Program-made: the position numbers and the translations under genes
The notes under the pieces: model-generated
Told to the model about the DNA's origin: nothing
Seen by the model: the letters and a program-made list of their open reading frames with translations, nothing else
Databases searched by the model: none
Shown here: in pieces, positions 1 to 64,000 of the stretch
Position numbering within the stretch: the stretch's first letter is position 1
How the letters are laid out: each line of letters begins with the position of its first letter
Assembly (NCBI RefSeq): GCF_016863295.1
Contig: NZ_BOOP01000001.1
Span: forward strand, 1 to 64,000
Direction: 5' to 3'
DNA length: 64,000 nt
Origin: Planotetraspora phitsanulokensis
GTDB taxonomy: Bacteria > Actinomycetota > Actinomycetes > Streptosporangiales > Streptosporangiaceae

Positions 1-204
1 CCCGCCTGTCAGTTCCACAACCGCGACCGCTACCGCCGCCCCCACCACTACCAACGCCGGCAAACCGGCAAAGACCGCTGGGCCTTCAGCTACACCGGCC
101 GACCCAACTACGGCGGCCGAAGGACACCCTCCACCCGGGACGCCACCACAGGCGACGCCCAGACCACCGCATCAACCGGCGGAAAGAAACCGAACGCGCC
201 ATGA
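1..204 (+). CDS. C-terminal end of an unidentified protein (truncated by window edge)
   Basis: An open frame runs from base 1 to a TGA at 202-204 (67 codons). Its third codon positions are almost all G or C, as in the real genes here, which argues that it is the tail of a gene entering from the left. The visible tail is rich in Arg, Tyr, Thr and Gly, with a basic segment HHYQRRQTGKDRWAFSYTGR and a low-complexity Thr/Gly/Lys end. No family is recognised. It could be the end of a DNA-binding or replication/transposition-type protein, but nothing visible proves that. Confidence 0.45.
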   Translation, partial: PACQFHNRDRYRRPHHYQRRQTGKDRWAFSYTGRPNYGGRRTPSTRDATTGDAQTTASTGGKKPNAP

Positions 205-511
205 AAGGACCGTCGAGAAAGGACCATCGCGCAAACGATCATCGCGGCGGCCGCCGCCGAAACGTGCTTCGTCGATGGCCGCCGCCCCTCGCCCACCGGC
301 CGACGGCCGCTGATCGACCCTCTCGAGGTCGGACGGTCGTCGGCTCCCGTGCCCGGTCAGATCGCGACGGCCAGGCAGTGCGGGTTCAGCAGTGCGGGTT
401 CAGCGGGCTCACTTGGCCCCAGGGACGCGCAACGGCGCCCGCCGGAACGTCGTCGGTCCAGCGGGCGCCGCGATGCGGTCTGCACTGCGATACAGCGAGC
501 GTGCGACTCGG
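205..511. other. Intergenic region with a 14-bp tandem duplication
   Basis: No gene is visible between the partial CDS and the end of rocD. The stretch holds a perfect 14-bp tandem repeat, gcagtgcgggttca, at 375-388 and 389-402, with a degenerate third copy starting at 403. It is one of several short tandem duplications found beside gene ends in this window. Confidence 0.6.
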
Positions 512-1765
512 TTAGCGACTCGCGAACTCGCGCAGCACCGCGGCGAGCTGGTCGACCGCCCAGCCGAGGTCCTCTTCCGTGACGACGATGGGCGGAGCGA
601 GCCGGATCGTGGAGCCGTGGGTGTCCTTGGCCAGCACACCCCGGCGCATGAGCGCCTCACTGACCTCACGGCCGGTGGCGAGCGAGGGGTCGATGTCGAC
701 GCCCGCCCACAGGCCGCGACCGCGGACGGCGACGACTGGCGCGACCCCGTCCTCACCCGGGACGGTCAGCTCGCGGAGCCTCGCGTGGAGGAACGCGCCG
801 AGCTCGCGGGCCCTGGTCTGATACTCGCCCGTGCCGAGCAACGAGATGACGGCGTTGCCGACCGCGCACGCCAGGGGGTTGCCGCCGAACGTCGAGCCGT
901 GCTGGCCCGGCTTGAGCACCCCCAGGATGTCGGCGTTCGCCGCCACGGCCGAGACGGGGACGACGCCGCCGCCCAGGGCCTTCCCGAGGACGTACATGTC
1001 CGGGACGACCCCTTCGTGGTCGCAGGCGAAGGTGTCGCCCGTGCGGCCGAGGCCCGACTGGATCTCGTCGGCGATGAACAGGACGTTGTTGTCCGAGCAG
1101 ATCTCCTGGACCGCCGTCAGATAGCCGTCCGGCGGCACGAGCACGCCCGCCTCACCCTGGATCGGCTCGACGAGGACGGCCACCGTGTTCTCGTCGACGG
1201 CCTCCCTGATCGCCTCGGCCGAGCCGTACTTCACGATCCGGAAGCCGGGCGTGAACGGGCCGAAACCGCCCCGCGCGTCCGGGTCGGTGGAGAAGCCGAC
1301 GATCGTGGTCGTACGCCCGTGGAAGTTGTCCTCCATGACGATGATGTTCGCCTGGTCGGCGGGCACGCCCTTGACCTCGTAGCCCCACTTGCGGGCGACC
1401 TTGATCGCGGTCTCCACGGCCTCGGCGCCGGTGTTCATGGGCAGAACCATGTCCTTGCCGCACAGGTCGGCAAGGCCGGAGACGAACGTCGCGAACTGGT
1501 CGTGCAGGAACGCGCGGCTGGTGAGCGTCAACCGGTCGAGCTGGTCGCGGGCGGCGGCGATGATCGCCGGGTTGCCGTGGCCGAAGTTCAGCGACGAGTA
1601 GCCGGCGAGGCAGTCGAGGTAGCGCTTGCCCTCGACGTCGGTCACCCAGGCGCCCTCCGCCGACCGGAGAACCACGGGCAGCGGGTGGTAGTTGTGCGCG
1701 CTGCGGCTCTCGCCGAGCCGGATGAGGTCCTCGGTGCTCATGGGCACGTTCGTCGGGGTGCTCAT
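512..1765 (-). CDS. rocD: Ornithine aminotransferase
   Basis: Cytosolic PLP enzyme expected to convert ornithine and 2-oxoglutarate to glutamate-5-semialdehyde and glutamate. The product is 417 aa. The chosen ATG at 1765 forms an ATGA overlap with the stop of the upstream ddaH-like gene (1762-1765); an earlier in-frame start at 1789 would lie inside that gene. Class III aminotransferase hallmarks are present: NTGAEAVETA near residue 111, ADEIQSGLGRTG with Asp233, and LGKALGGG with Lys262 as the likely Schiff-base lysine. Length and full-length pattern fit RocD rather than acetylornithine aminotransferase, although the two families are close. Tight coupling to the arginine-processing gene and an Lrp regulator upstream supports arginine/ornithine catabolism toward glutamate. 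Confidence 0.93.
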   Translation of the reverse strand: MSTPTNVPMSTEDLIRLGESRSAHNYHPLPVVLRSAEGAWVTDVEGKRYLDCLAGYSSLNFGHGNPAIIAAARDQLDRLTLTSRAFLHDQFATFVSGLADLCGKDMVLPMNTGAEAVETAIKVARKWGYEVKGVPADQANIIVMEDNFHGRTTTIVGFSTDPDARGGFGPFTPGFRIVKYGSAEAIREAVDENTVAVLVEPIQGEAGVLVPPDGYLTAVQEICSDNNVLFIADEIQSGLGRTGDTFACDHEGVVPDMYVLGKALGGGVVPVSAVAANADILGVLKPGQHGSTFGGNPLACAVGNAVISLLGTGEYQTRARELGAFLHARLRELTVPGEDGVAPVVAVRGRGLWAGVDIDPSLATGREVSEALMRRGVLAKDTHGSTIRLAPPIVVTEEDLGWAVDQLAAVLREFASR

Positions 1766-2598
1766 CGGCGGATCTCCAGGGTGCAGCACTTCGGGCCGCC
1801 GCCGGCCTTGCGCAGCTCGCTCAGGTCGACGGGGACGACCTCGTAGCCCCGGTTCTCCAGCTCCACCGACAGGTTCTTCGCCTCGGAGTTGATGACGACG
1901 TGCCGTCCGTCGCTGACCGCGTTGAGACCGAGGACCTCCGCGTCGGCGGCCTCGGCGATGACGGCGTCGGGGAACAGCCGCTCGAGCACCCGCCGGCTGC
2001 CCGCGGAGAACGCCTCGGGGTAGTAGGCCACGTTGCGCCCGTCGAGCGGGAACAGCGCCGTGTCGAGGTGGTAGAACCGCGGGTCGACCAGCCGCAGCGT
2101 GACGACCGGGCGACCGAGGAACTCCTGGGCCTCCATGTGGGCGGCCACGTCGGTGCGGAAGCCGGTGCCGGCGAGGATCATCTCGTCGAGCGTCAGGTAG
2201 TCGCCCTCACCCTCGTTGGTGAACGACGCCTCCAGCGCCTCGTAGCCGCGGTCGGTGAACCACCGCAGGTAGGCGGGCCCTTCCGCCGCCCGCTCCGGGT
2301 GGGTGAACCGTGCACCGTAGACGCGCCCGTCGACGACCAGCGCCCCGTTCGCGGCGAACACCATGTCGGGCAAGCCGGGGATCGGGTCGATCAGGTCGAC
2401 CGTGTGGCCCAGGCTCTCGTAGGCGTCCCGGAGCCCCTCCCACTGCCGTACGGCAGTGGCCGTGTCGGCCCCCGCCAGCGGGTCCATCCACGGGTTGATG
2501 GCGTACGAGACGGCGAAGAACTCGGGGCGGCACATCAGGTAGTGCCGGGCCGTACCGGCTCGTTCACTACTCGTGGCCACGGCCAAGGGTGTGGTCAT
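1762..2598 (-). CDS. Dimethylarginine dimethylaminohydrolase / arginine dihydrolase-like amidinotransferase-fold enzyme
   Basis: 278-aa guanidino-group hydrolase of the arginine deiminase/DDAH superfamily. Visible motifs are an N-terminal MCRPEFFAV...NPWMD segment, PDMVFAANG with Asn84, FYHLDTALFPL with the expected catalytic His, and GGGPKCCTLEI near the C-terminus with Cys271 as the likely nucleophile. Actinobacterial members are usually annotated ddaH (dimethylarginine to citrulline). The downstream rocD, overlapping by 4 bp, uses ornithine rather than citrulline, so an ornithine-forming arginine dihydrolase activity like that of cyanobacterial ArgZ/AgrE is a serious alternative. It starts at an ATG at 2598 and is 108 bp downstream of the lrp gene; that gap can hold its promoter and an Lrp site. 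Confidence 0.85.
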   Translation of the reverse strand: MTTPLAVATSSERAGTARHYLMCRPEFFAVSYAINPWMDPLAGADTATAVRQWEGLRDAYESLGHTVDLIDPIPGLPDMVFAANGALVVDGRVYGARFTHPERAAEGPAYLRWFTDRGYEALEASFTNEGEGDYLTLDEMILAGTGFRTDVAAHMEAQEFLGRPVVTLRLVDPRFYHLDTALFPLDGRNVAYYPEAFSAGSRRVLERLFPDAVIAEAADAEVLGLNAVSDGRHVVINSEAKNLSVELENRGYEVVPVDLSELRKAGGGPKCCTLEIRR

Positions 2599-2706
2599 TC
2601 AGGCACTCCATGCGGAAAACCGGTCAACGGTCCCCTTAGCGTAAGAACGACGAAAGACCAGGCCAATCGGTGCGCGTTGCGCCTTGGCGTGGATTGATTG
2701 CGTCCT

Positions 2707-3189
2707 TCAGCCCGTTTGCGGTGATCCGTTAACCAGCCGGGAGAGCACGATGGCGCTCTTGGTCCGCACGACGAACGGCTCGGCCGCGAGGCGCTCGATG
2801 ATGCGTTCCACATCCCGCACATCGGTCGCCCGGATGTGCAGCAGGGCGTCGGCCTCACCGGTCACCGTGCAGGCTGAGATGACCTCGGGGTGCCGAGCGG
2901 CGGCCGCGGCGATCTCGGCGGGGGAGGTCTTGCCTCGGCAGAACAATTCGACGTAGGCCTCGGTCGTCCAGCCGAGCGCCGACGGCGCGATCCTCGCGCT
3001 GAATCCCGTGATCGCGCCGGTGGCGACCAGCCGGTCGACCCGTCGCTTGACCGCTGGAGCGGACAATCCAACTTGAGCGCCTATTTCGGCATATGTAGCA
3101 CGGGCATCCTCGACCAGGGCCCGGATGATGGTGCGATCCAGCTCGTCCAACTTCACGTGGACCTGTATACCGGGCTTCACCCCCGACAC
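2707..3189 (-). CDS. Lrp/AsnC-family transcriptional regulator
   Basis: 160-aa regulator with an N-terminal winged HTH (LDELDRTIIRALVEDARATY, then a recognition helix around SAPAVKRRVDRL) and a C-terminal RAM/AsnC ligand-binding domain (residues about 80-150, including TGEADALLHI). It precedes the ddaH-like and rocD genes on the same strand, so it probably controls that operon in response to an amino acid such as arginine or ornithine. The start is uncertain: GTG codons at 3189, 3180 and 3153 are all in frame. The last is preceded by an AGG and would begin just before the conserved LDELDR motif. Confidence 0.88.
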   Translation of the reverse strand: MSGVKPGIQVHVKLDELDRTIIRALVEDARATYAEIGAQVGLSAPAVKRRVDRLVATGAITGFSARIAPSALGWTTEAYVELFCRGKTSPAEIAAAAARHPEVISACTVTGEADALLHIRATDVRDVERIIERLAAEPFVVRTKSAIVLSRLVNGSPQTG

Positions 3190-3230
3190 GGCTATCGCAT
3201 GCGTCCCCCAGGCCCGTGTCCCCGTGATCT

Positions 3231-3929
3231 TCAGGTCTGGACCCGATCCGAGGCGACCTCGTCGCCCGTCGTCCCGGCCTTCTCGGCCTGGCGCAGGGCG
3301 TAGTCGCCCACGCCGTCCTCCAGCAGGTCGAACGCCAGTTCAGCGTCCAGTCGGATGTCCTCGAGGATCCTGCCGGTGTCCTCGCCGGCCATCTGGCGCA
3401 TCGTGAAGCGCCGGATCAGGGTGCGGAGCGCCGCGTTCATCTGGCTTGCCACCAGCCACGGCGTGAGGTCGTCCGGGTCGGCGTCCGTCGCGTCGGCGAG
3501 CGCCTTCGCGAACTGCTCCTCCCTCCTGTAGTCCAGCAGGGTGAGGCGCGCGGACAGGGACGGGCTCTCCCGGACGCGGCGCGCGAACAGGTCGCTGCCC
3601 TCGTGCATCCCGTAGCGCCAGTCGCCGGTGTCGAGGGCGTCGAAGAAGTCGCGCCGCAGCGCCTGGACGGCCGTCTCGCCGGGCCGGCGCCCCTCGATGA
3701 CCTTCCTCGGCAGGCTCTCGACCTCGTCGCTGCGATCGAGGAACAGGTCCTCCTTCGTCGGGAAGTAGTTGAAGACGGTGTTCACGGACACGTCGGCGGT
3801 CCTGGCGACCTCGGCGACGGTGACGTTGTCGAACCCGCGCTGCAGGAAGAGGCCCATCGCGATGTCGGCGATCCTCTGGCGCGTCTCCCGCTTCTTCCGT
3901 TCCCGCAGTCCCTCTTCGCCAGCACCCAT
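3231..3929 (-). CDS. TetR-family repressor, probable regulator of the divergent ABC exporter
   Basis: 232-aa TetR/AcrR protein. The N-terminal HTH (about residues 14-60) reads RQRIADIAMGLFLQRGF then VAEVARTADVSVNTVFNYFP, a textbook match. The remainder is an all-helical ligand-binding/dimerisation domain of the size usual for the family. It is transcribed away from the ABC genes starting at 3995, and the 65-bp gap contains a 16-bp inverted repeat (3966-3981) that is the obvious operator. The most likely role is ligand-relieved repression of the exporter and of itself. Confidence 0.93.
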   Translation of the reverse strand: MGAGEEGLRERKKRETRQRIADIAMGLFLQRGFDNVTVAEVARTADVSVNTVFNYFPTKEDLFLDRSDEVESLPRKVIEGRRPGETAVQALRRDFFDALDTGDWRYGMHEGSDLFARRVRESPSLSARLTLLDYRREEQFAKALADATDADPDDLTPWLVASQMNAALRTLIRRFTMRQMAGEDTGRILEDIRLDAELAFDLLEDGVGDYALRQAEKAGTTGDEVASDRVQT

Positions 3930-3965
3930 ACGGCCGATTCTAGTGGGCAGAGCAATTTTTCAGTG

Positions 3966-3981
3966 ACACCAAAATTGGTGT
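3966..3981. promoter_or_regulatory. Candidate TetR operator overlapping the ABC exporter promoter
   Basis: Perfect inverted repeat ACACCAA-AA-TTGGTGT (7-bp arms, 2-bp centre). It sits immediately upstream of a TAATCT hexamer (3982-3987) that looks like a -10 box. A start site 7-8 bp after that box would fall at or next to the ATG at 3995, and no Shine-Dalgarno is visible, so the ABC transcript may be leaderless. Position between -35 and -10 would give simple steric repression. Confidence 0.7.
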
Positions 3982-3994
3982 TAATCTAAGAAAC

Positions 3995-4738
3995 ATGATT
4001 CATGTCAGAGGGCTCACCAGATCGTTCGGCGCCGTGGAGGCGGTCCGCGGCGTCGACATCGACGTCTCCAAGGGAGAGATCGTCGGCTTCGTCGGCCCCA
4101 ACGGCGCCGGCAAGACGACCACGCTCCGCATGCTCACCACCCTGCTGCGCCCCGCGTCGGGCACCGCGACCGTGGCCGGGCGCGACCTGTTCGCCGATCC
4201 CGCCGGGGTCCGGCGGCGGATCGGCTACGTCGCCCAGGGCGGCACCGTCGGCCCGTTCTCCGAGGTGGGGGAGGAGCTTGTGCTCCAGGCCCGCCTGTAC
4301 GGCCTGAGCCGGACAGAGGCCCGCGAGCGGGTCGCGGGGCTGCTGGAGGAGCTCGACCTGGCCGGTTGCGAGAAGCGGCCGGCCGGCCAGCTGTCCGGCG
4401 GTCAGAAGCGGCGGGTGGACATCGCCATGGGCCTGCTCCACCGGCCGGAGCTGCTCTTCCTGGACGAGCCGACCACCGGGCTCGACCCGCAGAGCCGCAC
4501 GAACCTCTGGGGCCACGTCCGCAGGCTCCGCGAGGAGTCCGGGATGACGGTCTTCCTCACCACGCACTACCTGGAGGAGGCCGACGCCCTGTGCGACCGG
4601 ATCCTCATCATCGACCATGGGCGGATCGTGGCGTCGGGCACGCCGTCCGAGCTCAAGGCCGTCCACGACGCGGGCACGCTCGACGAGGTCTTCCTCGCGG
4701 TCACGGGCCATGAGCTTCGCGAGGGAGCCGCCGCGTGA
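3995..4738 (+). CDS. Daunorubicin-type ABC transporter ATP-binding protein
   Basis: 247-aa cytoplasmic ATPase of an ABC-2 exporter. Walker A is GPNGAGKTT (residues 34-42), the signature is LSGGQKRR (133-140), Walker B with catalytic Glu is LLFLDEPTTGLDP (153-165), and the switch His lies in TTHYLEEAD. Sequence style and length match DrrA-like drug-resistance ATPases. The stop overlaps the GTG start of the permease (GTGA, 4735-4738), so the two form a translationally coupled pair. Expression is probably controlled by the divergent TetR protein. The substrate is unknown. Confidence 0.93.
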   Translation: MIHVRGLTRSFGAVEAVRGVDIDVSKGEIVGFVGPNGAGKTTTLRMLTTLLRPASGTATVAGRDLFADPAGVRRRIGYVAQGGTVGPFSEVGEELVLQARLYGLSRTEARERVAGLLEELDLAGCEKRPAGQLSGGQKRRVDIAMGLLHRPELLFLDEPTTGLDPQSRTNLWGHVRRLREESGMTVFLTTHYLEEADALCDRILIIDHGRIVASGTPSELKAVHDAGTLDEVFLAVTGHELREGAAA

Positions 4739-5463
4739 CCGCCCTCGCCGCCCTCACGGGCTACTACCTGCGCACCTCCTTCACGAACAAGTTCGCGATC
4801 GTCTTCGGCGCCGTTCAGCCGCTGTTCTACCTGGTGATCTTCGGCCCGCTGTTCTCGCGCAGCGGTGTCGGATCCTGGGACACCCTGGTGCCCGGCCTCC
4901 TCGTCCAGCTCGGCCTGATGAGCTCCGGGCTCGTCGGGTTCGGCATCGTCTTCGACCAGCGGTTCGGAGTCCTCGAACGCCTGCGGGTCACGCCCACCGC
5001 GCGTTCGACGCTGCTGTTCGGCCGGGTGCTCAAGGACAGCGCCGTCCTGCTGGTGCAGGCGGCCGGGATCATCGTGCTGGGCTACGCGTTCGGGATGCGC
5101 GCGGGACCGGTGGGCGTCCTCCTCGGGCTGCTGCTGATCACCGTGCTCTCCATCGGGATGGCGGCCCTGTCGTACGCGGTGGCGCTGACGATCAGGATGG
5201 AGCTGTTCGCCCCCGTCATGTCGACGTTGGTGATCCCGCTGATGTTGCTCTCCGGCGCCCTGCTCCCCATGTCCCTCGCCCCGACGTGGCTCGACGTGGT
5301 GTCCAGGTTCACCCCGTTCCGCTACGCCGTCGAGGCGCTACGAGCGTTGTTCGCCGGTTCCTACACGTCACCCACGGTGTTGTGGGGAGTCCTGGTGACG
5401 CTGGTGTTCGTCGCCGCCGGGTTCACGATCGGCACGAAGGTGTACCAACGGGAAAACACCTGA
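4735..5463 (+). CDS. ABC-2 type exporter permease (DrrB-like)
   Basis: 242-aa integral membrane protein with about six hydrophobic segments, for example AIVFGAVQPLFYLVIFGPLF, GLLLITVLSIGMAALSYAVA and MSTLVIPLMLLSGALLP. The central FDQRFGVLERLRVTPTARS segment is the conserved cytoplasmic loop of DrrB/ABC-2 permeases. It starts with GTG overlapping the ATPase stop. With the ATPase it should form a homodimeric-type efflux pump of the daunorubicin/doxorubicin exporter family; the actual substrate cannot be told from sequence. Confidence 0.92.
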   Translation: MTALAALTGYYLRTSFTNKFAIVFGAVQPLFYLVIFGPLFSRSGVGSWDTLVPGLLVQLGLMSSGLVGFGIVFDQRFGVLERLRVTPTARSTLLFGRVLKDSAVLLVQAAGIIVLGYAFGMRAGPVGVLLGLLLITVLSIGMAALSYAVALTIRMELFAPVMSTLVIPLMLLSGALLPMSLAPTWLDVVSRFTPFRYAVEALRALFAGSYTSPTVLWGVLVTLVFVAAGFTIGTKVYQRENT

Positions 5464-5542
5464 TCAAGGGCTGGAACGGTTCAGGCAATTCGTGGCCGCG
5501 CACCTGGGGGTTCCGGAGTCGGGAAGGAGCGCGGCGGTCACA

Positions 5543-6484
5543 ATGGGTTGCGTGGCGGACGTCAATTTCACCCTCGTCCAGCTGCGTTACTTCGTAACGG
5601 CGGCCGAGCTCGGCAGCATGACCGCTGCCAGCAGGGAACTGATGGTGGCGCAGTCGGCGATCTCCGCCGCCATCGCCCAGGTCGAGCGTGAGCTCGGCGT
5701 GCAGCTGCTGATCCGCCATCACGCCAGAGGCCTGTCGCTGACCCGTTCAGGTGAGCGGTTCCTCGTCGAGGCGCGTGAGTTCCTCTCCCACGCGGCGGCG
5801 CTGGCCGCGTCCGCCCGAGGGCTGGCGGGCTCGCTGACGGGCGAGCTCGCCATCGGATGCGTCACGACGCTCGCGCCCTTCTATCTGTCACGGCTGTTGC
5901 GGGAGTTCTCCGCGCGACACCCGGGGGTGCGGGTCACCGTCGCGGAGGGGGAGGTCTCCGCGATGGAGAGCGCCCTGCTCGACGGGCGGTGCGAGGTGGC
6001 TCTGGTCTACGCGATCGATCTCGCTCTGGACCTCGACGTCCAGCCGCTGACCCAGGCCAAGCCGTGCGTGCTGCTGGCGCCGGGGCATCCGCTCGCCAGA
6101 GCTGACGCGGTGTCGCTCGCCGACCTTGCGTCCGAGCCCATGATCCTGCTCGATCTGCCACGCAGCCGCGACTACTTCCGCGCGCTGTACGCGGCCGAGC
6201 CGCGGGTGCGGTTCCGCACCTCGAGTTACGAGACGGCGCGGTCGCTGGTGGCGGGCGGGCACGGCTACTCGATACTCAACCAGCGGGCCATGACCGACCA
6301 GACCTACGACGGTGGTCAGGTGGTCTGCGTGCCGATCCGGGACGACGTGCCGCCGCTCGACGTCGTGCTGGCCTCCGTTCGCGGAGTCCGGCCGACCGCC
6401 AGGGCGAGCGCGTTCACCGCCACCTGCCAGGAGTTCTTCACCGCCCTCGCCGACGGGGATCCGGCACCCGAAGCCGGCACTTAG
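5543..6484 (+). CDS. LysR-family transcriptional regulator
   Basis: 313 aa from the ATG at 5543 (MGCVADVNFTLVQLRYFV); a GTG at 5552 is an alternative and an open frame extends upstream without coding features. The N-terminal HTH (LVQLRYFVTAAELGSMTAAS...QSAISAAIAQVEREL) is classical LysR. The C-terminal part is a periplasmic-binding-protein-like effector domain (SGELAIGCVTTLAPFYLSRLLREF). It lies 79 bp after the exporter permease on the same strand. No divergent partner is adjacent, so the target is not evident. Confidence 0.92.
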   Translation: MGCVADVNFTLVQLRYFVTAAELGSMTAASRELMVAQSAISAAIAQVERELGVQLLIRHHARGLSLTRSGERFLVEAREFLSHAAALAASARGLAGSLTGELAIGCVTTLAPFYLSRLLREFSARHPGVRVTVAEGEVSAMESALLDGRCEVALVYAIDLALDLDVQPLTQAKPCVLLAPGHPLARADAVSLADLASEPMILLDLPRSRDYFRALYAAEPRVRFRTSSYETARSLVAGGHGYSILNQRAMTDQTYDGGQVVCVPIRDDVPPLDVVLASVRGVRPTARASAFTATCQEFFTALADGDPAPEAGT

Positions 6485-6561
6485 ACCGGCTCTGATACCG
6501 GTACTGAAATCGGCGCCTGAAACCAGCACCTGAAAACCAGCACCTGAAATCTGCACGGAAA
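6484..6561 (+). repeat. Degenerate 12-14 bp tandem repeats just after the LysR stop
   Basis: Starting at the last base of the stop codon, about six imperfect units follow each other: ccggtactgaaat, cggcgcctgaaa, ccagcacctgaaaa, ccagcacctgaaat, ctgcacggaaa. The middle two are identical except for the last base. Nothing suggests a coding role. The rest of the gap to 6774 has no recognisable gene. Confidence 0.7.
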
Positions 6562-6774
6562 CCGGCGTCCGAACCCGTAGCGGAGTCGGCATCACCCGTC
6601 ACTCACCGTGACCGTGCAGGCCGGGGGCGAGGGGTTTCGGCCGCCGCAGGGGAAAATCGCCGACTGGCAACATTTGCACGTGCACACGCGCTTGCACACG
6701 CAAGGTACAGGGCAAGATACAGCGCGACAGGGTTAATCACATCATGTAGTGGGTGACGACCTGAGGGATTGGCG

Positions 6775-7323
6775 ATGACCGCAGACCTGGCAGGCCCTGG
6801 AGCCGCGGCGGCGCCTCCATGGTTGACCTCGATGTTCGAACGGGACGACGTCGCCGACCTGCCCGTCCCGTCTCCGGTTCCGCTGTCGGCCACGTGCACC
6901 CTTCAGGGGAGGGTGACCTCCGCGGCAGCCGCCCGTGACTTCACCGCCACGACGCTGAACCAGTGGGGCTTTCCGTGCCTCATCGACGACGCGCAACTCG
7001 TGGTCTCCGAGCTGGTCACCAACGCCCTCAGGCACGCACGCGCCGATATCTCGGCCGGACCGCCCATCCAGCTCCGGCTGGTGAACCACCGGTTTCATAT
7101 CGGCTGTGCCGTCCGTGACTCGAGTGAGCGCGTCCCGGCTCCGGCCGCGGGCGGCGACCTGTCCGAGACCGGGCGGGGCCTGCACCTGGTCGAGGCGCTG
7201 ACCACCACCTGGGGATGGATCCTCATCGGCGGAAACGGCGGCGGCAGCGGAAACGGTGAAATCAGCGCAGGCGGCGGTGGGGGCAAGGTCGTCTGGGCGC
7301 TGTTTGAGGCCCGCGCCTCCTGA
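6775..7323 (+). CDS. RsbW-like anti-sigma factor / histidine-kinase-like ATPase
   Basis: 182 aa from the ATG at 6775, preceded by GAGGG at good spacing; a TTG at 6769 is also in frame. The core is a HATPase_c_2 (GHKL) fold: N-box DAQLVVSELVTNALRHA, G1-like VRDSS, and G2-like GRGLHLVEALTTTWGW. Such single-domain ATPases are abundant in actinomycetes and act as anti-sigma serine kinases that bind sigma factors or phosphorylate STAS anti-antagonists. The protein has a Gly-rich low-complexity stretch (GGNGGGSGNGEISAGGGGG) near the C-terminus. No sigma or anti-antagonist partner is adjacent. Confidence 0.85.
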   Translation: MTADLAGPGAAAAPPWLTSMFERDDVADLPVPSPVPLSATCTLQGRVTSAAAARDFTATTLNQWGFPCLIDDAQLVVSELVTNALRHARADISAGPPIQLRLVNHRFHIGCAVRDSSERVPAPAAGGDLSETGRGLHLVEALTTTWGWILIGGNGGGSGNGEISAGGGGGKVVWALFEARAS

Positions 7324-7411
7324 GCGCCACCCGAGTCCACGGTGCGATGAACACGCCAGAGGCCGCGGTGCGATGCGCCACCCGAGTCCACGGTGCGATG
7401 AACACGCCAGA
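7324..7411 (+). repeat. Perfect 37-bp direct repeat (two copies, 51-bp period)
   Basis: A 37-bp sequence beginning gcgccacccgagtccacg occurs identically at 7324-7360 and 7375-7411, starting on the base after the stop codon of the ATPase gene. The 14-bp spacer is ggccgcggtgcgat, part of which (cggtgcgat) also repeats the unit. It looks like a recent local duplication in the 3' untranslated region. Confidence 0.9.
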
Positions 7412-7477
7412 CGCCGGGGTGGGCTCCACCCCGGCGCCTGGCTCGGTTCCGATCTACGGCTGGTTCGAGGCCTGGTC

Positions 7478-9256
7478 CTACTTCTGGTTCGAGACCTGGC
7501 TCGGGGCCAGCGCGGCGGCCCTTTCGGCGGTCTGCGCGGACGCCTGGTCGTACAGGGCGTTGACGGCCGCGTTGAAACGGGTCATCGCGTCCGGCTGGTC
7601 CGGGCCGAGCAGGTGGGTCTTCAGCTTGCGCCGCGCCCCGGCCATGGTGTCCTCGGGCCTGTCGAGTTCCGCGATGATCTCAGGCAGCTCGCGCAGGTTG
7701 GGCCCCAGCAGGTACGCGGCGTCCGCGCTGGGGTAGCGCTCCTTGAACTCCTCCTCGGGGCGCCCGGCGACGTTGGTGACGACGTACGGCTTGCCGCTGG
7801 CGAGGAAGTCGGCCACCACGCTGGAGATGTCGCTGATCAGCAGGTCGGCCTCGTTGAAGCACTCGTAGAGGTGAGGCTCCGGGCCCGTCACGGTGCTGTG
7901 GTTCCCGCCGGCCGAGTTCAGCAGCGACATGATCTTCTTGTGTGCCGCGCCGGCGGCCGGGTCGCGGTGCCCGGTCAGCGGGTGGGGCTTGTAGATCACC
8001 CTGACGCCGGACTTCAGCAGCCTCTTCACGATCTTGGGGCCCATCGTGATGATCGAGGTGTGGAACAGGTCGTCCTGCCAGCCCTCCCAGGTGGGGGCGT
8101 ACAGGACGGTCTGCTGCGACCCGCCGGGACGGGTGGTGGAGATCCCGGCGAGCTGCGGGCGGCCGACCTCGTCGACGTCCTCGTCGCGCACGCCGACGTT
8201 CGCCTTGATGTAGCGGTCGCGGCCCGCCTGCCCGGCCACCCAGACCTTGTCGTACACCTTGGTGAACGGGTTGAACGAGGCCTCCTTGTCGCTGTCGCCG
8301 TGCCCGATGAACACACTGCGGTGACCGGGAAGGCGCAACATGTGGATGTTCTTGCCGACGTTGGAGGCGAACAGCGTCACCCGGACGGAGTCGAGGCCGC
8401 GGAAGTTCATCAGGTCGGTGCCGGAGGGGATGCAGATGACCGGCAGCGTCGTCGGGCCGAGCTTGTCGACCATGCCGCGCTCACGCAGGACGATGACGGC
8501 CCGGCGGTCGATGCGGGCCAGCGTGTTCAGCCACATCGAGGCCTGGTACGCCGAGTCGAGCGACCCGGAGAAGTAGAGAGCCACCTCAGGGTCGTACGCG
8601 CGGACCTGCTCGTCCACGTGGGCGATCACCCGGTCGCGGTCGCGCAGCACCGCTGCCCGCCTGAAGTGGGGGAGCAGGGCCACGATGGACCCGGCGCAGC
8701 CCGCGAGCGCGAGCGCCGCGCCCGCGACGCCGAGCCAGGAGACGCCGGCCGCGAGACCGACGGCGGCACCGCCCACGGGGAGGATGTCCAGGTAGAGCAG
8801 CCGTGCGCCCTTGTAGCTGACGAGCGCCGCGGGGGGCGGCGGCGGGATCCGCAGGGCCGTCAGGTCCACGTTGCGGGTGACGGCCGGCAGCACGTTGACC
8901 CAGCGGTTGAGGTAGAACGCGAGCGTCGTCTGCACCGAACGCGCACCGTGCAGCAGGAACATCCCGGCCGCGAGCGCGATGAACCACGGGGAGTCGGCTC
9001 CCAGGACCCGACCCGCCAGCAGGAGGGTCGCGGTCTCCCGGAGCACGAAGCGGAGGGTGACCCCTAGGTGCACCTTGCTCAGGATTTCGTTGAGCGCGGG
9101 CGCGACCCGCGGAGTCTGGTTGTCGGCGAGGTAGGAGACGACCGCGACGACGACGAACGCCCAGGGCAGTGGCCACAGCGCGGTGACCATGAGCAGCGGG
9201 TAGGAGAGGAACAACGCGGCGGAGGTTGCGCGGCCGCGCCACGAGCTTGCTTGCAT
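7478..9256 (-). CDS. Teichoic-acid-type polyol-phosphate polymerase (CDP-glycerol glycerophosphotransferase family)
   Basis: 592 aa from the ATG at 9256, which has AAGGG upstream within the end of the preceding gene. The N-terminal third is hydrophobic (segments near residues 10-35, 75-95 and 155-195), anchoring the protein in the membrane. The C-terminal part matches the Glyphos_transf family: FIGHGDSDKEASFNPF, YAPTWEGW, KPHPLTGHR and NEADLLISDISSVVADFL. These enzymes transfer glycerol- or ribitol-phosphate from CDP-polyol to a growing wall polymer at the inner membrane face. It is the last gene of a four-gene minus-strand operon. The adjacent bifunctional cytidylyltransferase-reductase suggests a ribitol or similar polyol rather than glycerol. 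Confidence 0.88.
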   Translation of the reverse strand: MQASSWRGRATSAALFLSYPLLMVTALWPLPWAFVVVAVVSYLADNQTPRVAPALNEILSKVHLGVTLRFVLRETATLLLAGRVLGADSPWFIALAAGMFLLHGARSVQTTLAFYLNRWVNVLPAVTRNVDLTALRIPPPPPAALVSYKGARLLYLDILPVGGAAVGLAAGVSWLGVAGAALALAGCAGSIVALLPHFRRAAVLRDRDRVIAHVDEQVRAYDPEVALYFSGSLDSAYQASMWLNTLARIDRRAVIVLRERGMVDKLGPTTLPVICIPSGTDLMNFRGLDSVRVTLFASNVGKNIHMLRLPGHRSVFIGHGDSDKEASFNPFTKVYDKVWVAGQAGRDRYIKANVGVRDEDVDEVGRPQLAGISTTRPGGSQQTVLYAPTWEGWQDDLFHTSIITMGPKIVKRLLKSGVRVIYKPHPLTGHRDPAAGAAHKKIMSLLNSAGGNHSTVTGPEPHLYECFNEADLLISDISSVVADFLASGKPYVVTNVAGRPEEEFKERYPSADAAYLLGPNLRELPEIIAELDRPEDTMAGARRKLKTHLLGPDQPDAMTRFNAAVNALYDQASAQTAERAAALAPSQVSNQK

Positions 9257-9264
9257 TAAGGCCC

Positions 9265-10656
9265 TTATCTGCGGATCCGGACGTCGATTACCTGACCTGT
9301 GAGATCGGAGACCAGCACGTCGAGGGAGGTCTCCGCGACGGCCCGCGACGTCAGCAGGGTGCCTTCCGGCTCCTCGCCGAACGCGCGCAGGCGCATGGGA
9401 GTGCTGGTCCGCTCGGGGTTGATGCAGTTGACGCGCACGCCGAACTCGGTCCACTCGTCTGCCAGGGCCTGGGTCAGGTTGACCACGGCGGCCTTGGCCG
9501 AGGAGTACAGGCTGTAGGTCGCCCGTCCCCGCGTGTAGGAGGAGGAGGTGTAGAGCAGCAGCTGACCGTGGCTCGCGCTGAGGTAGCGGATGGCGGCGCG
9601 CGCCACGTTGATCGGACCGAGGTAGTTGATGTTCATCGCCTCGGTGACCGTCGCGTCGTCGAGCTCGGCGAGCCTGCCGGTGTGCAGCACGCCCGCCGTG
9701 TTCACGACGTAGTCGATCGGCTCGCCCACCTTCTCGAACGCCGCCTCGACCGACGCCGCGTCCTCGACGCGTACGCCGTTCAGCGTGCGGGAGAAGCAGT
9801 GGACGCTCGCGCCGTGATCACGGGCGAGTGCGGCGACGTCGGCGCCGATGCCGGAGCTGCCCCCGAACACGACCACCGTCTTGCCGGCGAGCCCGGCGCG
9901 CAGCGCCTCCGGCGAGGCGGCCGGCGCTCCGGCGCTGCCCAGCTGGAAGAGCTTGTCGGCCAGGTAGACGTCGAGCGGGTGGGTCACCTTCATGTTGTGC
10001 TCGCTGCCGGGCACGATGGCGATCGGCTCGTCCGGCAGGTACCTCAGCATCACGCCGCAGTCGTCCGTCGGCGGGTGGAGCAGGAACTCCGGGTCGGCGA
10101 ACGCCCGCTGGTAGGCCTCGCGGATCACCGACAGCCGGAAGCACTGCGGCGTCTGGCCGCGCCGGAGGAACGCCCGGTCCGGGATCTCCCGGATGACCTC
10201 GCCCTCCTCCGTCGGCTCCGCCACCACCACCGTGTCGGCGCTCGGGATCGCGACGTCGACCCCGGAGTAGGTCTCCAGCGCGCGGACGCACTCGGTGACG
10301 ATCCGCTGCTCGAGCAGCGGCCGCACGGCGTCGTGCAGCAGGACGTTGCACTCGCGCTCGCCGAGCGCCTGTAAGGCCCGCCAGGTCGACTCCGTACGGC
10401 TGGCGCCGCCCTCGATGACCGTGCCGCCCTTGTCGAGGCGGGCGACCATCTTCTCGGCCTCGGCGGTGTGGCCCGGAGCCATGACGACGAGGATCTCGTC
10501 GATCTCGGGCGCGCCGTCGAACAGGGCGAGCGTGTGCTCCAGGATCGGCTTCCCGGCGATCTTCAGCAGTTGCTTGGGCGTGCGCAGGCCGACGCGCTGC
10601 CCGATGCCTCCCGCGAGTACCACTCCTACGACGGGCAAGCGCTCTTCCACAGTCAT
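9265..10656 (-). CDS. Bifunctional cytidylyltransferase / short-chain reductase (CDP-ribitol synthesis type)
   Basis: 463-aa fusion. Residues 1-240 form an IspD/TarI-like cytidylyltransferase (VVLAGGIGQRVG, TPKQLLKIAGKPILEHTL, HDAVRPLL, PTDDCGVMLRYL). Residues 255-463 form an SDR domain with GGSSGIG (265-271), a Ser triplet near 371 and YSSAK (Tyr384, Lys388). The same domain order occurs in Haemophilus Bcs1/Acs1, which makes ribitol-5-phosphate from ribulose-5-phosphate and couples it to CTP. The next gene, 8 bp away, is the likely polymerase. The start at 10656 has GAGGAG six bases upstream. It is not a housekeeping MEP-pathway IspD, as the fused reductase and the context show. Confidence 0.88.
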   Translation of the reverse strand: MTVEERLPVVGVVLAGGIGQRVGLRTPKQLLKIAGKPILEHTLALFDGAPEIDEILVVMAPGHTAEAEKMVARLDKGGTVIEGGASRTESTWRALQALGERECNVLLHDAVRPLLEQRIVTECVRALETYSGVDVAIPSADTVVVAEPTEEGEVIREIPDRAFLRRGQTPQCFRLSVIREAYQRAFADPEFLLHPPTDDCGVMLRYLPDEPIAIVPGSEHNMKVTHPLDVYLADKLFQLGSAGAPAASPEALRAGLAGKTVVVFGGSSGIGADVAALARDHGASVHCFSRTLNGVRVEDAASVEAAFEKVGEPIDYVVNTAGVLHTGRLAELDDATVTEAMNINYLGPINVARAAIRYLSASHGQLLLYTSSSYTRGRATYSLYSSAKAAVVNLTQALADEWTEFGVRVNCINPERTSTPMRLRAFGEEPEGTLLTSRAVAETSLDVLVSDLTGQVIDVRIRR

Positions 10657-10686
10657 CTCTCCTCTTCGGACTCGGGGCTCGCCCGG

Positions 10687-11400
10687 TCAGTTGCGGTCGG
10701 CTCGGCCGGTGAGCTCCTCCGCCGCTTCCTCGGGTGACTGCTCGAGGTCCTGCTCGGCCCTGGCCTGCGCGGAGGCCTTGTCGAGACGGACCCAGCTGAC
10801 CACGCTCTCGACCGAGAACAGCACGAGGAGGTACGCGGTCAGGATCGCGGCCACGACCGTGAGCAGGCCCGTGGCCGCGCCCACGCCGAGGATCAGCAGG
10901 CGGACCTCCCAGCCGAGCCCCGCCATGAAGACCCAGGCCGGGGGCCAGATGCCCTGCCGGGTCCGGTAGACGGTGTCGTAGGTGTGGTAGCCCACGATGT
11001 AGATGAGCACGAAGAGCAGCCACTTGGGCGTGTCCTCGGCCACCCCGAGCAGGATGATCGTGACGAACTCGGCCGCGCGGATCAGCGGCGGGGCCAGCCA
11101 GTCGAACCGGCCCAGATGGTCGCGCGTTCCGGTCGGCACGACCAGGACGACGAGCGCCAGCACGGGGACGAGCAGGATCGGCCCGTCGCTCAGCGTCCCC
11201 GTGACGGCGAGCGCCACGATGGCGGCCAACGCCACGAGGATCGCCGGGATCGGAGGCAGACCGGGGCCGATGCGTCCCCTGAGCACGCTGACGAGGGGGC
11301 CGTCGTCGCGGTAGGCGAGCAGCCGCTGGGTCTGCACGCGGCGCTGCTCCTCCTCGGGATCGGCGGCTGCGACGGCGGGAACACGCGGCTGGGTGATCAT
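10687..11400 (-). CDS. Polytopic membrane protein, DUF5941-like
   Basis: 237 aa from the ATG at 11400, which overlaps the stop of the upstream CDP-alcohol phosphatidyltransferase as ATGA (11397-11400). It has about five hydrophobic segments (for example AILVALAAIVALAVTGTL, PILLVPVLALVVLVV, LLTVVAAILTAYLLVLF), a conserved-looking central loop PKWLLFVLIYIVGYHTYDTVY, and an acidic C-terminal tail. It resembles the DUF5941 domain, which I recall as often linked to CDP-alcohol phosphatidyltransferase genes in actinobacteria; that assignment is from memory. Tight coupling suggests the two proteins work together in the membrane on the same phospho-glycan or lipid. Confidence 0.7.
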   Translation of the reverse strand: MITQPRVPAVAAADPEEEQRRVQTQRLLAYRDDGPLVSVLRGRIGPGLPPIPAILVALAAIVALAVTGTLSDGPILLVPVLALVVLVVPTGTRDHLGRFDWLAPPLIRAAEFVTIILLGVAEDTPKWLLFVLIYIVGYHTYDTVYRTRQGIWPPAWVFMAGLGWEVRLLILGVGAATGLLTVVAAILTAYLLVLFSVESVVSWVRLDKASAQARAEQDLEQSPEEAAEELTGRADRN

Positions 11401-12968
11401 GCGAGAGACCTCAGGAGACGTCCGGTGAGGGTGTAGGTGGCCGCCACGCCGCCCCAGACGAGCAACGTGAGGAAGGTGACACGGGGATCGAAGAGGGCGG
11501 CGGTGATCGCGATGGCGGCGAAGCGCTCGCCGATGGGGAACACGATCATCTTTCTGGCCCAGTGCACGGACCGGAACCGGCCGGCGTCGGTCCAGAACTT
11601 GAGCAGGCCGCTGACGCCGCCGCGCTTGACGGCCTTGCGCCGGTCGAGTTCCTCGCGCAGGTTGACGTCGTCGGCGACCGTCAGGTCGAGGGTGGGCAGC
11701 GGTGCGGGAGGCTTGCGCCGGTTCGCCGCGCCGAAGGAGAAGTCCAGCAGGTGCCGTCCGGACTGCAGGGCGAGCGCGATCAGCGCCAGCGTCCACACGC
11801 CCTCGCCGTCGCCGAACTCGCCCGACACGGTGGCCCCGGCCGCCAGGCCGACGAAGACGGCGTACTCCTTGAACCGGTCGAAGGTGGCGTCCAGCCACGC
11901 GCCGAGGACGCCGAACTTCCGGGCGTATCTGGCGACCTGGCCGTCGACGCAGTCGAAGACGAACGCGAAGTAGATCAGCACCGCCCCGGCGACCGCGCCC
12001 CATCGGGTGCCGGTGGCGAAGGCGCCCGCCGACAACAACCCGAGAGCGATCGAGATCAGCGTGACCTGGTTGGGCGTCATCCCCCTGCGGGCCGCCCACC
12101 GGGCGATGAACCGGGAGTAGGTGCTGACGAAGAACGTGGTGAAGAAGCCGTCGGCGCCCTTGACCGCGTTGTCGAGGCGGACCCGGTCCTCGTCGTAGCC
12201 GGCCATCGCCATCTGCGCCTCGTCGGCCTCCCGCTGGTCGCGGACGCGGGAGTAGAACTCGCCGGCCCGCTCGTAGAGGCCGACGGAGACGCCCTTCCTG
12301 ACCAGGCCCAGCACGATCAGTTCGGTGACGTCGTCCTCGGGCCCGAACAGGTGGGCCAGGTCGGCGAGCTCGCGGGCGGTCTCGGCGAGGAGCGCGGTGT
12401 GCCGCTGGTGAAGGTGCAGCGGGCCGAGCAGCGCCGCGTTCGGCCGGGTGACGGCGTGGTAGGCCGAGCCGACGGATATGACCCGGCCCAGGCCGACGCG
12501 CGTGCGCATCGGCAGGCCCTCCAGGGACCCGCCGCCGATCTCAGGACGGGCATCGCCGGATGACTCGTCGTCGGCGTCGGGATCATGGGCGATCATGGCG
12601 ATGGCGGCGCGCTTGGCCTTGGTCAGCTGATAGATCAGCTCGTCGTGGGCGAGAGAGTCCGCCGGCATGATCAGCAGGTTCTCCGCGGCGCCCTCGGCCA
12701 CGTCCGCCAGCGCGCGCAGGTCCCCTGCCAGATCCCGGCTCTCCACGACCTGCCCCGCGTGTTCGCGGTACGCCGGCGCGTCGTCGGGCCGGGCGATCGT
12801 CGTCGGTTGCGGGTCCAGCGAGGTGAGCTGTTCCAGCAGCCTGCCGTACACCGTGGGCGCTCCGGGCTGGGACGCCAGCGAGAGGTCGGTGGCGCGGACA
12901 GGCCGGCCGCCTGGCAGGGGAGAACCGATCGGGCCGGGCGGCGAGCCCAGCAGGACCACGCGGGTCAT
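11397..12968 (-). CDS. CDP-alcohol phosphatidyltransferase with N-terminal extension
   Basis: 523-aa membrane enzyme. The full CDP-alcohol phosphotransferase motif DGx2ARx8Gx3Dx3D is present: Asp342-Gly343, Ala346-Arg347, Gly356, Asp360 and Asp364. Hydrophobic segments flank it from about residue 300 onward. The first ~290 residues are an extra soluble domain (MTRVVLLGSPPGPIGSP... to FYSRVRDQREADEAQ) that resembles the nucleotidyltransferase-like part of some inositol-phosphate enzymes, but no catalytic NTP motif is clear. It is the first gene of the four-gene surface-polymer operon. It should displace CMP from a CDP-activated alcohol, perhaps to make a phospholipid or a linkage unit; the substrate is unknown. 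Confidence 0.82.
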   Translation of the reverse strand: MTRVVLLGSPPGPIGSPLPGGRPVRATDLSLASQPGAPTVYGRLLEQLTSLDPQPTTIARPDDAPAYREHAGQVVESRDLAGDLRALADVAEGAAENLLIMPADSLAHDELIYQLTKAKRAAIAMIAHDPDADDESSGDARPEIGGGSLEGLPMRTRVGLGRVISVGSAYHAVTRPNAALLGPLHLHQRHTALLAETARELADLAHLFGPEDDVTELIVLGLVRKGVSVGLYERAGEFYSRVRDQREADEAQMAMAGYDEDRVRLDNAVKGADGFFTTFFVSTYSRFIARWAARRGMTPNQVTLISIALGLLSAGAFATGTRWGAVAGAVLIYFAFVFDCVDGQVARYARKFGVLGAWLDATFDRFKEYAVFVGLAAGATVSGEFGDGEGVWTLALIALALQSGRHLLDFSFGAANRRKPPAPLPTLDLTVADDVNLREELDRRKAVKRGGVSGLLKFWTDAGRFRSVHWARKMIVFPIGERFAAIAITAALFDPRVTFLTLLVWGGVAATYTLTGRLLRSLA

Positions 12969-13234
12969 GGCACCCTTTCACATGGCGGGGGATCAGGCCG
13001 AAGGCGGCTTGTCCGGCGCGGGGGAGTCCGCCGGAGGTCAAAGCTTAGTGACCTTTCGGTGAAGCCGTTGCGTTCCAGGTTTACCGGATGTACACCTGAT
13101 GTCCAGCTTGACAAGGCTTTTCACCCGGTCATCCTCTTCGGATCCTTACCGAAATTTCACCATTTCTGCTCTGTGGAAGGGCCTTACCGGACGGTGAACG
13201 CCCGTAAACCCCCTCGCTCTCCTACGATTGCCGT

Positions 13235-14056
13235 GTGAGTCTCTACCGGGATGAAGGCGTCGTGCTGCGGACCCAGAAGCTGGGTGAGGCCGACCGCATC
13301 ATCACGATCCTCACCAAGCGGACGGGCAAGGTCCGGGGCGTCGCCAAAGGCGTGCGCAAGACGATGTCCCGATTCGGCGCGAGGCTCGAGCCGTTCTCTC
13401 ACGTCGATCTGCAACTGCACACGGGCAGGTCGCTCGATGTGATCAACCAGGTCGAGACCCTCCGTCCGTACGGCGAGGCTCTCGTCTCTGACTACCCCCG
13501 TTACACCGCAGGAACCGCGATGCTGGAGACGGCCGACCGGCTGACCGTGGGGGAGAAGGAGCCGGCGCTGCGCCAGTTCCTGCTGCTCGTGGGCGGGCTG
13601 CGCACGCTCGTCGAGGGCGGGCACGAGGCCCGGCTGGTGCTCGACGCCTATTTCCTCCGTTCGCTGGCGGTCGCCGGGTACGCCCCCGCGCTGTCGGAGT
13701 GCGCCCGGTGCGGGGCGGAGGCCGTCCGTGCGTTCGCGATCGTGGCGGGCGGGGTGGTGTGCGGCGCGTGCCGTCCCGCGGGCGCGGCCGTGCCCTCGGC
13801 TGAGACGATCGCGCTGATGATCGCGCTGCTGCGCGGCGACTGGCAGGCGGCGGACGCGTCCGAGCCCCGCAACCGCGCCGAGTGCAGCGGCCTGGTCGCC
13901 GCCTACCTCCAATGGCACCTGGAACACGGCATCCGGTCCCTCAAGCACGTGGAGAGAGACCAGGCGGACCAGCCGGGCGGCGTGCGGGCCGGTGCGAAGT
14001 GGGGCACGCGGGAAGTGTGGGAATCAGCACAGGATCCGCACATCTCCCGCGCATGA
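13235..14056 (+). CDS. recO: DNA repair protein RecO
   Basis: 273-aa recombination mediator that binds single-stranded DNA and helps load RecA with RecR. The N-terminal OB fold is recognisable (SLYRDEGVVLRTQKLGEADRIITILT...GKVRGVAKG). A zinc-ribbon follows with Cys156, Cys159, Cys176 and Cys179 (CARCG...CGAC). It starts with GTG at 13235. uppS follows 30 bp downstream, the common actinobacterial recO-uppS order. The C-terminus (after LKHVERD) runs about 25 residues past where the conserved fold ends. The 266-bp gap to the divergent surface-polymer operon must contain promoters in both directions. Confidence 0.95.
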   Translation: MSLYRDEGVVLRTQKLGEADRIITILTKRTGKVRGVAKGVRKTMSRFGARLEPFSHVDLQLHTGRSLDVINQVETLRPYGEALVSDYPRYTAGTAMLETADRLTVGEKEPALRQFLLLVGGLRTLVEGGHEARLVLDAYFLRSLAVAGYAPALSECARCGAEAVRAFAIVAGGVVCGACRPAGAAVPSAETIALMIALLRGDWQAADASEPRNRAECSGLVAAYLQWHLEHGIRSLKHVERDQADQPGGVRAGAKWGTREVWESAQDPHISRA

Positions 14057-14086
14057 GGACCGTCGGGCACCCAATACGCTCATGAC

Positions 14087-14857
14087 ATGGTCCGTCCTCC
14101 TGCTCCGCATCCGTCGGGCGCCACTCCGCCTCCCATCCCGCGTGACCTCGTGCCGCGCCATGTCGCGATCGTCATGGACGGCAACGGCCGCTGGGCCAAG
14201 GCCCGGGGGTTGCCGAGGACAGAGGGTCACAAGATGGGAGAGGCGTCGCTGTTCGACGTCATCGAGGGCGCGATCGAGATGGGCATCCCCTATCTGTCGA
14301 CGTACGCCTTCTCCACGGAGAACTGGAAGCGCTCGCCCGACGAGGTCCGCTTCCTCATGGGCTTCAACCGCGACGTGATCCGCCGCCGGCGTGACCAGTT
14401 GGACGAGATGGGGGTCCGGGTCCGGTGGGCCGGGCGTCCGGGGCGTCTGTGGAAGAGCGTGATCAAGGAGCTCGAGGACGCCGAGCGGAGGACCGTGGGC
14501 AACTCCACGCTGACCCTGCAGTTCTGCGTCAACTACGGCGGCCGGGCCGAGATCGTCGACGCGGCCGTGAAGCTCGCGCAGGACATCGCCGCGGGCAAGG
14601 TCAAGCCCGCCAAGGTGTCGGAGAAGATCTTCGCCCGGTATCTCGACGAGCCCGAGATCCCCGAGGTCGACCTCTTCCTCCGCTCGTCGGGCGAGCAGCG
14701 GACCTCGAACTTCATGTTGTGGCAGTCGGCCTACGCCGAGATGGTCTTCCTCAACCAGTTGTGGCCCGACTTCGACCGCCGGGACCTGTGGGAGGCCTGC
14801 GATATCTACGCGAAGCGCGACAGAAGGTACGGCGGGGCCGTCCCGAACGCGGTCTGA
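14087..14857 (+). CDS. uppS: Isoprenyl transferase (undecaprenyl diphosphate synthase family)
   Basis: 256-aa cis-prenyltransferase that extends allylic diphosphate with isopentenyl diphosphate to give the C50-C55 lipid carrier for cell-wall synthesis. Signature [19 protein letters not shown] contains the catalytic Asp31 and the Gly-Asn-Gly-Arg-Trp loop. The region [14 protein letters not shown], the stretch [11 protein letters not shown] and the C-terminal [20 protein letters not shown] are all diagnostic. The start is an ATG at 14087, 30 bp after recO. The lipid product also serves polymers like the one encoded by the divergent operon. Confidence 0.96.
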
Positions 14858-14862
14858 CCGCC

Positions 14863-14898
14863 TGCTGGAAGGACCGGGAGTGCTGGAAGGACCGGGAG
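14863..14898 (+). repeat. Perfect 18-bp tandem duplication after uppS
   Basis: The unit tgctggaaggaccgggag is present twice, at 14863-14880 and 14881-14898, starting six bases after the uppS stop codon. A third partial copy (gaccg) follows. It lies between the convergent uppS and CGNR genes and does not form an obvious terminator. Confidence 0.85.
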
Positions 14899-14948
14899 GA
14901 CCGTAAGCCGGAGGAGGACAGGGCGCGGGCCCGGGGCGGCCTTCGCGC

Positions 14949-15497
14949 TCAGGCTCGCCTGCGCGCCCGGTAGGCGGCGACGTGGATGCGGTTGCCGCAC
15001 GTGCGGCTGTCGCAGTAGACCCGGGACCGGTTGCGCGACTCGTCGACGAACACGTGGGAGCAGTCGGGCGCCGCGCAGGTGCGCAGCCGCTCCCACTCGT
15101 CCTCGACCAGCACGTGGGCGAGGGCCACGCCGCAGTCGGCGGCCAGGTGCTCGGCGACCGAGGCGCCGGGCGCGAAGTAGTGGACGTGCAGCGGGAAGCC
15201 GTCGTGCTCGGTGAGGCTCGGCGTGATCCGCGTGCGGCCGAGCAGCGTGTTGAGCCGGGAGATCGCCGTCGTGCGGTCCGGCGCCGTGAAGACGGCGTGG
15301 AAGGCCTGCCGGAGCTCCACCACCTCGGCGAGGTCCCGCGGGGTCAGGGCCGCCACCCCGCTCACCTGGCGGAGCCGTACGAATGCCTCCAGGTCCGCGA
15401 GGTCGGCCAGCCCGTCGCGGTCGCCGGCCTCGGGCGAGGTGTTGATCAAGTCGACCACGGTGGCCAGCGAGTACACCATGTCATGACTGAACGGCAC
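14949..15497 (-). CDS. CGNR zinc-finger / ABATE domain protein
   Basis: 182 aa. The C-terminus carries the zinc finger CAAPDCSHVFVDESRNRSRVYC with the CGNR motif in CDSRTCGNRIHVAAYRARR, a basic DNA-binding type end. The N-terminal region (LINTSPEAGDRDGLADLADLEAF...) is the helical ABATE-like domain (putative stress-induced transcription regulator). Such proteins are common uncharacterised regulators in actinobacteria. It is convergent with uppS and followed upstream by a Fur-family gene on the same strand 153 bp away. Function beyond probable transcription control is unknown. Confidence 0.85.
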   Translation of the reverse strand: MPFSHDMVYSLATVVDLINTSPEAGDRDGLADLADLEAFVRLRQVSGVAALTPRDLAEVVELRQAFHAVFTAPDRTTAISRLNTLLGRTRITPSLTEHDGFPLHVHYFAPGASVAEHLAADCGVALAHVLVEDEWERLRTCAAPDCSHVFVDESRNRSRVYCDSRTCGNRIHVAAYRARRRA

Positions 15498-15650
15498 GGC
15501 ATCTCCTTCCGTAGTGGCCTGTAGTGCCCTGTGTCGGTGCCTCGCAGTGACGCCGCGGCGACTTCGGTATGACTCCGCAATGACACCGCAATGGTGCCGC
15601 AGCGGAGTCTGCGCGCAGCGGCGATCGCGCTGACGGCGGCTGCGCCGGCG

Positions 15651-16037
15651 TCAGTCGCTCATGGCCGCCGTGCACGAGGCACAGGTGCCGAAGACCTCGA
15701 CGGTGTGGGTGATCTGGGTGAAGCCGTGCTCGGCTCCGACCACCTCGGCCCATCGCTCCACATCGGGTCCTGCGACCTCGACCGTGGTCCCGCAGTGGCG
15801 GCAGACGAGATGGTGGTGGTGGGCCTGGCTCCGGCACGCACGGTAGACGGACTCGCCGTCGTCGTTGCGCAGGACGTCGACCCGGCCGTCGTCGCACAGC
15901 GACTGCAGCGCCCGGTAAACCGTCGTCAGGCCGATCTTGGCGCCGTCGGCCCGCATCTCCGTGAACACGTCCTGAGCGCTCCGGAACCCGGTGTTCTGGC
16001 GGAGGATCTCGTGGACGGCGTCGCGGCTCTTACTCAT
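15651..16037 (-). CDS. Fur-family metalloregulator (Zur-like)
   Basis: 128-aa metal-responsive repressor. The winged helix (KIGLTTVYRALQSLCDDGRVDVLR) is typical of Fur. The regulatory part has a His run at 73-76 (HHHH), then structural zinc cysteines Cys79-x2-Cys82 and Cys119-x2-Cys122. The HHHHLVCRHCG context matches actinobacterial Zur/FurB more than Fur or PerR, so zinc-dependent repression is the best guess. The start ATG at 16037 has GGAG upstream. No zinc transporter is adjacent in this window, so its targets lie elsewhere. Confidence 0.9.
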   Translation of the reverse strand: MSKSRDAVHEILRQNTGFRSAQDVFTEMRADGAKIGLTTVYRALQSLCDDGRVDVLRNDDGESVYRACRSQAHHHHLVCRHCGTTVEVAGPDVERWAEVVGAEHGFTQITHTVEVFGTCASCTAAMSD

Positions 16038-16147
16038 GAGGGACTCCTGTGTACGGCTTGCACTTCGAATCTACCGACCCTGGAGCCGATCGCGAACCAT
16101 ACATGATCCGCACGCGCCGAGGCCGCGTGCGCCCCCCCGAGCCGGGC

Positions 16148-16603
16148 TCAGAGGAGGCCGAACCGGGTGCCGGCGAACAGGACGAGGAAGACCAGGACCG
16201 CCACGCGCAGCAGGCGGCCGCGCAGTTCCAGCGACGGCCAGGACATGTAGGCGAGCCAGGCCACGAAGGCCATCACGGGAAGCAGGGCGACACCGCCGCG
16301 CCAGTCGGGCACCGCCAGACCCACCAGCAGCAACACCACCAGGACGACGGGCATGAGCCAGCGCGGCAGCTGGAACAGGAACACCAGGGGAGTCGCGCTC
16401 GCACGCTCGACCGTGCGCCTCAGGCCGGTCGCCCCCGGCGTGAAGAACTGCTCGCCCGCCGGCAGCGGGCGCCTCACCGGCCGCGCCGGGCCGGCTCCCG
16501 GGGCGGGTTTGCGCGCCAGGGGATGGCTCGGCACCCTCCGGCCCGGAGCCGGGGTGCCGCGCGTCGGATCGGATTCGCTACCCACGGGCCCGAGCCTAGC
16601 CAT
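16148..16603 (-). CDS. Small membrane protein of unknown function
   Basis: 151 aa from the ATG at 16603; a GTG at 16630 is also in frame. The first ~75 residues are Pro/Arg/Gly-rich and soluble. Three hydrophobic segments follow (PRWLMPVVLVVLLLVGLAV, GGVALLPVMAFVAWLAYM, LLRVAVLVFLVLFAGTRF). No family is recognised with certainty; it resembles short conserved actinobacterial membrane proteins of unknown role. It lies between the Fur-family gene and a divergent ABM-domain gene. Confidence 0.75.
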   Translation of the reverse strand: MARLGPVGSESDPTRGTPAPGRRVPSHPLARKPAPGAGPARPVRRPLPAGEQFFTPGATGLRRTVERASATPLVFLFQLPRWLMPVVLVVLLLVGLAVPDWRGGVALLPVMAFVAWLAYMSWPSLELRGRLLRVAVLVFLVLFAGTRFGLL

Positions 16604-16653
16604 TCCCCGCCCGGCTCGCCGCGCCGCCACGGACGGATGGCATTCTGGGCGGC

Positions 16654-16977
16654 ATGTTCGCCCTGATCCGCTACTCGGTCCCCGACGCCCAGACGGAGGA
16701 GTTCGCCGCGCAGGCGCGCGAGATCCTCGACGTGCTCGCGGGCCAGCCCGGTTACGTGAGAGGGCGGGTCGGCAGATCCGTCGACGAGCCCGCCCTGTGG
16801 GCGCTGGTCACCGAATGGGAGGGCGCCGGCTTCTACCGCAGGGCGCTGTCGGCCGCCCGCATGGCGATGTACCCGCTGATGATCCTCATGATCAACGAGC
16901 CGAGCGCGTTCGAGATCGTGGACGGCGGCCCGGGGGATTCCGAGCGTAGTCGTGAAGGGACTGTGGGCAACGCCTGA
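16654..16977 (+). CDS. Antibiotic biosynthesis monooxygenase (ABM)-like dimeric ferredoxin-fold protein
   Basis: 107 aa. The N-terminus [57 protein letters not shown] has the alternating pattern of the ABM/dimeric alpha-beta barrel fold, with the usual terminal strand-helix-strand and a W near the middle. Members are small heme-, quinone- or substrate-binding proteins; many are only structural homologues. It is divergent from the membrane-protein gene, 50 bp away, and precedes glyS by about 150 bp. Specific function unknown. Confidence 0.75.
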
Positions 16978-17129
16978 GCGAGCCGCCGGGGGATTCCCCT
17001 AAGCTTGAGGGCGGATCAGGGCGGGTGCCGGAGTCTCCGGCCGTCTCTGGCGTGGGGATCCCGCCGGAGCGCCTGATCCGTCCGAACCCCGATCTCAGGG
17101 CCGACACCCAGCCGGATGGAGCTCCACTG

Positions 17130-18512
17130 ATGGCACGTCGCACCGACGTCTTGGAAACGATCGTCAGCCTCGCCAAACGGCGTGGGCTGGTCTTCCCGTC
17201 GAGCGAGATCTACGGAGGTCTGCGGGCGTCGTGGGACTACGGTCCCCTGGGAGTCGAGCTCAAGAACAACGTCAAGCGCGAGTGGTGGAAGGCCGTGGTG
17301 CAGGGCCGCGACGACGTCGTCGGCCTCGACTCGTCGGTGATCCTCTCCCGTGAGGTCTGGGAGGCCAGCGGCCACGTCAAGGAGTTCACCGACCCCCTGA
17401 CGGAGTGCCAGTCCTGCCACAAGCGGTACCGCGCCGACCACCTGATCGAGGCGTACCAGGAGAAGCACGGCGGCAAGGAGCCGGAGAACGGCCTGGCCGA
17501 CATCACCTGCGCGAACTGCGGCACCAAGGGCGCCTTCACTGACCCCCGCCAGTTCAGCGGCCTGCTGAAGACCTACCTCGGCCCGGTCGAGGACGAGTCG
17601 GGCCTGGCCTATCTCCGCCCGGAGACCGCGCAGGGCATCTTCATCAACTACCTCAACGTGCAGCAGTCGGCGCGTAAGAAGATCCCGTTCGGCATCGGCC
17701 AGATCGGCAAGTCGTTCCGCAACGAGATCACGCCGGGCAACTTCATCTTCCGCACCCGCGAGTTCGAGCAGATGGAGATGGAGTTCTTCGTCAAGCCGGG
17801 CACCGACGAGGAATGGCACCAGTACTGGATCGACGAGCGCCTGCGGTGGTACGTCGACCTGGGCATCAACAAGGACAACCTCCGCCTGTTCGAGCACACC
17901 AAGCTCGCCCACTACTCCAAGCGGACCGTCGACATCGAGTACCGGTTCAACTTCACCGGCACCGAGTGGGGCGAGCTCGAGGGCATCGCGAACCGCACCG
18001 ACTACGACCTGTCGACGCACGCGGCGGCCTCCGGGACCGAGCTGTCCTTCTTCGACCAGGAGTCCGGCGACCGCTACGTGCCGTACGTCATCGAGCCGGC
18101 GGCCGGGGTCGACCGGGCCACGCTGACGTTCCTCCTCGACGCCTACACGGTCGACGAGGCGCCGAACGCGAAGGGCGTCATGGAGCAGCGCACGGTCATG
18201 CGCCTCGACCACCGGCTCGCGCCGGTCAAGGTCGCCGTGCTCCCGCTGTCGCGCAACGCCGACCTGTCGCCGATGGCCCGCGACCTGGCCGCGCAGTTGC
18301 GCCGCCGCTGGAACGTGGACTTCGACGACGCCGGCGCCATCGGCCGCCGTTACCGCCGCCAGGACGAGATCGGCACGCCGTTCGCGATCACGGTCGACTT
18401 CGACACCCTGGAGGACCAGGCTGTGACGATCCGCGAGCGCGACACGATGGCCCAGCAGCGGGTGTCCCTCGACCAGGTCGAGTCCTACCTCCGCCAGCAC
18501 CTCAACGACTGA
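17130..18512 (+). CDS. glyS: Glycyl-tRNA synthetase, dimeric class II type
   Basis: 460-aa enzyme that attaches glycine to tRNA-Gly. The start is an ATG at 17130 with GGAG at 17118-17121; an open frame extends upstream to 17025 but lacks conserved sequence. The N-terminus [39 protein letters not shown] is diagnostic. It has the treble-clef insertion with CQSC and CANCG, class II motif 2 in [21 protein letters not shown], and a C-terminal anticodon-binding domain ([10 protein letters not shown]...). This is the alpha2 (eukaryote/archaea-like) form usual in actinobacteria. A strong terminator follows at 18558. Confidence 0.97.
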
Positions 18513-18557
18513 GCGGCGAGCGGGCCGCGGCTGAGCGGCGACCGAGCTCACGAGCGC

Positions 18558-18594
18558 GAAAGGCGCCTTCCCGAATTCCGGGAAGGCGCCTTTC
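18558..18594 (+). terminator. Rho-independent-like terminator after glyS
   Basis: Perfect 16-bp inverted repeat (gaaaggcgccttcccg / cgggaaggcgcctttc) around a 5-nt loop aattc. It starts 45 bp after the glyS stop and ends in a short T-rich run. Confidence 0.9.
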
Positions 18595-18622
18595 TGCATT
18601 CACGGGGCTTCGAATAAAGCCG

Positions 18623-18636
18623 ATTCGCTTTAAGCG
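18623..18636. promoter_or_regulatory. ClgR-like box upstream of clpP
   Basis: ATTCGC-TTTAA-GCG, one base away from the GTTCGC-N5-GCG motif reported for the Clp regulator ClgR in Streptomyces (recalled from literature). It lies 103 bp before the clpP start codon in a relatively AT-rich leader. Confidence 0.6.
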
Positions 18637-18662
18637 TATGCGCTGAGAGTGAAATGTGCCCA

Positions 18663-18688
18663 CGGCGAAAAGATCGGGCTTTTCGCCG
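18663..18688. promoter_or_regulatory. 10-bp inverted repeat in the clpP leader
   Basis: Perfect arms cggcgaaaag (18663-18672) and cttttcgccg (18679-18688) with a 6-nt loop atcggg. It lies between the ClgR-like box and the clpP ribosome-binding site. It could be a leader hairpin or a second regulator site; no T-run follows. Confidence 0.55.
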
Positions 18689-18738
18689 GCATCCGGCGTT
18701 ACTGTCGCCTGGAGGATCGGCACTACCAGGGAGACCAC

Positions 18739-19320
18739 ATGACGGATCAGGGACGCCCGGGCGAGCGCAGGGAGCAGCTCGGAGACCGCCTGCGGGGTCA
18801 GCGCATCATCGTTCTCGGCCAGGAGGTGAACGACGAGATCGCCAACAAGATCTGTTCGGAGCTGCTCCTGCTGACGGCGGAGGATTCACGGCGTGACATC
18901 AGCCTCTACATCAATTCACCGGGCGGCTCGGTGTCGGCGGGGATGGCCATTTACGACGTGATGCAATATGTGCCGAACGACGTCGTCACCGTGGCGATGG
19001 GATTGGCCGCGTCGATGGGGCAGTTCCTGCTCTGCGCCGGCACCCCGGGCAAGCGGTACGCCCTGCCGCACGCCCGGATCGTGATGCACCAGCCCCTCGG
19101 CGGCATCGGCGGCACCGCGGCCGACATCGCGATCCAGGCCGAGCAGATGCGCTACACCAAGAAGCTGATGGCCGAGCGCATCGCCACCCACACGGGCCAG
19201 CCCGTGGAGCGGATCGAGCAGGACTCCGACCGCGACCGCTGGTTCACCGCGGCGGAGGCCAAGGAGTACGGGATCGTCGACCACGTGGTGGCGAGCCTCG
19301 CCGCCGCCCGGGCGACCTGA
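18739..19320 (+). CDS. clpP: ATP-dependent Clp protease proteolytic subunit (solitary paralogue)
   Basis: 193-aa serine protease subunit that assembles into a barrel and degrades proteins unfolded by ClpX/ClpC. Catalytic triad: Ser92 in GLAASMGQFLL, His117 in ARIVMHQPLGG, and probably Asp166 in EQDSDRD. The ATG at 18739 has AGGGAGA upstream; an upstream in-frame start at 18649 is unlikely. No second clpP or clpX is adjacent, unlike the clpP1-clpP2-clpX operon, so this is probably one of the extra actinobacterial ClpP paralogues. It is preceded by a ClgR-like box, consistent with stress regulation. Confidence 0.94.
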   Translation: MTDQGRPGERREQLGDRLRGQRIIVLGQEVNDEIANKICSELLLLTAEDSRRDISLYINSPGGSVSAGMAIYDVMQYVPNDVVTVAMGLAASMGQFLLCAGTPGKRYALPHARIVMHQPLGGIGGTAADIAIQAEQMRYTKKLMAERIATHTGQPVERIEQDSDRDRWFTAAEAKEYGIVDHVVASLAAARAT

Positions 19321-19460
19321 CCCGACCCCCGGCGAGGCGACCTGCCCCCGGCGCCCCGGCTCGCCCCCGGACCCTGACCTCACCTTCCAGGCACTTGACC
19401 TGACCGCCTGACACTGACCCGACCCCGGACGCCCATGGACTCGCGAGGACCGGGCCCGGG

Positions 19461-20939
19461 TCAGCAGGTGAGGCCGTTGGCGGGGACCTTGCCGTCGTTC
19501 AGGTAGGCGTTGACGGCGGTGTCGATGCACGGGCTCTGGCCGTACGCGCCGTGGCCCTCGCCGTTCAGGGTGAGCAGCACGGCGGTGCGGAGCTGACCGG
19601 CGAGCCTGGGCGCCCACTGGTACGGCGTGGCCGGGTCGTGCGTGACGCCGACGACGACGATGGGGTTCGATCCCGTGGCGTTGACGTGCTTGTTGGTGTC
19701 CTCGCCCGGCGTCCGCCAGACGCTGCACATGCCCGCGCTGGCCGCGGTGGCGGCGAAGATCGGGGTGGGCTTCAGCAGCTGCCGCGCCAGCGTGTTCGCC
19801 TGGTCGACGGTCGGGCGCTCGGTCGTGTCCGCGCAGAGGATGGCGGGCAGGGACGACTGCAGCGTCGAGTAGGTCCCGTTCGGCTGGCGTCCCGCGTACT
19901 GGTCGGCGAGGGCGAGCAGGCCGACCGGATCGCCCTTCCTGGCGTCGGTCAGCGCGTCGGTGAGCAGGGGCCAGGTCAGCCTGCTGTACAGGGCCTGTGT
20001 GATGCCGGTCCTGGCGATTGTCGCGGTGACCTCGCGGTCCCCGACCTTCACGGGGCGGTTCCCCAGCTCGTCGAGGAGTGCGAGGACCGCGCCGTTCGCC
20101 GTGGCCTTGTCGGCGCCCAGCGTGCAGCTCTGCCTGGTCTTCGCGCAGTCGGCCAGATAGTCCTCGTAGGCCAGCTGGAAGCCCAGCGCCTGGGTCTTGG
20201 ACATCTCGAGCATGCTCACCGAGGGGTCCAGCGCGGAGTCGAGCACCATCCGGCCCACGTTCTTGGGGTAGAGCGTGGCGTAAACGGCGCCGAGGTGGGT
20301 GCCGTAGGAGAAGCCGAAGTAGTTGAGGCGGGAGTCGCCCAGCGTGGCGCGGAGCATGTCCATGTCCCGCGCCGCGTTGACCGTGCCGATGTACGGAAGG
20401 ATCTTCCCCGACCTCTGGTAGCAGGCGTTGGCGAACTCGACGTCGAGGTCGCGCTCCTTCACGGCGTTCAGATTGGGCTCCTCGGCGAGCCACTGGTCCA
20501 TCCGCCTGTCGTCGAGGCACCTGACCCCGCTGCTGCGGTCCACGCCGCGGGGGTCGAAGCTGACGAGGTCGTAGCGCCGGCCGAGGACGGAGAAGGCGGA
20601 GGCCGCGTTGAGCAGCGTGGACACGCCTGATCCGCCCGGACCGCCGAAGTTGAACACGAGCGAGCCGAGCCGCCTGCTGGGATCGGTGGCCTTGAGCCGG
20701 ATCAGGGCGATGCCGATCTGCTCGCCGTCGGGCTTGGCGTAGTCGAGCGGCACGTTCATCGTCGCGCACTCGAACCCGGAGGACGTCGAGACCTGCTCGC
20801 ACTGCGACCACGAAAGAGGGTCGAGGCGGGTGGCACCGGCCGTGGCGGTCCCCTTGGAGCCGCAACCTGCCGCGCCGAGCCCCGCCGCGCCGAAACCCAC
20901 GATCCCCGCCAGCGTGGCACGCCAGAGCCTTCGCGACAC
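19461..20939 (-). CDS. Secreted alpha/beta-hydrolase, tripeptidyl-aminopeptidase (S33) type
   Basis: 492 aa with an export signal ending near LGAAGC (Cys26, lipoprotein-like though not a perfect lipobox). The catalytic core has the oxyanion region NFGGPGGSG, nucleophile Ser211 in GFSYGTHLG, and C-terminal TAP-like domain with TPYQWAPRLAGQLRTAV and a His in GEGHGAYG. It matches the SlpD/SlpE/Tap family of mycelium-associated tripeptidyl aminopeptidases of actinomycetes, which remove N-terminal tripeptides from proteins outside the cell. It is convergent with clpP, and its promoter lies in the shared 353-bp region with ppdK. Confidence 0.9.
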   Translation of the reverse strand: MSRRLWRATLAGIVGFGAAGLGAAGCGSKGTATAGATRLDPLSWSQCEQVSTSSGFECATMNVPLDYAKPDGEQIGIALIRLKATDPSRRLGSLVFNFGGPGGSGVSTLLNAASAFSVLGRRYDLVSFDPRGVDRSSGVRCLDDRRMDQWLAEEPNLNAVKERDLDVEFANACYQRSGKILPYIGTVNAARDMDMLRATLGDSRLNYFGFSYGTHLGAVYATLYPKNVGRMVLDSALDPSVSMLEMSKTQALGFQLAYEDYLADCAKTRQSCTLGADKATANGAVLALLDELGNRPVKVGDREVTATIARTGITQALYSRLTWPLLTDALTDARKGDPVGLLALADQYAGRQPNGTYSTLQSSLPAILCADTTERPTVDQANTLARQLLKPTPIFAATAASAGMCSVWRTPGEDTNKHVNATGSNPIVVVGVTHDPATPYQWAPRLAGQLRTAVLLTLNGEGHGAYGQSPCIDTAVNAYLNDGKVPANGLTC

Positions 20940-21292
20940 GTGTACCCTCCGTAATCGGTTGTATCGGGAGGGTTGCTTCTTTATACCGTACGGCCCCGTG
21001 TGATGTGAGCAGACTCACCGGAAACGGCGCCCGCCTGAGAAATGGTCTACACCAATTAACCCGGTCGAAACATGAAGTGAATCACCGGCGATGTCGTGAA
21101 ATTGGTTTATACCACTTGCGTACCCCTGGAAAAATGATCGATTTTTACGTGACTATGCAGTGGATTAGACCTATACATACCTTCCCACCTGGGCATATGG
21201 CTTATTGGGAGGGGTGTGATGTTTCACCCTGATTTTTGTCGGTAGAGTCCGGGCATCTGCGCGTTGGATTTTGAAGTCGCGAAGGAGCTCAC
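20940..21292. other. Long divergent regulatory region between the peptidase and ppdK genes
   Basis: 353 bp without a gene and clearly less GC-rich than its surroundings. It contains three related palindromic sites (see next entry) and a Shine-Dalgarno (gaaggagctcac) directly before the ppdK GTG. A TATACAT hexamer-like element follows the third site at 21172. It must hold promoters for both divergent genes. Confidence 0.7.
21043..21172. promoter_or_regulatory. Three DasR/GntR-like operator copies upstream of ppdK
   Basis: tggtctacacca (21043-21054), tggtttatacca (21103-21114) and tggattagacct (21161-21172) each resemble the TGGTCTAGACCA core of the DasR (GntR/HutC) site: 1, 2 and 3 mismatches respectively. 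The second also has flanking bases of the 16-bp consensus (ACCACT end). They are spaced 60 and 58 bp apart, so they could be bound on about the same DNA face. Distance to the ppdK start codon is 120-250 bp. Confidence 0.5.
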
Positions 21293-23929
21293 GTGCCCAA
21301 GTACGTTTACGACTTCACCGAGGGCAACAAGGACCTCAAAGATCTGCTCGGTGGTAAGGGCGCCAATCTGGCGGAAATGACCAATCTCGGTCTCCCCGTG
21401 CCGCCCGGCTTCACGATCACGACGGAGGCGTGCCGCCACTACCTCGGCCACGGCGGCATGCCGGACGGCCTCGCCGGCGAGGTGGCCGCTCATCTCACGG
21501 ACCTCGAGACCCGGATGCGCAAGCGCCTGGGCGACTCCGACGACCCCCTGCTCGTCAGCGTCCGGTCCGGGGCGAAGTTCTCCATGCCCGGCATGATGGA
21601 GACGGTCCTCAACATCGGCCTCAACGACGAGTCCGTGCTCGGCCTGGCCAAGCAGTCGGGCAACGAGCGGTTCGCGTGGGACTCCTACCGCAGGCTGATC
21701 CAGATGTTCGGCAAGACCGTGCTGGACATCGACGGCGACCTGTTCGAGAACGCGATCGACGAGCTCAAGGGCGACAGGGAGGACACCGACCTCGAGGCGG
21801 CCGACCTCCAGCGGCTCGTCGAGACGTACAAGGGCATCGTCCGGGACAAGAGCGGCCGCGAATTCCCCGCCGACCCGCGCGAGCAGATGGACCTCGCGAT
21901 CAGCGCCGTCTTCGACTCGTGGAACGCGCCCAGGGCCGTGCTCTACCGGCGGCAGGAGCGCATCCCCTCCGGGCTCGGCACCGCCGTCAACATCGTCGCG
22001 ATGGTCTTCGGCAACCTCGGGGCGGACTCGGGCACCGGTGTCGCGTTCACCAGAGACCCCGGGTCGGGGCAGCAGGGCGTCTACGGCGACTACCTCCAGA
22101 ACGCGCAGGGCGAGGACGTCGTCGCGGGGATCCGCAACACCGTGCCCCTGCAGGAGCTGGAAGGGATCGACACGGCCTCCTACCGTGAGCTGCTCGAGAT
22201 CATGGCGACGCTGGAGGGCCACTACCGCGACCTGTGCGACATCGAGTTCACGGTCGAGCGTGGCAAGCTGTGGATGTTGCAGACCAGGGTCGGCAAGCGG
22301 ACCGCGGAGGCGGCGTTCCGGATCGCGATCCAGCTCGTCGACGAGGGCCTGATCGACATGGACGAGGCCGTCACACGGGTGACCGGCGACCAGCTCGCCC
22401 AGCTCATGTTCCCCCGGTTCGCGACGCAGGAGGACGACCGGCGGCTGACGACGGGCATGAACGCCTCGCCGGGCGCCGCCGTCGGCAGGGCGGTGTTCAC
22501 CTCCGCCAGGGCCGTCGAGCTGGCCGGGCGCGGCGAGGACGTCATCCTCGTGCGACGGGAGACCAACCCCGACGACCTGTCCGGCATGATCGCGGCGAGG
22601 GGCGTCCTCACCTCACGGGGAGGCAAGACGTCGCACGCCGCCGTGGTCGCCCGCGGCATGGGCAAGACCTGCGTGTGCGGCGCGGAGGAGCTCGAGGTGG
22701 ACGTCGCCGCCCGGCGTTTCACCACTCCGGACGGCACGGTCGTCGAGGAGGGCGACGTGATCTCCATCGACGGCGGCGACGGCGCCGTCTACCTGGGCGA
22801 GGTCCCGGTCGTCGCGTCCCCCGTGGTGGAGTACTTCGAGGGGAGGCGCCCGGACGACGAACTGGTCGCCGCCGTCGACCGGATCATGGCCCACGCCGAC
22901 TCCGTGCGTGCCCTCGGCGTGCGGGCCAACGCCGACACGCCGGAGGACGCCGCCAGGGCCAGGAGGTTCGGAGCTCAGGGGATCGGGCTGTGCCGTACCG
23001 AGCACATGTTCCTCGGCGACCGGCGCCGTCTCGTCGAGGACCTCATCCTGGCCGTCACGCCCGAGGAGCGGCAGGCCGCGCTCGACGCGCTCGAACCCCT
23101 CCAGACCGCCGACTTCACCGGGCTGTTCGAGGCCATGGATGGGCTTCCCGTGACCATCAGGCTGATCGACCCGCCCCTGCACGAGTTCCTGCCGGACATC
23201 ACCGAGCTGTCGGTCCGGGTGGCCCTCGCCGGGGACGAGGCGCAGGACAAGGACCGCAGGCTGCTGGAGGCGGTGAAGCGGCTCCACGAGCAGAACCCGA
23301 TGCTGGGCCTGCGCGGGGTACGGCTCGGCCTCACCATCCCCGGCCTGTTCGCCATGCAGGTGCGGGCGATCGCCACGGCCGCGAAGCGCACGGGTGCCCG
23401 GCACGCGGAGATCATGATTCCGTTGGTGGGGGCCGTGCAGGAGTTGGAGATCGTCCGCGAGGAGGCCCAGGCGATCCTCGCCGAAACAGGCGTCGACGCC
23501 CTCATCGGCACGATGATCGAAGTGCCGCGGGCGGCCTTAACCGCCGGCCAGATCGCCGAGGCGGCTCAGTTCTTCTCCTTCGGCACCAACGATCTGACCC
23601 AGATGAGCTGGGGTTTCTCCCGCGACGACGTCGAGAGCGCGTTCTTCGGCAGGTATCTCGACCTCGGGATCTTCGGCGTCTCGCCGTTCGAGACGATCGA
23701 CAGGGACGGCGTCGGGCGGCTCATGCGGATCGCGGCGGAGGAGGGGCGGCGCACCCGGCCCGGACTCAAGCTCGGCATCTGCGGAGAGCACGGCGGCGAT
23801 CCGGACAGTGTGCACTTCTGCCACGAGATCGGCCTGGACTACGTCTCCTGCTCGCCCTTCCGCGTGCCGGTCGCGCGGCTGGAGGCCGGGCGGGCGGCCC
23901 TCGCCTCGCCGGAGAGCGACACCCGCTGA
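21293..23929 (+). CDS. ppdK: Pyruvate, phosphate dikinase
   Basis: 878-aa enzyme interconverting pyruvate + ATP + phosphate and PEP + AMP + diphosphate; in bacteria it serves PEP balance and gluconeogenesis. The N-terminal nucleotide-binding part begins KYVYDFTEGNKDLKDLLGGKGANLAEM and has SVRSGAKFSMPGMMETVLN. The swivelling phosphohistidine domain carries GGKTSHAAVVARGMGKTCVCG with His448. The C-terminal TIM barrel has GLCRTEHMF and the active-site Cys830 in GICGEHGGDP. GTG start at 21293 with GGAG upstream. Full length, no defects. Three GntR-like palindromes upstream suggest control by an aminosugar/carbon regulator. Confidence 0.97.
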   Translation: MPKYVYDFTEGNKDLKDLLGGKGANLAEMTNLGLPVPPGFTITTEACRHYLGHGGMPDGLAGEVAAHLTDLETRMRKRLGDSDDPLLVSVRSGAKFSMPGMMETVLNIGLNDESVLGLAKQSGNERFAWDSYRRLIQMFGKTVLDIDGDLFENAIDELKGDREDTDLEAADLQRLVETYKGIVRDKSGREFPADPREQMDLAISAVFDSWNAPRAVLYRRQERIPSGLGTAVNIVAMVFGNLGADSGTGVAFTRDPGSGQQGVYGDYLQNAQGEDVVAGIRNTVPLQELEGIDTASYRELLEIMATLEGHYRDLCDIEFTVERGKLWMLQTRVGKRTAEAAFRIAIQLVDEGLIDMDEAVTRVTGDQLAQLMFPRFATQEDDRRLTTGMNASPGAAVGRAVFTSARAVELAGRGEDVILVRRETNPDDLSGMIAARGVLTSRGGKTSHAAVVARGMGKTCVCGAEELEVDVAARRFTTPDGTVVEEGDVISIDGGDGAVYLGEVPVVASPVVEYFEGRRPDDELVAAVDRIMAHADSVRALGVRANADTPEDAARARRFGAQGIGLCRTEHMFLGDRRRLVEDLILAVTPEERQAALDALEPLQTADFTGLFEAMDGLPVTIRLIDPPLHEFLPDITELSVRVALAGDEAQDKDRRLLEAVKRLHEQNPMLGLRGVRLGLTIPGLFAMQVRAIATAAKRTGARHAEIMIPLVGAVQELEIVREEAQAILAETGVDALIGTMIEVPRAALTAGQIAEAAQFFSFGTNDLTQMSWGFSRDDVESAFFGRYLDLGIFGVSPFETIDRDGVGRLMRIAAEEGRRTRPGLKLGICGEHGGDPDSVHFCHEIGLDYVSCSPFRVPVARLEAGRAALASPESDTR

Positions 23930-24089
23930 TTGTGAAGTTCCACAGATCCGCCGGATTCACTGTGGAAGGCCCTGGTCGGAAGTCCCGGACGACGGGAGGG
24001 TTGACGGAATGGGGCCGTGGATCCGGCGGCTCTTGATGGCCTGAATCTGTTTGATCACTCTACGTACCTACCTTCAGGGAGGGCGTGGA

Positions 24090-25928
24090 GTGAGAAGAGG
24101 CCTGTTCCTACCTTCATTAGGCATCCTGACGGTCCTGGCGGCCGTCCTCGTGGCCGGGCCGCCGGCGTCGTCAGCCACGGAGCCGCCCCCGTCGAAGCAG
24201 TACCAGGTCGACGGCCCGTCGAACGTCACCCAACGTTCCGCGGTGGCGCGCACGGGTGCGGCGATCGACGAGGTCCACGGCAGGAACGTGGTGGTCACGG
24301 CCAACCCCGAGGAGGTCAAGGCCATTCGCCGGCTCGGCTTCACCGTGACCGAGCTCCCCGCGGAGACCGACGACGGGCAGGTCCACACCCTGGACTTCCC
24401 GCCGGCCGACTCCGGCTATCACAACTACGCCGAGCTGACGGCCGTGGTGAACCAGCTCGTGGCCGATCACCCGGCCATCGCGAGCAAGTTCACCTACGGC
24501 ACGTCGTACGAGGGAAGGGCGCTCATCGGCGTCAAGATCAGTGACAACGTGGGCACGGACGAGAACGAGCCCGAAGTGCTGTTCACCCACCACCAGCACG
24601 CCCGCGAGCATCTCACCGTCGAGATGGCGATCTACCTGATGAACCTGCTGACCGACTCCTACGGCAGCGACAGCCAGATCACCGATCTCGTGAACACGCG
24701 TGAGATCTGGATCCTGCCCGACCTCAACCCGGACGGCGGCGAGTACGACGTCGCGACCGGGTCGTACCGGTCATGGCGCAAGAACCGCCAGCCCAACTCC
24801 GGCTCCTCCAGCGTCGGCACCGACCTCAACCGCAACTGGGCCTACAACTGGGGCTGCTGCGGCGGCTCGTCGGGCAGCACCTCCAGCGAGACCTACCGCG
24901 GCTCGGCGGGCGAGTCGGCCCCCGAGGTGAGGGCCACCGCGAACTGGGTGCGCAGCCGGGTCGTCGGCGGCGTACAGCAGATCAAGACCAACATCGACTT
25001 CCACACCTACGGCGAGCTCGTGTTGTGGCCGTACGGGTACACGACCGCGGACACCGGGCCGGGCCTGACGGCCGACGACAGGAACGCCTTCGCCACGCTC
25101 GGCAGGAACATGGCGGCGACCAACGGCTACACCCCCGAGCAGGCGAGCGACCTCTACATCACCGACGGCTCCATCGACGACTGGTTGTGGGCCACCCAGA
25201 AGATCTTCAGCTACACGTTCGAGATGTATCCCGTCGCGAGCAACCCGGGCTTCTACCCGGGTGACGAGCAGATCGCGACGCAGACCGCGCGGAACAAGGC
25301 GGCCGTCCTCATGCTGCTGGAGTACTCGGACTGCGTCTACCGGGTGATCGGGAAGGAGTCGACGTACTGCGGCGGCGGCGGACCGGCGCCCACGACCGTC
25401 TACTCCGACACGTTCGAGACCGCCACCGGCTGGACCGCCAACCCCTCCGGCACCGACACGGCGACCTCCGGAGCCTGGGAGCGGGCCAACCCGGCCGACA
25501 CCAACTCCAGCGGGGCCAAGCAGCTGGGGACGACGGCCGGCGGCAGCTTCGACCTGGTCACCGGCGCCGCGGCCGGGACGAGCGCGGGCGACTTCGACGT
25601 GGACGGCGGCGTGACCTCGATCCGATCCCCGCTGATCACGCTCCCGGCATCTGGCAACCTCACGTTGTCGTTCTCGTGGTACCTCGGCCACGGGTCCAAC
25701 TCCTCCAGCGCCGACTACCTGCGCGTACGCGTCGTGGGCAACACGACGAGCACCGTCTTCCAGCAACTCGGCGCCGCCACCGACCGGGACGCCGCCTGGA
25801 GCACGGCCAGCGCCTCCATCAGCGGCTTCGCCGGGCAGCAGGTGCGGATCCTCGTGGACGCCGCCGACGCCTCCGGCGCCAGCCTCGTGGAGGCAGGCGT
25901 GGACGAGGTGAAGATCACCCAGTCCTGA
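24090..25928 (+). CDS. Secreted M14 zinc carboxypeptidase with C-terminal jelly-roll domain
   Basis: 612 aa from the GTG at 24090, preceded by AGGGAGGG; an ATG-type open frame also extends to 24051. A signal peptide ([25 protein letters not shown]) is followed by a short propeptide and the peptidase. Zinc ligands are His170 and Glu173 ([12 protein letters not shown]) and His305 ([13 protein letters not shown]); Arg248 lies in DLNRNW and the catalytic Glu378 in YTFEMYP. Residues about 440-612 form a beta-rich domain ([19 protein letters not shown]... [13 protein letters not shown]) of the MAM/CBM-like sort seen in secreted proteases. It follows ppdK by 160 bp and is convergent with the next gene, only 4 bp apart. 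Confidence 0.92.
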
Positions 25929-25932
25929 CCCG

Positions 25933-26757
25933 TCAGACCCACTCCCATCGGATCCCGCGGGCGCCCGGACGGGCGTCCGCGTCGATGAGATGGACCGTGC
26001 CGTACGCGTCGACGTGCAACTCGCCCGCGTCCCCCGGCTCCGCCCACGGGTCGGGGGACCAGGTGTGGAAGCAGCGGACCGGCAGCGCCGGGCCCTCGAA
26101 CCGGACCTGCACGACGTGCTGCTGCACGGGGACGTGCAGGAGACGCACATGATGGTCCGCGTCGAGCGCGCCACCGGAGAATCCGGTCGAGTACTCGAGG
26201 ACCCTCGTCTCCCCGGCGGCCAGCGGCCGATCGAAGATCAGTTCGTCGAGCGTGCGCGTCCCCGTCTCGTCCGGGCCGCTGCGCCCCGGCCGGCAGCAGT
26301 CGGTCCGGAGCAGCCGGATGCCCGGCGGATGCGCGATGACGCAACGGTCGGTGCCCGGCGCCGTCGCCCGCAGGACGATCCGGGCGCGGGCCAGCCGCCG
26401 CTTCCGGTCCGCGCCCACGACCACCTGCTCGTGCTGGCTGAGGACCGTGATCAGGCCGGGTGACGGGTCCGTACGGCGACCGCGCGGCCGGGGCGGTCCC
26501 AGCAGGCCGATCAGCGAGTACGGCGGGAGCGCCAGGATGGCCTCGAGCTCGCGCAGAGCGACGAGGGAGGCGGCGCGCTCGGGCCGCGACCGGCCCCGCT
26601 GCCAGTAGCTCAGGCTCGACAGGCTGATGCGCACGCCCCGCTCGCGCAGCCGGGCGTGGATGCGGTCGAGGCTCAGCCCCCGCGTCCGGATCGCCACCCG
26701 CAGGGCCTGCTCGAAGGGCCCGGACCGGAGGACCTCCACGAGCTCACGATCGGACAC
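25933..26757 (-). CDS. HTH (XRE-like) regulator with an uncharacterised C-terminal domain
   Basis: 274 aa. Residues 15-85 look like a helix-turn-helix (FEQALRVAIRTRGLSLDRIHARLRERGVRISLSSLSYWQRG), similar to XRE-type DNA-binding domains in actinomycetes. The remainder (about 100-274) is predicted beta-rich (VLRATAPGTDRCVIAHPPGIRLL... GELHVDAYGTVHLIDADA) and has no family I can name. It is divergent from dgt and convergent with the carboxypeptidase gene. A role in regulating secreted or developmental functions is only a guess. Confidence 0.75.
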   Translation of the reverse strand: MSDRELVEVLRSGPFEQALRVAIRTRGLSLDRIHARLRERGVRISLSSLSYWQRGRSRPERAASLVALRELEAILALPPYSLIGLLGPPRPRGRRTDPSPGLITVLSQHEQVVVGADRKRRLARARIVLRATAPGTDRCVIAHPPGIRLLRTDCCRPGRSGPDETGTRTLDELIFDRPLAAGETRVLEYSTGFSGGALDADHHVRLLHVPVQQHVVQVRFEGPALPVRCFHTWSPDPWAEPGDAGELHVDAYGTVHLIDADARPGARGIRWEWV

Positions 26758-27033
26758 CGAAGCTCCTTGTCAGGCGTGACGAATCCCCGACCCATTCCCC
26801 GAGCTCCACTCATGGTGCTTGACCCGGGCAAAGTCATCAATGTCGAAATCCCTGTCGATCGACGCGCCTTCGCGGGTGGGCCCGACCTGAGTGCCCCGCA
26901 GTGTTCTCAGGCCGTTCGTCGTGAGGTGGGGATTCGCCGGGTACGGTTCTCTCCCCGCCTCCGGAGCAGGCGGAGCGCGGGAACAGTGTGGGAACGCTGT
27001 GGAACAGAGTGGAAACAGGGGAAAGGAGGGCGG

Positions 27034-28329
27034 ATGACCCGCTACGACGAGCACGACCAGGCGCGCTGGGTGCCCGAGCCGCCGGGCAATCCCGAGCGGA
27101 GCGCGTTCGAGCGGGACAGGGCGCGGGTGCTGCACAGCGCGTCGCTGCGCCGCCTCGCGGCCAAGACCCAGGTCGTGACCCCGACCGACTCCGCCAGCAT
27201 GCACAGCCCGCGCACCCGGCTCACCCACTCCCTCGAGTGCGCCCAGATCGGCCGCGAGATGGGCAAGGCCCTCGGCCGCGACCCCGATCTCGTGGAGACG
27301 GCCTGCCTGGCGCACGACCTCGGCCACCCGCCCTTCGGGCACAACGGCGAGATGGCGCTCGACCGCATGGCGGCCAAGTGCGGCGGCTTCCAGGGCAACG
27401 CGCAGAACCTGCGCCTGCTCACCCGCCTGGAGGCCAAGGTCGTGACGGAGGACGGCCGCAGCGCCGGGCTCAACCTGACCCGCGCGACGCTCGACGCGGT
27501 GTGCAAGTACCCCTGGACCAGCCACGCCTTCCAGGCCCCCGGCGTGCCCCACGCCCGCGAGGGCCGGCCGTACTGCGTCTATCCCGACGACCTCCCGGTG
27601 TTCCAGTGGATCCGGGAGGGCGCCCCCGCGGGCTCGGTCAGCTTCGAAGCGCAGATCATGGACTGGGCCGACGACGTCGCGTACTCCGTCCACGACCTGG
27701 AGGACGCCCTCACCTCCGGCCACGTCACCCTCGACGCGCTGCGCGACCCCGGGGAGCGGGCGGCGGTCTGCCGCCTGACGCGCGACTGGTACGTGCCCGA
27801 CGCCGACCTGAACGAACTCGCCGAGATCTTCACCCGGCTGGTCGCCGACCCGCTCTGGCCGGGCCGGTTCGACGCCGGCCTGGTCGACCTCGCCGGGCTC
27901 AAGCGCCTCACCAGCGGGCTGATCGGGCGCTTCTGCACGTCCGCGCAGGACGCCACCCGGGACGTGTACGGCTCCGCCGCCGTCCGCGGGACGCGGGCCG
28001 GGGGAGAGCCGGCGGGTCGTCACACGATGGACCTCGTCGTGCCCGCGGCGACCCGGCTGGAGTGCGCGCTCCTCAAGGGGGTGACGGCCACGTACGTGAT
28101 GTCCAGGGAGGACCACCACGCCACCCAGGCCAGGCAGCGCGAACTGATCGCGGAGCTCGGGTCGCTGATCATGCTGGGCGCTCCCGGGACGCTCGAGCCC
28201 GCCCTGCGCCCCCGGTTCGAGGAGGCCGCCGACGACGCGGGGCGCCTGCGCGCGGTCGTCGACCAGATCGCCTCGTTGACCGACGCCTCGGCCCCGGCCT
28301 GGCACCGGCGGCTGTCCGCCCGCGCGTGA
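27034..28329 (+). CDS. dgt: Deoxyguanosinetriphosphate triphosphohydrolase-like protein
   Basis: 431-aa HD-domain dNTP triphosphohydrolase, releasing triphosphate from dGTP or other dNTPs. The ATG at 27034 has a strong AAAGGAGGG; the in-frame extension to 26656 is not conserved. Metal ligands of the HD fold are His65 (TRLTHSLECAQIGREMG), His94-Asp95 (CLAHDLGHPPFGHNGE) with His98 and His103, and an Asp in MDWADDVAYSVHDLED. The actinobacterial order dgt upstream of dnaG (here with two genes between) is common. The last 50 bases of the gene are duplicated immediately downstream (see repeat). Confidence 0.94.
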   Translation: MTRYDEHDQARWVPEPPGNPERSAFERDRARVLHSASLRRLAAKTQVVTPTDSASMHSPRTRLTHSLECAQIGREMGKALGRDPDLVETACLAHDLGHPPFGHNGEMALDRMAAKCGGFQGNAQNLRLLTRLEAKVVTEDGRSAGLNLTRATLDAVCKYPWTSHAFQAPGVPHAREGRPYCVYPDDLPVFQWIREGAPAGSVSFEAQIMDWADDVAYSVHDLEDALTSGHVTLDALRDPGERAAVCRLTRDWYVPDADLNELAEIFTRLVADPLWPGRFDAGLVDLAGLKRLTSGLIGRFCTSAQDATRDVYGSAAVRGTRAGGEPAGRHTMDLVVPAATRLECALLKGVTATYVMSREDHHATQARQRELIAELGSLIMLGAPGTLEPALRPRFEEAADDAGRLRAVVDQIASLTDASAPAWHRRLSARA

Positions 28330-28379
28330 CCGACGCCTCTGTCCCGGCCTGGCACCGGCGGCTGTCCACCCGCATGTGA
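28280..28379 (+). repeat. 50-bp tandem duplication of the dgt 3' end, followed by GC-rich repeats
   Basis: The last 47 coding bases plus stop of dgt (about 28281-28330) are repeated at 28331-28380 with five mismatches. The second copy is in another frame and therefore non-coding. Shorter repeats follow: ctgatcgggcctgtc at 28397-28411 and 28417-28431, then gggcctgtcc at 28423-28432 and 28433-28442. Confidence 0.88.
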
Positions 28380-28562
28380 CCGCGGCCCGATCGCGCCTGA
28401 TCGGGCCTGTCGGGGTCTGATCGGGCCTGTCCGGGCCTGTCCGGGCCGGTCTGTGCCGCCTCGGTCGTCTGGGGGAAGCGCCGTGGGCATCCGACCGCCT
28501 GAGATAGCTTCGACGGCGTGTGGCCTGTGGCAGGCGGCACGAGGAGAGGTCAAGGAGGAACC

Positions 28563-29819
28563 ATGCCCACCTTTGTGATCATCGGCGCCGGGCTGGCCGG
28601 GGCGAAGGCGGCTGAGACCCTTCGCGCCGAGGGGTTCACCGGGGACATCGTGCTCGTGGGAAGCGAGCGGGAGCGCCCGTACGAGCGTCCGCCGCTCTCC
28701 AAGGGCTATCTCCAGGGATCGACGGACCTGGCCAAGGTCTACGTCCACGAGCCTGAGTGGTACGACGTCCAGGGCGTCGACCTGCGGCTGGGGACCACGG
28801 CCACGAGCATCGACCCGAAGGCGCGCACGGTCACCCTGACCACGGGGGACGGGCGGGACGTCGTCGCGGCACAGCCGTACGACAAGCTGCTGATCGCGAC
28901 CGGCGCGAGGCCGAGGACGCTCGGCGTGGAGGGCGCCGACCTCGACGGCGTGCACTACCTCAGGACCGTCGCCGACAGTCAGGCGCTGCGCACCGCGTTC
29001 GCGCGCGGGGGCGACGTGGTGATCGTCGGTGCGGGGTGGATCGGCCTGGAGACAGCGGCCGCCGCCCGGCAGGCGGGATGCGCGGTCACGGTCGTCGAGC
29101 CGGATTCCACCCCGCTCCACCGGACCTTCGGCCCGTCTGTCGGCGAGATCTTCGCCGCGCTGCACCGGACGCGAGGCGTCGAGTTCCGGCTGGGCGCCTC
29201 GGTCCAGGCGCTGCGCGGCACGTCAGGCCTCCAGGAGGTGGTCACCTCGGAGGGCGAGGTGCTGGCCGCGACCGACGTCGTCGTCGGCATCGGCGCCGCG
29301 CCCAACGTCGAGATCGGCAGGACCGCCGGGCTGGAGATCGCGGACGGGATCGTCGTCGACGCGTCGCTGCGCACCTCCGATCCGGACATCTACGCGGCCG
29401 GCGACGTGGCTGAGGCGGTCAACCCCCTGCTCGGGCGCCGGATCCGGGTGGAGCACTGGGCCAACGCGCTCAACGGAGGCCCGGCCGCGGCCCGTTCGAT
29501 GCTGGGACAGGACGTCGTCTACGACCGCGTGCCGTACTTCTACACCGACCAGTTCGATCTCGGCATGGAGTTCTCCGGGGACGTCACCGGCCATGACCAG
29601 GTCGTGTACCGCGGCGACCCGGCGATCCACACGGGGGTCGCGCCCGAGTTCCTGGCCTTCTGGGTCAAGGAGGGCTGCGTGCTCGCCGGGATGAACGTCA
29701 ACGTGTGGGACGTCACCCAGGAGATCCAGTCGCTCGTGCGGGCGGGACAGGAGGGCAGGGCCGTGGATCTCGGACGGCTCGCCGACCCCGAGGTCCCCCT
29801 CGGCGACCTGCTCGCCTGA
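28563..29819 (+). CDS. FAD-dependent ferredoxin/rubredoxin-type reductase
   Basis: 418-aa pyridine-nucleotide-disulphide oxidoreductase. The ATG at 28563 has an ideal AAGGAGGAA. FAD-binding GAGLAG (residues about 8-13), NAD(P)H-binding GAGWIGLETAAAARQAG, and the second FAD motif TSDPDIYAAGDVAEA are clear. The C-terminal reductase domain (RVEHWANALNGGPAAARSMLG...) is of the type found with Rieske oxygenases and P450 systems. No oxygenase or ferredoxin is adjacent, so the electron acceptor is unknown. It is convergent with the peptidase-like gene at 29832. Confidence 0.92.
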   Translation: MPTFVIIGAGLAGAKAAETLRAEGFTGDIVLVGSERERPYERPPLSKGYLQGSTDLAKVYVHEPEWYDVQGVDLRLGTTATSIDPKARTVTLTTGDGRDVVAAQPYDKLLIATGARPRTLGVEGADLDGVHYLRTVADSQALRTAFARGGDVVIVGAGWIGLETAAAARQAGCAVTVVEPDSTPLHRTFGPSVGEIFAALHRTRGVEFRLGASVQALRGTSGLQEVVTSEGEVLAATDVVVGIGAAPNVEIGRTAGLEIADGIVVDASLRTSDPDIYAAGDVAEAVNPLLGRRIRVEHWANALNGGPAAARSMLGQDVVYDRVPYFYTDQFDLGMEFSGDVTGHDQVVYRGDPAIHTGVAPEFLAFWVKEGCVLAGMNVNVWDVTQEIQSLVRAGQEGRAVDLGRLADPEVPLGDLLA

Positions 29820-29831
29820 CCTGCCCGTGAT

Positions 29832-30677
29832 CTAGGCGGCCGCGCCGTCGGCCGGCGGGCTCTGCGTGCTCTGCGGATCGGTCTTCTGCACCGGCCTGGG
29901 CACGCAGAGCACCGTGCACTTGGGGAGCGCGCCGACCCGCTTGCGCACGTTGATCACGGTCTGCTTGGGCGACAGCGTGCGGTTCCCGCTACGCCACGCG
30001 TCCAGGAAGGTCCACGGCTCGACCATGCCCCGGCGGATCCACCAGTACTTGGGGTCGGTCGGCCACGAGATGCCGAAGTAGAGGTTGGCCGCCGTGTCGA
30101 GCGCGTTGCCGGAGTTGCCGATCGACCCCAGCCGCTGCCCGGCCCTGACCTTGGCGCCCGGCTTCAGGCCCGGTGTGACGGAGTAGAGGTGGCCGCCCAG
30201 GTAGAGCACGCCGTCCTTGCCGAGGATCGTCACGAAGCGGCCTTCCCGGTCCGCGCCGACGTCCGTGTCCGGCTTCCACGTGCTCTCGGTGTTCACCTCG
30301 CGCACGACGCCGTCGACCGGCGCGACGAAGGCGCATCCCTTGCCCGCCCAGATCGTGCTCTTGGGCAGGCCGGCCAGCAGTTTGCGCGTATAGGTCGTCC
30401 GGCATCCCTTGACCGGGAACACGTAGGTGAAAGGCGACACCTTGGGCGGCAGGACCCGTACCGGGTCGCTCCCGGCGGGCTTCCCGTTCGCCGGCCGGGC
30501 GGTGGCGGCGGCTCCCGAGGGCGTGCCGGCCGCGGACGTGCCGCCTGTGGATGTGGATGTGGATGTGGCCGACGACGACGGTCGCGCCGCGGTCGCGGCG
30601 GCGTCTCCGGACGGCCCGCTGCAGGCGGCCGCAAGACATCCGGCACCCGCGAGGAGGGCCAATTTCCCCGATCGCAT
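29832..30677 (-). CDS. Degenerate LytM/M23-like lipoprotein
   Basis: 281 aa from the ATG at 30677 with AGGTGGAG upstream. The N-terminus is a lipoprotein-like signal (LALLAGAGCLAAACSG), followed by a Ser/Thr/Ala-rich linker and then an M23-like beta domain: APVDGVVREVN, YLGGHLYSV, GLKPGAKVRAGQRLGSIGNSGNA. The usual zinc ligands are not all there: the HxxxD segment is missing and the LHFEI-type HxH is LYFGIS. It is therefore probably a non-catalytic LytM-type binding or activating protein of the cell envelope. It is divergent from dnaG. Confidence 0.82.
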   Translation of the reverse strand: MRSGKLALLAGAGCLAAACSGPSGDAAATAARPSSSATSTSTSTGGTSAAGTPSGAAATARPANGKPAGSDPVRVLPPKVSPFTYVFPVKGCRTTYTRKLLAGLPKSTIWAGKGCAFVAPVDGVVREVNTESTWKPDTDVGADREGRFVTILGKDGVLYLGGHLYSVTPGLKPGAKVRAGQRLGSIGNSGNALDTAANLYFGISWPTDPKYWWIRRGMVEPWTFLDAWRSGNRTLSPKQTVINVRKRVGALPKCTVLCVPRPVQKTDPQSTQSPPADGAAA

Positions 30678-30866
30678 GATCTCCACCTGGTTGACCTTAC
30701 TGAACTTCTCCTTTGTAACGGACCGCCGCATTCGTCACGACCTGTTCGTTGAAGTCGCCCGGCCCCGCCGTCCGGGGCGGCCGTACGGCGCCGCCGCCAT
30801 ACCGGCCGGATCCCGTCTGGGCGGGGGGAGCCCACCGCACCGCCGACAGGCCCTAAAATCGCCAGA

Positions 30867-32735
30867 GTGGCAGGGCGGATCAGTGACGAGGACATCGCGG
30901 TCGTTCGCGAACGATCACCGATCGCCGATGTGGTCGGTGAGCACATCCAGCTGCGCAACGCCGGTGGCGGCAATCTGAAGGGCCTGTGCCCCTTCCACGA
31001 CGAGAAATCGCCCTCGTTCAACGTCACGCCCGCCCGCGGCTACTACTACTGCTTCGGCTGCGCCGAGGGCGGCGACGTGATCACGTTCGTCCGCAAGATC
31101 GAGAACTTGACGTTCACCGAAGCCGTCGAGCGGCTCGCACAGCGGGCCGGGATCCAGCTCCGCTACGAGCAGGGCGGATACGTGCCCGGCCGCGAGCAGG
31201 GAGAGCGGGTCCGCCTCATCGAGGCGCACCGGGCGGCCGCCGAGTTCTACGCCGAGCGTCTGGCCACGCCGGACGCCGCGCCGGGACGGCGGTTCCTGTC
31301 CGAGCGCGGCTTCGAGCGCGTCGACGCGGAGCGGTTCGGCGTCGGCTACGCGCCCGCCGAATGGGAGGCGCTGTCGCGGCACCTCATGGGCCGCGGGTTC
31401 ACCGCACAGGAACTGATCCGGGGCGGCATCGCCCGGGAGGGCCGCAGGGGGCCGATCGACCGGTTCCGCGGCCGCCTCGTCTGGCCCATCAGGGACATCA
31501 CCGGCGACGTCATCGGCTTCGGAGCGCGCAAGCTGCTCGAGTCCGACGACGGCCCGAAGTACCTGAACACCCCCGAGAGCCCGATCTATCACAAGAGCTC
31601 CGTCCTGTACGGCGTCGACCTGGCCAAGCGGGAGATCGCCAAGCGGTCCCAGGCGGTCATCGTCGAGGGTTACACCGACGTGATGGCCTGCCACCTCGCC
31701 GGGGTGCCGACGGCGGTCGCCACCTGCGGCACGTCGTTCGGCGAGGAGCACATCAAGGTCCTGCGCCGGCTCCTGCTCGACCAGGCGGAGTTCCGCGGTG
31801 AGGTGATCTTCACCTTCGACGGCGACTCCGCCGGGCAGAAGGCCGCGCTGCGGGCCTTTCAGGACGAGCAGAAGTTCGTCACCCAGACCTTCGTCGCCGT
31901 CCAGCCGGACGGGCTCGACCCCTGCGACCTGAGGGTCAAGCAGGGGGACGCGGCCGTGCGGGACCTGGTGGCCAGCCGGGAGCCGCTGTTCGCCTTCGCC
32001 ATCCGCAGCGTCCTGTCCCGGTACGACCTCAACACCAACGAGGGACGTCTGGGCGCGCTCGACGCCGTCGCCCCCGTCGTGGCGGGCATCAAGGACCCCG
32101 GTCTGCGCAAGACGTACGTCGTCGACCTCGACCGCTGGCTCGGCTTCATGGACGAGGGCTTCGTCATCCGGAGGATCCAGCAGGTCATCGGACGGGACCG
32201 GGGCCCCGGCCAGGCGCGGGCGCCGAAGCAGGAGACGGTCGATCCCGCGGTGCGACTGGAGGCCGAGGTGCTCAAGCTCGCCGTCCAGCGACCGGCGCTG
32301 CTCGGGCCGGAGTTCGACGCGCTCGGCGCGGAGACCTTCACGCTCCCGGAGCACGTCGGCCTGTACGGGATGATCATCGGCGTCGGCGGGACCGTCACGG
32401 GAGGGCCGGGCGGTCGTGAATGGGTCGACCGGCTGCTCGAGCAGGCCGGCTCCGCCGGGGAGACGGGGGAGGCGGGGGCCGACCTCCGGTCGATGACGAC
32501 CCGGTTCGCCGTCGAGGCGCTGCGCGCCGACACCGCCGTCGAGGAGCGGTACGCCGCGGCGATGCTGGCCAAGCTCCACGAGACCGCGGTCGGCCGGGCG
32601 CTGGCCCAGGTCAAGTCACGGTTGCAGCGGCTCAACCCGGTCGAGGAACAGCAGGAATACAAGCGGCTCTTCGGCGAACTGGTGGCTCTCGAACAGCAGC
32701 ATCGCGTGCTCAGAGAACGCGCCGCCGGAGCCTGA
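30867..32735 (+). CDS. dnaG: DNA primase
   Basis: 622-aa primase that makes RNA primers at the replication fork. The zinc-binding domain has Cys41-x2-His44 and Cys62-x2-Cys65. The RNAP core/TOPRIM follows, with VIVEGYTDVMA and FDGDSAGQKAA. The C-terminal helicase-binding domain is present. Start is GTG at 30867. It lies upstream of a principal-type sigma factor gene as in the classic dnaG-rpoD arrangement, without rpsU, separated by 133 bp of AT-rich sequence. Confidence 0.97.
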   Translation: MAGRISDEDIAVVRERSPIADVVGEHIQLRNAGGGNLKGLCPFHDEKSPSFNVTPARGYYYCFGCAEGGDVITFVRKIENLTFTEAVERLAQRAGIQLRYEQGGYVPGREQGERVRLIEAHRAAAEFYAERLATPDAAPGRRFLSERGFERVDAERFGVGYAPAEWEALSRHLMGRGFTAQELIRGGIAREGRRGPIDRFRGRLVWPIRDITGDVIGFGARKLLESDDGPKYLNTPESPIYHKSSVLYGVDLAKREIAKRSQAVIVEGYTDVMACHLAGVPTAVATCGTSFGEEHIKVLRRLLLDQAEFRGEVIFTFDGDSAGQKAALRAFQDEQKFVTQTFVAVQPDGLDPCDLRVKQGDAAVRDLVASREPLFAFAIRSVLSRYDLNTNEGRLGALDAVAPVVAGIKDPGLRKTYVVDLDRWLGFMDEGFVIRRIQQVIGRDRGPGQARAPKQETVDPAVRLEAEVLKLAVQRPALLGPEFDALGAETFTLPEHVGLYGMIIGVGGTVTGGPGGREWVDRLLEQAGSAGETGEAGADLRSMTTRFAVEALRADTAVEERYAAAMLAKLHETAVGRALAQVKSRLQRLNPVEEQQEYKRLFGELVALEQQHRVLRERAAGA

Positions 32736-32868
32736 AGAATTCTCCTTTCCACATCCCGTGACGGTCAAACATTATTTTTGATCTCAATACGGTATTGGAT
32801 TCTGTCTTACCTTCAGTGACAAAAATAGGCCTGCCATTTTCCGGTATCCATATTGCAGACTGTGTTCC
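32736..32868 (+). promoter_or_regulatory. AT-rich leader/promoter region between dnaG and the sigma factor gene
   Basis: 133 bp with clearly lower GC than its surroundings (stretches such as cattatttttgatctcaatac and gacaaaaatagg). It probably holds a separate promoter for the sigma gene. I see no unambiguous -35/-10 pair. No purine-rich ribosome-binding site precedes the GTG at 32869. Confidence 0.5.
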
Positions 32869-34020
32869 GTGGGTGCATCGGTGCTGCCAAGCAGGCCGCC
32901 ATCGGTAGATCAGGTGGCGGAGCTCGTCGCTAAGGGAAGGGAACGCGGAAGCGTCACGATCGACGATGTGGCGTCCGCGCTCGACCGGTCCGAGCTGCCT
33001 GCCGACGCGCTTGAGCGCGTCGTGCGCATGCTCGCTGAGAACGGCGTTGAGGTCCTCGAACCGCAAGGGGATGAGGAGCCCAGCAAGCCCGACGAGGAGG
33101 ACGTTTCCAAACGAGCTCCAACGAGTGACCTGGTCAGGATCTACCTGCGGGAGATCGGCCGCGTTCCGCTGCTGACGGCGGAGGAGGAGGTGGAGCTGGC
33201 CAAGGCCATCGAGGCCGGGCTCTTCGCCGAGGACAAGCTCTGCGAGAACACCGCCCTCCGGCTCGCCCGTCCCGAGTTCGAGGACCTCGTCTGGGAGGGC
33301 GTCAGGGCCAAGCAGCGGCTCATCGAGGCGAACCTCCGGCTGGTGGTCTCGATCGCCAAGCGGTACGTGGGCCGCGGAATGCTCTTTCTAGATCTCATCC
33401 AGGAGGGCAATCTCGGTCTCATCCGGGCGGTTGAGAAATTCGACTACACCAAGGGATATAAGTTCTCGACGTATGCCACGTGGTGGATTCGCCAGGCGAT
33501 CACCAGGGCGATAGCGGACCAGGCGCGCACGATCCGAATTCCGGTCCACATGGTCGAAACGATCAACAAATTGGTCCGGGTGCAGCGCCAGCTCCACCAG
33601 GATCTCGGCCGGGAGCCCGCCCCCGAGGAGATCGCGGCGGAGATGGGCCTGCCCATCGACCGGGTGGTGGAGATCCAGCGGATCGCGCAGGAACCGGTCT
33701 CGCTGCAGTCGCCGATCGGTGAGGAGGACTCCGACCTCGGCGACTTCATCGAGGACGCCGACGCCGTGGTGCCGATCGAGGCGGCGGCGTTCATCATGCT
33801 GCAGGACCAGCTCGACGACATCCTCGCGACGCTGTCCGAACGTGAGCAGCGGATCATCCAGCTCCGGTTCGGCCTGGCCGACGGCCATCCGCGGACGCTG
33901 GAGGAGGTCGGCCGCGAGTTCGGCGTCACGCGGGAGCGGATCCGGCAGATCGAGTCCAAGACGCTGGCCAAGCTGCGCCACCCGACCCGGGCGCAGATGC
34001 TGCGGGACTACCTCGACTGA
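32869..34020 (+). CDS. RNA polymerase sigma factor, principal (sigma-70 group 1/2) type
   Basis: 383-aa sigma factor directing RNA polymerase to vegetative promoters. Region 1.2 starts near [28 protein letters not shown]; region 2 contains [37 protein letters not shown] and [17 protein letters not shown]; regions 3 and 4 end with [13 protein letters not shown] and [19 protein letters not shown]. The N-terminal region 1.1 is short, unlike the long HrdB of Streptomyces, so it may be the principal factor or a close group 2 paralogue. GTG start at 32869, with no clear Shine-Dalgarno. Location next to dnaG supports a housekeeping role. Confidence 0.93.
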
Positions 34021-34110
34021 CCACGTGCGGGGTCTCGCCTGTCTCAGGCGGGGCCCCGCGCCCTCGGTCCTCTTGATCCTCGGCGTGCGGCTGAGTGACC
34101 CTCGCGCGGT

Positions 34111-34170
34111 GCGGCCGCTTGGTTTCCGCGTGTTGCGGCCCCTTGATTTCCGTGGTGCGGCCCCTGGGGC
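34111..34170 (+). repeat. Degenerate 22-24 bp tandem repeats after the sigma gene
   Basis: Units gcggccgcttggtttccgcg (34111-34130), gcggccccttgatttccgtg (34135-34154) and gcggcccctgg (34157-34167) follow one another in the 225-bp gap between the sigma gene and the next CDS. No coding role is visible. Confidence 0.65.
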
Positions 34171-34245
34171 GCGGGCGGATTCGTCCATGGGCCACGCGCC
34201 GGATAGCCTGCCGGTATCAATGGTCGTGCTCAGTGGCGGTGCTCG

Positions 34246-34764
34246 TTGGCTGGTTCGAAGTTGTCCCTTTTCGGCCTGACCGGCGGACGGCTCGGGTCCC
34301 GCCGTCTGCCCTCCGAAGTCCGTACGGCTCTCGCCCTGGAACCCCACGAGCGGGTGATCAGCCACGCGCTGATACCCGAAGGCGACTTCGCGGTGGCCAC
34401 CACGCACGCGCTGCACCTGCCCGGCGGCCGGCGGCTCCCGTGGCACCTCATGGACAAGGCGGTCTGGGACGAGGAGGGCGTCACCGTCACGATGACCGAC
34501 GGCGTCTCTCACCGGATTTCGCTGCCCGAGCCGGGCCTGCTGCCCGAAACGGTCCGTGAGCGCGTCACAGCCTCGATCGTGGCCAGCAGGAGGGTCCAGC
34601 TCGACGCGCGCGGGGGAGTGCGGCTGGTGGCCCGCAGGGTGCCGGGATACGACACGCCGCGATGGGAGTTCATCTTCGATCCGGGGCTCGATCCGAACGA
34701 TCCCGGGCTGCGGGCGCTCGCGGAACAGGCCCTGGAAGAGGTACGGCGGAGCCTCGGGGTCTGA
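34246..34764 (+). CDS. Conserved-looking hypothetical protein
   Basis: About 172 aa. The start is uncertain: TTG at 34246 or TTG at 34261 (LSLFGLTGGRLGSRRLP); no ATG or GTG is in place. Third positions are strongly GC, supporting a real gene. The sequence is beta-rich in the middle (ISHALIPEGDFAVATTHALHLPGGRRLPWHLMDK...), with no signal peptide or membrane segment, and ends in a short helix EQALEEVRRSLGV. It could be a small PH-like or GRAM-like domain. No function is proposed. Confidence 0.7.
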   Translation: MAGSKLSLFGLTGGRLGSRRLPSEVRTALALEPHERVISHALIPEGDFAVATTHALHLPGGRRLPWHLMDKAVWDEEGVTVTMTDGVSHRISLPEPGLLPETVRERVTASIVASRRVQLDARGGVRLVARRVPGYDTPRWEFIFDPGLDPNDPGLRALAEQALEEVRRSLGV

Positions 34765-34827
34765 GGACCACGGGGGCGTCGGCTCCGGGTCTGAGGACCG
34801 CAGGCGCTCGGCTCCGGGTCTGAGAAC
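34757..34827 (+). repeat. About 30-bp tandem repeats overlapping the stop codon
   Basis: gggtctgaggacc at 34757-34769 (containing the TGA of the preceding gene) recurs at 34787-34799 and, as gggtctgagaac, at 34816-34827. The intervening bases (cgtcggctcc, gctcggctcc) also repeat. Period is about 30 bp. Confidence 0.82.
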
Positions 34828-35004
34828 ACGGAGCCGGAGAATCTCCAAGCTTGGGAAGCCGCGGTCCGGGTGGGGCCGCCTGGGCCAGGTCCGGCGGATG
34901 GGCGGCCGGAGAAGCAGATCCACGCGGAGCCGGCCGGGAACGGCCGGGGTCGGGGAGGCGGAAGCCCCCGGCGTGGGCCAGGGGCTTGCGGTGCGGGGGA
35001 TCGC

Positions 35005-35304
35005 TCAGGTGATCCGGTCGGGGTCGTTGCCGGGCCAGCCGGTGGCGACGCCCACCCTCTCGTCCTCCCAAGATCCCTGCTTCTTCAGGAACTTGCCGCT
35101 GAGCTTGTCGCCGGCCAGGTCCTTCGCCTTGCCCGCCACCTTCGAAGCCTGAGCGCCGACCAGGCCCGCCGCCTCCTGGACGCTCGGGCTGTCCGCCACC
35201 CGCTGAGCGGCGCGCTTGATCTGTTCGTAGCGCTCACGCCCGGCTCGGGTTCCCAGGACGTAGCCGATGGCCAGCCCGGCGGCGAACATCGCCTTGTACC
35301 GCAT
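35005..35304 (-). CDS. YtxH-like small membrane-anchored protein
   Basis: 99 aa. The N-terminus MRYKAMFAAGLAIGYVLGTRAGRERYEQIKRAAQRVADSP is the typical YtxH-like pattern: short hydrophobic anchor with GYVLGTRAGRERYEQI followed by a long amphipathic helix. The tail (KAKDLAGDKLSGKFLKKQ...) is charged. Such proteins are abundant in actinobacteria and of unknown function. Probably anchored at the inner membrane with the helix in the cytoplasm. About 155 bp separate it from the tRNA gene. Confidence 0.8.
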   Translation of the reverse strand: MRYKAMFAAGLAIGYVLGTRAGRERYEQIKRAAQRVADSPSVQEAAGLVGAQASKVAGKAKDLAGDKLSGKFLKKQGSWEDERVGVATGWPGNDPDRIT

Positions 35305-35459
35305 CTTCCACCTCCGCGCTCGTGCTCTCCGCCCCTTCTACCCCGGAGTCCTGCATCTATCCAAGCGGAATGGACGTGACAGAGTCCCCCAGGAGTGCGC
35401 TAATCTAGTTCCGCGCCGCAAGACGGGCCCGCAAGGCCCGATCAGGCGGTACAACGCAA

Positions 35460-35532
35460 TCCCGTGTAGCTCAATCGGCAGAGCAGCCGGCTGTTAACCG
35501 GCAGGTTATAGGTTCGAGTCCTATCGCGGGAG
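35460..35532 (+). tRNA. tRNA-Asn (GTT)
   Basis: 73-nt cloverleaf. Acceptor stem tcccgtg pairs with cgcggga and is followed by discriminator G. The D arm contains tagctcaatcggcagagca, the anticodon stem-loop gccgg-ctgttaa-ccggc has anticodon GTT (35493-35495), and the T arm contains ggttcgagtcc. CCA is not encoded. Confidence 0.97.
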
Positions 35533-35559
35533 CTTCAGTAAAGCTGAGGAACACACAGT

Positions 35560-35596
35560 TCAGGCCTCCTTCCCAGATCACGGGCAGGGGGCCTGA
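35560..35596 (+). terminator. Hairpin downstream of tRNA-Asn
   Basis: Imperfect inverted repeat beginning tcaggcctcc and ending gggggcctga with a short internal loop, 28 nt after the tRNA. It is a probable transcription terminator for the tRNA; no T-run is obvious. Confidence 0.55.
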
Positions 35597-35696
35597 GTCG
35601 TTCCGGGAGCCAACCGGGTCTGGTCGCCGTTGCCGAACACCGTGTCCGTGGTGGTCCGGCAGTCCGCCTTCAAGGCGGTGTGTAGCTGAGCCGCGC

Positions 35697-35728
35697 AGCC
35701 CCGGCCGGTCTCATGGCCGGCCGGGACT
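35697..35728. terminator. Strong hairpin between tRNA-Asn and the methyltransferase gene
   Basis: Arms cccggccgg (35700-35708) and ccggccggg (35717-35725) are perfect, and the stem extends outward with one mismatch (agc / gct-type pairs). A smaller hairpin ccgcctt-c-aaggcgg lies at 35664-35678. This convergent gap probably contains a bidirectional terminator. Confidence 0.6.
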
Positions 35729-35762
35729 GTGCGCGCCAGAACCGTCGGTGGCAGATCAGCGA

Positions 35763-36413
35763 TCAGGCCGTACGGCGGGCAAGGAGGTGGGCCTGCGGGA
35801 AGCCTCGCTGGGGGTCCTCGCCAGGAGCGACGATCAGCCGGGCCACCTCGGCGAGCCCGACCTTGAGTAGCAGCTCGGCCACGCGGTCGGGCGAATACCG
35901 GTAGGCGAGGGACACCGTGTGGTCGAATGCCTCCGCAAGCTCGGCGGGGTCGTCGTATCCCTGGAAGGAGAGCAGCAGGTGGCCGCCGGGCGCGAGCACG
36001 CGGTGGAACTCGGCGAGCGTTTCGGGGAGCCGCTCAGGCGGGGTGTGGATGATCGAGTAGTTGGCGAGAACCCCGGCGAGGGAGGCGTCCTCCACATCGA
36101 GGGCGCCCATCAGCCCCACCTCGAAGCGGAGCTCTGGATGGGCGTCCCGGGCGAGCGCGATCATCTCCGGCGACAGGTCGATGCCGAAGGCGGTGACGCC
36201 GAGGGAGCGGAGATACGCGGTGACGTGGCCGGGGCCGCACCCCACGTCCGCCACCAGGCCGTCACCGGCGGCCCGGACCAACTCGGCGAAGAAGGAGATC
36301 ATCACGCGGTGGACCGGGTTGGCAGGAAAGTGTTCGCCGATGAACTCGGCGTAACGGGCGGCGTTGGTGTCGTAGGCGGTGCGGGTGGCGGTGAGATAGT
36401 CCGGCTCGGTCAT
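35763..36413 (-). CDS. SAM-dependent methyltransferase (class I)
   Basis: 216 aa. Motif I VADVGCGPGHVTAYLRSLG binds SAM, followed by FGIDLSPEMIALARDAHPEL and the post-motif APGGHLLLSFQG. The fold is the methyltransf_11/25 small-molecule type. It is divergent from the DinB-family gene with a notable inverted repeat between them. Substrate unknown; the enzyme is typical of accessory or housekeeping methyltransferases and carries no secretion signal. Confidence 0.88.
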   Translation of the reverse strand: MTEPDYLTATRTAYDTNAARYAEFIGEHFPANPVHRVMISFFAELVRAAGDGLVADVGCGPGHVTAYLRSLGVTAFGIDLSPEMIALARDAHPELRFEVGLMGALDVEDASLAGVLANYSIIHTPPERLPETLAEFHRVLAPGGHLLLSFQGYDDPAELAEAFDHTVSLAYRYSPDRVAELLLKVGLAEVARLIVAPGEDPQRGFPQAHLLARRTA

Positions 36414-36483
36414 GGGGGGTCATGCTAGTGCCGCGACCGACGAGCACAGCGAGATACCCAAACTGCAGTGAGCTTGATCGCCG

Positions 36484-36535
36484 TTCCAGATGCGAGTGAC
36501 AGGCGTGGGAGCGCCCCCGTTCCTCGCATCTGGAA
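36484..36535. promoter_or_regulatory. Perfect 13-bp inverted repeat in a divergent promoter region
   Basis: ttccagatgcgag (36484-36496) and ctcgcatctggaa (36523-36535) are exact reverse complements around a 26-bp spacer that itself contains ggcg...cgcc. It sits 14 bp before the DinB start at 36550 and about 70 bp upstream of the methyltransferase start. It could be a paired operator, or a long stem-loop blocking one direction. Confidence 0.65.
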
Positions 36536-36549
36536 TAGTCACCAGGCGT

Positions 36550-37083
36550 ATGACGACTGCCGCGTTGCCCGAGAGGATGACCATGGCTCCCACCAGCACG
36601 ATGACCGCGGAAGCTGTTGCCCTGCAGCACTACCTCGACGCCCAGCGGGCCAGTGCGCTGATGATCCTCGACGGGCTCACCGACGAGCAGTTGCGGACCT
36701 CGGTCCTGCCCTCGGGGTGGACGCCGCTCGGGCTGATCAAGCATCTGGGTTATGCCGAGCACCACTGGTTCCAAAGGGTGTTCCGCGGAACCGCGGCCGA
36801 TGTGCCATGGCCCGATGACGACGAGGAGCTGATGACCTCGGCGCATCCGGTTGCGGAGGTGTTCGCCTTCTATCGGGAGCAGTGCGAACGAGGCAACGCC
36901 CTGCTGGCCACCACGCCGCTGGACGCGAAGCCCGCCGGGCGGCACGGCAGTGACCCGGACGACGAAGTCGCCGATCTGCGCGGGATCGTTCTCCACATGA
37001 TCGAAGAGACCGCCCGGCATCTCGGCCACCTCGACGCCGCGCGCGAGCTCCTCGACGGTCGCACTGGCCTCGGCCCGCGCTAA
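36550..37083 (+). CDS. DinB/DUF664-family protein
   Basis: 177 aa from the ATG at 36550; ATGs at 36577 and 36583 are alternatives, the last having GAGAGG at good spacing. The protein is a four-helix bundle with the family's metal-binding histidines: His in LIKHLGYAEHHWFQR and in LHMIEETARHLGHLD. DUF664 members belong to the DinB superfamily and often act as thiol- (mycothiol-) dependent transferases or metal-binding proteins. Divergent from the methyltransferase gene. Specific role unknown. Confidence 0.85.
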   Translation: MTTAALPERMTMAPTSTMTAEAVALQHYLDAQRASALMILDGLTDEQLRTSVLPSGWTPLGLIKHLGYAEHHWFQRVFRGTAADVPWPDDDEELMTSAHPVAEVFAFYREQCERGNALLATTPLDAKPAGRHGSDPDDEVADLRGIVLHMIEETARHLGHLDAARELLDGRTGLGPR

Positions 37084-37263
37084 GGCAGGCCCGCATAAGT
37101 CCTGCCGTGGTCGGGAGCGGAATCGACAGGTGCAGAGGCGTGATCGGCTGAGCGTCCCAAGGGGAGCGGACCTGCGCTTTCGTCCTTTCAGCCGAGTTGA
37201 GGACGTTGGCATGGGGCGTTATTTCGATTGACACCGGGGCGGGGCGATCTGGAGGGTGGAGCG

Positions 37264-38955
37264 GTGTTCGACGATCTGCCGGTGGGTGTGCGAGCGGCCT
37301 TCGGGGTTTCGTCCGGGCCGGCGCGGCGGATACCCGGAGGAGGCGGCGCCTGCTGGCAGGCGGGTGGTCTGGTCCTCAAACCCGTCCAGCATCCGGTGGT
37401 GGCGTCGTGGCAGGCAGAGGTGTTCGCCGACCTGCACGGTCCGGGTTTCCGGGTGCCGCAGCCGGTGCGTGCGACTGACGGCTCATGGGTCGTCGGCGGG
37501 TGGGCGGCGTGGACCGCGGTCGAGGGCGTGCCGGCCCCAGTGGCGCGGTGGCCGGAACTCGTCGCGGCCAGCAGGGCTTTCCACGCGGCCCTGGCCGATG
37601 TCCCGGCGCCCGGCTGGCTGGGCCGCGGCCGAACCCGCTGGGACGTCGCCGAGCGGGTGGCGTGGGATCAGGCCGAGGTCGAGCTGGCGCCGGAGCTGTC
37701 GGATCTCGTGGACGGGTTGCGGGCCGCCACCCGGCCGGTGCGGTTGCCCAACCAGCTCGTGCACGGTGACATCGCGGGCAATGTGTTGTTCGAGGCTGGG
37801 CAGCCGCCGGCGGTCATCGACTTCTCACCGAGCTGGCGGCCCGCGGGGTATGCGTTGGCGGTCGCTGCCGTGGACCTGCTGGCCTGGTCCGGCGCACCGC
37901 CCGGCATCCTCGACGAACTCGCCTGCGAGGACGACATCGATCAGCTCTTGCTGCGCGCCTTGATATGGCGCCTGGTCACCGAGTCGCTCGGGCGGCCCGA
38001 CCCGGACAGCAGGCAGGCAGTCCGCCGTGCCAACCAATCGGTGGTCGAACTGCTGCTGTCACGCGTGGCCGGCCGGCCCGCGACCACCGTGCCGCCGACC
38101 GACGCTGAGATCGCCGAATCGGCCGGCCGCGCACTCGGCAGCGAGATCGTCGGGCTGCGGCCGGTCACGGGCGGGCACAGCAGGTCCGTGGCGCGGATCG
38201 CCGACCGTGCCAAGGGCGGTTCGGTGTTCGTCAAGGTCGCCGAGATCGCCGATCGCGTCGAATTCGGCACGGAGTCGGCGGTGTACGAGGCGCTGGGCGA
38301 CCGGCCGTTCCTGCCGCGGCTGCTGGCGAGCACACGCGAACCGCTGCAGATGCTCGTACTGGAAATGCTCGAGCCGGAGTACTGGCTCCGTGAGTGGACC
38401 CCCGGCCTCGTCGAGGCCACCCGCAAGCTCCTCCACGACGTGCACCTGCTGCCCGCGCCGCCCGGTGTGCCGGTGTTGCGGGCGAGGCCCAACCCCTGGG
38501 AGGCCATCGCCGCCGACCCGGCACGCCTGCTGCGTATGCACGTATGCTCCCAGCGATGGCTGGCCGACCACCTGGACACGCTGCACGGCGCGGCCGCCCA
38601 GGCACCCACTGAAGGGGACAGCCTGATCCACCGCGACGTACGCGCCGCGAACCTGTGGTGCCACGGCGGCCGCCTGGTGCTGGCCGACTGGGCGTCGGCG
38701 GCGATCGGCGATCCCTGGCTCGACCACCACCTGTGGCTCGTCGCCCTGCACGCCGAAGGCGGCCCCGCGCCGGACATCGACCAGGGACCGCACGCCACCG
38801 GCCATGCCGCCCTGATCGCCGGACAACAACCCCTGCTCACCCCGGCGCGCGACACGGACCCGATCCTGTTCGACCAACGCCGACGCCGCCTCACCGCCGC
38901 CCTGTCGTGGGCCGGCCGCCTCCTGGACATTCCGCCTCCGCAGCCGACGACCTGA
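37264..38955 (+). CDS. Two-domain kinase-fold protein: TIGR02569-like + aminoglycoside phosphotransferase-like
   Basis: 563 aa from the GTG at 37264, which follows GGAGGGTGGAG; an earlier in-frame ATG-type start exists at 37228. The first half (about 1-270) looks like the actinobacterial TIGR02569 family, with Lys39 in LVLKP, HGDIAGN (His167, Asp169, Asn173) and DFS (Asp186). The second half (about 275-563) is an APH/choline-kinase fold with Lys324 in FVKVAE, HRDVRAAN (His456, Asp458, Asn463) and DW (Asp475). Both halves keep the catalytic loop and metal-binding Asp, so this may be two active kinases in one chain. Substrates are unknown; a small-molecule or antibiotic hydroxyl is typical. Confidence 0.85.
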   Translation: MFDDLPVGVRAAFGVSSGPARRIPGGGGACWQAGGLVLKPVQHPVVASWQAEVFADLHGPGFRVPQPVRATDGSWVVGGWAAWTAVEGVPAPVARWPELVAASRAFHAALADVPAPGWLGRGRTRWDVAERVAWDQAEVELAPELSDLVDGLRAATRPVRLPNQLVHGDIAGNVLFEAGQPPAVIDFSPSWRPAGYALAVAAVDLLAWSGAPPGILDELACEDDIDQLLLRALIWRLVTESLGRPDPDSRQAVRRANQSVVELLLSRVAGRPATTVPPTDAEIAESAGRALGSEIVGLRPVTGGHSRSVARIADRAKGGSVFVKVAEIADRVEFGTESAVYEALGDRPFLPRLLASTREPLQMLVLEMLEPEYWLREWTPGLVEATRKLLHDVHLLPAPPGVPVLRARPNPWEAIAADPARLLRMHVCSQRWLADHLDTLHGAAAQAPTEGDSLIHRDVRAANLWCHGGRLVLADWASAAIGDPWLDHHLWLVALHAEGGPAPDIDQGPHATGHAALIAGQQPLLTPARDTDPILFDQRRRRLTAALSWAGRLLDIPPPQPTT

Positions 38956-39111
38956 CACGTGATGCCACTCACGAATTCGCCCTCGTGCCGCGAGTCGCGC
39001 CCTTCTCAAACGGCGTCAGGAGCTCGGCCATCGATCACGCATGGCGGGATTCACCGAGATGGCGTCCGACCATGTGGCATCCATGCGGAGCGCCGCGCCG
39101 AAGGGTGCGGC

Positions 39112-39139
39112 CCCGGCAGTGATGTCCCGGCAGTGATGT
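39112..39139 (+). repeat. 14-bp tandem duplication upstream of the GNAT gene
   Basis: cccggcagtgatgt is present twice in a row, at 39112-39125 and 39126-39139, followed by another cccg. It lies in the 267-bp gap between the twin-kinase and acetyltransferase genes. Confidence 0.82.
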
Positions 39140-39222
39140 CCCGCGTCCCAAGATTCGGCGAGGTAGGGTCCGGGGCAGAGACGCGATCTTGGCGGATGAA
39201 CGCACCACAAGGGGGTGCCGCG

Positions 39223-39747
39223 ATGGGCGCACTTGAAGTACGGCTGCGACCCGTGACGGAGGACGATCTCGCCCTGTTCCGGCGTTTCGCCACCGAGCCG
39301 GGATTGATCGGCCTGGACTGGACGGGGTTTCGCGATGCGCAGGCCGCGGCGCGGCGTTACGCCACCGACGGTTACCTGGGCGAAGACGACAGCAGGGTCA
39401 TCGTCGAGGTGGACGGCACGGCCGCAGGCCTCATGAGCTGGTCGGTCCGAGGATTCGGGGTCTCGCGATACTGGGAGATAGGTATCGCCCTGCTTCCGGA
39501 CTGGCGCGGGCGTGGCATCGGCTGGCGGGCTCAGGCGATGTTGTGCGACTACCTGTTCACTCACACTCCAGCCGAGCGCATCCAGGCGGCCACCCACCCG
39601 GAGAACATCGCAGAACAGAAGTCGCTGGAGAAGGCCGGCTTCACATTGGAGGGCGTTCTGCGCGCGGTGGAGTTCCGTGCCGGTCAGTGGCGTGACGGCT
39701 GGATGTACAGCAGACTGCGGAACGATCCGCCTCCGGCCGATCTCTGA
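39223..39747 (+). CDS. GNAT-family N-acetyltransferase (RimJ/RimL type)
   Basis: 174 aa from the ATG at 39223, which has AAGGGGG eight bases upstream; an ATG at 39196 is also in frame but poorly preceded. The protein starts LRPVTEDDLALFRRFATEP and has the acetyl-CoA site DWRGRGIGWRAQAMLCDYLF, with ATHPENIAEQKSLEKAGFTLEGVLR typical of the RimJ/RimL group. It may acetylate ribosomal protein N-termini or a small amine. The twin-kinase gene upstream and this gene resemble a resistance/modification set, but this is weak evidence. Confidence 0.88.
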   Translation: MGALEVRLRPVTEDDLALFRRFATEPGLIGLDWTGFRDAQAAARRYATDGYLGEDDSRVIVEVDGTAAGLMSWSVRGFGVSRYWEIGIALLPDWRGRGIGWRAQAMLCDYLFTHTPAERIQAATHPENIAEQKSLEKAGFTLEGVLRAVEFRAGQWRDGWMYSRLRNDPPPADL

Positions 39748-39885
39748 GCGGCCTTCGCCGGCGCGATCGGGCCGCTGAACCAGATCACCTGCAGCGCGTC
39801 TGAGCAAGTCGGAACGCCCTCCCTGCCAAGAGGCCCTGTTCGGCCCTTTGTAGCGTTGGACTGAGCTGCGGAGGGGAGGCCTCCC

Positions 39886-40329
39886 GTGCGGGACGTGGCG
39901 TCGGCGGATGTGGTGGACCGGTTCTTCGCGGCCTGCAACGCCCACGATTCGGACCTGTTAGGCCGGTGCTTCGCCTCGAACGTCGCCGCGGTGGGGCCAG
40001 ATGGGCAGGCCGAGAGCCGGGAGGAGGTCGTCTCCTACTACGCGGTCATCTGGACGGCAGTGCCCGACATGCGGTTCACGGTCTGGCAGACGATCGTGGA
40101 GGGGGAAGAGGTCGCGGCGACAGCCTTGGGCACCGGCACGCACACCGGTCCGCTCCTGATAACGGGAGGCGACTTGGTTCCCGGGACCGGGCGGCGGATC
40201 AGCATCCGCTGCTGCTGGGTCTTCACCGTGGAGCAAGGCCTGATCGTCAGCTATCACCTTTTCTATGATCAGTTGGAGATGTACGCCCAGCTCGGGCTGC
40301 CGATGCCGGGGGGCGGCACGCCCTGGTGA
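39886..40329 (+). CDS. SnoaL/NTF2-like polyketide cyclase-family protein
   Basis: 147 aa. The pattern VVDRFFAACNAHDSDLLGRCFASNVAAVGPDGQAESREEVVSYY...WTAVPDMRFTVWQTIVEGEEVA is typical of SnoaL-type NTF2-fold proteins (ester cyclases and many uncharacterised relatives). Start is GTG at 39886; a GGAGGGGAGG stretch lies 6-16 bases upstream. There is no polyketide cluster here, so a general hydrolase, isomerase or binding role is more likely than cyclisation. Confidence 0.8.
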   Translation: MRDVASADVVDRFFAACNAHDSDLLGRCFASNVAAVGPDGQAESREEVVSYYAVIWTAVPDMRFTVWQTIVEGEEVAATALGTGTHTGPLLITGGDLVPGTGRRISIRCCWVFTVEQGLIVSYHLFYDQLEMYAQLGLPMPGGGTPW

Positions 40330-40714
40330 GCCCGGCCTCGGACTGGACGGCTCGTGCACTTCGGCCCAGCGACCCAGTCGTCCTAGAGCCGATCAGCAGG
40401 GAGCCGGCTCGGCCGGGCCATCGCCTCAATCTGCTCGCCACCGTCTGTCCAGGATGAACGATCTCCCCTGAGGTCCTTCGCCGCCGCCGTGCCTGGTCGG
40501 CGATCCCTCGGGCCCGTGCGACGGTCGGGGACATCCGGATGTTTCTCCCGAAGATTGCCCCCTTGTGGTCGAATGCGGGGACAAATCACGGGACTTCGCC
40601 GAAAATGTGAGTCGCTGCGCCTTTCCTGAGAAGTCGTGGCTGCCGCGGACCACAAACATCGCAGTGGGGTGAGGGCCACTGCGCAGAGGGCGCCATCGCC
40701 ACCCCGGAACCGGC
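40330..40714. other. Intergenic region upstream of the NOS gene with an 8-bp inverted repeat
   Basis: 385 bp with no credible gene; small open frames here lack codon bias. Near its end it has a perfect inverted repeat cgcagtgg (40660-40667) / ccactgcg (40676-40683) with an 8-bp spacer, about 30 bp before the NOS start codon at 40715. That repeat is the best operator candidate for the NOS-crotonase pair. Confidence 0.5.
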
Positions 40715-41920
40715 GTGACGTCCGTGAGTACGAAGTGTGTGGCGGTCGTGCTGACATGGTTCAGGTCCAAGCAGGTTACGGAAGCCGTACAGCAACAGGG
40801 ATGCGAGGAGGGCATCGACAGGGGGGAGGCTGAGGACTTCATCCGGCTTTACCACGCCGAGAACCCGTCCGCCGGGTCGGTGAAGCCCCGGCTGCGCGAG
40901 GTCGCCCGAGAGATCTCCCAGACAGGTACCTATACGCATACGCCGGGCGAGCTCGCCTTCGGGGCTCGGGTGGCGTGGCGCAACAGCAACAAGTGCATCG
41001 GCCGGCTCTACTGGAAATCCCTCCGTGTCCGAGATCGGCGGCACGTCGACACGGCCGACGGCGTCGCGGAGGAGTGCGTGGAACACCTGCGGGTGGCCAC
41101 CAACAAGGGCAAGATCCGGCCGACGGTCACCGTGTTCGCGCCGGACAGGCCGGGCGAGCAGGCCCCGGTGATCTGGAACGACCAGCTCATCCGGTACGCC
41201 GGGTACAGGCGGCCCGACGGGTCTGTCGTCGGCGACCCCGCGAACGTCGAGGTGACCGAGGCCGCCGTCCGGCTCGGCTGGCGAGGCCGTGGCACCAGGT
41301 TCGACGTCCTGCCCCTCATCATCGAGGCCAAGGGCACCCCTGCCCTGCGAGGACTGCCCGCCGAGGTCGTCCTCGAAGTTCCCCTCCGTCACCCGTCGTT
41401 CCGGTGGTTCGCCGATCTCGGGCTGAAATGGCATGCCGTACCGGTCATCTCGAACATGTGCCTCGAGATCGGCGGCATCCGCTATCCGTGCGCCCCCTTC
41501 AACGGGTGGTACATGGGCACGGAGATCGGCGCCCGCAACCTCGCGGACGCGGACCGGTACGACCAGCTCGCAGTGGTCGCAGAGCGGCTCGGGCTGGACA
41601 TGTCGCACGACCGCACGCTCTGGCGCGACCAGGCGCTCGTCGAGCTGAACGTGGCCGTCCTGCACTCCTTCGAGGAGGACGGGGTGGCCGTCACCGACCA
41701 TCACACCGAGGCCAGGCGGTTCATGCTCCACCTGGAGAAGGAGGAGCGCAGCGGTCGTGTCTGCCCGGCGGACTGGTCCTGGATCGTGCCGCCTCTGTCC
41801 GGCGCGGCCACACCGGTGTTCCACCGCTACTACGACGATGTGGAGCTGACTCCGGCGTTCGTCCGCCGAGACCGGAATCAGAGCCTCGAAAGGTTCACGG
41901 AAGGCCGCTGCCCGGTGTAG
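40715..41920 (+). CDS. Nitric-oxide synthase oxygenase domain protein (stand-alone)
   Basis: About 401 aa (the GTG start at 40715 is uncertain; conserved sequence begins near residue 36). Heme-thiolate Cys94 in WRNSNKCIGRLYW, substrate-arginine Glu270 in FNGWYMGTEIGARN, and pterin-site Trp354/Trp356 in CPADWSWIVPP are all present. It is a bacterial NOS: arginine to citrulline + NO, using a partner reductase for electrons; no reductase domain is fused or adjacent. The enoyl-CoA hydratase-like gene follows after 26 bp. Roles in other bacteria include oxidative-stress protection and, for TxtD, nitration of tryptophan; no nitrating partner is visible here. Confidence 0.94.
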   Translation: MTSVSTKCVAVVLTWFRSKQVTEAVQQQGCEEGIDRGEAEDFIRLYHAENPSAGSVKPRLREVAREISQTGTYTHTPGELAFGARVAWRNSNKCIGRLYWKSLRVRDRRHVDTADGVAEECVEHLRVATNKGKIRPTVTVFAPDRPGEQAPVIWNDQLIRYAGYRRPDGSVVGDPANVEVTEAAVRLGWRGRGTRFDVLPLIIEAKGTPALRGLPAEVVLEVPLRHPSFRWFADLGLKWHAVPVISNMCLEIGGIRYPCAPFNGWYMGTEIGARNLADADRYDQLAVVAERLGLDMSHDRTLWRDQALVELNVAVLHSFEEDGVAVTDHHTEARRFMLHLEKEERSGRVCPADWSWIVPPLSGAATPVFHRYYDDVELTPAFVRRDRNQSLERFTEGRCPV

Positions 41921-41946
41921 AACATAATTCGGTAGGGGAGGGCGAC

Positions 41947-42717
41947 ATGGTGGTGCTGTCCGAGAACGACGGCGGGGTGCGGATTCTCACGTTCAACCGG
42001 CCCGAACGGCTGAACGCGTGGACCGACGAGATGGGACGGCGCTACTTCGACCTCCTCGAGGAGGCCGAGCGGGATCCGTCGGTCAGGGTCATCGTGGTCA
42101 CCGGCGCAGGCAGAGGCTTCTGCGCCGGGGCCGACTTCGCGACCCTGACCGCCATCCAGACCGGTGACTACGACGGCAAACCGGACACGCGGCCGAACAC
42201 CTTCCCCGTGACGATCCGCAAGCCGGTGATCGCCGCGGTGAACGGCGCGTGCGCCGGGCTGGGGATGGTCCACGCCCTCGTGTGCGACCTCGTCTTCACG
42301 GCCGAGGACGCCAAGTGGACGACCGCCTTCTCCCGCCGGGGTCTCGTCGCCGAGTACGGCCTCGCCTGGATCCTGCCCAAGCTCGCCGGGCAGACCAAGG
42401 CGATGGACCTGCTGCTGTCCGGCCGCGTGTTCACGGGCGCGGAGGCCTGCGAGCTCGGTCTGGCGGCCCGGGCCGTACCGCGTGACCGGCTCATGGAGGA
42501 GACCCTGGCGTACGCGAGCGAGCTGGCCGAATGGTGCTCGCCCGCGTCGATGGAGGTCATGAAGCGGCAGGTCTGGGGTGACTGGAACGTGTCCCTCGAC
42601 GAATCGAGGGAGACGGCACAGGAGTTGATGCGTGAGTCGTTCGAACGGCCCGACTTCGCCGAGGGGGTCGCCAGCTTCCTCGAGCACCGGCCGCCGGACT
42701 TCCCGCCGCTAGGCTGA
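41947..42717 (+). CDS. Enoyl-CoA hydratase/isomerase family protein (crotonase)
   Basis: 256 aa from the ATG at 41947 with GGGAGGG upstream. Crotonase fold: RILTFNRPERLNAW, oxyanion-hole residues in GRGFCAGADF and NGACAGLGMVHALVCDLVF, and FSRRGLVAEYGLAW where the Glu supplies the catalytic base. The C-terminal trimerisation helix is present. It follows the NOS gene by 26 bp on the same strand and is therefore likely cotranscribed. Substrate unknown; NOS-crotonase pairing is unusual. Confidence 0.9.
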   Translation: MVVLSENDGGVRILTFNRPERLNAWTDEMGRRYFDLLEEAERDPSVRVIVVTGAGRGFCAGADFATLTAIQTGDYDGKPDTRPNTFPVTIRKPVIAAVNGACAGLGMVHALVCDLVFTAEDAKWTTAFSRRGLVAEYGLAWILPKLAGQTKAMDLLLSGRVFTGAEACELGLAARAVPRDRLMEETLAYASELAEWCSPASMEVMKRQVWGDWNVSLDESRETAQELMRESFERPDFAEGVASFLEHRPPDFPPLG

Positions 42718-42744
42718 GCGGTCCGGGGCCGGTCCGAGGAGTCT

Positions 42745-43866
42745 CTAGGCGAGCTTGCGGGCGCCCGCGGCGGCCGACGCCGGGTAGATGGTCGGAGCGG
42801 CCCAGCCGCGCTCTTCGTAGGCGCGTAGAACCTCTTCCCGAACCCGGTCGGCCTTCTCCTCGGCGACAAGGGCGATGGCGGAGCCGCCGAACCCGCCCCC
42901 GGTCATCCTGGCGCCCCTGGCGCCGCCCTTGACGGCCGCCTCGACCGCAACGTCCAGCTCCGCGCAGGAGACCTCGAACTGATCGCGCAGCGAGAGGTGG
43001 GAGGCGATCAGGAGCGCCCCGATCTCCTGTACGGCTCCCGCCCGCAGCAGCCCGATCAGAGCCTCGACCCGGTGGTTCTCCGTCACGACGTGCTGCGTCC
43101 GCTTGCGCTCGTCGCCCGTGAGCCGTTCGAGGGCGGCCGCGAGGTCGGTGACGTCTCTCAAGGAGGCGACGCCCAGGTGCTTGGCGGCGTTCTCGCAGTC
43201 CTGGCGGCGGCGGGCGTACTGGCCGTCGGCCAGCTCGTGATGCACGCCGGTGTTGATGATCAACAGCTGGAGTCCGTGCGCGGCCAGGTCGAGCGGGACG
43301 GCGCGGGAGGCCAGGGACCGGCAGTCGAGGAACAGCGCGTGACCCTCCTTGCTCAGGACGGACGCCGCCTGGTCCATGATCCCGCATGGCATGCCGACGA
43401 AGTCGTTCTCGGCCCGCTGCGCGATTCTGGCCAGCTCGATCTTGGGCCTGCCGAGGCCGTACAGGTCGTCGAGGGCGACCGCGACGGCGACCTCGAGGGC
43501 CGCGCTGGACGAAAGACCGGCCCCCTGGGGCACGTCACCGTCGATCATGACGTCGGCGCCGCGGATGGGAAGGCCCTCCTCGCGCATGACCCAGAAGACC
43601 CCAGCCGCGTATCGTGCCCAGCCCTCGGCCTGGTCGATCCGCTCGAGAACCTGGGGCTCGGAGTTCGCCTGAAGCGAGGCGAGACGGACCGTGTCGTCCT
43701 CGCGCGGGCGGACCGCGGCCGTGACGCCCCACGGCACGGCGAACGGCAGCACGAAGCCGTCGTTGTAGTCGGTGTGCTCCCCGATCAGGTTGACCCGGCC
43801 CGGCGCGTGCCACACCCCTGCGGGCTCGCCGCCAAAGGTCTGCCGGAAAGCATCAACAACGCGCAC
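42745..43866 (-). CDS. galK: Galactokinase
   Basis: 373-aa GHMP kinase of the Leloir pathway, phosphorylating galactose at C1. Signature GRVNLIGEHTDYNDGFVLPF is diagnostic, with the ATP loop PQGAGLSSSAALEVAVA and C-terminal GARMTGGGFGGSAIALV. GTG start at 43866, with AGGAG upstream. No galT or galE is adjacent. It is the only gene of this pathway in the window. Convergent with the crotonase gene. Confidence 0.95.
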   Translation of the reverse strand: MRVVDAFRQTFGGEPAGVWHAPGRVNLIGEHTDYNDGFVLPFAVPWGVTAAVRPREDDTVRLASLQANSEPQVLERIDQAEGWARYAAGVFWVMREEGLPIRGADVMIDGDVPQGAGLSSSAALEVAVAVALDDLYGLGRPKIELARIAQRAENDFVGMPCGIMDQAASVLSKEGHALFLDCRSLASRAVPLDLAAHGLQLLIINTGVHHELADGQYARRRQDCENAAKHLGVASLRDVTDLAAALERLTGDERKRTQHVVTENHRVEALIGLLRAGAVQEIGALLIASHLSLRDQFEVSCAELDVAVEAAVKGGARGARMTGGGFGGSAIALVAEEKADRVREEVLRAYEERGWAAPTIYPASAAAGARKLA

Positions 43867-43947
43867 AATCCCACACTCCTGAACATTTTCGACCTTCCGT
43901 AGGTTACCGAGTCGCGACTCGATGGACCCACTCAGCGAGACGCCCCT

Positions 43948-44451
43948 TTACTGCCCGGGCATGTCGTCGGGCCGTACGCAGGGGGAGGTGGCGGCGAGAT
44001 AGAGATGATCTCCTTCGGCCCAGCCCAGCGCCAGGATGAACCCATCCGGGCGCGTCTCGCCCGCGATATTGGGATGCCCGGACTCCATTCCTCCCGTGCC
44101 GATGATGATGTGCCCCTGCTGGACCCAGTGATCCCGAACCTGGTACGCGATGGCGAGGTTGTGCTTCGCGGGTATGTCGCGGAGCCAGTACGCGCGGCTG
44201 ACCATCACCTGCTCGGAAGACTCCGTCGGACCGGGGTCGAGACATCGGGAGACGGTCGGAACGATGGCGTTGAGTTCCAGACGCGGTTCGGGGTCGAGGG
44301 CAGAGACGGTGTTCGCGAGGAGTTGTTCCACACGGGTCAGCGCCTGCGTCTGGGCGATCGTTGGGGGCATGGCAGACCTTGGTTCTGTGCAGCCGGCCAG
44401 GACGGCCAGCAAGAGGGCGCACGCCGAAGCATGATGTCGCGATGACGTCAT
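43948..44451 (-). CDS. Hypothetical lipoprotein
   Basis: 167 aa. A clear lipoprotein signal (ALLLAVLAGC, lipid Cys21) is followed by a soluble domain of about 145 residues ending MPGQ. ATG at 44451 overlaps the stop of the upstream hydrolase gene as ATGA (44448-44451), so the two are translationally coupled and probably work together at the cell surface. No family recognised. The middle segment (YWLRDIPAKHNLAIAYQVRDHW) and GWAEGDHLYLAATSPC suggest a compact beta-rich fold. Confidence 0.75.
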   Translation of the reverse strand: MTSSRHHASACALLLAVLAGCTEPRSAMPPTIAQTQALTRVEQLLANTVSALDPEPRLELNAIVPTVSRCLDPGPTESSEQVMVSRAYWLRDIPAKHNLAIAYQVRDHWVQQGHIIIGTGGMESGHPNIAGETRPDGFILALGWAEGDHLYLAATSPCVRPDDMPGQ

Positions 44452-46238
44452 TTGTTGAGCTCTCTCACCTCTGGGGGAGCGAGTTCGGGCATCAGCAACT
44501 GAGGCTGTTTCAGAGGCTCCGGCTTGATCAGGTAGTTGTATTGGCTGTTGGCGATCAACGCCATGTTCCGCAGGGAATCCGAATACGGGACCCAGTAGTT
44601 GGAGTGGGCTTCGGTGATCACGCTGCGCTCGACGAGGAATCGCCGGGCTCCGAAGCTCGCATCGCCGGGATCTGCCGTGAACCTGCCGAGGTACGCGACC
44701 GGATCGTTGCCCGCCTCACCCACCCAGACGTGGCCGGGACCCACCCCCAGATCGCTCGCGTGCTCGACGCCGACGCCGGGGCTGCCCACGAAGATGAGAT
44801 CGTCGGCCAGCAGCCCGGGCCGCAGTACGGCGGCCTTCCCGGTGACCAGGGAGCCGTAGCTGTGCCCAAGCAGCACGTTCCTGGCGGACGCGGCAGGCGT
44901 GTGGGCGGCGTGCAGGCCGTCGACGAAGGCGGCCAGCGCGCCCGCGCCCCGGTCGGCGGCGCCTCCCATGGCGACCGAGCGGCCGGGGTACACGATCCCC
45001 GGATCGAGCTGAGGGGCGTCGTAGCCCAGCCAGGCGATCGAGGCGATCTGCCTGCCCCCCGCGGTCGTCTGGCACTGCTGCCAGAGCCGCCGGGCTCGCT
45101 CGACACCGCCGTCGAAGGTGTCCAGCCGCGTGCCGAGCCCGGGGACATAGGTGACGGTGGTGTCCGCCGTGTCGGGATCGCCCCAGGAGACGACGAGCCG
45201 GCCGAGCCCTGCGAGATTGAAGGAGAGCAGCAGGAGGGGCGGATGGCCTGCGACGCCGCCCAGCGCGAGCGTCCGCTCGATCATGTCGATCCGATTGAGC
45301 GCGCACAGGACGGCGTCGAGCGGCAGGAACATGGTGGCCTGGCCCGACTCCGCGATCTGGCGGGTGAGCCTGGCGGACTCGGTTCGCAGGCGGGCCTTCT
45401 CCACGGACAGGAACAACCGGTTGGCCCGGTCGCGGACCGAGGCGGGCAGGCCGTTGAGCGACCCCACCCCCTGCGGCGCGGCGGCGATCAGTTCCTCGCG
45501 CAGCCCTCGGGGGAGCCCGCGCCACCACGTGTGGACGCGGGCCGCCAGGCCGGGGTCCTGGCCCTGCTCCTGCAGCGCGACCACGGCCATGAGCGCGGTG
45601 TGGTCTCCCGCGGCGATCCGGCGCAGCAGCGCCGCCGCCATGCCGGGATCGGGGGCGAACGCCTCGAAGAGCCCGAAGCCGATCACGCCGGACGACACCA
45701 CGCCGCCGTCCCAGCGGGTCCACGCGTCCGGCTCGGCCCGCTGGATCCAGGCCAGGCGCCGCTTCAGGTCACGGGCCTGCCCGCGGGCCCAGTCGGCGCT
45801 GTGCGCCACGTCCCATCCGGGGTCGGTCGGCAGGCAGAGCACGGCGAGTTCGGCGTGCAGCCGCACCGACAGGTCGGACATCCGCTCAGCGGCGCGTTCG
45901 AGCGAGCAGACCAGGGCGTTCATCGTCTCGACGTCCACGCCCCGGAAGGCGCTCGACGTGGCGGTCATGCTCGTCACCGACGTCTGGACGGAGGTCATGC
46001 CGGGCGGGAGCATGCCGTGCCGTACGACCAGGTGGGAGACCTCCGTCAGAGCGGTCTCCAGGCACGACTGCAGAATCGCGCGGTGTCTGGACAACTCGGC
46101 GGCGAAGCGGGGCGCGCCGCCGCCGACCCACGCGTGGGCGGCCATCAGGTGGACGGCCTGGTCGAGGTCGGCGCGGTGGTCGGCGACGAGCGCGGACACC
46201 CGGCGGAACGCCTCACGCACCTCACCCGTCTCAGACAT
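44448..46238 (-). CDS. DUF1023-type alpha/beta-hydrolase with N-terminal helical (WXG-like) domain
   Basis: 596 aa from the ATG at 46238; an ATG at 46250 is also in frame. The first ~150 residues form a predicted four-helix region (REAFRRVSALVADHRADLDQAVHLMAAHAWVGG) resembling WXG100-type domains. The C-terminal ~200 residues form an alpha/beta-hydrolase with Ser460 in GHSYGS, an Asp nearby (WVGEAGNDPV) and His545 in TEAHSNYW. This is the DUF1023/Abhydrolase_8 architecture common in actinobacteria. It overlaps the lipoprotein gene by 4 bp. Substrate unknown; membrane-proximal or secretion-linked hydrolysis is typical for the group. Confidence 0.82.
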   Translation of the reverse strand: MSETGEVREAFRRVSALVADHRADLDQAVHLMAAHAWVGGGAPRFAAELSRHRAILQSCLETALTEVSHLVVRHGMLPPGMTSVQTSVTSMTATSSAFRGVDVETMNALVCSLERAAERMSDLSVRLHAELAVLCLPTDPGWDVAHSADWARGQARDLKRRLAWIQRAEPDAWTRWDGGVVSSGVIGFGLFEAFAPDPGMAAALLRRIAAGDHTALMAVVALQEQGQDPGLAARVHTWWRGLPRGLREELIAAAPQGVGSLNGLPASVRDRANRLFLSVEKARLRTESARLTRQIAESGQATMFLPLDAVLCALNRIDMIERTLALGGVAGHPPLLLLSFNLAGLGRLVVSWGDPDTADTTVTYVPGLGTRLDTFDGGVERARRLWQQCQTTAGGRQIASIAWLGYDAPQLDPGIVYPGRSVAMGGAADRGAGALAAFVDGLHAAHTPAASARNVLLGHSYGSLVTGKAAVLRPGLLADDLIFVGSPGVGVEHASDLGVGPGHVWVGEAGNDPVAYLGRFTADPGDASFGARRFLVERSVITEAHSNYWVPYSDSLRNMALIANSQYNYLIKPEPLKQPQLLMPELAPPEVRELNK

Positions 46239-46327
46239 GACGGTCAGCATGGCAGGGGCGAGACGCGGCCCACAGAGAATCGGCAGTTCACGGTGCTTTG
46301 TAGCGGTACGGGCCCCCGGCCGGGGTC

Positions 46328-47233
46328 TTATTCGCCGTGTTCCCCTTCGGGGACGCGGCCCTGGCCGGTTGATCGCTCGGGGTGTTCCGGCCCCTGTTCG
46401 CCGGGGTCTCCCGGGGCGGCGATCATGCTGGACAGCAGTGCCAGTCCCTGGGCGGTGGGACTTCCCGGCTCGGCGTGCTTGATGACCAGGAGCTGGCCGT
46501 TGCCGCCGCTGATCGAGAGTTTCTCGAAGCGGAGCTCCAGCGGCCCGACCTGGGGATGGTCGATGACGCTGGTCCCGCAACGCCGGGCCCGGACGTCGTG
46601 ACGCGCCCACAGGCGGCGGAAGAGTTCGCTGCGGACGGAGAGCTCACCGACGAGATCGGTGAGCCGAGGGTCGTCGACGTCGGGCCCGGCGAGCTCGCGC
46701 AGGGCGCCCACGGTGCCTGAGGTGATCTTCTCCCAGTCTCGGTAGTACGCGCGGACGCCGGGGTCGAGGAACAGGGCGCGCAGGACGTTGACTCCGGGCC
46801 GGTAGACCGGAGACAGGGCGCAGGCCAGCGGGTTGGCGGCGAGCACGTCGAGAAAGCGGCTCTGGACGAACGCCGGGGTGTCCGACCACGTCTTGAGCAG
46901 TTGCCGGATGCCGGGCTGCACCCGCTCGGGGCGGTCGACGACGCGGCGGCGCCGCTGCCGGGGCCGGGCGAGCTGATGGAGATGCGCGGTGGCGTCGTCG
47001 TCCAGCTGCAGCGCCCGGGCCAGGGCTTCGAGGACCTGCTCGGAGGGATGCTGGTCGCGCCCCTGCTCCAGGCGCAGGTAGTAGTCGGTGCTGATGCCCG
47101 CCAGCATGGCGAGTTCCTCACGCCGGAGCCCGATGGCCCGCCGGCGTCCGAGATCGGAGAGGCCCACGTCTTCGGGACGCATCAACTCTCTCCGCGCGCG
47201 GAGGTAGTCCCCGAGCCGGCTGCCGGTCTCCAT
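46328..47233 (-). CDS. XRE-family regulator with MmyB-like ligand-binding domain
   Basis: 301 aa. The N-terminal HTH reads LRARRELMRPEDVGLSDLGRRRAIGLRREELAMLAGISTDYYLRLEQGRDQHPSEQVLEALARAL, the hallmark of the MmyB/DUF5937 regulators of actinomycetes. The C-terminal ~200 residues are the MmyB-like effector domain (fatty-acid-like pocket), with PLELRFEKLSISGGNGQLLVI. Divergent from the glycosyltransferase gene at 47504, so it may control it or itself. Such regulators often govern short-chain dehydrogenases; none is adjacent. Confidence 0.88.
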   Translation of the reverse strand: METGSRLGDYLRARRELMRPEDVGLSDLGRRRAIGLRREELAMLAGISTDYYLRLEQGRDQHPSEQVLEALARALQLDDDATAHLHQLARPRQRRRRVVDRPERVQPGIRQLLKTWSDTPAFVQSRFLDVLAANPLACALSPVYRPGVNVLRALFLDPGVRAYYRDWEKITSGTVGALRELAGPDVDDPRLTDLVGELSVRSELFRRLWARHDVRARRCGTSVIDHPQVGPLELRFEKLSISGGNGQLLVIKHAEPGSPTAQGLALLSSMIAAPGDPGEQGPEHPERSTGQGRVPEGEHGE

Positions 47234-47503
47234 GCCCTCGACGATACGTGCGCGAGGGCGGGCTGACCTGGCCCTGTCACACCCAGGATGGAGATGCTAT
47301 GCAGAGCGCGCTCCGCCTCCAGGTCCGCTCTCGACTCCGGCCTGATTTCCATTTATATGGGATATATCCGTTTTCTGGCTAATGTGCCTATTTGGCTTAT
47401 GTGAAGGGGTTCGGAGCGATAATTTCCTGTTATTGGGAATGCTTCATCAATAATCCATTCAGGCCGGTTAAAGGCGGATCGGCGCTCGGGTAGGACGTGC
47501 GGC
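47234..47503. promoter_or_regulatory. AT-rich divergent promoter region with palindrome
   Basis: 270 bp, AT-richer than its surroundings (47340-47460). Contains ggatatatcc (47360-47369), a perfect 10-bp palindrome, and further A/T runs (ccatttatatggg). Likely promoters for the XRE gene and the glycosyltransferase. No motif is identified with confidence. Confidence 0.5.
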
Positions 47504-48703
47504 ATGAGTCAGATGACCGCAGAGAGAAGCGCAAGTCCGGTCGTCGAGGTGGTCGTTCCCGTCTACAACGAGCAGCGTGTGCTGGACGACAGCATTCGCC
47601 GTCTCCACGACTACTTGGCGACGACATTTCCGTACGGATATCTCATAACGATTGCCGACAATGACAGCACCGACGGGACGTGGCCTCTCGCCGTGGACCT
47701 CGCGTGCGATTTGCCCAACGTCCGGGCGGTGCGCCTGGAGAAGAAGGGCCGGGGCCGGGCTCTGCGCAGAGTGTGGGCGGACAGCGACGCGGACGTCGTC
47801 GCCTACATGGACGTGGACCTGTCCACCGATTTGAACGCCTTCCTGCCGCTCGTCGCGCCCCTGTTGTCCGGGCACAGCGACCTGGCGATCGGCACCCGGC
47901 TGTCCCGCGGGTCGAACGTGACGCGTGGTGCGAAACGCGAGTTCATCTCGAGGGGCTACAACCTGCTTTTGCGGTCGACCCTGGGGGTGCGGTTCTCCGA
48001 CGCCCAGTGCGGGTTCAAGGCCGTGCGCGCCGATGTCGCCCAGGTGCTGCTGCCGGCGGTCGAGGACGAGGAGTGGTTCTTCGACACCGAGCTGCTGCTG
48101 CTGGCCGAGCAGCACGGGCTGCGCATCCACGAGGTTCCCGTCGACTGGGTCGACGACCCCGACAGCCGGGTGGACATCCTCAGGACGGCCCGCGACGACC
48201 TGCGGGGAATGGTCCGGGTCGCCCGCAAGACCCTGTCCGGCGCGGCGCGGCTGCCGATCCCCGAGAAGGTGCAGCAGGCCAGGTTGCCGGCCGGCATGGC
48301 CCGCCAGTTGTCGAGCTTCGCGATCGTCGGGTTGATCAGCACGTTCGTCCACCTCTTGCTCTACATGGGCCTGCGGACGGTCATGGCCGCTGTCGCCGCC
48401 AACGGGCTGGCCCTCGCCGCCACCGCGGTCGCCAACACCGCGGCGAACCGGCGTTTCACCTTCCTGGTGACCGGCCGGGCCAGAGCCGTACGGCATCAGC
48501 TTCAAGGCGGGATCGCCTTCCTGGTGGGCCTGGTCCTGAGCACGGGCGGCCTCGCGCTGCTCCATCTGCTCGTGCCGGGGCCGTCGACTCACGCGGAACT
48601 ATCCGCCGTGGTCGTGGCCAACGGGCTGGCCACGCTGGTCAGGTTCCTGCTGCTGCGCGCGTGGGTGTTCAACCCACGGCGGTCCCTCGAGGCCGTCGGC
48701 TGA
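47504..48703 (+). CDS. Family 2 glycosyltransferase with C-terminal GtrA-like membrane domain
   Basis: 399 aa from the ATG at 47504 with AGGA upstream. The catalytic domain starts VVEVVVPVYNEQRVLDDSI, has the nucleotide-sugar region DNDSTDGTW and the DVDLSTD motif (Asp103, Asp105). It resembles dolichyl/polyprenyl-phosphate mannose or glucose synthases. The last ~130 residues form a four-helix GtrA-like domain (SSFAIVGLISTFVHLLLYM...). This GT2-GtrA fusion is a common actinobacterial enzyme making polyprenyl-phosphate sugars. The next gene encodes a GT-C-type membrane protein that could use the product. Confidence 0.9.
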   Translation: MSQMTAERSASPVVEVVVPVYNEQRVLDDSIRRLHDYLATTFPYGYLITIADNDSTDGTWPLAVDLACDLPNVRAVRLEKKGRGRALRRVWADSDADVVAYMDVDLSTDLNAFLPLVAPLLSGHSDLAIGTRLSRGSNVTRGAKREFISRGYNLLLRSTLGVRFSDAQCGFKAVRADVAQVLLPAVEDEEWFFDTELLLLAEQHGLRIHEVPVDWVDDPDSRVDILRTARDDLRGMVRVARKTLSGAARLPIPEKVQQARLPAGMARQLSSFAIVGLISTFVHLLLYMGLRTVMAAVAANGLALAATAVANTAANRRFTFLVTGRARAVRHQLQGGIAFLVGLVLSTGGLALLHLLVPGPSTHAELSAVVVANGLATLVRFLLLRAWVFNPRRSLEAVG

Positions 48704-48862
48704 GCGCGTCGTGAACCGGCACCCGATCCCCGGTGAGCCAGGTGAGAGCCGGCGAAGGCAGGTGAAGCCAGTGACGCCCGCTGAAGACGGGGGAAGCCCG
48801 ATGAAGCTCCGGAGCCGCCGATGTCATCGATGCCACAGATGCCGCCGATGAAAGGAAGGGCG

Positions 48863-50566
48863 ATGCCCGTCAGTCTCACCTTCTCCCGCCCGGCCACCCG
48901 ACCCGGACGCCGACTCCGTGATCGGGTGCCCGTTGAGGTGGGCGCCGTGGGGGTGGTGGCACTGGCCCTCGCCGTGCTGATGACGTGGCCGGCCATGGCC
49001 CACCCGTCCCGCACCGTTCCGGGCGACTTCGGCGACCCGTTGTTCTTCGCGTGGGAGATCGCCTGGTACGGCCACGCGCTGCTGAGCCAGATCGGGCACC
49101 CGTTCGACGCGAACGCGTACTGGCCGCTGCCCCACACCGGAGTGTTCAGCGACACCCTGCTCGGCCTGGCCCCGTTCGGCATCGGCGTGTCCGACATGGG
49201 GGACGCCCTCGTCCGCTACAACGTGGCGTACGTCCTGGCTTCCGCCTTCGCCTTCGCGGGCGCGTACCTGCTCGCCCGTCAGCTCGGCAGCGGCCGGATC
49301 GGCGCCCTCGTCGCGGGGGCGGCCTTCGCCTTCAGCCCGTGGCGCCTGTCCCACGCGATCCACCTCAACATCCTCGTCAGCGGCGCCATCCCGCTGTCGA
49401 TCGCGCTGCTGCTCAGGGGCAATGGGATCGGCAGGCGAGGCTGGTTCTCCGGACCGGCGCGGCCATGGCTGGTGGTCGCGGCCTGGGCGCTCGCGGCCTG
49501 GCAGCTCAGCCTGGGCTTCGCGATCGGGCTGCCCGCGCTGTACCTGCTCATCCTCGTCGTGACGGCGGGGGCCGTCGGCTGGCTGCGGGCCGGCCGGCCG
49601 AACCTGCCCCGAGGGCTGCTGATCGCCGACCTCGCGGGCGGCGCCGGGTTCGCGGCGGTCACGCTCGCCCTCGGCGCACTCTTCCTGCGGGTGGCGAAGG
49701 AGAATCCGCAGGTCGCCGAGTCGCGGAGCGAGAGGGCGCTCGCGTTCTTCTCGCCGCCGGTCCGGGCCTTCTGGGCCGCCCCCGACTACTCCGTCGTGTG
49801 GGGACGGCTGACCGCGGGCGCCCGTGCGGGCCTCACCTGGCCGATCGAGATGTGCCTGTTCCCCGGCCTGGTCGTGGTGCTCGTGGCGATCGCCGGGCTG
49901 GCGGTGACAACGTGGCGGCCGCGGACCCGGCTCCTGCTCCTGCTCGGCGTCGCGGGCACCCTGGTGCTGGCCCTCGGCACGACGTTCCTGGGCGGCGCGG
50001 TGACCTGGTTGCCCGCCCGGCACGTGCTTCCGGGGTTCGAGGCGCTGCGGACGCCGGGCAGGTTCGTGATGTACACCGTCCTCCTGCTCGGGCTGCTGGC
50101 CGCGGGAGCCCTGACCCGCCTGGCCGTACGGGCGGGGCGGTTCAGGCACGTCCTGCTGGTGGTTCCGCTGCTCGTCTGCGCCGAGGGGCTGCAGGCCGTC
50201 CCGAATCCGGAGGTTCCGCCGCCGCCCGCCGCGATGTCCCAGATCAGGGGCCCCGTGCTGACGCTTCCCGACGAGCAAGGCCAGGACGGCCTGTCCCTGA
50301 TCTGGTCGGTCGGAAGGTTCTACCCGACGGTGAACGGGGAGGCCTCGTTCACCCCCGAGATGATGTCCGAGGTCATCGAGGTGACGAAGGCGTTCCCGGA
50401 GCCGTACTCGATCGGCTACCTGCGGAACATGGGAGTGCGGGAGGTCGTCGTCCCCCGCGATCGCGCCGCGGGGACGGCGTTCCAGAACGCGGTCGAACGC
50501 CCGGTCGACGGCCTCGGGGTGGAGCGGCGAGACCTGGGGGACAGCGTGCTGTACATCCTGCGCTGA
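48863..50566 (+). CDS. Polytopic membrane protein, GT-C-like glycosyltransferase candidate
   Basis: 567 aa from the ATG at 48863 with AAAGGAAGGG upstream; ATGs at 48821 and 48848 are in frame but poorly preceded. Ten or more hydrophobic segments are distributed along it, with large extracytoplasmic loops. The first loop contains PGDFGDPLFFAWEIAW, the GDPLFFA-type region typical of GT-C transferases. It follows the GT2-GtrA gene by 160 bp on the same strand; the natural reading is that the polyprenyl-phosphate sugar made by the first is transferred by this protein to a surface acceptor. It lacks any other named domain. Confidence 0.8.
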   Translation: MPVSLTFSRPATRPGRRLRDRVPVEVGAVGVVALALAVLMTWPAMAHPSRTVPGDFGDPLFFAWEIAWYGHALLSQIGHPFDANAYWPLPHTGVFSDTLLGLAPFGIGVSDMGDALVRYNVAYVLASAFAFAGAYLLARQLGSGRIGALVAGAAFAFSPWRLSHAIHLNILVSGAIPLSIALLLRGNGIGRRGWFSGPARPWLVVAAWALAAWQLSLGFAIGLPALYLLILVVTAGAVGWLRAGRPNLPRGLLIADLAGGAGFAAVTLALGALFLRVAKENPQVAESRSERALAFFSPPVRAFWAAPDYSVVWGRLTAGARAGLTWPIEMCLFPGLVVVLVAIAGLAVTTWRPRTRLLLLLGVAGTLVLALGTTFLGGAVTWLPARHVLPGFEALRTPGRFVMYTVLLLGLLAAGALTRLAVRAGRFRHVLLVVPLLVCAEGLQAVPNPEVPPPPAAMSQIRGPVLTLPDEQGQDGLSLIWSVGRFYPTVNGEASFTPEMMSEVIEVTKAFPEPYSIGYLRNMGVREVVVPRDRAAGTAFQNAVERPVDGLGVERRDLGDSVLYILR

Positions 50567-50575
50567 CGACTCCGG

Positions 50576-50598
50576 CCGGCGGGGGAGCCGCCCGCCGG
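50576..50598. terminator. Hairpin between convergent genes
   Basis: Perfect arms ccggcggg (50576-50583) and cccgccgg (50591-50598) with a 7-nt loop. It lies in the 36-bp gap between the membrane protein gene and the convergent GNAT gene, so a bidirectional terminator is likely. Confidence 0.6.
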
Positions 50599-50602
50599 GG
50601 CG

Positions 50603-51076
50603 TCAGACGAGGGTCTTGTCGAACACGTGCTCCCCGACCGTCTCGGGGTCGGCGGTCACGTCGAACAGCGGACGGTAGCCGCCCGCGAGATACAGGGCGA
50701 TCGCCTCGGGCTGGCGCGGACCCGTGCTCAGGACGACCCGCTGGTAGCCGCAGGCGGCCGCCTCACGTTCCAGCTCCCGGACGACGAGGCGGGCGAGCCC
50801 GCGGCGGCGGTGGCCGGGATGCGTCCAGATGCGCTTGAGCTCGGCCGTGGTCTCGTCGTAGCGGCGGAAGGCGCCGCCCGCCGTGGTCTCGCCGTTCTCG
50901 ACGAGGATCAGGAAGCCGCCGTCCGGCGGCGCGAAGTCGGAGTCGGGGAAGCGGGCCAGTTCGTCGTTGGGCCCGTAGCGGCGCTGGTACTCGATCGCGA
51001 GGTCGTCGAGTAGCGGGCGGAGGGCGGCGTCCCCGGGAGCGACCAGTCGGAACTCGTGCGTGTGCTCGATGGTCAT
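50603..51076 (-). CDS. GNAT-family N-acetyltransferase
   Basis: 157 aa from the ATG at 51076; the open frame extends to 51232 but without conserved sequence. The acetyl-CoA motif is HPGHRRRGLARLVVRELEREAAACGYQRVVLSTG, followed by PEAIALYLAGGYRPLFD. The N-terminal half (LRPLLDDLAIEYQRRYGPNDELARF) is typical of small GNATs of unknown substrate. Convergent with the membrane protein gene. Confidence 0.88.
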   Translation of the reverse strand: MTIEHTHEFRLVAPGDAALRPLLDDLAIEYQRRYGPNDELARFPDSDFAPPDGGFLILVENGETTAGGAFRRYDETTAELKRIWTHPGHRRRGLARLVVRELEREAAACGYQRVVLSTGPRQPEAIALYLAGGYRPLFDVTADPETVGEHVFDKTLV

Positions 51077-51298
51077 CTGCTCTCTCAATGGGGAGGGACG
51101 GGATCTTCCCGCCGACGGGGCGTCAGGGAGCCGCATCCTATTGACCTCGTGGTTCTCCGCCGCGGACCGGCCCCTGCCAGCGTGGTCGTCCGGGGGACCG
51201 AGGGTGTTCTGTGACAGAATTCGTCGCGTCATGCGCGCCTATCCGCTCTCTCACGGCTCGCGGAAAGTGTGACGGCTCACGCGTTCGGAGTTGGTCCC

Positions 51299-51940
51299 AT
51301 GAAGATCTCCGCCATCAAGGCGATGCTCGTCCTGTGCCTGGGGGGCGCGCTCGTGGCGGCGTTCGCATCGCCCGCTCTCGCCCACGACAGCCTGAAGAGC
51401 AGTTCACCCGCCAAGAACGCCGTGGTCTCCACCCTCGACCGGATCGAGCTGGAGTTCAGCGCGCACGTGACCTTCCCGGTCGTGATCCTCCACGACGCCG
51501 CCGGGCGCCGCTTCGAGTCCGGCAAGCCGCGTGCCGACGGGCCGAAGGTGACCCAGGACGTCGCCGGCCCGCTCCCGTCCGGGAGCTACGTCGTCGCGTG
51601 GCGGGTCGTCTCCTCCGACGGCCATCCCATCGAGGGGGAGATCCCCTTCACGGTGAAGGCCGCTTCCGGTGGGGCGGCGCCTTCGGCCGCCGCGGCTCCG
51701 CCGGCGGCGGGGGACACGGCAGGAGACACGGCGGGGGGCAAGGCGGCCGGGGACACGGGCTCGAACAATCCGCTGCTGCTCTGGGGCGGGTTCGCCCTGC
51801 TCGTGGTCGCCGGAGGCGCGGCCCTGTTCGGCCGCCGCAAGAAGCCCGAACATCCGGCGAGCCCCGACCACGCGGCGGGTCCCGGTCATTCGGGTCCCGA
51901 CCATTCGGCCGGCCCCGACCGTCCGGGGGACACGGCCTGA
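51299..51940 (+). CDS. CopC-domain copper-resistance/periplasmic copper-binding protein
   Basis: 213 aa from the ATG at 51299 with GGAG upstream. The signal peptide ends at SPALA, so the mature protein begins with His (HDSLKSSSPAKNAVV), the N-terminal Cu(II) ligand of CopC; the second conserved region SSDGHPIEGEIPFTV carries the Asp and His ligands. An Ala/Gly/Asp-rich linker, one membrane helix (NNPLLLWGGFALLVVAGGAALF) and a basic/His-rich tail follow, so the CopC domain is anchored outside the membrane. No CopD is present downstream. Probably delivers or buffers copper. Confidence 0.9.
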   Translation: MKISAIKAMLVLCLGGALVAAFASPALAHDSLKSSSPAKNAVVSTLDRIELEFSAHVTFPVVILHDAAGRRFESGKPRADGPKVTQDVAGPLPSGSYVVAWRVVSSDGHPIEGEIPFTVKAASGGAAPSAAAAPPAAGDTAGDTAGGKAAGDTGSNNPLLLWGGFALLVVAGGAALFGRRKKPEHPASPDHAAGPGHSGPDHSAGPDRPGDTA

Positions 51941-51955
51941 CCCCTGACCGCCCCG

Positions 51956-52113
51956 GCGTTCACCGCGGGAGCGGCGACGCCCGCGTTACCGCGGGAGCGG
52001 GGTCGCCCCGCGTTGACCGCGGGAGTGGGACGCCGCGTCGACCGCGGGAGCGGGGTCGCCCCGCGTTCAGCGCAGGAGTGGGGACCTCCGCTTTCACCGC
52101 GGGGTGGGAGCTT
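51956..52113. repeat. Array of about six imperfect 25-28 bp tandem repeats
   Basis: Units start gcgttcaccgcgggagcgg (51956), gcgttaccgcgggagcgg (51983), gcgttgaccgcgggagtgg (52010), gcgtcgaccgcgggagcgg (52035), gcgttcagcgcaggagtgg (52063) and gctttcaccgcggggtgg (52090). Each ends in a gtcgcccc- or gacgcc-like segment. The array starts 15 bp after the copC stop codon and no coding frame explains it. Confidence 0.85.
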
Positions 52114-52320
52114 CGCGCGGCGCGCCGCCTGGCCGTACCGACAGGCCCTCGACCGGAGGCAGAGGGGCCGGTGAGCCGCCGTAAGCCCGGCGATCGGCGA
52201 CCGGCTGACGTGCCTGCTCACCGGGCCCCTCCACAGCTCAGAACCGGTGCGAGAGCACGGAGGCCGTCGGCCCGGCACCCCGTCGCACTTGCTCCGAATC
52301 TGGACTGTCAGGCGCAGTTA

Positions 52321-52331
52321 ACATTGGATGT
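52321..52331. promoter_or_regulatory. Operator-like site A: ACATTGGATGT
   Basis: One mismatch from the palindrome ACATCSGATGT that recurs upstream of the fucD region; context taACATTGGATGTattgg matches the flanks of site D at 58576-58586 (aaACATCGGATGTattgg). It lies 434 bp upstream of the ThuA start codon. Confidence 0.6.
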
Positions 52332-52423
52332 ATTGGCCAGTCAATAGACGTCTCACGAGCCACCGTGTCAGCGGGACCGCTCCAAAAACGCGCCAGCGCC
52401 GCCGATCAGGCAGGATTTTTGTC

Positions 52424-52439
52424 GTTTCGAATTCGAAAC
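52424..52439. promoter_or_regulatory. Perfect 16-bp palindrome gtttcgaattcgaaac
   Basis: Self-complementary over 16 bases, just upstream of a second palindrome. The sequence is unlike its GC-rich surroundings and is a strong candidate protein-binding site of an unidentified regulator. Confidence 0.6.
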
Positions 52440-52440
52440 T

Positions 52441-52458
52441 CAGAGATCTCGATCTCTG
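52441..52458. promoter_or_regulatory. Palindrome cagagatc-tc-gatctctg
   Basis: Perfect 8-bp arms with a 2-bp centre, separated from the previous palindrome by one base and from site B (52461-52471) by two bases. Confidence 0.6.
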
Positions 52459-52460
52459 AC

Positions 52461-52471
52461 ACATCCGATGT
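52461..52471. promoter_or_regulatory. Operator-like site B: ACATCCGATGT
   Basis: Perfect 11-bp palindrome (ACATC-C-GATGT), identical in form to the sites before fucD. It lies 66 bp upstream of the candidate -35 at 52538. Confidence 0.65.
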
Positions 52472-52537
52472 ATGAAGATCGATAACGGCCATCGAGATCG
52501 GTGTCGGACATCAGCGGCTCGAGCGCTCCGACGAATG

Positions 52538-52566
52538 TTGACGCTTTCGTTTGGATGTGCGAATCT
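52538..52566 (+). promoter_or_regulatory. Candidate promoter for the ThuA gene
   Basis: TTGACG (52538-52543), 17-bp spacer, GAATCT (52561-52566). The -35 is good and the -10 weak. It is downstream of the operator cluster and 190 bp before the start codon. Confidence 0.45.
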
Positions 52567-52658
52567 TTCGTCGACGGCGACAAAAGTAAGCCGGTGGCCG
52601 TTGATTCTTTTTCACCAGGTGCGGCGGCGCGCTCCTCTTTCCCCAGAAGGAGTACCGC

Positions 52659-52742
52659 ATGTGCCCATGTGTGCCCGCCGCCGTCCTTCTCCCGGTACCC
52701 CGGCCGGCGCCGGTGCCGTCCCGTCTCTCGTCCACCGATTGA
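52659..52742 (+). CDS. 27-residue leader ORF ending just before the ThuA gene
   Basis: AAGGAG at good spacing precedes ATG 52659. The peptide is MCPCVPAAVLLPVPRPAPVP plus SRLSSTD, with a Cys-x-Cys start and a Pro-rich body. It ends at TGA 52740-52742; the ThuA ATG is at 52755, so its stop overlaps the ThuA ribosome-binding purines (gagaggg). Too small for coding statistics, but position and Shine-Dalgarno suggest a translated leader that could couple or attenuate ThuA translation. Confidence 0.5.
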   Translation: MCPCVPAAVLLPVPRPAPVPSRLSSTD

Positions 52743-52754
52743 GAGGGCCGGCTC

Positions 52755-54869
52755 ATGCGTGTGATCATCCGGACCACTCTCGCTCTTCTCGTCGCTGCTG
52801 CGGCCGTCCTGACCGCTCAGGCCGCCGCCCTCTCCGCCCCGCTGACCAAGATCCTCGTCTTCTCCAAGACGGCGGGCTTCCGGCACTCCTCCATCCCGAA
52901 CGGCATCGCGGCCATCCGGCAACTGGGTGCGGCCAACGGGTTCACGGTGGACGCCACCGAGGACGCGGCGGCGTTCACCACGGCGAACCTGGCGCAGTAC
53001 CAGGCCGTCGTCTGGTTGTCGACGACCGGTGACGTCCTCAACGCCGCGCAGCAGACGGCGTTCCAGTCCTACATCGCGTCGGGCGGCGGATACGTCGGCG
53101 TGCACGCGGCCGCGGACACCGAGTACGACTGGCCCTGGTACGGCGGCCTGGTCGGGGCCTGGTTCAACTCGCATCCGGCGACCCAGCAGGCGGTCGTCCG
53201 GGTCGAGGACCGGGCCAACGTGTCCACGTCGCATCTTCCGCAGGCCTGGACGCGAACCGACGAGTGGTACAACTACCGCACCAATCCGCGGGCGAACGTG
53301 AAGGTGCTGGCCGGCCTCGACGAGTCCTCTTACTCGGGCGGGTCCATGGGCGACCATCCCATCACCTGGTGCCACGACTACATGGGTGGCCGCTCCTGGT
53401 ACACCGGCCTCGGCCACACCGAGGAGTCCTACGCCGACCCCAACTTCACGAAGATGCTGCTCGGCGGCATCCAGATCGCCTCACGCGCCAGGCCGGCCGA
53501 CTGCCGGCCGGAGACCGGCTACACCGCGCTCTTCGACGGCACCCAGGCGAGCCTCGACCGCTGGCGGATGGCCGGGCCCGGCGGCTTCACGCTGGCCGAC
53601 GGCACGCTGACCTCCTTCGGCGGCATGGGGCTGCTCTGGTATCCGGTCACCACGTTCTCGAACTACTCCCTCAAGCTCGACTGGATGATGCCGGGCGACG
53701 ACAACGGCGGCGTCTTCATCGGCTTCCCCGACCCGCAGGGCGACCCGTGGAAGCCGGTCGACCAGGGGCACGAGATCCAGATCGACGCCAGCGACGCCGA
53801 TCCCACCCGTACCACCGGCAGCGTCTACAGCTTCAAGGCGCCGGACACCGCGCTGCGCGCCGCCGCGCTCAACCCGCCGGGATCCTGGAACACCTACGAG
53901 ATCGCCGTCCACGGCCAGCACGTGGAGATCTTCCTCAACGGCGTCAAGATCAACGACTACACCAGCACCCGGAACATCGCGTCCGGATACATCGGCGTGC
54001 AGAACGACGGCGACGGCGCCGACATCAACTACCGCAACATCCGGATCAAGGGGGACGGAGGGCCTCCCGCGGCCACGGACCTCGCCCAGGGGCGCCCGAC
54101 GGCGACCTCCAGCGTGCAGAGCGGCAGCACCCTGACCGGCTCGCTCGCGGTCGACGGCAACGCCTCCACCCGCTGGGGCAGCGCGTACGCGGACCCGCAG
54201 TGGATCTCGGTGGACCTCGGCGCCTCCTACGCGCTCAACCGGGTCCGCCTGAACTGGGAGGCGGCGTACGGCAGGGCGTACCAGATCCAGACGTCGCCGG
54301 ACAACGCCACCTGGACGACCGTCTACTCGACCACCACGGGCGACGGCGGCGTCGACGACGTCACCCTGTCCGGCACCGGGCGCTATGTCCGGGTCTACGG
54401 CACGCAGAGAGGGCTCACGCAGTACGGCTACTCGTTGTGGGACCTCAACGTGTACGGCACGCCGGCCGGAACCGGGCCGACCCTGCTCTCGCAGGGGCGG
54501 CCGACGGCCACCTCCAGCGTCGAGACCGGCAACGTGCTGGTCGGGGCGAACGCCGTCGACGGCAACACGGCGACGCGCTGGGGAAGCCTGTACTCCGATC
54601 CGCAGTGGATCTCGGTCGACCTCGGCTCGTCCCGTTCGATCAGCCGGGTGGTGCTGAACTGGGAGGCCGCGTACGGCAAGGCCTACCAGGTGCAGACGTC
54701 GCCGGACAACGCGACCTGGACGACCGTCTACTCCACCACGACGAGTGACGGCGGAGTCGACGACCTGAACGTCACCGGCACCGGGCGCTACGTGCGGGTC
54801 TACGGCACCCAGCGGGGGTTGGCGCCCTACGGCTACTCGCTCTGGGAGCTGCAGGTCTACGGCACCTGA
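52755..54869 (+). CDS. Secreted ThuA + DUF1080 (3-keto-disaccharide hydrolase) + two CBM32-like domains
   Basis: 704 aa. Signal peptide (IIRTTLALLVAAAAVLTAQAA). Residues about 30-245 are a ThuA domain (KILVFSKTAGFRHSSIPNGI, GGGYVGVHAAADTEYDWPWYG, DHPITW...GLGHTEESY). Residues about 253-437 are DUF1080 (GYTALFDGTQASLDRW, NGGVFIGFPDPQGDPW, GHEIQIDASD, NTYEIAVHGQHVEIFLNGV). Residues 442-704 are two discoidin-like/CBM32-type domains. ThuA is named for trehalose use, where disaccharides are oxidised at C3; DUF1080 members, as I recall, are 3-keto-glycoside hydrolases. The whole protein therefore suggests secreted processing of oxidised glycans. GAGAGGG precedes the ATG. A companion dehydrogenase gene follows. 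Confidence 0.88.
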   Translation: MRVIIRTTLALLVAAAAVLTAQAAALSAPLTKILVFSKTAGFRHSSIPNGIAAIRQLGAANGFTVDATEDAAAFTTANLAQYQAVVWLSTTGDVLNAAQQTAFQSYIASGGGYVGVHAAADTEYDWPWYGGLVGAWFNSHPATQQAVVRVEDRANVSTSHLPQAWTRTDEWYNYRTNPRANVKVLAGLDESSYSGGSMGDHPITWCHDYMGGRSWYTGLGHTEESYADPNFTKMLLGGIQIASRARPADCRPETGYTALFDGTQASLDRWRMAGPGGFTLADGTLTSFGGMGLLWYPVTTFSNYSLKLDWMMPGDDNGGVFIGFPDPQGDPWKPVDQGHEIQIDASDADPTRTTGSVYSFKAPDTALRAAALNPPGSWNTYEIAVHGQHVEIFLNGVKINDYTSTRNIASGYIGVQNDGDGADINYRNIRIKGDGGPPAATDLAQGRPTATSSVQSGSTLTGSLAVDGNASTRWGSAYADPQWISVDLGASYALNRVRLNWEAAYGRAYQIQTSPDNATWTTVYSTTTGDGGVDDVTLSGTGRYVRVYGTQRGLTQYGYSLWDLNVYGTPAGTGPTLLSQGRPTATSSVETGNVLVGANAVDGNTATRWGSLYSDPQWISVDLGSSRSISRVVLNWEAAYGKAYQVQTSPDNATWTTVYSTTTSDGGVDDLNVTGTGRYVRVYGTQRGLAPYGYSLWELQVYGT
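54077..54867 (+). repeat. Two tandem CBM32-like segments (copies 1 and 2)
   Basis: Copy 1 (about 54077-54462) and copy 2 (about 54480-54867) encode the ...GRPTATSS...DPQWISVDLG...LNWEAAYG...NATW... domain. Copy 1 is of subtype A (YALNRVRLNWEAAYGRAYQ) and copy 2 subtype B (RSISRVVLNWEAAYGKAYQ). The same A-B pair recurs in the next gene (57488-58277). Confidence 0.85.
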
Positions 54870-54897
54870 GCCCTCGCGACCCCCCGACAAGACGCCG

Positions 54898-54930
54898 GGG
54901 CTCCAGGTCTGCCGCAGACCTGGAGCCCCT
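54898..54930 (+). terminator. Long perfect hairpin between the ThuA and dehydrogenase genes
   Basis: Arms ggggctccaggtctg (54898-54912) and cagacctggagcccc (54916-54930) are perfect over 15 bp, loop ccg. It is 29 bp after the ThuA stop and 45 bp before the next start. No T-run, so it may be an attenuator or processing hairpin rather than a full terminator. Confidence 0.75.
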
Positions 54931-54974
54931 GTGAGCTCGACGCACATCCGCCTCCGCACCCCCCAGGAGACCTC

Positions 54975-57900
54975 GTGGTCGGTTTCGCGCGCCTTCGGAC
55001 AGCCGTCGGCGCCCTCATCCTCACGCTCGCGGCGACGGCGGTCGCGGGAGCCCCCGTCCCCGCCTCCGCCGCCCCCGCGGCACAGCCCCGGGCGGCCCTC
55101 GCTCCGCCTCCCACGAGCGGGTTCGAGAAGGTCAAGCTCGACGGCGGGCTCTCGATGGGCGAGCCCATCGAGTTGTCGGTCCTCCCCGACGGCAAGGTCC
55201 TCTACATCAACCGGGGCAGCAGCTCCGGCGGCGGCCAGGTACGCCTGTACAACCCCGTCACCAAGGCCACGACCGTGGCGCTGACGCTGCAGCTCGACGC
55301 CCGGTTCGAGGACGGGCTCATCGGCATCACGATCCACCCGCGGTTCGCCGCCAACCACTGGGTGTACCTCTTCTACTCGCCGAAGGTGACGCCGCTGGTC
55401 AACCGGATCTCCCGGTTCACCTTCAACACCGCGGCGGGCGTGCTGGACCCCGCCAGCGAGGACATGATCGTCGAGTGGCCGACCGAGCGTGACCTGTGCT
55501 GCCACTCGGCCGGCTCGATGACGTGGGACTCGAACGAGAACCTGTACTTCGCGGTGGGCGACAACACCAACTCCGGCGGCGACTCGGCGGGCATGGCGCC
55601 CATCGACGAGCGGCCGGCCAGCAACCCGCAGTACGACGCCCAGCGCACGGCGGGCAACACCAACGACCTGCGCGGGAAGATCAACCGGATCCACCCCGAG
55701 AACGACGGCACCTACACGATCCCGGCCGGCAACCTCTTCCCGCCGGGCACGGCGAAGACCCGGCCTGAGATCTACATCATGGGCGACCGCAACCCGTACC
55801 GGATCTGGGTCGACAAGAAGGCGAACAACACCCTCTACTGGGGCGAGGTCGGGCCCGACGCGGGCGCCACGATTCCCAACCGGGGACCGGCGGCCTACGA
55901 CGAGTTCAACCGGGCGACCGGCCCGGGCAACTACGGCTGGCCGTACTGCGGCGGCCCGAACGTCGCCTACAACGACTGGGACTTCGCGGCCAACGCCCCG
56001 CGCGGCTGGTTCCCCTGCGGCGGCACGACCGGCCCGGTGAACAACTCGGCCCGCAACACCGGCCTGCAGCAGCTTCCCCCCACCAAACCCTCGCTGGTGT
56101 GGGAGCAGCACGGCGGCAGCAAGGAGTGGCCCGCCCTCGACAACCCGGGCGGCTGCGGCTCGCCCAACCACGCCGAGGTCTACCACTACGACCCGAACCT
56201 GGCCTCGGACGTGAAGTGGCCCGCGTACTACGACAACAAGTGGATCATCTCCGAGTACTGCCGCAACTGGATCAAGGAGGTCCAGTTCGACAACGGAAAC
56301 CCCGCCACGGGGAACCCGACGGTCATCGAGCCGGTGCTCGCGGGGATGAACCTCGTCCACCCGATCGACATGGAGTTCGGGCCCGACGGATCGTTGTACC
56401 TGCTGGAGTACGGCAGCGGCTACTTCTCGGGCGCGGTGGACGCCGGACTCTACAAGATCAACTATGTCCAGGGCGGACGGTCGCCGGTCGCGGTGGCCAC
56501 GGCGAACAAGGACAACGGCCTGACGCCGCTCGCGGTGACGTTCTCCAGCGCGGGATCGTCCGATCCCGACGGCGACCCCATCACCTATGCCTGGGACTTC
56601 GACGACAACGGCACCATCGACTCCACGGCCGCCAACCCGTCGTTCACCTACACCACCAACGGCGACAAGCGGGCGCGTCTGACCGTACGGGATCCCGCCG
56701 GTCACACGGGCACGGCGGTGATCCCCGTCGTGGTCGGCAACAACCGGCCGGCGGTCACGCTGGCGGGCATCCCGGCGGGCGGCATGTGGAGCTGGGGCGA
56801 GAACCTCACCACGACCGCGAGCGCCACCGACCCGCAGGACGGCACGGTCGGCTGCGCCGACGTCGTCATCCGGGCGGCGCTGGGGCACCAGGAGCACGCC
56901 CACGAGGAGGGACAGGGAACGGGCTGCGGGTTCACCGTCAACACCGGCCCCGTGCACGCCGGTCCCGACGCCGTGCAGTTCTTCGTCCTGCGGGCCTCCT
57001 ACACCGACCGGGGCGCCCCCGGCACGGTCGCGCTGACAGGGGAGAAGGAGATCTCGGTCTGGCCGAAGCAGTGGCAGGCGGAGCACTTCGTCCAGCTCAA
57101 CGGCCCGAAGGTCGTCGACCAGGCCGCGGCGGAGGGCGGCAGGCGCCTCGGCGACATCCAGAGCGGGGAGTGGGTGCGGCACCACGCGGTGAGCCTGAAG
57201 GGCATCACCGGGGTGAAGGCCCGCGTGTCCTCGGCCAACGCCGGCGGCACCCTCTCCTTCCGCTACGACTCGCCGACGGGTCCCGAGGTCGCGCGCCTCG
57301 CGGTCTCCGGCACGGGAGGCTGGGACAACTACGTCGAGCTGACCGCGCCGGTGACGAGGCCGGACGACGGCACGCACGACCTCTACCTGGTGTTCACCGG
57401 CAACAACACCGGCGCGAACGCGCTGTTCGACGTCGACAGCTACACATTCGTCGGCCCCGGCGTCAGCACGCCGCCGACCACCTCGAGCGACCTCGCTCAG
57501 GGCCGTCCGACGGCGACCTCCAGCGTGGAGCCCGACGCCGGCCGGGTGGGGTCGCTGGCGGTCGACGGCGACGCGGCGACGCGGTGGAGCAGCGCGTACA
57601 GCGACCCGCAGTGGATCTCGGTCGACCTCGGGGCCACCTACGCGCTCAACCGGGTGCGGCTGAACTGGGAGGCGGCGTACGGCAGGGCCTACCAGGTGCA
57701 GGCGTCCACGGACAACGCCACCTGGACGAACGTGTACTCCACCACCAGCGGCGACGGCGGTGTGGACGACCTCGTGGTCTCCGGCACCGGGCGGTACGTC
57801 CGGGTCTACGGCACGCAACGCGGGCTCACGCAGTACGGCTACTCGTTGTGGGACCTCAACGTCTACGGCACGCCCGTCTCCGGCGGAGGCACGCTGCTGT

Positions 57901-58280
57901 CGTCCGGCCGCCCGACGGCCACGTCCAGCGTGGAGCCGGACAACGGGCGGGTGGGGTCACTGGCGGTCGACGGCGACGCGGCGACGCGGTGGAGCAGCGC
58001 GTACAGCGACCCGCAGTGGATCTCGGTGGATCTGGGCGCGTCCCGTTCGATCAGCCGGGTGCGGCTGAACTGGGAGGCGGCGTACGGCAAGGCCTACCAG
58101 ATCCAGACATCTCCCGATAACGCCACGTGGACGAACGTGTACTCCACCACCACCGGTGACGGCGGTGTGGACGACCTGGTCGTCTCCGGCACCGGGCGGT
58201 ACGTCCGGATGTACGGCACGCAACGCGGGCTCACGCAGTACGGCTACTCGCTGTGGGAGTTCGAGGTCTACGGCACCTGA
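54975..58280 (+). CDS. Secreted PQQ-type sugar dehydrogenase with PKD, CBM6-like and two CBM32-like domains
   Basis: 1101 aa, GTG start at 54975 after AGGAGA. Signal peptide (LRTAVGALILTLAATAVAGA). Residues about 48-495 form a glucose/sorbosone dehydrogenase-like six-bladed propeller: ELSVLPDGKVLYINRG, DLCCHSAGSMTWDSNENLYFAVGD with the expected catalytic His near 177, MGDRNPYRIWVD, and HPIDMEFGPDGSLYLLEYG. A PKD domain follows (about 503-590, GSSDPDGDPITYAWDFDDNG), then a CBM6-like region (about 690-830) and two CBM32-like domains (about 839-1101). Outside the cell it would oxidise sugars using PQQ. Adjacent ThuA/DUF1080 gene suggests joint action. Confidence 0.88.
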   Translation: MVGFARLRTAVGALILTLAATAVAGAPVPASAAPAAQPRAALAPPPTSGFEKVKLDGGLSMGEPIELSVLPDGKVLYINRGSSSGGGQVRLYNPVTKATTVALTLQLDARFEDGLIGITIHPRFAANHWVYLFYSPKVTPLVNRISRFTFNTAAGVLDPASEDMIVEWPTERDLCCHSAGSMTWDSNENLYFAVGDNTNSGGDSAGMAPIDERPASNPQYDAQRTAGNTNDLRGKINRIHPENDGTYTIPAGNLFPPGTAKTRPEIYIMGDRNPYRIWVDKKANNTLYWGEVGPDAGATIPNRGPAAYDEFNRATGPGNYGWPYCGGPNVAYNDWDFAANAPRGWFPCGGTTGPVNNSARNTGLQQLPPTKPSLVWEQHGGSKEWPALDNPGGCGSPNHAEVYHYDPNLASDVKWPAYYDNKWIISEYCRNWIKEVQFDNGNPATGNPTVIEPVLAGMNLVHPIDMEFGPDGSLYLLEYGSGYFSGAVDAGLYKINYVQGGRSPVAVATANKDNGLTPLAVTFSSAGSSDPDGDPITYAWDFDDNGTIDSTAANPSFTYTTNGDKRARLTVRDPAGHTGTAVIPVVVGNNRPAVTLAGIPAGGMWSWGENLTTTASATDPQDGTVGCADVVIRAALGHQEHAHEEGQGTGCGFTVNTGPVHAGPDAVQFFVLRASYTDRGAPGTVALTGEKEISVWPKQWQAEHFVQLNGPKVVDQAAAEGGRRLGDIQSGEWVRHHAVSLKGITGVKARVSSANAGGTLSFRYDSPTGPEVARLAVSGTGGWDNYVELTAPVTRPDDGTHDLYLVFTGNNTGANALFDVDSYTFVGPGVSTPPTTSSDLAQGRPTATSSVEPDAGRVGSLAVDGDAATRWSSAYSDPQWISVDLGATYALNRVRLNWEAAYGRAYQVQASTDNATWTNVYSTTSGDGGVDDLVVSGTGRYVRVYGTQRGLTQYGYSLWDLNVYGTPVSGGGTLLSSGRPTATSSVEPDNGRVGSLAVDGDAATRWSSAYSDPQWISVDLGASRSISRVRLNWEAAYGKAYQIQTSPDNATWTNVYSTTTGDGGVDDLVVSGTGRYVRMYGTQRGLTQYGYSLWEFEVYGT
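57488..58277 (+). repeat. Two tandem CBM32-like segments (copies 3 and 4), 68-bp identity
   Basis: Copy 3 (about 57488-57870) is subtype A and copy 4 (about 57892-58277) subtype B, mirroring the pair in the ThuA gene. Within them, 57555-57622 and 57960-58027 are identical over 68 bases. This high identity suggests recent duplication or gene conversion. Confidence 0.85.
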
Positions 58281-58284
58281 ACGG

Positions 58285-58323
58285 CGACCGGGCCGGAGTC
58301 CCTCGCGGACCCCGGCCCGGTCG
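58285..58323 (+). terminator. Terminator after the dehydrogenase gene
   Basis: 17-bp arms cgaccgggccggagtcc (58285-58301) and ggaccccggcccggtcg (58307-58323) with one mismatch, loop ctcgc. It begins four bases after the stop codon. Confidence 0.8.
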
Positions 58324-58458
58324 TGCGGCGCACGAGGAAACGCCAGTGCGAGGACGGCGGCCCGCCCGTGGAAGGCCAGCGGCGCGGCCCGCTCGGGGAA
58401 GGCAGCTCCCGGGTCCGGTGGCACGGTCCGCGCGACCCTGCCGGGCTCCACTCCAAGA

Positions 58459-58586
58459 AGATCCGATGTCCGCCTGACTCTTCCGCCTAACATGGCCGCT
58501 CGCCGTCGAGTTATCCGATGTATTCGTCCCGGAAACCTCTTGACTTGCACGCGACCAGCGGACATTCTTGGCGAAACATCGGATGT
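58459..58586. promoter_or_regulatory. Operator-like sites E, C and D before fucD: AGATCCGATGT, TTATCCGATGT, ACATCGGATGT
   Basis: Site E at 58459-58469 and site C at 58511-58521 differ from ACATCCGATGT by one and two bases; site D at 58576-58586 is a perfect palindrome. A promoter-like pair lies between C and D: TTGACT (58540-58545), 17-bp spacer, CATTCT (58563-58568). Site D would cover the start site, C would lie just upstream of -35: a classic repression layout. Confidence 0.65.
58540..58568 (+). promoter_or_regulatory. Candidate promoter for the fucD operon
   Basis: TTGACT at 58540-58545 and CATTCT at 58563-58568, 17 bp apart, directly followed by operator-like site D (58576-58586). Confidence 0.55.
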
Positions 58587-58598
58587 ATTGGAGGCGTT

Positions 58599-58880
58599 GT
58601 GAAGCTGCTGCCGGTTGGTCCGGGTGGCCTCGCCCATCCACGCTCGGCCACGTCCATCGGCTTCTCGCAGCTCGATCACCGCCGTGCGGCGAGTTCTCCG
58701 GTGCCGGTGGCACCGGCCGCCCGCCCTGCTAGCCTCGTCGATCATGCGGAAGCCCTCGTGGGTGCCTCTTTCGGGGAGAATAACCCAAAGGCGTCCTTCG
58801 GGATGAAGGTGACGGCGTCCATTGGTCGGATGGATCGCTCCCACGAGTCCGTCGCCGTCCGGACGGCGGGACGGGCGTGA
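58599..58880 (+). CDS. Possible small ORF or remnant gene coupled to fucD
   Basis: 93 codons from GTG 58599, preceded by TGGAGG at 58589-58594 with good spacing and lying just downstream of the candidate promoter and site D. It ends in a GTGA overlap with the fucD GTG (58877-58880). The start [10 protein letters not shown] resembles the beginning of fumarylacetoacetate-hydrolase-family proteins (MKLLRxGPxG), which act in fuconate breakdown, but the rest does not. Third-position GC is clearly lower than for real genes here. It may be the scar of a deleted FAH gene or a leader ORF. Confidence 0.35.
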
Positions 58881-60163
58881 AGATCACCTCCCTGGAGACG
58901 TACGACGTCCGCTTCCCCACGTCGCGGGAGCGGGACGGCTCCGACGCCATGAACCCCGATCCCGACTACTCCGCCGCCTACGTGGTGCTCCGGACCGAGG
59001 ACGGTCACGAGGGGCACGGGTTCGCCTTCACGATCGGCCGCGGCAACGACGTGCAGACGGCCGCGATCAGAGCCCTCGAGCCCTACGTGGTGGGGCGGGA
59101 CTGCTCCGACATCGGCGCGCTGTCGCGCGGCATGGTGGGCGACTCGCAGCTGCGCTGGCTCGGCCCGGAGAAGGGCGTCATGCACATGGCGATCTCCGCG
59201 GTCGTCAACGCCCTGTGGGACCTCAAGGCCAAGCGGGAGGGCAAGCCGCTCTGGCTGCTGCTGGGCGAGTTGTCGCCCGAGGAGATCGTCGAGCTCGTCG
59301 ACTTCCGTTACATCACCGACGCGCTCACCCCCGGCGAGGCGCTGGAGATCCTCCGCAAGGCCGAGCCCGGCCGGCAGGAGCGGATCGCCCGTCTCCAGGC
59401 GGACGGCTATCCCGCCTACGCGACCTCGCCCGGCTGGCTCGGCTACGACGACGACAAGCTGCGCCGCCTGTGCAAGGAGGCCCTGGCCGACGGCTTCACA
59501 CAGATCAAGCTGAAGGTCGGCGCCGACCTCGACGACGACATCCGCCGCATGCGGGTCGCCCGCGAGGTGTGCGGCGTCGGATTCCCCATCGCCGTCGACG
59601 CCAACCAGCGCTGGGACGTGGACACGGCCGTCCAGTGGGTCGAGGCGCTGGCCGAGTTCGACCCGTGGTGGGTCGAGGAGCCGACCAGCCCCGACGACGT
59701 CCTCGGTCACGCCGCCATCGCGCGCAGGATCGCGCCCATCCCGGTCGCCACCGGCGAGCACGTGCAGAACCGCATGGTCTTCAAGCAGCTGCTCCAGGCG
59801 GGCGCGGTCTCCTACCTCCAGCTCGACGCGGCCAGGGTCGGCGGGGTGAACGAGAACCTCGCGATCCTGCTCCTCGCCGCCAAGTTCGGCGTGCCGGTCT
59901 GCCCGCACGCCGGGGGAGTCGGCCTGTGCGAACTGGTCCAGCACCTGGCGATGTTCGACTATGTCGCGGTGAGCGGGTCCATGGAGGGCCGGGTCATCGA
60001 GTACGTCGACCATCTGCACGAGCACTTCGTGGACCCCGTCGTCATCCGGGGCGGCAGATACGCCGCGCCCGCCGCGCCGGGCTTCGGCTCCACGATGCGC
60101 CCCGAGTCGATCGCCGAATTCTCCTACCCCGACGGTCCCGTCTGGAGGGGAGCCGATGGGTGA
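58877..60163 (+). CDS. L-fuconate dehydratase
   Basis: 428-aa enolase-superfamily (mandelate racemase type) enzyme removing water from L-fuconate to give 2-keto-3-deoxy-L-fuconate. Catalytic and metal residues are all present: Lys211 and Lys213 (IKLKVG), metal ligands Asp241 (VDANQRWD), Glu267 (WWVEEPT) and Glu294 (TGEHVQN), and His344 ([11 protein letters not shown]). These sit at a constant offset of 7 from residues I recall for Xanthomonas FucD (K218, K220, D248, E274, E301, H351). The segment [22 protein letters not shown] is also FucD-like. Starts with GTG and has three operator-like sites upstream. The ABC transporter genes follow, 153 bp downstream. Confidence 0.93.
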
Positions 60164-60316
60164 GTTCGGCGAGTCGTGTTCTCCGGCTGGACGCGACCCC
60201 GCACGGTCACGCCGGCCGGCCTGCTTGTCGGTGCCATCCAGGCACCTGACCGGCCGCGGGCGAGGACACCTCGTGTCCCCGCCTTCTACCCCCCACGTCA
60301 TGAAAGGCCAGATGGC

Positions 60317-61363
60317 ATGAGACATTTCCTCAGCGCGGCGGGCGTCGCCGCCCTCGCGCTCGCGCTCGCCGCATGCGGCTCGACCTCCGACACCCCGGCG
60401 TCCTCAGGCGGCGGCTCGACCGCGGCCGCGGGCGGCAAGATCGGCGTCGACTTCCCCCGCGCCGACTCCGACTTCTGGAACTCCTACAACAAGTACGTCC
60501 CGGAGATGGCCAAGGAGCTCGGCGTCGACCTGATGCCGCCGACCAACTCGCAGAACGACATCGCCAAGGTCGTGGCGAACACCCAGGCGCTCGTCAGCCA
60601 GGGTGCCAAGGCCATCGTGATGGCTCCGCAGGACACCGGCGCGATCGCCTCGACCCTGCAGTCGCTCGACAGCAAGAAGATCCCCGTCGTCTCGGTGGAC
60701 ACCCGGCCGGACACCGGCAAGGTCTACATGGTCGTCCGCGCCGACAACCGGGCGTACGGCCAGAAGGCGTGCGAGTTCCTCGGCGACAAGCTCGGCGGCA
60801 AGGGCAAGATCGTCGAGCTCATGGGCGCCCTTTCCTCGATCAACGGCCGTGACCGCGCCGAGGCGTTCCGCGAGTGCATGAAGACCAAGTTCCCCGGGAT
60901 CACCGTCTTCGAGGAGCCCACGGAGTGGGACGGCACCAAGGCCGCGTCCATGCTCCAGACCCGCCTCGAGCAGAACCCGGACATCAAGGGCATCTACATG
61001 CACGCGGGCGGTGTGCACCTGGCCCCGACCCTGCAGGTGCTGAAGGCCAAGAACCTGATCGTCCCGCCGACGGACCCCAAGCACATCTTCGTCATCTCCA
61101 ACGACGGCATCCCGCAGGAGTTCGCCGCGATCCGTGACGGCTCGATCGACGCCACCGTCTCGCAGCCGGCCGACCTGTACGCCAAGTACGCGCTCTTCTA
61201 CGCCAAGGCCGCGGTCGAGGGCAAGACCTTCCAGCCCGGCCCGACGGACCACGACAGCACGATCATCCAGCTGCCCAACGGCCTCGAGGACCAGCTTCCG
61301 GCTCCGCTCGTGACCAAGGACAACGTGGACGACCCCGCGCTCTGGGGCAACCAGGTCAAGTAA
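60317..61363 (+). CDS. Sugar ABC transporter substrate-binding lipoprotein
   Basis: 348 aa from the ATG at 60317. Lipoprotein signal LALALAACGS (Cys20). Mature region is a type I periplasmic-binding protein of the ribose/xylose group: KIGVDFPRADSDFWNSYNKYVPEMAKELGVDL, GAKAIVMAPQDTGAIASTL, IPVVSVDTRPD, and ATVSQPADLYAKYALFYAKAA. The final codon overlaps the ATPase ATG by one base (TAATG). By context the ligand is likely a sugar feeding fuconate dehydratase, such as L-fucose. Confidence 0.92.
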   Translation: MRHFLSAAGVAALALALAACGSTSDTPASSGGGSTAAAGGKIGVDFPRADSDFWNSYNKYVPEMAKELGVDLMPPTNSQNDIAKVVANTQALVSQGAKAIVMAPQDTGAIASTLQSLDSKKIPVVSVDTRPDTGKVYMVVRADNRAYGQKACEFLGDKLGGKGKIVELMGALSSINGRDRAEAFRECMKTKFPGITVFEEPTEWDGTKAASMLQTRLEQNPDIKGIYMHAGGVHLAPTLQVLKAKNLIVPPTDPKHIFVISNDGIPQEFAAIRDGSIDATVSQPADLYAKYALFYAKAAVEGKTFQPGPTDHDSTIIQLPNGLEDQLPAPLVTKDNVDDPALWGNQVK

Positions 61364-62859
61364 TGACAGTTACTGAACCGGCGGCGGTCGAAGCGCGTGG
61401 CATCACCAAGCGCTTCGGCCCCACCGTCGCCCTCAACGACGCCGGAATCGTGATCACCCCCGGAGAGACCCACGCGCTGGTGGGCCGGAACGGCGCGGGC
61501 AAGTCGACCCTCGTCTCGATCCTGACGGGGCTCCAGCGCGCCGACCTCGGTGAGGTGCTCTTCGCGGGCGAGCCGGCGCCGCCGCTGACCGACAGGGACG
61601 CCTGGCGGCGCCGTGTCGCGTGTGTGTACCAGAAGTCGACGATCATCCCCTCCCTGACCGTCGCCGAGAACCTCTTCATCAACCGGCAGACCGAGCGCGG
61701 CCCGATCAACTGGCGCGCCCTGCGCGCCCGCGCCCGGCAACTGCTCGACCAGTACGGCGTGGCGGTGGACGCCGACTCCCTCGCGGGAGATCTCAACGTC
61801 GAGGAACGGCAACTGGTGGAGATCGCCAGGGCGCTGTCCTTCGGCGCGAGGTTCATCATCCTCGACGAGCCCACGGCCCAGCTCGACGGCCCGGCCATCG
61901 AGCGGCTCTTCGAGCGGATGCGCGACCTGCGGAGCCAGGGCGTGACGATGATGTTCATCTCGCACCACCTGGAGGAGGTCTACCAGGTCTGCCAGAGCGT
62001 CACGGTCTTCCGCGACGCCCGGCACGTCGTCACCGCAGCGGTGGCCGATCTCCCGCACGACGAGCTGGTCAAGGCGATGACCGGCGAGGAGACCCAGGCG
62101 TACGAGTCGAAGGCCCGGGAGATCGGCGACACGGCGAAGGTCGTGCTCTCCGCGTCCGGACTGCGGCTGAAGGACCGTTACGAGGACATCGACCTCGCCG
62201 TGCGCTCGGGGGAGATCGTCGGGCTGGCGGGCTCCGGCAGCAGCGGGAAGGTCGGCCTGGCGGAGACGCTGGTGGGCCTGCGCAAGCCGGACGGCGGCGA
62301 CGTCACGATCAACGGAACGGCCGTCCGCCCCGGAGACGTGTCCGCCGCGCTGAAGGCGGGCCTCGGGTTCGTCCCGCAGGACCGCCACCACGAGGGCTTC
62401 GTCCCGTTGTTGTCGATCGCGGAGAACGCGACCATGCCCATCGCGCACAAGCTGGGCAGGTTCGGCACGATCTCCTCCGAGCGGCGCCGGGACAGGGCCA
62501 CGACGATGATCAAGGATCTCGACATCAAGACCACCGGGCCCGACCAGCCGGTGGGAGACCTGTCCGGCGGCAACGCGCAGAAGGTCGTGCTCGCCCGCGC
62601 GCTGGCGGACAACCCGGTCGCGCTCGTCGTGATCAACCCGACCGCCGGCGTCGACGTCAAGGCCAAGCAGTCCCTGCTGGGTGCGGTCGAGGACGCGACG
62701 GAGAGCGGAACGGGCGTCCTGCTGGTCTCCGACGAGCTGGACGACCTGCGGATCTGCGACCGGGTCCTGGTGATGTTCCACGGCAGGGTGGTCAAGGACG
62801 TGCCGCGAGGCTGGAGTGAGAACGACCTCGTGGCGGCAATGGAAGGTATCGACTCATGA
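61363..62859 (+). CDS. Sugar ABC transporter ATP-binding protein (RbsA/XylG type) with degenerate second domain
   Basis: 498-aa double-ABC ATPase. Domain 1 has Walker A GRNGAGKST (41-49), signature-like NVEERQLVEIARAL, and Walker B FIILDEPTAQLD. Domain 2 has a degenerate P-loop (GSGSSGKVGLAETL, as in the family) but also an altered Walker B: LVVINPTAGVDV, where the usual DEP is INP. Signature LSGGNAQKVVLARAL is retained. The intact first domain should drive transport. It overlaps the substrate-binding gene (TAATG) and the permease gene (ATGA, 62856-62859). Confidence 0.92.
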   Translation: MTVTEPAAVEARGITKRFGPTVALNDAGIVITPGETHALVGRNGAGKSTLVSILTGLQRADLGEVLFAGEPAPPLTDRDAWRRRVACVYQKSTIIPSLTVAENLFINRQTERGPINWRALRARARQLLDQYGVAVDADSLAGDLNVEERQLVEIARALSFGARFIILDEPTAQLDGPAIERLFERMRDLRSQGVTMMFISHHLEEVYQVCQSVTVFRDARHVVTAAVADLPHDELVKAMTGEETQAYESKAREIGDTAKVVLSASGLRLKDRYEDIDLAVRSGEIVGLAGSGSSGKVGLAETLVGLRKPDGGDVTINGTAVRPGDVSAALKAGLGFVPQDRHHEGFVPLLSIAENATMPIAHKLGRFGTISSERRRDRATTMIKDLDIKTTGPDQPVGDLSGGNAQKVVLARALADNPVALVVINPTAGVDVKAKQSLLGAVEDATESGTGVLLVSDELDDLRICDRVLVMFHGRVVKDVPRGWSENDLVAAMEGIDS

Positions 62860-63869
62860 CCGAATCGGCCGTGCCCGACTCCCTGGCAGTCGGGTCACGC
62901 GGGGTGGGCTTGCGACTCGGCAGGTTCCGGGACCTCACGCTGGTGCCGGTGATCGTCCTGCTGCTCGTCGTGGGCGCGATCATCGACCCGGTCTTCCTGA
63001 CGACCGGCAACCTGACCAACGTGCTCCAGCAGCAGTCGGCGCTCGCCCTCGTGGTGCTCGCCGAGGCGCTGATCCTCATCGCCGGGAAGTTCGACCTGTC
63101 GCTGGAGTCCACAGTCGGTCTGGCTCCGGCCCTCGCGGTGATGCTGGTCGTCCCGACGACGGCCGGCGGCTTCGGCATCGAGCTCCCCGTGGCGCTGGCG
63201 ATCCCGTTGTGCCTGCTGATCGGCGCCGCGGTCGGCGCCTTCAACGGCTTCCTCATCCTGCGCTTCCAGTTGTCGGCGTTCATCGTCACGCTGGCGATGC
63301 TGATCGTCGTGCGCGGTCTCCAGACCGGCATCACCGGAGGCAAGAGCCTCTTCGCCCTGCCGCAGTCGTTCCTTTATCTCGGCAGCGCCACCTGGCTCGG
63401 CGTCCCGGCGGCCATCTGGATCACCGCCGTGCTCTTCGTCGGCGGCATCGTCGCGCTCCGCTATTTCCGGGTGGGCCGCTCGTTGTACGCGATCGGCGGC
63501 AACGCCGACGCGGCCAGGGCGGCGGGCATCCGGGTCGAGCGGGTGACCTGGGTGGTCTTCGTGATCGCCGGCACGCTGGCGGCCCTCGCGGGCCTGCTGG
63601 AGACCGGACGGCTCGGCGGCATCAGCGCCAACCAGGGCAACGGCTGGATCTTCATGGTCTTCGCCGCGGCCGTGATCGGCGGGGTCAGCATGGACGGCGG
63701 GAAGGGCACGATCCTCGGCGCCCTGACCGGTGTGCTGGTCATCGGCCTGGTGGAGAACATCCTCACACTCAAGGGTGTCCCCGGCGAGTGGAAGCAGCTC
63801 GTCTACGGCGGCATCATCCTGGTGGCGCTCATGATCAGTCGCCTGGCCGGAGGCAAGGCGCAAGATTGA
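62856..63869 (+). CDS. Sugar ABC transporter permease (RbsC type)
   Basis: 337 aa, ATG overlapping the ATPase stop. About eight to ten hydrophobic segments (LTLVPVIVLLLVVGAIIDPVF, SALALVVLAEALILIAGKFDLS, PVALAIPLCLLIGAAVGAFNGF, etc.) and the BPD_transp_2 motif GGNADAARAAGIRVERVTWVVFVIAGTLAALAGLL. Single permease forming a homodimer, as in ribose/xylose importers. End of the operon, followed by a terminator. Confidence 0.93.
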   Translation: MTESAVPDSLAVGSRGVGLRLGRFRDLTLVPVIVLLLVVGAIIDPVFLTTGNLTNVLQQQSALALVVLAEALILIAGKFDLSLESTVGLAPALAVMLVVPTTAGGFGIELPVALAIPLCLLIGAAVGAFNGFLILRFQLSAFIVTLAMLIVVRGLQTGITGGKSLFALPQSFLYLGSATWLGVPAAIWITAVLFVGGIVALRYFRVGRSLYAIGGNADAARAAGIRVERVTWVVFVIAGTLAALAGLLETGRLGGISANQGNGWIFMVFAAAVIGGVSMDGGKGTILGALTGVLVIGLVENILTLKGVPGEWKQLVYGGIILVALMISRLAGGKAQD

Positions 63870-63914
63870 TCCCGACGCGGCGCCGCGATCGGGGCGCCGG
63901 CCGTACAGGCGGAA

Positions 63915-63946
63915 GGGCACCGGCGCCGGTCGAGGCGCCGGTGCCC
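63915..63946. terminator. Terminator after the transporter operon
   Basis: Perfect 13-bp arms gggcaccggcgcc (63915-63927) and ggcgccggtgccc (63934-63946), 6-nt loop ggtcga, followed by tcgtcgttt. It lies between the permease gene and a probable convergent gene. Confidence 0.8.
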
Positions 63947-63978
63947 TCGTCGTTTGGCACGGGCAGCCGGGACGGCCG

Positions 63979-64000
63979 TCAGGAGGCGTAGGCCTCCAGT
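63979..64000 (-). CDS. Possible C-terminal end of a minus-strand gene (window edge)
   Basis: Reading leftward from the window edge gives LEAYAS then TGA at 63979-63981, with GC-rich third positions. Only six codons are visible, so it is recorded because the hairpin at 63915 suggests convergent transcription. Confidence 0.25.

Follow-up and report, generated by a model that had tools for sequence, protein, structure and literature searches.

Results and Discussion

A conserved pair of secreted proteins

The soil actinobacterium Planotetraspora phitsanulokensis carries two adjacent genes whose products probably attack a glycan in two steps, first oxidising one of its sugar units and then cleaving that unit off. 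One product combines a ThuA domain with a DUF1080 domain, and the other carries the six-blade propeller of a PQQ-type sugar dehydrogenase (GSDH). We give an even chance to the proposal that they act together as an extracellular, polymer-tethered oxidise-and-cleave couple, and the pair would probably represent a new extracellular, polymer-tethered form of the known 3-keto-glycoside route. The genes lie in a stretch of 64,000 nucleotides, hereafter the window, and their features are listed in Table 1.

Domains were called with Pfam on eight window proteins (50603-63866). The preliminary description had reported an adjacent secreted pair, and both reading frames and their domains were found as it gave them. 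The genes are separated by 105 bp on the same strand, and each protein begins with a Sec-type signal sequence, as judged by eye. A frame or assembly artefact is out as the source of the pair, since two of three same-genus loci are intact; the third (L084) has a frame break close to its last CBM32.

Table 1. Features of the gene pair and its downstream neighbors in the window
Feature	Position	Strand	Details
Secreted ThuA-DUF1080-CBM32-CBM32 protein	52755..54869	+	704 aa, start ATG 52755; proposed cleaving partner
ThuA domain	52848..53474	+	277 bits
DUF1080 / 3keto-disac_hyd domain	53517..54050	+	136 bits
Two CBM32-like (F5/8-type C) modules, ThuA protein	54075..54866	+	Pfam
Secreted GSDH-PKD-CBM6-CBM32-CBM32 protein	54975..58280	+	1101 aa, start GTG 54975; proposed oxidising partner
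GSDH propeller region as used for queries	55116..56474	+	Pfam best stretch 55161-55949; profile match to sGDH
C175-C176-H177	55497..55505	+	H177 aligned with His of sGDH HQSG; 69/69 partners
R272-N273	55788..55793	+	Aligned with RN of sGDH GHRNP (Arg228-Asn229); 69/69 partners
PKD domain	56481..56723	+	Pfam PKD_4, E 2.1e-15
CBM6 module, GSDH protein	57075..57452	+	Pfam CBM_6, E 2.9e-27
Two CBM32-like (F5/8-type C) modules, GSDH protein	57459..58277	+	Pfam
L-fuconate dehydratase (FucD)	58877..60163	+	One of two genome copies; 653 bits to PDB 2HNE
Sugar substrate-binding lipoprotein	60317..61363	+	Likely start ATG 60317, longest frame from 60176; Pfam
ABC sugar importer ATPase	61363..62859	+	Two ABC domains; Pfam
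ABC sugar importer permease	62856..63869	+	Pfam

Pairing and fusion in other genomes

We surveyed the loci of the best 80 of at least 583 ThuA-DUF1080 matches in a species-level genome collection. A separate GSDH gene was present in 69 of these 80 loci, directly adjacent in 68 and with the gene order either way. All 16 intact ThuA-DUF1080 genes from relatives likewise had a separate GSDH gene in the locus; this set shares at least four genomes with the 80 loci. These counts rule out chance adjacency. The arrangement is common in actinobacteria and is not novel; the two-gene split, previously described as less familiar, is the usual form among the actinobacterial loci seen. The GSDH gene was absent from eight of the 80 loci despite at least 8.5 kb of flank on each side, and six of these eight belong to the 21 loci that most resemble the window type.

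The same catalytic domains are also joined by fusion, in both bacteria and archaea. The genome that holds the window pair encodes a ThuA-F5/8C-GSDH-PKD-DUF1080 protein, Micromonospora pattaloongensis a ThuA-GSDH-PKD-CBM6-...-DUF1080 protein, Natronococcus DUF1080-GSDH and AP_endonuc_2-DUF1080 proteins, and Haladaptatus and Paenibacillus ThuA-GSDH proteins. Two distant GSDH relatives bear redox domains, a cytochrome c in Runella (GSDH-PKD-cytochrome c) and a cupredoxin in Haladaptatus (ThuA-GSDH-cupredoxin), which points to electron transfer. Together, the fusions and the redox-domain relatives favor oxidation followed by cleavage. Within 6 kb, the incomplete gene tables show no annotated partner for the Runella GSDH-cytochrome c gene or for a ThuA-DUF1080 gene of Hymenobacter. 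AP_endonuc_2 genes lie alongside some relatives of the pair. At one GSDH-less locus of another species (L113), the ThuA-DUF1080 gene is flanked by genes for a Gfo/Idh/MocA dehydrogenase and for an AP_endonuc_2 protein, an arrangement that we count in favor of the oxidise-then-cleave reading. Among the matches listed from open-licence literature on ThuA, DUF1080, PQQ sugar dehydrogenases, 3-keto cleavage, and AA12, the titles and opening parts of abstracts did not describe the pair.

The ThuA-DUF1080 protein

Both catalytic domains score far above their family cut-offs: 273.3 bits against 33.4 for ThuA (PF06283, E 2.6e-81) and 132.5 bits against a gathering cut-off of 26.8 for DUF1080, the 3-keto-disaccharide hydrolase family (PF06439, E 2.5e-38). 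Each contains 35 polar positions that are constant in at least 69 of 70 aligned sequences, including H44, H117, D121, H140, H201, and H221 in the ThuA stretch. In DUF1080, the family motifs are retained, with E340, Q342, W378, and R427 invariant (70/70) and E-x-Q present in 12 of 12 sequences of a wider alignment. DUF1080 proteins are tied to 3-keto-glycoside use in PMC9007349.

A different role is conceivable, in which DUF1080 is an ordinary GH16-like endo-glycosidase, ThuA a binding domain, and GSDH a helper that oxidises the products. A Thermogutta DUF1080 protein is described as having direct endo-glucanase activity, hydrolysing xanthan and beta-glucans (PMC10881899), and PMC7229062, in its account of the carbohydrate-binding module of Agd3, notes a domain with a likeness to a ThuA-like protein. 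We nevertheless consider this explanation quite improbable, as the conserved polar positions of ThuA go beyond the needs of a mere binding domain, DUF1080 genes elsewhere accompany 3-keto chemistry (PMC9007349), and DUF1080 occurs with Gfo/Idh/MocA and AP_endonuc_2 proteins at L113.

Catalytic residues and proposed cofactor of the propeller

The GSDH protein belongs to PF07995 (92.2 bits against a cut-off of 25, E 4.9e-26), a family that covers soluble PQQ glucose dehydrogenase (sGDH) and Asd; the subfamily model TIGR03606 gave 59 bits, below its cut-off of 434.55. With sGDH, Asd, and AA12 it has in common the six-blade propeller, the catalytic His, and the Arg-Asn dyad. In a profile alignment, the catalytic residues numbered His144, Arg228, and Asn229 in sGDH (PMC6881810) correspond to H177, R272, and N273 and are kept in 69 of 69 partners. 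A Gly-Pro motif is also kept in the partners, and a vicinal Cys pair (C175-C176) beside the catalytic His is invariant across all 69.

The residues at the PQQ carboxylates are different. By sequence alignment, sGDH Lys377, Arg406 (which we take to be a further carboxylate ligand), and Arg408 are replaced by C429, H462, and I464 in the window GSDH, and these positions are also non-Lys/Arg in the other aligned GSDH rows shown. Lys377 and Arg408 are the PQQ-carboxylate ligands named in PMC6881789. The preliminary description had named a lack of PQQ-binding residues as grounds for refuting the proposal; this was half borne out, the carboxylate ligands being replaced. The Cys-Cys before the His, the modular CBM tail, and the ThuA-DUF1080 partner further set the window protein apart from sGDH, Asd, and AA12.

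A search for PQQ synthesis found no PqqC in the genome and a PqqE match below cut-off only; PqqC was above cut-off in six of 198 genomes of the phylum. Among its PDB matches, the GSDH profile also has the Hedgehog-interacting protein, a propeller that is not known to be an enzyme. Together with the altered ligands and the invariant Cys pair, these results speak for an alternative in which the propeller is not a PQQ enzyme and binds another cofactor or a metal, or is a non-redox propeller altogether. This too seems a poor bet, given the retained His, Arg-Asn dyad, and Gly-Pro motif, the cytochrome c and cupredoxin fusions, and the existence of PQQ users without their own PQQ synthesis (PMC6881789, PMC6881810).

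Carbohydrate-binding modules

The CBM32-like modules of the two proteins are 81% identical. The best PDB matches of those on the ThuA protein are DD1 and DD2 of the chitosanase/glucanase of Paenibacillus sp. IK-5 (2RVA, 4ZZ5), which likewise carries a C-terminal tandem, described as chitosan-binding (PMC12154041). Across the surveyed loci, the CBM32 tags of the two proteins go together: the GSDH partner has one in 10 of the 16 cases where the ThuA protein does, versus 0 of 53 elsewhere, although the loci showing the association are related.

Concerted evolution of these modules, considered as proof of a common target, was borne out in part only. Identity between the two proteins within a genome averaged 77.3% (34 comparisons), and identity at the same position between genera averaged 73.6% (132 comparisons). 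The same-genome partner protein was the closer relative for three of the four window modules, 3/4 in Herbidospora (one tie), 2/2 in Sphaerisporangium sp. TRM90804, and 1/4 in Acrocarpospora. It was closer for none in three Catellatospora and Sphaerisporangium corydalis, except for one tie, at a rounded 75%, in C. methionotrophica.

L-fucose context

The gene context suggests L-fucose glycans as the target: FucD follows the pair, and GH95-like and GH99 genes (Pfam) are found in the loci of some relatives. The FucD match to 2HNE is near full length (residues 3-423 of 428). A fuconate/ABC operon had been placed alongside the pair; FucD, the substrate-binding protein, the ATPase, and the permease are all present, but a gap of 596 bp separates them from it. 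FucD occurs in six of the 80 loci in addition to the window, and a GH95-like gene in ten. Locus L134 was dropped from the FucD count, as its sequence start is unlike FucD and belongs to another enolase-type gene. In one same-genus genome, there is no space for FucD at the pair locus and a single FucD lies elsewhere. By Pfam, the eight scanned window proteins include neither a fucose dehydrogenase nor a lactonase.

We know of no C3 oxidation by the sGDH-type propeller fold. Enzymes of this type oxidise C1, and within AA12 the preferred sugar of TrAA12 is L-fucose (PMC6881810). GSDH might oxidise C1 of free reducing sugars, such as L-fucose released by the GH95-like enzyme, to lactones, as sGDH and AA12 do; the ABC importer would take up L-fuconate or its lactone for FucD, and ThuA-DUF1080 would act separately on the glycan. 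The presence of FucD without a fucose dehydrogenase or lactonase among the scanned proteins fits this account. Against it, AKR, Amidohydro_2, SDR, and FAA hydrolase genes already stand together with the second FucD at C23 in the same genome, which weakens the idea that GSDH is merely the missing fucose dehydrogenase. FucD is also absent from 63 of 69 paired loci in the sequence covered (not counting the L134 gene), the GSDH-DUF1080 fusions are left unexplained, and none of the 43 PDB matches listed with E <=1 is named AA12 or pyranose dehydrogenase, so that AA12 membership is unsupported by sequence. We regard C1 oxidation as unlikely, though it survives as a competing explanation.

Proposed mechanism and comparison with known systems

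Based on the domains, their conservation, and the gene context, we propose the following course for the oxidise-and-cleave couple. The CBM32 and CBM6 modules would hold both proteins on one glycan, probably fucosylated and perhaps of fungal walls. The propeller may take PQQ from the surroundings and would oxidise a ring hydroxyl of a pyranose residue, at C3 if the DUF1080 partner acts like its characterised relatives, with the electrons passing to some carrier. Next, DUF1080 and ThuA would break the glycosidic bond weakened in this way, either by hydrolysis or by elimination. L-Fucose would be released by a GH95-like enzyme whose gene lies elsewhere in the genome, the neighboring ABC importer would take up the sugar, and FucD would pass it on to the L-fucose pathway; the remaining genes of that pathway appear to be at another locus.

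The preliminary description had already suggested oxidation followed by cleavage, and the results support it in part. Adjacency in 69 of 80 loci, the fusions, the redox-domain relatives, the DUF1080 motifs, the fully kept His/Arg/Asn, and the matching CBM32s all agree with it; the altered carboxylate ligands, the absence of PqqC, the eight loci lacking GSDH, the C1 oxidation by known enzymes of the fold, and the endo-glucanase activity reported for a DUF1080 protein (PMC10881899) do not.

In the routes of BT2157 and of Caulobacter LacABC with CCNA_01705, a dehydrogenase likewise oxidises the sugar, and the enzyme proposed for cleaving the 3-keto product is a DUF1080 protein; in Caulobacter this takes place in the periplasm (PMC9007349). 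Unlike in those routes, the window proteins look secreted, carry several carbohydrate-binding modules each, and have ThuA fused to DUF1080. A GSDH propeller would serve as the dehydrogenase in place of LacABC or Gfo/Idh/MocA enzymes, neither of which is among the eight scanned proteins (50603-63866). The glycoside beta-eliminases AtOGE (O-) and PuCGE (C-) break the bond by elimination after oxidation at C3; AtOGE is described as a barrel with a Mn2+ site and no sequence relation to PuCGE (PMC10628242). The window differs in having no such gene among the eight proteins.

As a broader and tentative idea, which we think rather less likely to be right than wrong, the GSDH-fold quinoproteins with the Cys-Cys-His signature may form a clade, spanning bacteria and archaea, of extracellular glycoside 3-dehydrogenases that act on polymer-bound sugars with PQQ obtained from neighbors, while ThuA-DUF1080 does the cleaving. 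If true, this would be a route for breaking glycans apart from glycoside hydrolases, lyases, and LPMOs. The conserved pairs, the fusions, and the Cys-Cys-His signature make the biochemistry readily approachable. If the couple works as proposed, the regiochemistry and cofactor binding of the propeller dehydrogenase would be new, and many actinobacteria would have secreted, CBM-tethered 3-keto-glycoside cleavage that uses such an enzyme.

The proposed couple and its neighbourhood

The most economical account of the two adjacent genes is a secreted couple, in which the GSDH propeller (PF07995) would oxidise a sugar, DUF1080 (PF06439) and ThuA would cleave, and the CBMs would tether both proteins. 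Its architecture, linkage, conserved residues and context are observed directly, and the domain make-up given in the preliminary description was borne out by the open reading frames and Pfam. A gap of 596 bp separates the pair from the gene for L-fuconate dehydratase (FucD), downstream of which lie genes for a lipoprotein that binds sugar, an ABC ATPase with two domains, and a permease (Pfam). The genome spans 9.17 Mb and probably belongs to Planotetraspora: the closest named loci among at least 583 matches come from three species of that genus, with 96% identity across 408 residues, and four genomes are ranked as congeneric with it. The convergent gene listed last extends largely past the window's end; F5/8C was all that Pfam recognised in 564 aa of its 97% identical counterpart from a genome of the same genus.

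Features of the pair and its surroundings (window coordinates)
Feature	Position	Strand	Basis
ThuA-DUF1080-CBM32x2, 704 aa	52755-54869	+	Pfam
GSDH-PKD-CBM6-CBM32x2, 1101 aa	54975-58280	+	Pfam
Cys-Cys-His of GSDH	55497-55505		
L-fuconate dehydratase	58877-60163		653 bits to PDB 2HNE
F5/8C protein, convergent	63982-65673		Pfam

Frequency of the split pair

The split pair is the common actinobacterial form, yet not an obligatory one. Each of 16 intact ThuA-DUF1080 genes from relatives shares its locus with a distinct GSDH-PKD-CBM6 gene (a 17th ThuA-DUF1080 gene with a broken frame, L078, was left out), and 69 of 80 named loci (the best 80 of at least 583 confirmed matches, which also underlie the locus counts below) had a separate GSDH gene; the two sets have at least four genomes in common. 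In actinobacteria the two-gene split is thus not the less familiar arrangement it was first taken to be. GSDH came first in 55 of the 69 pairs and ThuA in 13, while one GSDH gene lay on the opposite strand, 3.6 kb from ThuA-DUF1080; the remaining 68 gaps were below 100 bp. The GSDH gene of Planotetraspora silvatica (L084, 12032-15024) has a frame break close to its last CBM32.

No GSDH gene was found in 11 of the 80 loci. Three of these (L110, L128, L158) are close to a contig start, where the partner could be cut off, and L110 keeps a CBM6 piece there. The other eight (L094, L096, L097, L099, L100, L102, L113, L145) lacked GSDH with at least 8.5 kb present on each side. In Virgisporangium aliadipatigenens (L113), the ThuA-DUF1080 gene is flanked by a Gfo/Idh/MocA oxidoreductase and AP_endonuc_2, preceded by genes for an ABC ATPase of sugar type and a binding protein. 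Gfo/Idh/MocA is a dehydrogenase type of known 3-keto routes, and in this one case it occupies the usual place of GSDH, as a swap. L099 has a GMC oxidoreductase (Pfam) 0.85 kb off on the other strand, aldo/keto-reductase-like genes flank L100 on both sides, and no sugar dehydrogenase was recognised by eye around L096, L097 or L102; this check took in these five loci and L113.

Fusions and related loci

Fusions tie the catalytic families ThuA, DUF1080 and GSDH pairwise across several lineages. The window's own genome encodes a 1338 aa frame, ThuA-F5/8C-GSDH-PKD-DUF1080 (contig C24). It also has ThuA-GSDH proteins on C59 and C65, and C59 carries a further split pair, one that lacks DUF1080. Elsewhere, fusions take the form ThuA-GSDH-PKD-CBM6-...-DUF1080 (Micromonospora pattaloongensis, L147), ThuA-GSDH-PKD-CBM6 (Paenibacillus cellulosilyticus, L174) and ThuA-DUF1080 (Hymenobacter), and a plasmid of the archaeon Natronococcus (L173) carries genes for DUF1080-GSDH and AP_endonuc_2-DUF1080-DUF1080 proteins about 2.5 kb apart. 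Cytochrome c and cupredoxin domains on GSDH proteins of Runella (GSDH-PKD-cytochrome c-CBM6) and the archaeon Haladaptatus (ThuA-GSDH-cupredoxin) suggest that the propeller hands electrons on. Counting against the partnership, no annotated partner lies within 6 kb of the Hymenobacter ThuA-DUF1080 or Runella GSDH gene in the incomplete gene tables.

GSDH/ThuA modules also lie beside a myo-inositol-1-phosphate synthase-family gene at L019 and L029 (C59 in the window's own genome) and at 14 of the best 80 named loci (L112, L115, L119, L121, L125, L128, L132, L137, L138, L145, L146, L152, L157, L159). TatD queries match 13 of the 14 and AP_endonuc_2 queries 10, the Pfam basis being C59 and L112 only. 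Such loci resemble an ebo-type cluster.

Conserved residues and cofactor

The window's DUF1080 domain retains the family motifs, and the ThuA and DUF1080 stretches each hold 35 polar positions conserved in at least 69 of 70 sequences. All 69 GSDH partners conserve H177, R272, N273, G293 and D295 (window numbering), and 68 conserve P294. By profile alignment, H177 matches the His of HQSG in soluble PQQ glucose dehydrogenase (sGDH) and R272-N273 the RN of GHRNP, where sGDH is reported to have His144, Arg228 and Asn229 (PMC6881810). Directly ahead of the His, C175-C176 is conserved in 69/69 partners; Cys-Cys-His recurs in archaeal and Paenibacillus relatives, and the Cys pair was not found in the Asd-like paralogue on C23, Runella GSDH or the fused ThuA-GSDH L073. 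Eight-blade quinoproteins carry a vicinal disulphide over their PQQ, and the Cys-Cys-His motif brings it to mind.

The PQQ ligands differ: C429, H462 and I464 align with sGDH Lys377, Arg406 and Arg408, Arg406 being a further PQQ ligand. Lys377 and Arg408 are reported to contact PQQ (PMC6881789). A profile search found no PqqC in the genome; across the phylum, the same model scored above cut-off in 6 of the 198 genomes searched; PqqE gave two matches only, both sub-threshold. PQQ, if used, would have to be taken up from outside, as reported for E. coli (PMC6881789, PMC6881810).

Shared modules and a possible substrate

CBM32 occurs on the ThuA protein in 16 of the 69 pairs, on its GSDH partner too in 10 of the 16, and on GSDH in none of the 53 pairs whose ThuA protein is without it, although these pairs come from related loci and are not 69 independent events. 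Mean CBM32 identity was 77.3% between partners in the same genome (n = 34 comparisons) and 73.6% for the same position across genera (n = 132), within-genome likeness being marked in some genera only. A C-terminal DUF7910 is shared by GH95-like, GH99, second GSDH and lone ThuA proteins (L065, L086, L094, L098, L101); from nine proteins scanned, some scoring below cut-off, the whole secreted set looks as if it bears one tag.

By our own queries, FucD is present at 6 of the 80 loci (L082-L084, L095, L101, L136) and a GH95-like gene at 10 (L086, L089-L095, L098, L101). Among the GH95-like matches and Herbidospora L065, Pfam covered L086, L092, L101 and L065 only, where the GH95 catalytic domain scored between 27.6 and 59 bits, above the cut-off of 27; all three proteins scanned for GH99 (L086, L094, L098) contain it. 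At L136 GH95 scores strongly (234 bits) and the pair is only 66% identical to that of the window, so the fucose link is seen again with a pair further removed. The window's genome has its GH95-like gene (73% identity) on C35, away from the pair, and on C23 a set of AKR, Amidohydro_2, SDR, FucD and FAA hydrolase genes, which we take to be the oxidative L-fucose pathway.

The nearest PDB matches of the CBM32 pairs are DD1/DD2, modules reported to bind chitosan (PMC12154041), and mucoran of Mucoromycota is described as glucuronic acid, L-fucose and mannose (PMC10481521). Together with the fucose-gene context, these lead us to guess that the target may be a fungal-wall glycan containing fucose and mannose.

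For the couple we infer cofactor, oxidation site, electron acceptor, bond cleaved and substrate. Its main weakness lies in the differing PQQ ligands and in the known enzymes of the fold, which oxidise C1 of free sugars; C3 oxidation, if true, would therefore be new chemistry for the GSDH fold.
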